Source of the DNA: a virus
Length of the DNA stretch: 24,046 nt
Virus record (IMG/VR): IMGVR_UViG_3300010883_000466
Span: 1 to 24,046 of that record
Strand: one strand, 5' to 3'
In this document: piece by piece, positions 1 through 24,046 of the stretch
Layout: every line of letters starts with the position of its first letter
How positions within the stretch are numbered: the first letter of the stretch is position 1
Position numbers and translations under genes: made by a program
The notes under the pieces: generated by a model
Seen by the model: the letters and a program-made list of their open reading frames with translations, nothing else
What the model was told of the DNA's origin: nothing
Databases searched by the model: none

Positions 1-114
1 TCATCACAGCGAAAAATCAAGCTAAGCTATAAAGCTTACTATGATGATATATTGCAGTTCTACGTTCATAGTAAGTTTGAAGAGGCGATATCAGACTTTA
101 ATTATAAATTTTAG
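1..114 (+). CDS. 3' end of an unidentified gene (partial)
   Basis: An open frame enters from the left edge and stops at TAG (112-114), giving the last 37 residues of a protein that ends ...SDFNYKF. The fragment is rich in Tyr, Lys and Asp/Glu, like the other virion proteins here. It is followed by a 47-nt gap and then the Ala/Lys-rich gene on the same strand, so it is probably the upstream member of the same head/neck cluster. No motif is long enough to assign a function. That it is coding rests on the uninterrupted frame and on the tight downstream spacing. Confidence 0.55.
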   Translation, partial: SSQRKIKLSYKAYYDDILQFYVHSKFEEAISDFNYKF

Positions 115-125
115 TCACAGGTTGA

Positions 126-133
126 TATTTATA
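126..133 (+). promoter_or_regulatory. TATTTATA motif upstream of the Ala/Lys-rich gene
   Basis: The octamer TATTTATA lies about 28 nt before the ATG at 162. The same octamer occurs just before two other genes (11671-11678 and 22942-22949). It is the reverse complement of the T4 late-promoter box TATAAATA, so its orientation argues against a simple T4-type late promoter for the + strand genes. Chance is possible in DNA this AT-rich. It could also be part of this phage's own late promoter. Confidence 0.2.
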
Positions 134-161
134 GCTTATAGATAATATTAAGGATATTAAA

Positions 162-500
162 ATGGGAAGAAGATTAATTCACAGACTTGGTCACAAAAAT
201 GCAAAAGTCAATAGAAAGGGAAAGGTTGTGCTTCCTGGTAGCGAAGTAGTTGAAGCACCTGTTGTACTTGATGTTGAGGCAGCAAAAGCTGCTCAAGCAT
301 TAGTTGCAAAAGCCTTAGAAGCTGCAAAGCTGCTTGAAGCAGCAAGAGCATTTGATGAAGCTAAGCAACTAGAAGCTGCAAAAGCTAAAGCAGACGCAAA
401 AGCTCGTGAAGTAGCTAGCCTTGCTAAGCAGCAATCTGACACACAAAAGTTGTCAGCAATAATACCAAATAGCAAAAAGAATAAAAAAAAATCAAATTAG
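162..500 (+). CDS. Small Ala/Lys-rich helical protein, function unknown
   Basis: A 112-residue protein that I do not recognise. Residues 1-25 are basic (starts MGRRLIHRLGHKN). Residues 39-90 are a long Ala/Lys/Glu stretch with recurring EAAK, AAKA and AKA units that should form one continuous amphipathic helix or coiled coil. The C-terminus (about 102-112) is a Lys/Asn tail. The low-complexity composition could make it look like histone H1 or other Ala/Lys proteins without real homology. The start is supported by an AAGG Shine-Dalgarno sequence about 8 nt upstream. It lies just before the neck genes on the same strand, so a minor head or neck protein or an assembly factor is plausible, but this is inferred from position only. 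Confidence 0.7.
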   Translation: MGRRLIHRLGHKNAKVNRKGKVVLPGSEVVEAPVVLDVEAAKAAQALVAKALEAAKLLEAARAFDEAKQLEAAKAKADAKAREVASLAKQQSDTQKLSAIIPNSKKNKKKSN

Positions 501-548
501 ATTAAAGAAAAGCTGATTATAGAAAAAAATAGTGAATCTACTGATTTT

Positions 549-574
549 CACAAGATATTTATGATTATCTTGTG
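549..574 (+). promoter_or_regulatory. Perfect 9-bp hairpin abutting the neck gene ribosome binding site
   Basis: CACAAGATA (549-557) pairs perfectly with TATCTTGTG (566-574) around an 8-nt loop. The stem ends at the first G of the GAGG Shine-Dalgarno sequence (574-577) for the GTG start at 583. There is no U-tract after the stem, so it is a poor intrinsic terminator. It may instead modulate translation, protect a processed mRNA end, or cause partial termination. The pairing is seen directly; the role is inferred. Confidence 0.4.
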
Positions 575-582
575 AGGATTTT

Positions 583-1758
583 GTGGCTACATTTGCTAAT
601 ACAACAACACCGACACCCTTTGGATTTTTTGACGGAGAGACAGAATTTCAAACAGAGGCAGATAATATAGTTACGTTTGTCAAAAGAAGGCTGGGCGACG
701 ATGTATTGAGTGTTGAATTGACAAAAAAACAAATTTGGGCAAACTTTGAAGAATCAACATTAGAGTTTAGTTCAATTTTAAATCAATACCAGGCAAAATC
801 ACAGCTTGTACAGTTCTTGGGAATGCCAACTACTGGATCAAGCGGAGCTATGTCCGGCTCAGAGGGAAAATATCCCCGTGAAAATCTTGACTTTTTAACA
901 AGATTTGCTGAGCCGTATGCGCATGAAGCAGGCATCGGCGGTGCATATAACATGATATCAGGATCAATTGCTCTAGTAGCTGGCAAGCAAGACTATGATA
1001 TATATAAATCACTTAAAGATGTAAATTCCAACTTGATATTTTCATCAAGCTTAAATTCACCCCGTTCAAAGATGACAATTAGAGAAGTATTCCACTTCAG
1101 TCCGCAGGCTGCATATAGATTTTTCGATACAACATCTGCAGTCAACTATCTAAACAATGAATTTAGTTTTGAATCATTTACACCAGAAACTATCTTCTAT
1201 GTGCTTCCAGTATTTGAAGATATCTTAAGGGCAGGCCAGCTTGATCTATCTAACAGAGTTAGAAGATCAAATTATTCATATAGAGTTACAGGCACAGAGA
1301 TTAGAATATTTCCAACTCCGACAGGTACAAGTCCGAAGAATTTATTTATAAGAGTTAGCTTTAAGTCAGATCCTTTAAATCCTTCTTACGGAGATGAAAC
1401 AACATCCGGTGTATCTAATCTTTCTGATATACCGTTTGGAAATCTTGAATACACAAATGTTAACAGCATAGGAAGAAATTGGATTAGACAGTTTTCTCTT
1501 GCTTTATCTACTGAGGTCCTTGGGCTGATTAGATCAAAATTTGGAACAATTCCTATTCCTGGTTCTGATTTAACATTAAATGGCTCAGATTTAGTGTCTA
1601 GGGGCAGAGAAGATAAATCAGAGCTTAAATCATCACTTAGAGAAATGCTAGAAACAATGACGTATGACAAGCTTATGGAAATAGCTGCTACACGAGCAGA
1701 ATATGTAAACAAACAACTAAAATATGTGCCTATTGTCGGCCCAATTTTTATGGGATAG
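583..1758 (+). CDS. Neck protein, gp13-like (head-tail connector)
   Basis: A 391-residue virion protein that probably joins the portal/head to the tail as a neck (gp13-type) component. The N-terminal part (about residues 26-70) has the helix pattern of head-tail adaptors: a segment FVKRRLGDDV, then VELTKKQIWANFEESTLEFSS, close to the 'VELTxEQI..AxxxAL..F' pattern of neck/connector proteins. It then has a larger beta-rich body and a C-terminal helix. It is longer than T4 gp13 (about 309). The start is GTG with GAGG five nt upstream; no better ATG exists nearby. It is followed after 3 nt by the gp14-like gene and then by the gp15-like gene, the same order as 13-14-15 in T4, which is the main support for the call. 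It could instead be another head-completion protein. Confidence 0.6.
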   Translation: MATFANTTTPTPFGFFDGETEFQTEADNIVTFVKRRLGDDVLSVELTKKQIWANFEESTLEFSSILNQYQAKSQLVQFLGMPTTGSSGAMSGSEGKYPRENLDFLTRFAEPYAHEAGIGGAYNMISGSIALVAGKQDYDIYKSLKDVNSNLIFSSSLNSPRSKMTIREVFHFSPQAAYRFFDTTSAVNYLNNEFSFESFTPETIFYVLPVFEDILRAGQLDLSNRVRRSNYSYRVTGTEIRIFPTPTGTSPKNLFIRVSFKSDPLNPSYGDETTSGVSNLSDIPFGNLEYTNVNSIGRNWIRQFSLALSTEVLGLIRSKFGTIPIPGSDLTLNGSDLVSRGREDKSELKSSLREMLETMTYDKLMEIAATRAEYVNKQLKYVPIVGPIFMG

Positions 1759-1761
1759 TAG

Positions 1762-2427
1762 ATGGCAAGATTATTCATAACAGAAAGAGAGATAAATTTT
1801 ATTAATGATATTGCTAAAGAAGCTGTTAAAGACGTCATTGGCCAAAAAATATATTATTTTCCAATTTCTGAAATAAAATCAAACATTCACAGTGTATATG
1901 AAGAATCACCTGAAAAAATATTTGAAAATCCAATATGTCTTGATTGCCTTGTAAAGTACCAGCCACAAGAAATTCGTGCAAATAAGTTCGGAAGTGAAGA
2001 ATATTATACAATTGAAGCTTATATTCAAGAAAGAGACCTGTTAGATAAAGAGATAGAAATTAAAGAAGGAGATTTCTTTAGTTACGGTACTGTATTTTTT
2101 GAAATTATTACATCACCAGATTCTAATACAATATATGGCCAAATAGAACACAAGGGATTTTTAACTGTTACAGGTAAGCAATCAAGAAAAGGACAATTTA
2201 TATCAAAAATATTTGGACCAACAGACGAAAAATATTCAGATCCAAGTGCTGTCCAAGATTCATTCTATCAACAAAGAGGCTTTAGTATGAATGCAGAAGG
2301 TAAGACAGGAGATGTTAGAGAGCTACAGAAGAGGGGAGTTCTTGATTCTCCACTGACTGGCCCAGCAGAAGTTTCTGAAAAGGGTGATGATGCAAGTGCA
2401 GGATCTTCATTCTATGATGAGAGTTAA
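1762..2427 (+). CDS. Neck protein, gp14-like
   Basis: A 221-residue protein resembling the gp14 neck/head-completion proteins of T4-like phages, which seal the head and provide the tail docking surface. The supporting feature is at residues 17-34, AKEAVKDVIGQKIYYFP, matching the family's typical 'EAIKxxGQDVYYxPR' segment near the N-terminus. The middle is beta-rich. The last 40 or so residues are Gly/Ser/Asp-rich and probably flexible. T4 gp14 is about 256 residues. The ATG starts 3 nt after the preceding stop, and a GGGA in the end of the upstream gene can serve as the ribosome site, so the two are likely translationally coupled. The identification rests on one motif plus gene order. Confidence 0.65.
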   Translation: MARLFITEREINFINDIAKEAVKDVIGQKIYYFPISEIKSNIHSVYEESPEKIFENPICLDCLVKYQPQEIRANKFGSEEYYTIEAYIQERDLLDKEIEIKEGDFFSYGTVFFEIITSPDSNTIYGQIEHKGFLTVTGKQSRKGQFISKIFGPTDEKYSDPSAVQDSFYQQRGFSMNAEGKTGDVRELQKRGVLDSPLTGPAEVSEKGDDASAGSSFYDES

Positions 2428-2429
2428 CT

Positions 2430-3635
2430 ATGTCAACTAGAAAAATTGATAGTGGATATGAAGCATCTGTTCCAGATGATTTTTCATTACCAAGTTCTGG
2501 AATAGAAGAAACAGATGAAACATTGTTTAATTTGTTTGATAAGGAATTGCCATTTCAAGTAAATATTAAAAATCAGTCTACAAAAGTCCCAGTTGTATTT
2601 TCAACTGGTGAAAGATTTGCATTAACTAGAAGAAAAAGTCCAATAAGAGATAAGAATAACACACTAATTCTGCCAATAATATCAGTACACAGAACAGGAA
2701 TAGATATATCTCCTTCACAAAAAGGGTATGGAACACCAATATCGTTTAGAGATCAACAGTCATATACAGTAAGGAAAAGATTAAGTAGTAAAGATAGAGA
2801 TTATCAAAACATAATAAACAGACTCGGAATAAAGCATCAGGATAATGTATCCTCAAGGGCAAACTTTTCGGATGATAAGGTGTTTCCAGGAAACATTTCA
2901 AAGGTAGGAAAAGTTGCGTCTAGAAGAAACAGTAAAAATCTCTCTTATATTAATGACAGCACAGGAAACTTATTAAGAAATGATATTTCAAACAATATAT
3001 TTGAAATAATTACAATTCCATATCCTACATTTATTACGCTAACATATGAAGTTACATTCTGGACACAGTATATGCAAAATATGAATCAATTATTAGAGAT
3101 TCTATTTTCACAGTTTAGCGGGCAAGATCATGCGTTTAAAATGATATCAAAGTCTGGGTTTGAATATGTCGCATACGTAGATTCTCAGCTTGCATCAAAT
3201 GATAACTTTTCTGATTTCTCTCAAGATGAAAGAATAATAAAGTATTCTTTTAATATAACAGTTCCGACTTACATGCTTGCTCAAAAAAATCCCGGAGTAC
3301 CCTCGCCATTTAGAAAATTCTATTCAGCACCTCAAATTGAGTTTGGATACTACCAATCAAGCACACAAGTTACAACAGAAAATATTGTAGGCAAGAATAC
3401 TTTAAATAAGTTTATTCTTAGTGATGTCAACAATCTTAACTCAGCTGGAAAAGAAGATAGTGTCAGAGGTCAGACTAGTGCTATGCTTGCAGAGACTGTA
3501 ATAAATCCCTTTACGGGAAAAGAAACTACAGAACTAGTTAATGTTTTAACTAGAAACCAAAGGGCAGGAGAGACAGTTTTAAGTGCAAATACAATTATTA
3601 ATTTACAAACTACACTAGATTCACCAACAGAATAA
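2430..3635 (+). CDS. Tail sheath stabiliser / tail terminator, gp15-like
   Basis: A 401-residue protein matching the gp15 family, which caps the contractile tail and stabilises the sheath-tube end where the tail meets the neck. Characteristic stretches are an N-terminal 'LPFQVNIKNQSTKVPVVFST' (near residues 40-60), and at about 205-232 the segment EVTFWTQYMQNMNQLLEILF followed by FSGQDHAFK. Then come a 'GFEYVAYVDS' strand and DERIIKYSFNITVPTYML. T4 gp15 is shorter (about 272); the extra length is in a basic, Ser/Arg-rich insert at about 110-180 and in a C-terminal extension of about 80 residues. The ATG sits 2 nt after the previous stop, with GAGAG in the upstream coding end. This is the last gene of the neck cassette before the sheath genes. 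Confidence 0.75.
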   Translation: MSTRKIDSGYEASVPDDFSLPSSGIEETDETLFNLFDKELPFQVNIKNQSTKVPVVFSTGERFALTRRKSPIRDKNNTLILPIISVHRTGIDISPSQKGYGTPISFRDQQSYTVRKRLSSKDRDYQNIINRLGIKHQDNVSSRANFSDDKVFPGNISKVGKVASRRNSKNLSYINDSTGNLLRNDISNNIFEIITIPYPTFITLTYEVTFWTQYMQNMNQLLEILFSQFSGQDHAFKMISKSGFEYVAYVDSQLASNDNFSDFSQDERIIKYSFNITVPTYMLAQKNPGVPSPFRKFYSAPQIEFGYYQSSTQVTTENIVGKNTLNKFILSDVNNLNSAGKEDSVRGQTSAMLAETVINPFTGKETTELVNVLTRNQRAGETVLSANTIINLQTTLDSPTE

Positions 3636-3640
3636 GATTT

Positions 3641-3695
3641 TTGACAGTTTGATCAATAGTTATTAGCTGTATAGCACTATGCGGGAGATTAATTA
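3641..3695 (+). promoter_or_regulatory. Intergenic leader of first sheath gene, possible promoter
   Basis: This 60-nt gap holds a perfect TTGACA (3641-3646), followed 14 nt later by TATTAG (3661-3666). The spacing is shorter than the usual 16-18 for a sigma-70 promoter. It also holds ATAGTTAT (3656-3663), which recurs before the second sheath and the tube. A strong GGGAG ribosome site (3683-3687) precedes the ATG at 3696. Promoter activity is a guess; the ribosome site is clear. Confidence 0.3.
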
Positions 3696-6600
3696 ATGGC
3701 CGAACAGACGTTTAAATCACCTGGCTTCTTTGAAAGAGAAATCGATCTCACAAGAAGAGAAGCCGAGATTGTTGGTGTTCCTGCTGGAGTAATTGGTACA
3801 TCAGAAACCGGTCCTGCTTTCGTACCCACGACAGTTGGATCATTTTCTGATTTTGAAAATAAGTTTGGCTCACTAAACCCAGACATGTTTGGTCCGTATG
3901 CTGTTAGAGAGTTTTTAAAGCACAAGAATGCATTAACTTACATTAGAGTTCTTGGTGCTGGAGCAAACTCTGACTCAACGGACATAGCAAACACAAGAGC
4001 TGCTGGGATTGTTAAAAATGCTGGATTTCGCGTAATAGGTTCAGCAGCAGCTGTTGTAGCGACTGACAGTACACTTGGAAGATCAGTTGGTGCTGTACAG
4101 TTTATAGCAGCTAGACACTATGTATCTGCATCAGAAGAGAAAAATGGGTTACCAATATTTTCTGATAATGACAGTTTTAGTATTCCGTCTGCTGATGGAT
4201 CTGTATATCTAATCCGGGGAATGCTATTTTCAACTACAGCCTCAAGATTTGAGATACTATCAAATACATCAGGTACATGGGCTGCAGGATCATCAGTTAA
4301 TAATGACGCTGCTATAAGTGATGGTATATCTGGTGAATTTAAGCTGGTTATATCTTCTTCTTCTGGTGCGGGATTTTCAAATGATGAAAGCAGACCAGGA
4401 ATTAGAATATACACAGCATCCTTAGATCCTGTATCAAAAAACTACATTGGAAAGATACTAAATACAGATCCTGCAAGATTTCAATCAGAACAGCATTTAT
4501 TATATGCTCATTTCCCCGTTGAAGACGAAATAGCTTCAGTTGAAAAGAAATCTAAAGTGCCTACTATTGCACTTCTATCTGGCTCTGGTAACACATCACA
4601 GGAATCTGGTGTATCTAATCTTTCATTTTTAGATAGTTTTGGAAGATTTGATACAAGATATACAGCTGCTAGAACTACATATTTCATATCACAGCCCTTC
4701 GGTAAGAAAGAATATGATTTATTCTACTTTGAAGCAATTTCTGACGGTGCTATTGCTAACCAGAAGTATAAAGTTTCAATAAGCAATATTAGAAAGCCTA
4801 CAGATCCTTCAAATGATTATGGAACATTTACAGTAGAGGTTAGAGACTTTGAAGACTCTGATACATCTCCTCAGATACTTGAGCAATATCCTCTTTGTAC
4901 ACTTAATCCTCTATCAAGCGATTATATTGCAAAGAAAATAGGTGACTTTAAAGTATCATATAATTTTGATGCATACACAGAAGATGAAAGAAGATTAAAT
5001 GTAGCAGGAAAATATCCAAACATGTCTTCTAGAGTTAGAGTTGTTATAAATACTGAATTAGAAGAGGGTAAGCTTCCGGCGAAGTCGCTACCCTTCGGGT
5101 TTAGAGGTTTTCCTGCGCTAAAGACAACTGATACATTAGTAGATGGTTCAACTCTCAGGATCAAAAAAGGTAAAAGAAGACTATCATTTGTATCAGACGT
5201 TGAAATTGTAAATACTAATAGACTTTCTGGGTCAATTCTTCCTCCTGTACCATACAGATTTAAGGTTACAAGAGGTCTTGCAAGTAAAAGTCAAAACTTC
5301 ACAGGAGATCATGGAACAAATGAAATTGTTGATTCAAGATTTTACTGGGGAACAAAGTTTGATAGAGTTCCAAGAACTGGATCAATGGCAGATGCAATAC
5401 TAAATGCAAATGCTTCATCTGAAGTTAATGATTTATTTAGAAATTATTCAAAATTATTAGGTATTGCAGGTCTTGATAACTTAGTAACAGGTTCAGGTGC
5501 AGATAGGTTTAATAATAATAAATTTACTCTTGCAAGAGTTGCACTATACAACTCAATAGCAAGCAATACGTCTGGCGATCCTGATCTCTCCACAACAGCA
5601 AATACTGTCATAACAGGTACTGCCAAGGAACACATTTTAGATACAGCATATATTAGAAACGGTATTCCCGATACAGACACATATGTAGTCAGTGACGGAA
5701 CACTGACTAGTAGAGTTACATTTGCATCTCTTGCAGCAATGACATCATCGATATATTTTAACAAGTTTACAAACTATGCCAAGTTTACAAACTTTATGTA
5801 TGGCGGCTTCGACGGAGTAAACATACTTGACACTGATATGTCTAAACTAAACGACAGGGCATCTTCTTCAGACTCAGGCGGATTAGCAGCTGGAGTATTA
5901 GATATTGGATTATCAACAACTAACGAGTTCGGAACAGGAAAAACAAATAATATTGTAGCATCATACAGAGCAGCAGCTAGAATATTAACAGACGAAATGG
6001 CTTCAAGGGTAAATATAATTACAATTCCAGGAATTAGAGATTCTGCTGTCACTGACTTTGTAATGGAAAGAGTCTCAGACTACGGAAAGGCATTCTATGT
6101 AGTTGATGTACCATCATATGATGCAGATAGTAAGAGATTATTCTCTGATAGTTCGGAGACACCAGATGTTACAAAAACATCTGAGCTGTTTGAGGGAAGA
6201 GCTGTAAATAGCAATTATTCTGCAGTTTACTTCCCAGATGTTACTGTAGAAGATTCAATAAATAATAGACATGTAGATGTTCCTGCATCCATCTCAGTCA
6301 TGGGAGCACTTGCTTTCAATGATAGCGTCGCTTACCCATGGTTTGCACCGGCAGGATTTAATAGAGCTGCTCTTGATTTTGTAACTAATGTTAAAGTTAG
6401 ATTAAATCAATCTGATAGAGATCTTCTATACACATCTAGAATAAATCCGATTGCAACATTCCCAAATGCTGGATTCGTTATCTTTGGGCAAAAGACATTA
6501 CAGATTACAAAGAGTGCTCTAGACAGGGTTAATGTTAGAAGAATGATTCTTGAAGTAAAGCGAATTGTTTCTGATGTTGCAAATAAAAGTGTATTTGAAC

Positions 6601-6836
6601 AAAATACACCTTCAACTAGAGCTACATTCGTTAAGCATATAATACCACTTCTTTCAACAATTCAAATACAGCAGGGAATTGATACATTCAAGGTTGTTAT
6701 GGATTCAAGCAATAATACTCAAGAAGATGTTGAGAATAATGTATTAAACGGAAGAATTGTTGTCGTGCCAACTAGAGCAATAGAATTTATAGCAATAGAC
6801 TTTATTGTAACTTCTGCTGGTGTAAGCTTTGAATAA
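3696..6836 (+). CDS. Tail sheath protein 1, gp18-like
   Basis: A 1046-residue contractile tail sheath subunit. The N-terminus has the sheath signature: FKSPGFFEREIDLT (5-18), then GVPAGVIGTSETGPAFVPT, then a FGPYAVREFL segment. The C-terminal third has the conserved sheath core: YPWFAPAGFNRAAL at about residue 880, LYTSRINPIATFP, FGQKTLQ, LDRVNVRRMILEVKR, and an end segment VVVPTRAIEFIAIDFIVTSAG. These termini form the conserved domain that makes the subunit mesh and contacts the tube. The middle (about 110-850) contains large protruding insertions. T4 gp18 is 659 residues, so this is a much enlarged form. A close paralogue follows directly, 34 nt downstream. Sheath identity is secure. Confidence 0.95.
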   Translation: MAEQTFKSPGFFEREIDLTRREAEIVGVPAGVIGTSETGPAFVPTTVGSFSDFENKFGSLNPDMFGPYAVREFLKHKNALTYIRVLGAGANSDSTDIANTRAAGIVKNAGFRVIGSAAAVVATDSTLGRSVGAVQFIAARHYVSASEEKNGLPIFSDNDSFSIPSADGSVYLIRGMLFSTTASRFEILSNTSGTWAAGSSVNNDAAISDGISGEFKLVISSSSGAGFSNDESRPGIRIYTASLDPVSKNYIGKILNTDPARFQSEQHLLYAHFPVEDEIASVEKKSKVPTIALLSGSGNTSQESGVSNLSFLDSFGRFDTRYTAARTTYFISQPFGKKEYDLFYFEAISDGAIANQKYKVSISNIRKPTDPSNDYGTFTVEVRDFEDSDTSPQILEQYPLCTLNPLSSDYIAKKIGDFKVSYNFDAYTEDERRLNVAGKYPNMSSRVRVVINTELEEGKLPAKSLPFGFRGFPALKTTDTLVDGSTLRIKKGKRRLSFVSDVEIVNTNRLSGSILPPVPYRFKVTRGLASKSQNFTGDHGTNEIVDSRFYWGTKFDRVPRTGSMADAILNANASSEVNDLFRNYSKLLGIAGLDNLVTGSGADRFNNNKFTLARVALYNSIASNTSGDPDLSTTANTVITGTAKEHILDTAYIRNGIPDTDTYVVSDGTLTSRVTFASLAAMTSSIYFNKFTNYAKFTNFMYGGFDGVNILDTDMSKLNDRASSSDSGGLAAGVLDIGLSTTNEFGTGKTNNIVASYRAAARILTDEMASRVNIITIPGIRDSAVTDFVMERVSDYGKAFYVVDVPSYDADSKRLFSDSSETPDVTKTSELFEGRAVNSNYSAVYFPDVTVEDSINNRHVDVPASISVMGALAFNDSVAYPWFAPAGFNRAALDFVTNVKVRLNQSDRDLLYTSRINPIATFPNAGFVIFGQKTLQITKSALDRVNVRRMILEVKRIVSDVANKSVFEQNTPSTRATFVKHIIPLLSTIQIQQGIDTFKVVMDSSNNTQEDVENNVLNGRIVVVPTRAIEFIAIDFIVTSAGVSFE

Positions 6837-6840
6837 TATA

Positions 6841-6852
6841 TACATAGTTATA
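6841..6852 (+). repeat. 12-bp motif TACATAGTTATA, copy 1 (before sheath 2)
   Basis: TACATAGTTATA is identical to 9884-9895 and lies 19-30 nt upstream of the second sheath ATG, with TAATATATGGAG (ribosome site GGAG) after it. A shorter form, ATAGTTAT, precedes sheath 1. The motif could be a phage promoter element, an mRNA processing site, or a remnant of duplication of the sheath leader. Confidence 0.4.
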
Positions 6853-6870
6853 ATATATGGAGAAAAATAA

Positions 6871-9870
6871 ATGGCTGAGGTAACTTATAAAAGTCCAGGA
6901 GTTTTTGCAAATGAGGTTGATTTAACTCAACCCTCTAGCACTACTCCTTCTGGAGTTCCTGCCGGTGTAATTGGTACAGCCAACGAAGGTCCAGCATTTA
7001 TTCCCATTACTGTTGGATCATACACTAACTTTGTCAGTGTATTCGGTGCATCAGATGGTACTAAGTTCGGACCACTTGCTGTTAATGAATTTTTAAGAAA
7101 TGCAAAAGCATTAACCTACATAAGAACTCTTGGAATAGGAGACGGAAAGAAAAGAAGCACATCTACAGGAAAAGTTACAAATGGTGGGTTTATTGTAGGT
7201 GCTAATCAAGTTCAGCAGAGTGGTATAGTTGCTTATAACCCATATGCCGTTGCTGCAGGTGATGCTGGAAGATTACACTTCCTTGGCTGTTTCATGTCAG
7301 AGTCAGCAGGAAGCAAAATATTCAGCGACGCAGGAATTAATAATGGTGTAACAGCAAGCGTAATAATTAGAGGTGTTTTAATGGCACCAGCAGGTGTTAT
7401 TCCGTTACTTTCTGGTAATTTCACCCTTGGAGATAGTTCAAATCCCACAAACACAGATGCAGCAACTGCAGGTGCCTCGACACTCAAAGGTGGAATGACA
7501 GGATCTGTAAACCTCGGAACTCAGCAATTTACACTGTTGCTTAACGGACATATTAGCACAGAAGATAACCCAAATGTGTATTCCTGCTCCTTTGATATGG
7601 AAGCATCAAGTTATTTTGCAAATGTGCTAAACACAGATCCGACAAAAATTGAAGAAAGAGGTCACTTATTATACTCACACTATGATATTCATCCTGCACT
7701 TGCATCTGTAACTGGCTCTGGATTAATTAAAGCATATAATAAATATACTAAAGACGGAAAAACTGAAGAACCTATTGGATTTATAGTAACGGGTTCAAGC
7801 GCAAGAAATACTGCAACAACTACAGCACCAAACTATGAATCGTTTGAAGAAAGATTCACAATACCAAAGACTCCGTTCATTATTTCACAAGGTTTTGGTG
7901 GTATAAAGCATAATCTATTTAGAATTCATGCAATCTCTGCTGGTGAGTTTAATAATACTAAATTTAAAGTTTCAATTGAAAATATAAAGAAATCAGCAAG
8001 TACATTAAATCTATTTGGAACATTTGATCTAATCGTAAGACGATTTGAAGATAGTGATTATGAAAAGTCTATGCTTGAAGCGTTTAGAGGCTTAAGCTTA
8101 GATCCTTCAAGTGATAGGTTTATAGCTAGAGTAATCGGTGATCAATTTGCATACTTTGACTTCGATCAAGCAACTTCATCACAGAAGCTTGTTATAGAAG
8201 GAAATCACTCTGTCAAATCAAATTACATTAGAATTGAGCAAAGTAATCCACTAAAGAGTGGACAAGTTCCAAATGAAGCTCTACCGCTTGGCAACAGAGG
8301 CCCAGGACACTTAGTAACATCTGGATCAAACCCACTTGCAGATGTTGGGGGAGTTCAAGTTGTAGAAGCCGTTGATATTCAAGGATTTATTAGAGGCGCA
8401 ACAGAGCCACCCATTCCGTATAGAGAGAATATTTCTGTTGGAACTTCTCCAAACAATAGAGTTGAACCAGTTCTTTACTGGGGAGCTCAGTTTACACAAA
8501 AGAGCTCATTAACAAAACTAAATGATAGAGGATTACTAGACAAATCAATTGGATCATACGCTAAATTCTTCCCAAGCTTTGACCCTACAAACAGAAACAT
8601 TTTTGTTGAAAACAACCAAGGCACTGCAGATAGTGCAGGAACAGTTCTTGATTGCGACAGGTTCAACAGAAATATCTTTACACTTGAAAACATTAGTGTT
8701 AGAACGGGATCTGATACACTGGCTGATATAAATGAATGGTCAAGTGCTTCATATGTCAGAGCCGGGGGCATCTCAGCAAACGAAGCCAACAAGACAAGAG
8801 CATTTAGTGTAGATGATCTCGCTGTCCAGGGAAACAGAACATATGCTAAGTTTACAACATTTTTGCAAGGTGGATTTGATGGGCTTAACATGTTTAACAA
8901 TGATAAGAAAAATCTATTAAATGCAGCTGTAAAGAGAGAAATAGACGACTCAGCTGCACAAGGAGGGACGGCAGGACCTACAGTATCAGCCTATAGAAAG
9001 GCACTAGATATTATGGGAACAAAGTCTGATATTGATATCAAAATTCTAGCTGTCCCTGGTCTAAGACATTCATCTGTTACAGATTATGCACTAGATGTAG
9101 TTGAAAGCAGATTTGATGCAATATACATCATGGACATTGAAGAAAGAGATGAACTAGACACAGTAATAACTTCATCAGTTGCTTCATCTCCTAATGTTGG
9201 ATTTACAGTTACAGCTTTAAAGAATAGAGCACTAAATTCATCATTCGGCGCAGCATACTTTCCAGATCAAGTAATTCAAGACCCTGCGACTAAGACAAGT
9301 ATACAGGTCCCACCTTCTGTACCGGTGCTTGGTGCATTCGCATTAAATGATTCAATTGGTTACCCATGGTTTGCACCGGCAGGTTTTGCAAGAGGAGCGC
9401 TGGAAAGTGTTCTATACTCAACACTACCGCTCAACAAGAAAAACATGGACGATCTCTACGATGCAGATATTAATCCGCTTACATCATTTCCGGGAACAGG
9501 AATAATGGTATTCGGACAGAAGACACTACTTTCAGATAACTCATCACTAGATAGAGTAAATGTTAGAAGATTACTAATCGATATTAGAAGAAAGGTTAGA
9601 AATGTTGCCAACAGAATGCTATTTGAGCCGAACAGACAAGAAACACTTGATAAGTTCAACTCATTAGTTAGCCCCATTCTACAAAGAATTCAAGAGAAAA
9701 GCGGCGTTGATAGATACAAAGTTATAATTGATGCCACAACAACAACTCAAGCAGATGTTGAAAATAACACGCTAAGAGGTCAAATATTTATTCAGCCTAC
9801 AAGAACAGCAGAATTTATTGCTCTTGACTTTGTGTTATCAAATGCTGGAGATGCATTTGAAAATGCGTAA
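6871..9870 (+). CDS. Tail sheath protein 2, gp18-like paralogue
   Basis: A 999-residue second sheath protein, homologous to its upstream neighbour along the whole length. Shared landmarks in the same order are YKSPGVFANEVDLT, GVPAGVIGTANEGPAFIPIT, FGPLAVNEFL, a central LLYSHYDIHPALASV, FEDSDYEKSML, YPWFAPAGFARGAL at about residue 830, FGQKTLL, LDRVNVRRLLIDIRRKVR, and the terminal PTRTAEFIALDFVLSNAG. The two copies share an identical 24-bp DNA stretch over the YPWFAPAG codons (6332-6355 and 9360-9383), but they diverge strongly elsewhere, especially in the variable middle. Both look intact, with no internal stops. The ribosome site is GGAG. Whether both enter the same tail or are alternatives cannot be told from sequence. 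Confidence 0.95.
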   Translation: MAEVTYKSPGVFANEVDLTQPSSTTPSGVPAGVIGTANEGPAFIPITVGSYTNFVSVFGASDGTKFGPLAVNEFLRNAKALTYIRTLGIGDGKKRSTSTGKVTNGGFIVGANQVQQSGIVAYNPYAVAAGDAGRLHFLGCFMSESAGSKIFSDAGINNGVTASVIIRGVLMAPAGVIPLLSGNFTLGDSSNPTNTDAATAGASTLKGGMTGSVNLGTQQFTLLLNGHISTEDNPNVYSCSFDMEASSYFANVLNTDPTKIEERGHLLYSHYDIHPALASVTGSGLIKAYNKYTKDGKTEEPIGFIVTGSSARNTATTTAPNYESFEERFTIPKTPFIISQGFGGIKHNLFRIHAISAGEFNNTKFKVSIENIKKSASTLNLFGTFDLIVRRFEDSDYEKSMLEAFRGLSLDPSSDRFIARVIGDQFAYFDFDQATSSQKLVIEGNHSVKSNYIRIEQSNPLKSGQVPNEALPLGNRGPGHLVTSGSNPLADVGGVQVVEAVDIQGFIRGATEPPIPYRENISVGTSPNNRVEPVLYWGAQFTQKSSLTKLNDRGLLDKSIGSYAKFFPSFDPTNRNIFVENNQGTADSAGTVLDCDRFNRNIFTLENISVRTGSDTLADINEWSSASYVRAGGISANEANKTRAFSVDDLAVQGNRTYAKFTTFLQGGFDGLNMFNNDKKNLLNAAVKREIDDSAAQGGTAGPTVSAYRKALDIMGTKSDIDIKILAVPGLRHSSVTDYALDVVESRFDAIYIMDIEERDELDTVITSSVASSPNVGFTVTALKNRALNSSFGAAYFPDQVIQDPATKTSIQVPPSVPVLGAFALNDSIGYPWFAPAGFARGALESVLYSTLPLNKKNMDDLYDADINPLTSFPGTGIMVFGQKTLLSDNSSLDRVNVRRLLIDIRRKVRNVANRMLFEPNRQETLDKFNSLVSPILQRIQEKSGVDRYKVIIDATTTTQADVENNTLRGQIFIQPTRTAEFIALDFVLSNAGDAFENA

Positions 9871-9883
9871 AAACTTAATGATC

Positions 9884-9895
9884 TACATAGTTATA
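9884..9895 (+). repeat. 12-bp motif TACATAGTTATA, copy 2 (before tube)
   Basis: Exact repeat of 6841-6852, 17-28 nt upstream of the tail tube ATG at 9912, and followed by an excellent AGGAGA ribosome site (9899-9904). Its placement relative to the start codon is nearly the same as for copy 1, which favours a functional leader element over chance. Confidence 0.4.
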
Positions 9896-9911
9896 GACAG
9901 GAGAATTACTA

Positions 9912-10403
9912 ATGGCTGAAACGTTATCTGTTACCGATATGCTTCCAAACAAATTTGAAGCTAAAAGACAATTTAGATGGATATTTGCTATCGAGGGGGT
10001 AGATGCTTTTCTTATGAAGACAGCTGCAAGACCAGACATATCAATCGCCGAGGAAATGATTCCGTTTATTAACGCAAAGAGATATCTTGCAGGAAGACTA
10101 ACTTTTGGTGATATGTCTGTAACACTGCATGATCCTATCGCCCCGTCAGGAGCACAACAAGTCATGGAATGGATTAGAACACATTACGAATCTGTATCAG
10201 GTCGTGCTGGTTACGCTGACTTCTACAAGAGAGATATTCAGATTAAGATGCTTGATCCCATTGGTACTGTCGTAGAGCTCTGGGATATTAAAGGTGCCTG
10301 GATTAAATCAGCAAACTTCAATACACTTGACTATTCTCAAGATAATGCAGCTGTAGAGATTTCTCTCACATTGCGGATAGATAACGCAGTCTTACAATTT
10401 TGA
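9912..10403 (+). CDS. Tail tube protein, gp19-like
   Basis: A 163-residue tail tube subunit, the same length as T4 gp19. It forms stacked hexameric rings that make the DNA conduit inside the sheath. Typical features are an N-terminal hydrophobic/basic strand (FEAKRQFRWIFAIEGVDAFL), a loop with ARPDISIAEE, 'RYLAGRLTFGDMSVTLHDPI' ending in a conserved D-P, MEWIRTHYE, and near the end LWDIKGAWIKSANFNTLDYS. The ribosome site is AGGAGA seven nt from the ATG, the best in the window, as suits a very abundant protein. A strong hairpin follows the stop. The sheath-sheath-tube order supports the call. Confidence 0.92.
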   Translation: MAETLSVTDMLPNKFEAKRQFRWIFAIEGVDAFLMKTAARPDISIAEEMIPFINAKRYLAGRLTFGDMSVTLHDPIAPSGAQQVMEWIRTHYESVSGRAGYADFYKRDIQIKMLDPIGTVVELWDIKGAWIKSANFNTLDYSQDNAAVEISLTLRIDNAVLQF

Positions 10404-10429
10404 TCTAGCCTTAGACAAAGCAGTTTTAC

Positions 10430-10476
10430 AAACACCTCGTATGAATTATTATACTCAATACGAGGTGTTTCTGTGT
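10430..10476 (+). terminator. Rho-independent terminator after the tube gene
   Basis: AAACACCTCGTAT (10430-10442) pairs perfectly over 13 bp with ATACGAGGTGTTT (10458-10470) around a 15-nt loop. The descending strand ends in a short T run followed by CTGTGTTT. It lies 27 nt after the tube stop codon. The U-tract is imperfect, so termination may be partial. It separates the sheath/tube block from the chaperone/tape-measure block. Confidence 0.75.
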
Positions 10477-10554
10477 TTGACTGTCGCAAGCGTGATTATA
10501 AGTCTGAAAAAATTACTTCTGTAAGCTTTCATGCATTTTTAAGTTTACAATAGA

Positions 10555-10560
10555 TATAAT
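10555..10560 (+). promoter_or_regulatory. Possible -10 element (TATAAT) before the gp26-like gene
   Basis: A perfect TATAAT hexamer lies in the 193-bp gap after the terminator and 37 nt before the ATG at 10597, a sensible place for a new transcription start. No convincing -35 hexamer is found 16-18 nt upstream (the bases there are TGCATT), so an ordinary sigma-70 promoter is not well supported; a phage-encoded factor could be involved. The rest of the gap holds no open frame of note. Confidence 0.3.
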
Positions 10561-10596
10561 CATATAATAAAATTAACTCAACAGCGAGAAGAATGT

Positions 10597-11406
10597 ATGC
10601 CGACGAGCCATATACCTACACAAGATATTATGAAAGATGAGTTTGACTGGGAGATTCCCGTTGAAGCTGTTCCAATTCCATCAGCTGGCCAAGTATACCC
10701 TGCAGGATCATCTCTGCACGGTAGAGATAGACTAGAAATCAAAGCAATGACTGCTAGAGAAGAGGACATTCTAGCATCTCGTGCTCTAATCCAGTAAGGA
10801 AAAGTAGTTTCAAGATTAATTGAATCATGCTTGATAGACAAATCAGTTAATGTTAATGATATGTTGCTTGGTGATAAAAATGCCTTAATGATTTCAATTA
10901 GAATTACTGGGTACGGAAGTCTCTATAAATCAGAGTCAACATGTCCATCATGTAAAAAGCAAAGTAAGCAAGAATTCAACTTGTCTGAACTTGAAATTAA
11001 GCGTCTTACAATTACTCCAGTCAAGCCGGGTGAAAATATATTTGAATTTAAGCTTCCAGTTACAGGAAAAGATGTATTATTTAAATTCTTAACTGGAATA
11101 GATGATGAAGAAAGATCAATTATTGCAGAAAGAAAGAAAAAGCTTATGCCTGGAATTGAAATAGATGAAAGTGTTACATCTAGATTAACACAACAAGTAT
11201 TGTCTGTTGCAGGCATCACAGATAAAAATAAACTAGGCTACTTTGTAAAAAATATGCCTGCACGGGACTCTCGAGCACTAAGAACATACATTGAAAAACA
11301 TTCGCCAGGAATAGACATGTCGACGTGGATGAAATGTCCACATTGCACAGAAGCATCAAAGGTTAATCTTCCAATTGGAAGCAATTTTTTTTGGCCCGAG
11401 GAATAA
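10597..11406 (+). CDS. gp26-like baseplate/tail assembly protein, interrupted by in-frame TAA
   Basis: Read through one internal stop, this 270-codon frame is a recognisable T4 gp26-type (T4_baseplate family) protein. Residues 20-66 contain VEAVPIPSAGQVYPAG and the conserved LEIKAMTAREEDILASRALI. Then comes Q, TAA (10795-10797), and in the same frame GKVVSRLIESCLIDKSVNV and DKNALMISIRITGYGSLY. In relatives the segment reads roughly 'SRALIKKGTVIS', so the TAA sits where a Lys is expected. Two CxxC pairs (CPSC near residue 116, CPHC near 247) suggest a zinc ribbon. The downstream piece has only a TTG (10831) as possible start and no ribosome site. A nonsense mutation, a sequence error (AAA to TAA), or stop readthrough could each explain it. 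T4 gp26 is about 208 residues. Confidence 0.75.
10795..10797 (+). other. In-frame TAA inside the gp26-like gene
   Basis: The stop codon lies after codon 66 (context CAG TAA GGA). Both flanks encode conserved family sequence in one frame, so no shift or insertion is needed to join them; a single base change (A to T in AAA) is enough. No hairpin or pseudoknot that would favour readthrough is obvious just downstream. Confidence 0.9.
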
Positions 11407-11656
11407 CTGGAGAGAGTTATTTTTAGAAGAGTCATATTTCTTGCTAAAGCATCTCAGGATGAGCTATACAGAAGTTAGAAACTTGCCTGTAAATTATAGG
11501 AAGTGGTTCATAGATAAAGTTATAGATGATCATAGTAAGAAAGATGATACTGCTAATGTTCCAATATCAGAGCAAGATAATAATCTAGATAAGTTACAAA
11601 ATATTGCCAATGAAAACATCCTTCTAGCTAGAAGTGTAGAAAAGAGTTTCAAATGA
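11375..11656 (+). CDS. gp51-like tail/baseplate assembly protein, probably made by frameshift
   Basis: Up to 93 residues in the +1 frame relative to the gp26-like gene, overlapping its last 32 nt. The core WRELFLEESYFLLKHLRMSY followed by TEVRNLPVNYRKWFIDKV matches the short gp51 (hub assembly catalyst) proteins of marine T4-like phages, which read roughly 'WRE.. EEVFLL...GFTY.EA.NLP..RRWFI'. A charged C-terminal tail follows. The only early start is a TTG (11375) without a good ribosome site. The first in-frame ATG (11459) would remove the conserved WRELF...FLLKHL part. The overlap contains a T8 run. Expression as a gp26-gp51 fusion by +1 or -2 shift is therefore likely. The tape measure starts 40 nt downstream, the position typical of tail chaperones. 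Confidence 0.65.
   Translation: MEAIFFGPRNNWRELFLEESYFLLKHLRMSYTEVRNLPVNYRKWFIDKVIDDHSKKDDTANVPISEQDNNLDKLQNIANENILLARSVEKSFK
11385..11392 (+). promoter_or_regulatory. T8 run, candidate slippery site for gp26-gp51 frameshift
   Basis: Eight consecutive T (zero frame AAT TTT TTT TGG) lie 11 nt before the gp26-like stop codon, within the overlap of the two frames. The gp51-like frame (ATT TTT TTT GGC) is reached by a +1 or -2 shift and is open from there. A -1 shift would meet a stop within about 30 nt. The frames are seen directly; use of the site is inferred. Confidence 0.45.
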
Positions 11657-11670
11657 ATTTTTCTGCGTAA

Positions 11671-11678
11671 TATTTATA
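11671..11678 (+). promoter_or_regulatory. TATTTATA motif upstream of the tape measure
   Basis: The octamer lies 18 nt before the ATG at 11697, inside the only gap (40 nt) of this block. It is identical to 126-133 and 22942-22949. Promoter role is uncertain for the reasons given at 126-133. Confidence 0.2.
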
Positions 11679-11696
11679 CTAAACTAAGAGATATAA

Positions 11697-13931
11697 ATGC
11701 CAGAAACACCATCAGCCGAAGATGTTAAATCACAAGAAACGTTATATAGAAAAATATCAGACTCAATACGAGAAGCAAATTCTCTTCTAGAGGATCAATA
11801 TAAGCTTAATGAGTTGAATAGGGCATCTTTAGAAGGTCAAACATACGATGCTGATGCAGTGGCAGAGGCCCTTTCTCGTGCAGGATCTAGTGCAGCTGAC
11901 CTTGCAGGATCTGTCGAAGAAGCTGCTGGTGAAACAGCTAAAGCTGATGAACACACTAAGAACTTGTACCAGGGTTTAGAAACCGTCCTCGGCGTCATCG
12001 GCCAGGTCGCCGCTGGTGTCACCAACATGGCAATGGGCTTACATGACATGGTGTTTCCCGAAAACTTCATGAGACAGCTTAACGTCATTCAGGAAAACTT
12101 TGGTACAATAGGAAGAAATTTAGATAATGAAGCTGATGCGCATGCATCAATGCTTGTTGATATTGCAGGTAAGCTACAAAAACTTACATTTGACCCAGAC
12201 ATAACAAATAAAATTTCAAAAGCCCTTGGTGGCACCTCAATATTACAAGTGTATCAAGGCGACTTAGAAGATGCAATGTCTACTGTTAATGAGCTTATTC
12301 TTGGTCCCACTGGCATGCTAGCCGGTATGAATATAATAAAGAATATGAATGCAGAAGTTGCAATTGAGATGGATATTCTTGGAAAGGGGTTGTCATTAAA
12401 CTCTGAGCAAATTGGTACATTTGTAAGTAGACAAATAAGCTTAACAGGCAAATCAGGCCCAGAAATGCTTGAGCAAGTTGCTGTATACTCAAAAATAATT
12501 GCTGCAAAAACAGGTGATAACCAAAAAATTATTTCTGCTGGTGTGGAGCGTATAATTAGTGATACTGAAAACTTTGGCAATGTTTCAATAATTGAAGCAG
12601 CAAGAGTAACATCAAATCTTAGACAGATGGGTATTGGGTTTGAAGACTTACAAGGAGCTGTAAGCAAATTTCAAAACTTTGAATCAGCAGCACAGTCTGT
12701 TGCAGCACTTACAACTGTGTTTGGTGTTCAATTGGATGCAATGGAGATGATGAAGCTTTCCAATGAGGATCAAGGTGAATTTCTTCTTAGACTGAGAGAA
12801 TCATTTATTGCAACAGGAAGATCAGCAGATAACTTAACACGAGCAGAAAAAGCTCTCATTAAAGAACAATTAGGATTTACAGACATTGAGTCAGTTGAAA
12901 GATTATTTAACGCTGACGCTATAATGATTGATGGAGCCGAAGCTCTTGCTGCTGTAGAAGGAACAGCTGTAGATATGGAATCTGCACTTGCATCTATTGG
13001 GGGCAGTGTTGAGGGAATAAGAACACCAGCACAAGTTGTAAAAGATACATATAACGCTACTCGAGGTGTAATGATGGCGAAGTTTGATCTTGTTGATGAA
13101 CTTAAAGGCTTGGGCGTGGAAGCCCAGAAAACATTTGACATAATGTGGAACAGACTTTCAAGCGGAGCTGTACTCAGTGAAGAAGAGCTTCAAGAATTTA
13201 GTGTTGGACTACGTACAAGTACTGAAGATGTCAAAGAACTCCAAGCCCACATGAAGGCCACCCAGGAAGAAAACATTGCTCCTGACATTGATAGGAGTCA
13301 GGTCGAAACTATACTGTCGAGTGTCCAAGATTCCTTCGCAACCGCCAGTGCCAAGCTCGGGCCAAGCATTATTGAAGGGATTCACGCTGTTCAGTCACTT
13401 CTCAAAGACGAGGGTGTGGAAGGCGGAGAAAACTACATCGACGGCTGGCAGAAAGCCGACGCCTTAGCCGCCAGCCCATCGGGGCTAGGGCTTAGGATTG
13501 TTAAAGGAATTGTAGATGCAATGAAAACACTGCCAGATCACTTTAGAGATGTATTTGATGAATTGAACAGCATAGCAGCAGAATCATCATCAGGCATTGA
13601 TAAGTCATATAGCGAACTTGAATTAACACCTACAATTATACCAACAATATCAGAAGATAATAATATGGATCTTGTTGGAAAGGCGTTGTCATTAAGCTCT
13701 GAGCAGGTTGGTGCACTTGTAAGCGGACAAATAAGCTCAACAGACAAAAATAATGGCGGAGATAAAAATATTATTGCTTCAATAGATGAATTAACAGCAG
13801 AAATTAGACAATTAATTGAAGCTAAGGTACCTATTCGTCTTGAACTTGACGGAAAGGAAATAGTTAATTATATTATAAGTCACCCATTAGGGACAAATGG
13901 TAGATTAATTACAAAGCAAAGAGGATTATAA
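11697..13931 (+). CDS. Tail tape measure protein
   Basis: A 744-residue, mainly helical, Ala/Glu/Ser-rich protein in the tape-measure position, straight after the gp26/gp51 chaperone pair. It fixes tail length by spanning the tube lumen, and is ejected before the DNA. Residues 1-90 look like coiled coil. About 94-120 is a hydrophobic Gly/Ala/Val stretch (LETVLGVIGQVAAGV), as often found in tape measures that enter the host membrane. Residues 140-460 are long amphipathic helices. At roughly 1.5 angstrom per residue a tail near 110 nm would be expected. A segment at 225-252 is duplicated near 657-684, and codons 512-598 are unusually GC-rich. T4 gp29 is about 590 residues. Identification is by position and composition, with no diagnostic motif. 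Confidence 0.75.
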   Translation: MPETPSAEDVKSQETLYRKISDSIREANSLLEDQYKLNELNRASLEGQTYDADAVAEALSRAGSSAADLAGSVEEAAGETAKADEHTKNLYQGLETVLGVIGQVAAGVTNMAMGLHDMVFPENFMRQLNVIQENFGTIGRNLDNEADAHASMLVDIAGKLQKLTFDPDITNKISKALGGTSILQVYQGDLEDAMSTVNELILGPTGMLAGMNIIKNMNAEVAIEMDILGKGLSLNSEQIGTFVSRQISLTGKSGPEMLEQVAVYSKIIAAKTGDNQKIISAGVERIISDTENFGNVSIIEAARVTSNLRQMGIGFEDLQGAVSKFQNFESAAQSVAALTTVFGVQLDAMEMMKLSNEDQGEFLLRLRESFIATGRSADNLTRAEKALIKEQLGFTDIESVERLFNADAIMIDGAEALAAVEGTAVDMESALASIGGSVEGIRTPAQVVKDTYNATRGVMMAKFDLVDELKGLGVEAQKTFDIMWNRLSSGAVLSEEELQEFSVGLRTSTEDVKELQAHMKATQEENIAPDIDRSQVETILSSVQDSFATASAKLGPSIIEGIHAVQSLLKDEGVEGGENYIDGWQKADALAASPSGLGLRIVKGIVDAMKTLPDHFRDVFDELNSIAAESSSGIDKSYSELELTPTIIPTISEDNNMDLVGKALSLSSEQVGALVSGQISSTDKNNGGDKNIIASIDELTAEIRQLIEAKVPIRLELDGKEIVNYIISHPLGTNGRLITKQRGL
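12369..12452 (+). repeat. 84-bp internal repeat of tape measure, copy A
   Basis: Encodes MDILGKGLSLNSEQIGTF and ten more residues. Aligned codon by codon without gaps to copy B (13665-13748), I count 12 mismatches in 84 bases. Flanking sequence does not align. Confidence 0.8.
13665..13748 (+). repeat. 84-bp internal repeat of tape measure, copy B
   Basis: Encodes MDLVGKALSLSSEQVGAL and ten more residues, the partner of 12369-12452. It sits in an Asp/Asn-rich linker close to the C-terminus, immediately after the run of ordinary codons that follows the GC-rich patch. Confidence 0.8.
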
Positions 13932-14176
13932 TGAAAGATTTATTAGATGAAGTATTAGATGATCCTTTATTCATTTCTTATTTTGAAAAAATTTCAAATG
14001 AAAGTGAAAAAGATGTAGTTAAAGAAAATATTGAAATTATGCTAAAGGATATTAATAGTTTTTATATGATGCTTATGAATTTTGCAGCAACAGAAAGTGG
14101 AATTGATGAGATGGCTGAGTCAATAGAATACTTAATAACTGATGAAGGTATAAAAGAATGGCAAGAGAAAAGCTAA
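13931..14176 (+). CDS. Small acidic protein between tape measure and baseplate genes
   Basis: An 81-residue, acidic, predicted all-helical protein (MKDLLDEVLDDPLFISYFEK...). I do not recognise its family. Its ATG overlaps the tape-measure stop by one base (TAATG), and its own end overlaps the next gene by 19 nt, so all three are likely to be translationally coupled and made in linked amounts. Small proteins in this position are often assembly factors or minor baseplate parts; that is an inference from position. The strong overlap on both sides and lack of any stop make it a real gene. Confidence 0.75.
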   Translation: MKDLLDEVLDDPLFISYFEKISNESEKDVVKENIEIMLKDINSFYMMLMNFAATESGIDEMAESIEYLITDEGIKEWQEKS

Positions 14177-17100
14177 AAGACTTTTTAACATCTGTAGGTT
14201 CAACACAAGATCGTATTGTATTTAATATAGATAGCACAGATGTAAGCCCTACAGATGTCTCAAACTACGGTGATGATCTCGGTGTAGATGTTGGAACAAA
14301 TAGAGAGCTATTAGATCTTGATAATGAAACAACTTCCGGCGGCCTGCTTGGAGATTTTGTAGAATATCTTACAATGCTTTCTAAGAATGCGTATATAATA
14401 AGCGGAAAAAACGAAGAAGGAGTTCACCCTACAAGAGGTAATGTCTTAGAGCCTGCAGAGAATCAAGGTGTTAATGATCCATTTATACAGACATCAGATA
14501 CACTTGGTTCAATAATGTCATCATATTCAAATGGATACTTTGGTGCAGAATCACTTGACAAAATAATAAGTAAAGACTCTACAGACATAAATCTAAGTGG
14601 AATGCATACACATGAAATGCTATCAGATATTAAAGGTGAAGCTCTAAACAAAGAAGGAGCAACAAGATCATACTATGAACCAACTGAAGCAGCAAATGTT
14701 GAATCACAAAACATACTTGCTGAAAGAAATAGATTTAGTCCGGCACCAGATAGTAGATTTAAGGCATTCGCAGAGAATCCTACAACAACAACAAGTCTAG
14801 ACAACGGTCTAAACGACACTGGCACATCAACCTCACAAAGAACATTTGGTGAATATGATTCTAATGCTGTAAGGATGGTTGAAGAAAATCTCAAGTCAAT
14901 AGGCGCATCACTTATGCTCAAAGCAGCTGGCTGGGATAAATCAAGTGTGCCTGGAAATATTGAAAATGGCATAATAGTAAGTGATAATCCAGAAGATTTC
15001 AACTTCTCAGAATCATCAAATGCTCTAAGCGAAGGAAGTATATTAGTAAATCCAGATACACTAGCAGCAAAGAATGCGTATGGAGCACCCTCTGATACGA
15101 TGGGAGCATCAACTCGATCAGGCAGAGGTGACTTATTAACACATGATGATCTAGATCAGACGTCATACACCAAATCATTTGGCTCAATGAACACACCAGA
15201 CACACCATTTTCTTCTTTAAGTGGAGGTGATGTTCTCATAACTCAGGCTGTTGCAGCGATTATAGCAATGCTTAAAGTAGCTAGTGATACATTTGATGCA
15301 ATAGGAGATAATGCAAATAACTTGATTGATCTCGGGAATGGACCTTATATTGCAGGCCAGCAAAGTGTAATAGCACGCTGGGCAAAGTTCCAGCTACTTT
15401 CACGAATTACACTAGTTCAGACACAACAATCTTACTCAGTATGTGTCAAACAGGGTTTAAGAATAATGTTTAATGCTGGCATAGATGAAGAAAATGACAA
15501 GACAGCAATGGCTGACTATCAAAACATCCAGGAGTCACCTGGGTTCTGGCTAGCAGTAGCAAGAAAAATATTACGCTCATTCTATGATCTATCTAATACA
15601 TCAAAAAGCATTGAATCATACACGTCACCATCAACTGCCGCTTTGTCAAATGCGCTTCCTGATATTCTTGCTGCCATATCAAGTTCTGGAATAATTAATA
15701 TTCTTAATGTTGCTGCAACAATAGGTGATATTTCGCTTAAATCTTCTGGCGGCACAGAAGGATTACCTGATAAAAATACTCCACTAAATGTGTGGAATGT
15801 AGATGGGCTACCTGACGGCCCTGCAACAAGAGTATCAAAAAGTAGATCACAAAACGGGCAGACTTCACTGTCACTTGCATGGCGAGGCAATTCTGTACCT
15901 TCACTGTATATGATTCCTAAAAATGTTATTATGGCTGCATCTGCAATGGGTAATCTAACAGATGGAACAAATCCACTTAAGGGCATGGTTACATCTGATC
16001 TAATAAACAAAACATATATTGATCCACTAACTGCAGAAGGCGCTGACGCTAGGATACCTGGTGACGTTGTAGAGAGAATGGAGAATCAACTTGACGCAGA
16101 ATACGTTCCATTTTACTTTCATGATATTAGAACAAATGAAATTGTTGCGTTTCATGCATTTCTAACAAGCTTAAGTGATAAGTTTACACCTGATTACTCA
16201 TCATCAAGAGGGCTTGGAAGAATAGATCCTGTTAGAATATACAGAGCTACAGATAGATCAGTTAGCCTTTCATTTTATGTCGCTGCTACATCAAAAGAAG
16301 ACTTTAATGAGATGTGGTGGAAGATAAACAAGCTAACAAGTCTTGTTTATCCGCAGTGGACACAAGGAGTGAAAGTTAAAACAGGCGACTCTACGTTTAT
16401 TCAACCGTTTAGTCAGGTGCTTTCATCTACACCGATAATAAGATTACGTGTGGGCGATGTAATTAAAGGAAACTATTCAAAGTTCAATCTTGCAAGATTA
16501 TTTGGCATAGGTAACAGTGATATTTCACCAAAAGTTACAGGAGGCGGAGATAGCACTGGCTTAGGAGATAACACTGGCTTAGATGAAAGTTTAAACAATA
16601 ATAGCATGACAGAATTCCAGCTTAGTAAGATATTTAATAGCATATATGGTTCACCCCTTGCTAATGCAACAAATGATGGTTCACAGGAATCAAGAGCATT
16701 TAGAGCATTTGCATCTCAAGGGCTTATTAACGGATTTGTAAATCCTGTAGGAGCACTGGCTGTAATGAGACAATTACAGAGCCCAGATGTAGAAATAAGT
16801 GTAGAATCATTTAATGCAACAGCTACAGGCGCAATTCAAACTGCATCATCAATGCTTAGATCATCTGTTGGAAGCTTGCTCGGCTACAGGATAAATGATT
16901 TTCCGTTTTTGAAACCGACGATGGCAAAAGGATATATTGTTGATAACGGAAGTGGTGAAAGATGGAGGGTACAGCGGCCTCTAAGATGTATTGTAATAAA
17001 TAGATATCAAGATATCATTAGAACAGAAAAAAGTGTTCATTTATCATCAACACAAAGGGGTCCGCCTAGATCTGGCAATCCAAAATTTAAAACAAGATAT

Positions 17101-17700
17101 AAGGTAAAGGTTATTGATGTAAATGCCCCGATTGATATAATAAAAAAGACGTTTATTGTTACGCATGAAGACTTAATGCCAAATCCAAATATAATATTCA
17201 ATGAAAATGTTGCGCCGACCATTAATGTCGTAGAGAGCGTAATTGATGGAATAATACAAACTCTTGCAAATGAAGTAGCGACATCGACTGGGCTGCCATC
17301 AGATACATTAGACATTTTTATGTCTGAAGAAGCTAAATTTATGGATGCCGAAAACAATCCAATTACAAAAGCATTTTCAACAACTGCAGGAAGAGGCTTA
17401 GCTGGTGTAATACAAAGCCTAAGCTATGACTTTGTTGATGGAACAAACGTGTGGGAAGTAGACTGGAATTCACGTGCACCGATGTATTTTAAAGTTTCAA
17501 TAGGCTTTGATGTTATTCACGATATTCCACCAGGAATTGATCATTCTGGCTATAACAGGGCACCAATATACAATGTTGGTGATTCTATGAGATGGGTAGC
17601 AGGTGATCCATATGATGATAACGGAAATGCTTCTAATGACTCTTACACTAGTCAGGGCAGATTAGGAACATTTTCAGAAAAACAAAACAGAGATGAATAG
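14158..17700 (+). CDS. Large baseplate/tail structural protein
   Basis: A 1180-residue virion protein. Residues 1-370 are polar (Asn/Ser/Asp/Thr-rich) and probably extended or disordered. Around 355-400 is a helical Ala/Ile stretch (ITQAVAAIIAMLKVASDTFD). At about 650-750 comes a segment I associate with baseplate proteins of large marine myoviruses: PFYFHDIRTNEIVAFHAFLT, GRIDPVRIYRATDRSVSLSF, FNEMWWKINKLTSLVYPQW and STPIIRLRVGDVI. The C-terminus has VIHDIPPGIDHSGYNRAPIY. A Gly/Asn linker near 797-808 contains an 18-bp tandem repeat. The LysM protein and hub-like protein follow directly. The exact T4 counterpart is not clear; a wedge, hub or DNA-circulation-type role are all possible. The start ATG overlaps the preceding gene; the AGAG-rich codons upstream could serve as ribosome site. 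Confidence 0.65.
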   Translation: MAREKLKDFLTSVGSTQDRIVFNIDSTDVSPTDVSNYGDDLGVDVGTNRELLDLDNETTSGGLLGDFVEYLTMLSKNAYIISGKNEEGVHPTRGNVLEPAENQGVNDPFIQTSDTLGSIMSSYSNGYFGAESLDKIISKDSTDINLSGMHTHEMLSDIKGEALNKEGATRSYYEPTEAANVESQNILAERNRFSPAPDSRFKAFAENPTTTTSLDNGLNDTGTSTSQRTFGEYDSNAVRMVEENLKSIGASLMLKAAGWDKSSVPGNIENGIIVSDNPEDFNFSESSNALSEGSILVNPDTLAAKNAYGAPSDTMGASTRSGRGDLLTHDDLDQTSYTKSFGSMNTPDTPFSSLSGGDVLITQAVAAIIAMLKVASDTFDAIGDNANNLIDLGNGPYIAGQQSVIARWAKFQLLSRITLVQTQQSYSVCVKQGLRIMFNAGIDEENDKTAMADYQNIQESPGFWLAVARKILRSFYDLSNTSKSIESYTSPSTAALSNALPDILAAISSSGIINILNVAATIGDISLKSSGGTEGLPDKNTPLNVWNVDGLPDGPATRVSKSRSQNGQTSLSLAWRGNSVPSLYMIPKNVIMAASAMGNLTDGTNPLKGMVTSDLINKTYIDPLTAEGADARIPGDVVERMENQLDAEYVPFYFHDIRTNEIVAFHAFLTSLSDKFTPDYSSSRGLGRIDPVRIYRATDRSVSLSFYVAATSKEDFNEMWWKINKLTSLVYPQWTQGVKVKTGDSTFIQPFSQVLSSTPIIRLRVGDVIKGNYSKFNLARLFGIGNSDISPKVTGGGDSTGLGDNTGLDESLNNNSMTEFQLSKIFNSIYGSPLANATNDGSQESRAFRAFASQGLINGFVNPVGALAVMRQLQSPDVEISVESFNATATGAIQTASSMLRSSVGSLLGYRINDFPFLKPTMAKGYIVDNGSGERWRVQRPLRCIVINRYQDIIRTEKSVHLSSTQRGPPRSGNPKFKTRYKVKVIDVNAPIDIIKKTFIVTHEDLMPNPNIIFNENVAPTINVVESVIDGIIQTLANEVATSTGLPSDTLDIFMSEEAKFMDAENNPITKAFSTTAGRGLAGVIQSLSYDFVDGTNVWEVDWNSRAPMYFKVSIGFDVIHDIPPGIDHSGYNRAPIYNVGDSMRWVAGDPYDDNGNASNDSYTSQGRLGTFSEKQNRDE
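16546..16581 (+). repeat. 18-bp tandem repeat (2 copies) in baseplate gene
   Basis: GGAGATAGCACTGGCTTA (16546-16563) is followed at once by GGAGATAACACTGGCTTA (16564-16581), with one mismatch. It encodes GDSTGL-GDNTGL inside a flexible Gly/Asn-rich linker, and a partial third unit (LDE) follows. It is probably a recent slippage duplication. Confidence 0.8.
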
Positions 17701-17713
17701 CAAGGGATTTTAA

Positions 17714-18010
17714 ATGGCAATTAGTAGATACGCGTTCACACAACAGATATTAGGAAGATCAACACTTGCAACAAACAAGATATCAAAAAAAGTCTATGAT
17801 GGCGTGTTATCTGGTAACATACCATTTAGTACACAAGTAATTAAAGAAGGACAAAGACTTGATCACATTGCTGCGCTTGCATATGGTTCATCAAGCCTGT
17901 GGTGGGTCATCGCAGCAGCATCAGGAATAGGCTGGGGATTGCAGATACCAGAAGGTACTGTTATAAGAATACCCAATAACATTAATGATGTAATAGAAAG
18001 AGTTAGATAG
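17714..18010 (+). CDS. LysM-domain baseplate protein (gpX / gp53 C-terminal type)
   Basis: A 98-residue protein. Residues about 42-90 form a LysM-like fold: VIKEGQRLDHIAALAYGSSSL, then WWVIAAASGIGWGLQIPEGTVIRIP. In contractile phages such short LysM proteins (P2 gpX, or the C-terminal part of T4 gp53) sit at the baseplate/hub and bind tail parts; they need not bind peptidoglycan. It has a clear AAGGGA ribosome site before the ATG, and it lies 2 nt upstream of the hub-like gene, so the two are likely coupled. The placement after a large baseplate gene and before a hub-like gene agrees with the role. Confidence 0.8.
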   Translation: MAISRYAFTQQILGRSTLATNKISKKVYDGVLSGNIPFSTQVIKEGQRLDHIAALAYGSSSLWWVIAAASGIGWGLQIPEGTVIRIPNNINDVIERVR

Positions 18011-18012
18011 CC

Positions 18013-21000
18013 ATGGGAAGCAATAAATCAGGATTACCAAATAAGCTAGCCTGGGCTGTAAGTGAGCTCAGAAGTTATTACGGCGGGCTAGGAAAAGACA
18101 ACATAACAAGTGTTGTAGTGACAAGTGTAGATGAAAAAGAAGATATTATTACTAACTATGGTTACACCCTCGACGGCGGAGCAGATGTAACAACAGCTGA
18201 GTATGCTGTTGATGAAAAGCTAGTTAGCACTTTAATTAGCACACTATTAGATAATACTGAAGCATCTTACTTTACTCGGGATTTAATTAATCCAGACGGT
18301 AATCTTATAACAAGGTTTCAAGTCACTGGCGACGCCGAGGCCCCGTATGACACTACTGAGCATATTGTAAAAGTTCTATATGAATCATCTTTTGCTCGGG
18401 CTCAATCTGATGATAAAAAGTTTATTATATCATCAGCATATAATAATGGAGATAATAATGATGTATCAGTTTCAAGAATGCTTAAACCGCATTCTACAGA
18501 TCCTAGCAAGCCAGGTGCTGTAACACACGATTTTGATGTAAATAATGGGGGGACACCAGATAGATATAAAAGCCCAGACCTATCAGCATTTATATTTACA
18601 AATAACAAAATATCACCATCAACTAGATCGACAGATGCTATTTCATTATACATGAATTCAATTCCTACAATTGAAAGAAGTAGATGCATTCCGTATATAA
18701 ACATTCAATTTGCATCTATTGTCAATAGCAGTCTTGGAAAAAGAACAAGTCAGTTATCAACATTAAGATTTCTCGGGATGAACAGCTCAGAAAATAATGA
18801 ATTTGATAGCATAGGACTAGGAGATGCACTTCCTGTAGATCTATTATCATCAAATGAAAGAGAAGACATAAACACAGTAAATAAATCTGTATCTGCTGCA
18901 GGAATGGAGCTTTTCACATCACCTCAAACAATGGTGAATATGGATATAAACTCAAATGGATTTTCTGGTCCAGCAGGTGATGTACTAAATAAGCTAGCCC
19001 CTCTAATGACACTTGAAAATGTTACATTTGATATTGTTGGACTTGGGCAAGATTTATTTGCTTACAAAACAGGAGCATTAACATTTGTGCTACATGATAG
19101 ATCTAGAATGTCTGATATAGCACCAATAATTGCTGCAGACTTATTTTCATCAACATATCTTATTATGGAGTACGGTTGGTCACATCCAGACGGCGGATAT
19201 TATACAGATAATGCTTACGGTGCATTTTTGAATTCATTAAGAAGTAGAGGTGCATTTAATATAGTATCTACTAATTTTAGCATTGATGATGATGGTCAAG
19301 TTAGATTTACCCTGAAGTTTTTATCACGCGGCTCATCAGAAATTAAAGCTTACCCGATAGCAACAGGTCCAGTTATGCCACTAGGACAAATAAAAGAAGT
19401 ATTCAAAAGATACATTTCAAATAGAATTGAAGAGGAAAATGACAAAGATAAGGAAAACAGATCATCTGAAATTAGACAAAAGCTAAACATAGGCACATCA
19501 GCAGCGAGTTCTTCTTCTACAGTTATCTATAGAGAGATTTATAACAAAATACAAGATCAGCTAAAGAATCAGACAGCTGGAGATGTTGCAAGCTTAACAG
19601 GAATAATAGAGATTGTAAAGCAACTTATTGGTGATGTAGAGACAACAAATAGTGATACATCAGATAAAGAAACATCTGATGATAACATAAGGGATAAAAG
19701 TAAAGCTTCACTAATGCAGACTATAAGGGAGAAGATCAGTGGTCTATACAACACAGAAGATCCATTCCTGTCAGATCCACCAAAATACTTTCATACAATA
19801 GTAGAACAAGCTCCCGCAAACCCTGTGTCACTTGGAAAGGTTATCATGGCATTTGTCGGCTATCCACTTGCTGGGACAGGAAAGTTTGATGAAGTTCAAA
19901 TGATGTTCTACACATTTAATGATCAATCAGCAGGTGCAAGAAGTTATGAATCAATTGCAAACTTTATAATAGACATAGAAGATCTTGAAAGAATGCTAAT
20001 TGAATATGCTGAAAAAGTCCCTGGTATTAGCATATCAAGCTTCATGACAAAAATAATTGATGTAATTGTTACAAGAATGGATAACTCAAACTATGGTTTA
20101 CAAGATTTGAAAAAGCAATCTGCTGCAATAAGAGACGACAAAGAAGCATCAGATGAGCAAAGACAAAATAATATCGATATAGTAAATAAACAGATCAGTG
20201 AGCGAATCACAGAAATGTATAAAAATACAGGAGGCGGTGATCCAGACTTTGTACCTCCAAAAATCAGACTATCACTTGAATGCACAACAGCATTTGTAAA
20301 AAATAGCGATGCTAGCTCAGGTGAGAACGAATTTAAAATAGACGATTCAAAAAATATATTAAAAGTGCATGTATTTGATGCTGCTTCTACACCGTATAGC
20401 GATGAATTATTTCTGCTTAAGGCAATAAATGAAACAGATCTTGCAATTAGAGTTAAACCATCACAGGGTTCAAACAGCACAGAAGAAGAATCTACTGACG
20501 AAAGTTCAGGCGGCTCAAGCCAGAGCAAAGCAGGGAATAGTTCAAGATCTGGTACAATAGACGTCGCACTTAAAAAAGGATTCGTAGAACAGAGTGAAAG
20601 CGATTCAGACAGCTCTCTTAAGTATATTATACCTGTTGCATCATCTACGAAGATTAAAGAATTGATAAAGAAAGTTGTTCCAAGCATTACATTTGGGTCA
20701 ATGTTTACATCAATATCAAAAATGGGAATGCAATCCTCAACTTCAGGGCAAGTTAACAATGTTCAACTTCTCAATTCAACAAGAGATGTAGATGAAGATC
20801 ATGATGTTCCAGCAATGACGCTGGAAACAGAAGATATATTTGTAATTCCCACAAATGCAGATATAACAACACTGGGCTGCCCGCTATTTGAATACGGACA
20901 ACACTTTTTTGTAGACATGGGAACTGGTACAACTGCTGATAATATGTACTATGTAACAAAGATAAGTCACACAATCAGCCCAGGCAATTTCAGTACAAAC

Positions 21001-21111
21001 ATAGGCTTAACATTTTCAGCAAGCGGAACAGTATCATCTTTTAGAAGTATACTTGAAGCAGCACAGGAGAAGATGATAGAGCAAGATAAAAAAGAGTCAA
21101 GTGATCAATGA
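18013..21111 (+). CDS. Large baseplate hub-like protein
   Basis: A 1032-residue virion protein, probably part of the baseplate hub. Near residue 385 is the segment LIMEYGWSHPDGG, followed by YGAFLNSLRSRGAFNIVSTN and FSIDDDGQVRFTLKFLSRG, a pattern I associate with hub proteins of large marine myoviruses. The C-terminus has LGCPLFEYGQHFFVDMGTG, then a TTADNMYYVTKISHTISPG segment, like the end of hub domains of gp27/gpD type. Residues 475-510 and 690-740 are charged helices, probably coiled coil. Around 815-850 is a Ser/Gly/Glu linker. The start ATG follows the LysM stop by 2 nt. Hub assignment is by motif memory and by position; no lysozyme or spike domain is visible. Confidence 0.6.
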   Translation: MGSNKSGLPNKLAWAVSELRSYYGGLGKDNITSVVVTSVDEKEDIITNYGYTLDGGADVTTAEYAVDEKLVSTLISTLLDNTEASYFTRDLINPDGNLITRFQVTGDAEAPYDTTEHIVKVLYESSFARAQSDDKKFIISSAYNNGDNNDVSVSRMLKPHSTDPSKPGAVTHDFDVNNGGTPDRYKSPDLSAFIFTNNKISPSTRSTDAISLYMNSIPTIERSRCIPYINIQFASIVNSSLGKRTSQLSTLRFLGMNSSENNEFDSIGLGDALPVDLLSSNEREDINTVNKSVSAAGMELFTSPQTMVNMDINSNGFSGPAGDVLNKLAPLMTLENVTFDIVGLGQDLFAYKTGALTFVLHDRSRMSDIAPIIAADLFSSTYLIMEYGWSHPDGGYYTDNAYGAFLNSLRSRGAFNIVSTNFSIDDDGQVRFTLKFLSRGSSEIKAYPIATGPVMPLGQIKEVFKRYISNRIEEENDKDKENRSSEIRQKLNIGTSAASSSSTVIYREIYNKIQDQLKNQTAGDVASLTGIIEIVKQLIGDVETTNSDTSDKETSDDNIRDKSKASLMQTIREKISGLYNTEDPFLSDPPKYFHTIVEQAPANPVSLGKVIMAFVGYPLAGTGKFDEVQMMFYTFNDQSAGARSYESIANFIIDIEDLERMLIEYAEKVPGISISSFMTKIIDVIVTRMDNSNYGLQDLKKQSAAIRDDKEASDEQRQNNIDIVNKQISERITEMYKNTGGGDPDFVPPKIRLSLECTTAFVKNSDASSGENEFKIDDSKNILKVHVFDAASTPYSDELFLLKAINETDLAIRVKPSQGSNSTEEESTDESSGGSSQSKAGNSSRSGTIDVALKKGFVEQSESDSDSSLKYIIPVASSTKIKELIKKVVPSITFGSMFTSISKMGMQSSTSGQVNNVQLLNSTRDVDEDHDVPAMTLETEDIFVIPTNADITTLGCPLFEYGQHFFVDMGTGTTADNMYYVTKISHTISPGNFSTNIGLTFSASGTVSSFRSILEAAQEKMIEQDKKESSDQ

Positions 21112-21114
21112 CTA

Positions 21115-21136
21115 GTTTAAGTTTTAAAACTTAAAC
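21115..21136. promoter_or_regulatory. 22-bp perfect palindrome
   Basis: GTTTAAGTTTTAAAACTTAAAC reads the same on both strands; written in parts it is GTTTAAGTTTT plus AAAACTTAAAC. It lies 3 nt after the hub stop and 29 nt before the polymerase ATG. As RNA it can form a 9-bp A/U-rich hairpin with a TTAA loop, weak and without a U-tract, so a terminator is doubtful. A dimeric repressor site or an mRNA processing/protective hairpin at the border of the structural and polymerase cassettes are alternatives. Confidence 0.5.
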
Positions 21137-21165
21137 AACTGGCATAAAAGCATTAATTTTTATAT

Positions 21166-22350
21166 ATGCATATTGCGCTTTCAAAGCAATTCCTTGGGAC
21201 ACCACATCATATGGTATATGATGGCACATTGTTTACTTGGTCAGATTATATTCCTGATAGTTCATGGTTGTTTGGGTTTGATAGCCCAAGAGATCTTAAG
21301 TGTGTTGCTGATGCTCTTGGTGTTAAACTTAATACATTTAAATCATCTCCACACGGAACATCAATTCGCGAAATATTTGGTGAAACAATTGATATAGTTC
21401 CGTGGATTCGTGCTTTACCTAAAGTAACATTTAATGAAATACTAACAAGCCTTCTGGGTCAGCTCTGGCAGCTTTGCGCAGATCAAGCTGCAAGTTACTA
21501 CCTTAATAGGTTTATAAGTAACAGAGAGCTGATAGAGAGCTTACACAGACCGCTTATTGACGCTGTCCTGCTTAGTACTATTGCACAAAAGGAAACTATT
21601 AAAAGAAATGAGATTTTAAGATTCTCTCCAGATGAAAATGGATATGCAAAACGAACTGTATACAATTTAATAAAATCATCAACTGGACGTCTAACTGTAT
21701 CTAGTGGACCAAACATCTTAATACTGAAAAAAGAGTATAGAAAGTTAATAAAATCTAGATTCAATAACGGAAAAATATTTCAAGCAGACATTGTATCATT
21801 AGAGCCAAGAATTGCGCTAGCTGTGGCAGGAAAAGAAATTCCTGAAGATATATACGAATTTTCTAGAACTGAATTATTAAACTCTTCTGTTACGAGAAAG
21901 GAAGCAAAGATTATAACTTTAAGTTGTATATACGGATCATCTGAATGGGCACTTTCGAAGCAACTTCCTGCCAGGCTTAATTCAAAAGATGTGCTTAGAC
22001 GTATTAGATCTTATTTTAATATAGATGAGCTTGAAAAGAGTTTAACAGAAGAATATATGAAACTTGGTTATATAAAAAATGCATACGGACGTCATTTAGA
22101 TCCTGGAGATTCTATTGTAAACAGATTCTTGCAGTCGTCTGGTGTTGATGTATCATTTGAAGTATTTGAAGATATTAATAAAAATATAACAAACTTCAAA
22201 GATGAATGTTTACCAATTTTTATTATTCACGATGCTGAATTGTTTGATGTAAGCAGTGAAGCAATTGATAAACTTAAGAGTGCTACTAGCAAAAGTATTT
22301 ATGTCAAGACACTCGATGCTCACTTTCCAATAAAACTAGAGGTCGTTTAA
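21166..22350 (+). CDS. Short family A DNA polymerase, no exonuclease
   Basis: A 394-residue protein with the polymerase core of family A (Pol I-like). In order: TGRLTVSSGPN (173-183), motif A IFQADIVSLEPRIALAVAG with catalytic Asp208, the finger O-helix RKEAKIITLSCIYG (Arg244, Lys248, Tyr256), KNAYGRHLDPG (304-314), NRFLQSSGVDV (Gln323), and motif C FIIHDAELF with His355-Asp356. The position equal to E. coli Phe762 is Leu252. In motif C, Ala replaces the usual Glu right after HD, with a Glu one place later. No 3'-5' exonuclease motif is present, and the N-terminal 150 residues leave room only for a reduced thumb. Usual Klenow-type enzymes are about 600 residues. No clear Shine-Dalgarno precedes the ATG. 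A replicative, repair or gap-filling role is possible. Confidence 0.85.
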   Translation: MHIALSKQFLGTPHHMVYDGTLFTWSDYIPDSSWLFGFDSPRDLKCVADALGVKLNTFKSSPHGTSIREIFGETIDIVPWIRALPKVTFNEILTSLLGQLWQLCADQAASYYLNRFISNRELIESLHRPLIDAVLLSTIAQKETIKRNEILRFSPDENGYAKRTVYNLIKSSTGRLTVSSGPNILILKKEYRKLIKSRFNNGKIFQADIVSLEPRIALAVAGKEIPEDIYEFSRTELLNSSVTRKEAKIITLSCIYGSSEWALSKQLPARLNSKDVLRRIRSYFNIDELEKSLTEEYMKLGYIKNAYGRHLDPGDSIVNRFLQSSGVDVSFEVFEDINKNITNFKDECLPIFIIHDAELFDVSSEAIDKLKSATSKSIYVKTLDAHFPIKLEVV

Positions 22351-22354
22351 TAAA

Positions 22355-22924
22355 ATGTTATCAATTGAAGATATACAAAAAAACTGGGAGATGTTTGAGT
22401 CTCTATGCAATATGATAGAAGATGAAAACATCAATACTATGCTAGGAGTAATTGAAGGCAGGGTTGTATCATGCCCTGCATCTTCAAAGCTTGATCAGTA
22501 CGGTGCATATCCCGGAGGGCTTGTTGAGCATGCAATAACAGTTACAAATTATTTAAGCAAGCTCAATAAGCTATATTCACTTAATATGCCTAAATCATCT
22601 ATACTTAAGGTTGGATTATTTCATGATCTTGGAAAGATAGGCAATCTTGAAGTTGATTTATTTATTGAACAAGATTCACAGTGGCATATTGATAAGCTGG
22701 GACAGATGTATAAATTTAATGAAAAAATACAAAAGATGTCAACATCACATAGAACATTATTCTTGCTTCAATACTTTAATATAAGAATAAGTGAAGATGA
22801 ATGGATAGCTATTCAAGTTGCTCAAGGGAGCCACTTTGAAGAGAATAGGTTCTATGTTGGAGCTGAACCTTCATTAGCAATGTTGCTTCAACAAGCAAAA
22901 GCTGCAGTTCTTCATATGAAATAA
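22355..22924 (+). CDS. HD-superfamily (phospho)hydrolase-like protein
   Basis: A 189-residue protein of the HD fold. Visible motifs are YPGGLVEHAITV (His59), LFHDLGKIG (His90-Asp91) and possible third and fourth ligands His132 (TSHRT) and His160 (QGSH). The usual last Asp, expected in a C-terminal 'LLHxAD' segment, is not there: the matching stretch reads LLQQAKAAVLH (177-187), with Lys in place of Asp. The family hydrolyses nucleotides or cyclic nucleotides with a bound metal pair. This copy may have changed its ligands or lost catalysis. It starts 4 nt after the polymerase stop and is surely co-transcribed, which suggests nucleotide or DNA metabolism. Function beyond the fold is not known. 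Confidence 0.75.
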   Translation: MLSIEDIQKNWEMFESLCNMIEDENINTMLGVIEGRVVSCPASSKLDQYGAYPGGLVEHAITVTNYLSKLNKLYSLNMPKSSILKVGLFHDLGKIGNLEVDLFIEQDSQWHIDKLGQMYKFNEKIQKMSTSHRTLFLLQYFNIRISEDEWIAIQVAQGSHFEENRFYVGAEPSLAMLLQQAKAAVLHMK

Positions 22925-22941
22925 TAAAAAAGTTTAATACT

Positions 22942-22949
22942 TATTTATA
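22942..22949 (+). promoter_or_regulatory. TATTTATA motif touching the start of the last gene
   Basis: The octamer ends on the first base of the ATG at 22949. It matches 126-133 and 11671-11678. As it overlaps the start codon it could act as a promoter only for a leaderless transcript on the + strand, which weakens the promoter reading. Confidence 0.15.
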
Positions 22950-24046
22950 TGAGTAAATCAAAGCGTGCAATTAAGACTGAACGTTATGTCACAACAGGCG
23001 ACGGAACTGTTCAAGCCGGCGGAGGACGACCTGCTACAATTGGCGGCGCTGGAGCAATGGGCGGCAGTGACACATTTGCCCAGCGGTTTGGAAAAAATAA
23101 GAAGAAGTTTTCACCCTACCAGCTCGGTTCACCAAGTCAAGTTGCTGATGCGACACTTTCATCTAGACTCTCTCAGTCAAATGCAGGAAGAGGCTACTTA
23201 GAAAGCACTATAGATTCTGATCTAGCCGAGCTTATTTCTACTATGTTCCCTGATCAAGCTGTTGAAGATGATTTTGATGTTGACTTAGAAGATCATCTTG
23301 CTGTAACTGGTAAGGTCTCAAGGGTAAAAGAGACATATAAGTTTGATGAATCTTATATTGTTGAAAATAGTAGATATAGTCTAGTAAAGACATTTGATAG
23401 TATAAATGAAGAAAATTTAGGCGATATAGCTATCGACTTTATTGGTGACACAGTTTCAGCTGCAATTGGGACAGTACCTATTTTTGGAGATGCAATGTCT
23501 GCAGCATTTGCAGGCGTGAATATATGGCAGCTTAATAATGATGTCGAAAGGGCATATAAGAATATACAAAAACATGAAAGTAATCCAACTGAAAAAACTG
23601 TGCTGTTACTCCAGCAATCGTTTGATGACATAACAACAAACTTAGTCGACCTGTTTCAGAGGATGCTAGAGATTTCACCTGATCCTGGCGCAACTGAGAT
23701 TGCCTCCGAAGCAATCTCAGTAGCTCAAAATGTAAAGAAAATAGTCAAGCTTTCAGTAAATCTTAAAAAGACAGTTGTTCCAGTTATCGGCAAGATGGCG
23801 GGAAAATATGCTAAAGAGTGGACAGAAGACCGAGCAAAAAAGCTAGTTGGTAAGTATATTGGAAAAAAAGTCGGTAGTGGTGTTGGATACACCGCTTCGA
23901 AGACTGCAATGATTCTTGCAAGGAAATTTATAGACACAATACTTGATGGAATTGTTTCCATTATTGATCTAGATATAACGCCTAGTAAAATAAAGGATAA
24001 TAAAGATTCAATACTTGCGCTGCCAAGGACGCTAATAAGGCTATCA
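22949..24046 (+). CDS. Unidentified protein with membrane-like segments (3' end outside window)
   Basis: An open frame from ATG (22949) runs to the window edge, 366 codons without a stop. Residues 1-55 are basic and Gly-rich (MSKSKRAIKTERYVTTGDG, then AGGGRPATIGGAGAMGG). Residues 85-115 are acidic. About 160-193 is a hydrophobic Gly/Ala pair of helices (FIGDTVSAAIGTVPIFGDAM) that could insert in a membrane. Residues 195-260 are amphipathic helices, and about 290-345 is Lys/Gly-rich and then hydrophobic (GKYIGKKVGSGVGY; ILARKFIDTILDGIVSIID). I do not recognise the family. It may be a virion protein delivered with DNA or a membrane-acting protein. No clear ribosome site is seen; the gap from the HD gene is 24 nt. 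Confidence 0.75.
   Translation, partial: MSKSKRAIKTERYVTTGDGTVQAGGGRPATIGGAGAMGGSDTFAQRFGKNKKKFSPYQLGSPSQVADATLSSRLSQSNAGRGYLESTIDSDLAELISTMFPDQAVEDDFDVDLEDHLAVTGKVSRVKETYKFDESYIVENSRYSLVKTFDSINEENLGDIAIDFIGDTVSAAIGTVPIFGDAMSAAFAGVNIWQLNNDVERAYKNIQKHESNPTEKTVLLLQQSFDDITTNLVDLFQRMLEISPDPGATEIASEAISVAQNVKKIVKLSVNLKKTVVPVIGKMAGKYAKEWTEDRAKKLVGKYIGKKVGSGVGYTASKTAMILARKFIDTILDGIVSIIDLDITPSKIKDNKDSILALPRTLIRLS

Follow-up and report, generated by a model that had tools for sequence, protein, structure and literature searches.

T4-like phages normally replicate with a family B polymerase, and T4, with its family B enzyme and clamp, is the textbook phage replisome. What, then, is the job of a 394-residue family A polymerase encoded directly behind the baseplate genes of such a phage? 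The gene lies in the window analysed here, a 24,046-bp IMG/VR fragment (IMGVR_UViG_3300010883_000466) that stops 1.7 kb past it. We refer to its product as the mini-PolA: fingers, palm and thumb preceded by about 60 residues with short beta strands, and no exonuclease.

Sequence, fold and active site of the mini-PolA

The mini-PolA open reading frame occupies exactly positions 21166-22350 of the plus strand and begins with ATG. By the curated Pfam cut-off, its product belongs to family A (PF00476, DNA_pol_A: 41.0 bits against a cut-off of 34.3, E 1.5e-10). It also matches PHROG_17, "DNA polymerase" (E 2.7e-12), and a profile built from eight homologues retrieves the Taq, Klenow and Bst polymerases from the PDB with E values down to 3e-12. 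An AlphaFold2 model based on a 64-sequence alignment (mean pLDDT 94.0, pTM 0.89) has Klenow as its top Foldseek match, and the comparison with T7 gp5 and Klenow proposed in the first-pass annotation gave a fit to both, with VIA-align Z scores of about 22-23 (Taq Klenow, 23.3 over 352 residues; T7 gp5, 22.0 over 382). The window protein is predicted to have the palm, fingers and thumb of a polymerase. Together with the motif aspartates described below, these matches confirm the family A polymerase that the first-pass annotation had placed here.

The same annotation described the thumb as reduced, which is not borne out: 174 residues precede the TGR-motif Arg, against about 148 counted from residue 520 in E. 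coli Pol I, and this stretch holds long helices at 62-77, 86-105 and 107-124. The missing exonuclease domain, on the other hand, is real. None of the four carboxylates of the Pol I (Klenow) 3'-5' exonuclease (D355, E357, D424, D501) has an equivalent in the window protein, and no full equivalent of the set was found when it and its HDA-type relatives, named after their motif C, were compared. Because the T7 gp5 alignments start near residue 1 of both chains, the N-terminal 60 or so residues of the mini-PolA may be the remnant of an exonuclease domain.

Close relatives were not evident in phage records, where tblastn with the window protein returned only generic PolAs, and a pattern search of viral contigs with this single protein gave no match. 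We reached relatives first through the sheath gene and then, through a polymerase alignment, at 80 loci; the alignment search of IMG/VR yielded 315 matching stretches in all. The sole match in a GTDB genome (locus L200, taken as the same contig as L175) is on a contig of 108,871 bp, exactly as long as the IMG/VR contig of L175; its binning with a Halobacteriovorax MAG is a possible hint of a host.

The active site was compared over 67 distinct relatives. Motif A centers on Asp208 (codon 21787-21789, plus strand; D705 of E. coli Pol I), with E213 and R215 downstream. Motif B, the O helix (21895-21933, plus strand), carries R244, K248 and Y256, with Leu252 at the position of F762. Motif C reads HDA, with Asp356 (codon 22231-22233, plus strand) flanked by H355 and by Ala at the position of E883. 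Invariant in all 67 are R175 (R668), D208, E213 (E710), R215 (R712), R244 (R754), K248 (K758), Q323 (Q849) and D356 (D882); Y256 (Y766) and H355 (H881) are each kept in 66. Both catalytic aspartates and the O-helix Arg and Lys are in place, and relatives with a mutated Asp208 or Asp356, which the first-pass annotation had named as evidence against its reading, were not found among the 67. Its statement that all core motifs are present needs amending, however, in that motifs B and C are variants: position 252 is Leu in 33 relatives, Ile in 29, Met in three, and Phe and Asn in one each, and the E883 position is Ala in 67/67. The aliphatic residue and the Ala make the rate and fidelity of the enzyme unpredictable. 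Natural phage polymerases with Leu762 abound in virioplankton, and in vitro activity is known for some of them (PMC6302109, PMC9069017). Pairwise dN/dS of the mini-PolA gene is 0.02-0.16 in nearly all informative close pairs, and values of 0.07 and 0.29 come from two near-identical pairs that differ at hardly any site; judged by these ratios, the gene is under purifying selection.

Gene neighborhood and the HD-domain protein

Upstream in the window are T4-type tail genes: a head-tail adaptor, a sheath stabilizer, two sheath genes, the tube, a gp26-like hub and a gp25-like baseplate wedge subunit. The last (17714-18010, plus strand; PHROG_7145, E 7.2e-7) is found upstream of the mini-PolA in 51 loci. 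It is followed by a large protein gene (18013-21111, plus strand) that adjoins the mini-PolA and is conserved in 73 loci; we call it the gp6-position gene from its place after gp25 only. The tandem sheath genes (3696-6836, 1046 aa; 6871-9870, 999 aa) each have about 640 residues ahead of the PHROG_23 match, and the pair also occurs in related contigs G001, G002, G003 and G007. Between the structural module and the mini-PolA is an AT-rich 54-nt gap in which a 22-bp perfect palindrome, GTTTAAGTTTTAAAACTTAAAC (21115-21136), can be read, and a promoter and terminator scan around the mini-PolA gene showed no excess over shuffles.

Across the 80 loci, the order is gp25, gp6-position gene, mini-PolA, HD-domain protein, often an unknown protein of about 520 aa, gp32-like SSB, UvsX, flap nuclease, gp41 helicase, ribonucleotide reductase (RNR) and Clp, nearly all on one strand (gene names are from Pfam, PHROGs and homologues in the Microcystis phage Mel-JY01). 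The mini-PolA, HD, SSB, UvsX, flap nuclease, gp41 and RNR genes are co-directional in most of them. In the window itself, the record end cuts the gene after the HD gene (22949-24046, plus strand), which encodes the 5' part of a protein of some 500-600 aa that has no match among the PHROGs and is conserved between the HD and SSB genes (a 46-gene cluster from 41 loci). This conserved order indicates that the mini-PolA heads a replication cassette and is no insert among baseplate genes; it does not lie inside the structural region, as first described, but at its 3' edge, as the first gene of a replication and recombination cassette.

Several genes of other kinds were seen in the related contigs. 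Consecutive genes in G001 (59486-64884; locus L093, 986-6384) encode ClpP, malate synthase, isocitrate lyase, an endolysin and a glutamine synthetase-like protein, so that both glyoxylate shunt enzymes are present on a T4-like phage contig. At about 200.8-212.2 kb of G002 (locus L084), both the UvsX and the RNR gene are fragmented, and a homing-endonuclease-like ORF lies between the RNR pieces. In locus L188, the mini-PolA (which ends at 11224) and the HD gene are separated by a gene of Clp type and by an ORF (11926-12489) that by eye resembles translation initiation factor IF-3.

The gene that follows the mini-PolA in the window begins 4 nt past its stop codon (22355-22924, plus strand) and encodes a 189-residue HD-domain protein, a candidate 3'-5' exonuclease partner with a predicted YhaM-like fold. 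Its Pfam HD match is weak, and its PHROG is annotated as phosphohydrolase. The AlphaFold2 model (pLDDT 95.3) has YhaM (9h3f) as its best VIA match, at Z 17.2 against 9.4 for the next fold, and YhaM is the sole match of its profile in the PDB (E 0.0083). YhaM degrades ssRNA and ssDNA, cuts RNA 3'-5' and requires its HD residues; members of its family were initially identified as DNA-binding proteins with a possible part in replication (PMC11347170). We also considered a 2-aminoadenine pathway, in which an HD dATPase, DatZ, is encoded beside PolA, and rejected it, YhaM being by far the best fold match. The HD cluster comprises 75 genes and accompanies the polymerase in 75 of 81 records, the window included, with a gap of 60 nt or less, and often an overlap, in 47 of the 75. 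Three of the remaining six records (L119, L172, L184) are cut off just past the polymerase; in L133 and L143 a DnaQ-type exonuclease fills the HD slot, and L187 has neither.

The metal site H59, H90, D91 is present in the window protein. Among 60 relatives, H59 is kept in 50, H90 in 55, and D91 in 42 (plus Glu in nine); with ligands incomplete in part of the family, the HD protein may not be a nuclease everywhere. We hypothesize, on the modelled fold, that it acts as a 3'-5' exonuclease. The first-pass annotation had allowed for a split full-size PolA with its exonuclease half nearby. No such half (PF01612) scores over the cut-off, but part of the idea survives in the adjoining YhaM-like protein and in its DnaQ-type substitute in two relatives.

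Candidate replicases of the related phages

Which polymerase copies these genomes was examined in 27 long mini-PolA contigs totaling 2.7 Mb. The family B polymerase (PF00136) that marks a T4 gp43-type replisome was found in 0/27, with T4, Mel-JY01 and RM378 positive in the same search; the window is too short to tell. RM378, considered as a precedent for a split family A enzyme, was discarded as such, because its 522-aa enzyme has family B motifs and scores with PF00136. The search for PF00476 returned one gene per contig in 26 of the 27, the mini-PolA of G030 falling below its threshold; a second weak match to the mini-PolA query in G001 (95760-96248) was dismissed, as it belongs to no Pfam family.

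In contrast to family B, a family C polymerase (PF07733) is present in 17/27 contigs, which include near-duplicates (e.g., G032/G038 and G033/G047) and so represent fewer independent cases. Its distance downstream of the mini-PolA is 14.4-41.1 kb (median 29.2 kb). In the ten contigs where it was not found, the sequence past the mini-PolA extends for 0.2-26.2 kb; the gene is present wherever this stretch exceeds 26.2 kb. In most of the 17 it is a single open frame of about 1180-1365 aa, shorter or split in G003 and G037. The 1188-aa enzyme of G001 has PHP, Pol3_alpha, finger and HHH domains, and the PDIDTD/PDIDSD motif is kept in both family C proteins inspected. Since G001 is among the nearest relatives of the window (45% identity in the PolA, 67% in the sheath), we infer a family C replicase for the window phage too, such an enzyme having been seen in its relatives only. 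Directly upstream of the G001 family C gene is a DnaJ homologue (about 78.0-79.0 kb; locus L094, 1-1017). A bacterial beta clamp (PF02767) was found in none of the 27 contigs. Clamp-loader queries from Mel-JY01 had no match in G001, G002, G003 or G007, and phrog_168 gave weak matches, the best at E 3.7e-16 (G002).

Three distant phages carry a mini-PolA in the same setting. In Immutovirus (Flavobacterium phage immuto), the same cassette starts with gene 1, which encodes 441 aa and already has the database name "DNA polymerase family A"; the gp25- and gp6-position genes are found at the opposite end of the record, and the HD homologue is 77 kb away. A separate 777-aa family A polymerase at 37.9 kb is full length and apparently the Immutovirus replicase. 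Mel-JY01 (50397-51623, deposited as a hypothetical protein) and the 484-kb LR756508 (240919-242277) have their mini-PolAs in the same slot of the same cassette, and further downstream both encode a family B polymerase and homologues of gp44 and gp62. A Mel-JY01 gene annotated as DNA polymerase I (55792-56832) was considered as the mini-PolA and set aside; its sequence is that of a 5' nuclease, with counterparts among the cassette genes. In LR756508, two ORFs separated by about 3 kb (259363-262416 and 265422-267287) share the family B match, a pattern suggestive of an intron, intein or split gene. Immutovirus (MW353176) also has, as annotated, a 7-deazaguanine DNA modification set at 18607-36971 (QueC, QueD, QueE, FolE, QueF, DpdA).

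The three distant mini-PolAs match each other and form a clade with support of 100. All three have E710H, R754Y and H881Y (the TSRP type); recurring in phages so divergent, these changes suggest a variant form of the active site more than random decay. The HDA-type proteins form a clade of their own (support 100/99). The tree leaves the two types unjoined, a single clade being neither supported nor rejected (p-AU 0.45), so common descent of the slot, that is, the same gene persisting through replicase swaps, rests on gene order. We advance only tentatively the broader proposal that, across deep T4-like branches, the cassette keeps a dedicated mini-PolA as its fixed element while the main replicase is exchanged among families B, A and C, with Pol I disassembled into neighboring genes (a flap nuclease and an HD- or DnaQ-type 3'-5' exonuclease) and proofreading drawn from the non-homologous HD exonuclease.

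Proposed role and known systems

In bacteria, a family C replicase leaves primer replacement and gap filling to Pol I. The combination found here, a family C replicase together with a cassette that encodes both a flap nuclease and a free-standing Pol I-type enzyme, fits this division of labor between Pol III and Pol I. We somewhat favor the reading that the mini-PolA is an active, exonuclease-less accessory polymerase for gap filling and primer replacement beside the family C replicase. A family C (Pol III alpha) enzyme would copy the genome in this lineage in place of T4's family B gp43, and the mini-PolA would fill gaps and replace primers, the tasks of Pol I in bacteria that replicate with Pol III. 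Alongside it, the flap nuclease encoded in the cassette would do the 5'-nuclease job, and the YhaM-like HD protein, or the DnaQ-type protein in some relatives, is the candidate for 3'-5' trimming or proofreading; Pol I functions would in this way be spread over separate neighboring genes. Catalysis by the mini-PolA, the gap-filling job and the HD partnership are all steps that we infer.

That the mini-PolA is accessory rather than the main replicase is quite probable in itself, because relatives that have no family B polymerase carry family C, and because Immutovirus combines a mini-PolA in the same slot with a full PolA, and Mel-JY01 and LR756508 combine one with PolB plus gp44/gp62 homologues. 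The first-pass annotation had offered a different replication scheme or an accessory enzyme as alternatives; the relatives point to both at once (PolB in 0/27, family C in 17/27). We had ourselves favored the mini-PolA as sole replicase on the empty PolB search and rejected this on the positive family C search. The reading in which the mini-PolA is the main replicative polymerase and family C the auxiliary seems unlikely: T7 is a precedent for a family A enzyme as phage replicase, and the mini-PolA stands beside helicase, SSB and RNR in every member with its active site kept, but it has no proofreading and is smaller than replicases usually are, contigs of sufficient length all carry a family C enzyme, and related phages with PolB or a full PolA carry a mini-PolA as well. 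A more serious competitor, though still one to which we give a minor share, is a role in recombination-dependent replication or repair, the mini-PolA extending the invading 3' end of UvsX-made D-loops ahead of the replicase and having no part in Okazaki maturation. UvsX and the gp32-like SSB are neighbors as much as the flap nuclease is, and T4-type phages begin much of their replication by recombination (described also in PMC7824862); the flap nuclease and gp41 helicase are, however, in the same cassette, so that neighborhood alone favors neither recombination nor gap filling.

The two other explanations turn on the HD protein and on the variant motifs. A split family A holoenzyme, in which the mini-PolA core and the exonuclease subunit next door form one proofreading polymerase, would account for the tight, often overlapping HD gene, its YhaM-like fold and the DnaQ-type substitute in L133 and L143. 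We consider it improbable, given that the HD neighbor is not homologous to the PolA exonuclease domain, that nothing matches PF01612 over the cut-off, that the HD ligands are degenerate in part of the family, and that the Immutovirus homologue lies far from the polymerase and L187 has neither gene. Loss of polymerase activity, leaving a DNA-binding or structural protein, could be read into the constant Ala at E883, the aliphatic residue at F762, the E710, R754 and H881 changes of the TSRP-type relatives and the location directly after baseplate genes. Yet 67/67 retain the two catalytic aspartates together with the counterparts of R754, K758 and Q849, dN/dS is well below 1, and in vitro activity has been seen in some natural Leu762 phage polymerases (PMC9069017), which makes an inactive protein highly improbable.

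A large, mostly uncultured T4-like group appears, then, to have swapped family B for family C while keeping a minimal Pol I-type polymerase. If the accessory role is true, this is a natural case of an exchangeable main replicase with a non-exchangeable helper polymerase, and Immutovirus on Flavobacterium is a cultured relative in which the idea is directly testable. A 394-aa exonuclease-free polymerase could also serve as a reagent. The mini-PolA cassette of T4-like phages was not found described in the open-licence literature, which is weak evidence of absence.

Compared with known systems, the window protein resembles E. coli Pol I and Klenow in its predicted thumb, palm and fingers and in its equivalents of R668, D705, E710, R754, K758, Y766, N845, Q849, H881 and D882. 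It differs in having neither the 3'-5' exonuclease carboxylates nor a fused 5' nuclease, which is a separate gene of the cassette, and in F762 to Leu and E883 to Ala. With T7 gp5 it has in common that it is a phage-encoded family A enzyme, the model aligning at Z 22 over 382 residues, but in T7, gp5 is the only replicase and includes an exonuclease domain, whereas another enzyme probably replicates the genome here. The leucine at position 762 is that of the virioplankton Leu762 PolAs; the synthesized members of that group are 564-760 aa long, however, against 394 for the window protein (PMC6302109, PMC9069017), and the Leu762 types neighbor SNF2, UvrD or RecB helicases, mostly without RNR, whereas the mini-PolA is found with gp41 and RNR. 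A family C enzyme with a PHP domain is the phage replicase in jumbo phage subgroup 3.2 as well (PMC7824862); the same paper describes other jumbo phages in which Pol III alpha has taken over, and a mini Pol III alpha that is split and accompanies PolB. Unlike the mini-PolA clade, subgroup 3.2 lies outside the T4-like group 2, and the section consulted mentions no mini-PolA. Mel-JY01 and LR756508 depart from the window's relatives in encoding PolB plus gp44/gp62 homologues and in their TSRP-type active site. Immutovirus gene 1 is likewise a stand-alone mini-PolA at the head of an SSB-UvsX-flap nuclease-helicase-RNR cassette, close after gp25- and gp6-position genes, and differs from the window in its TSRP/YDAF-type active site, its separate 777-aa PolA and an HD homologue located elsewhere.
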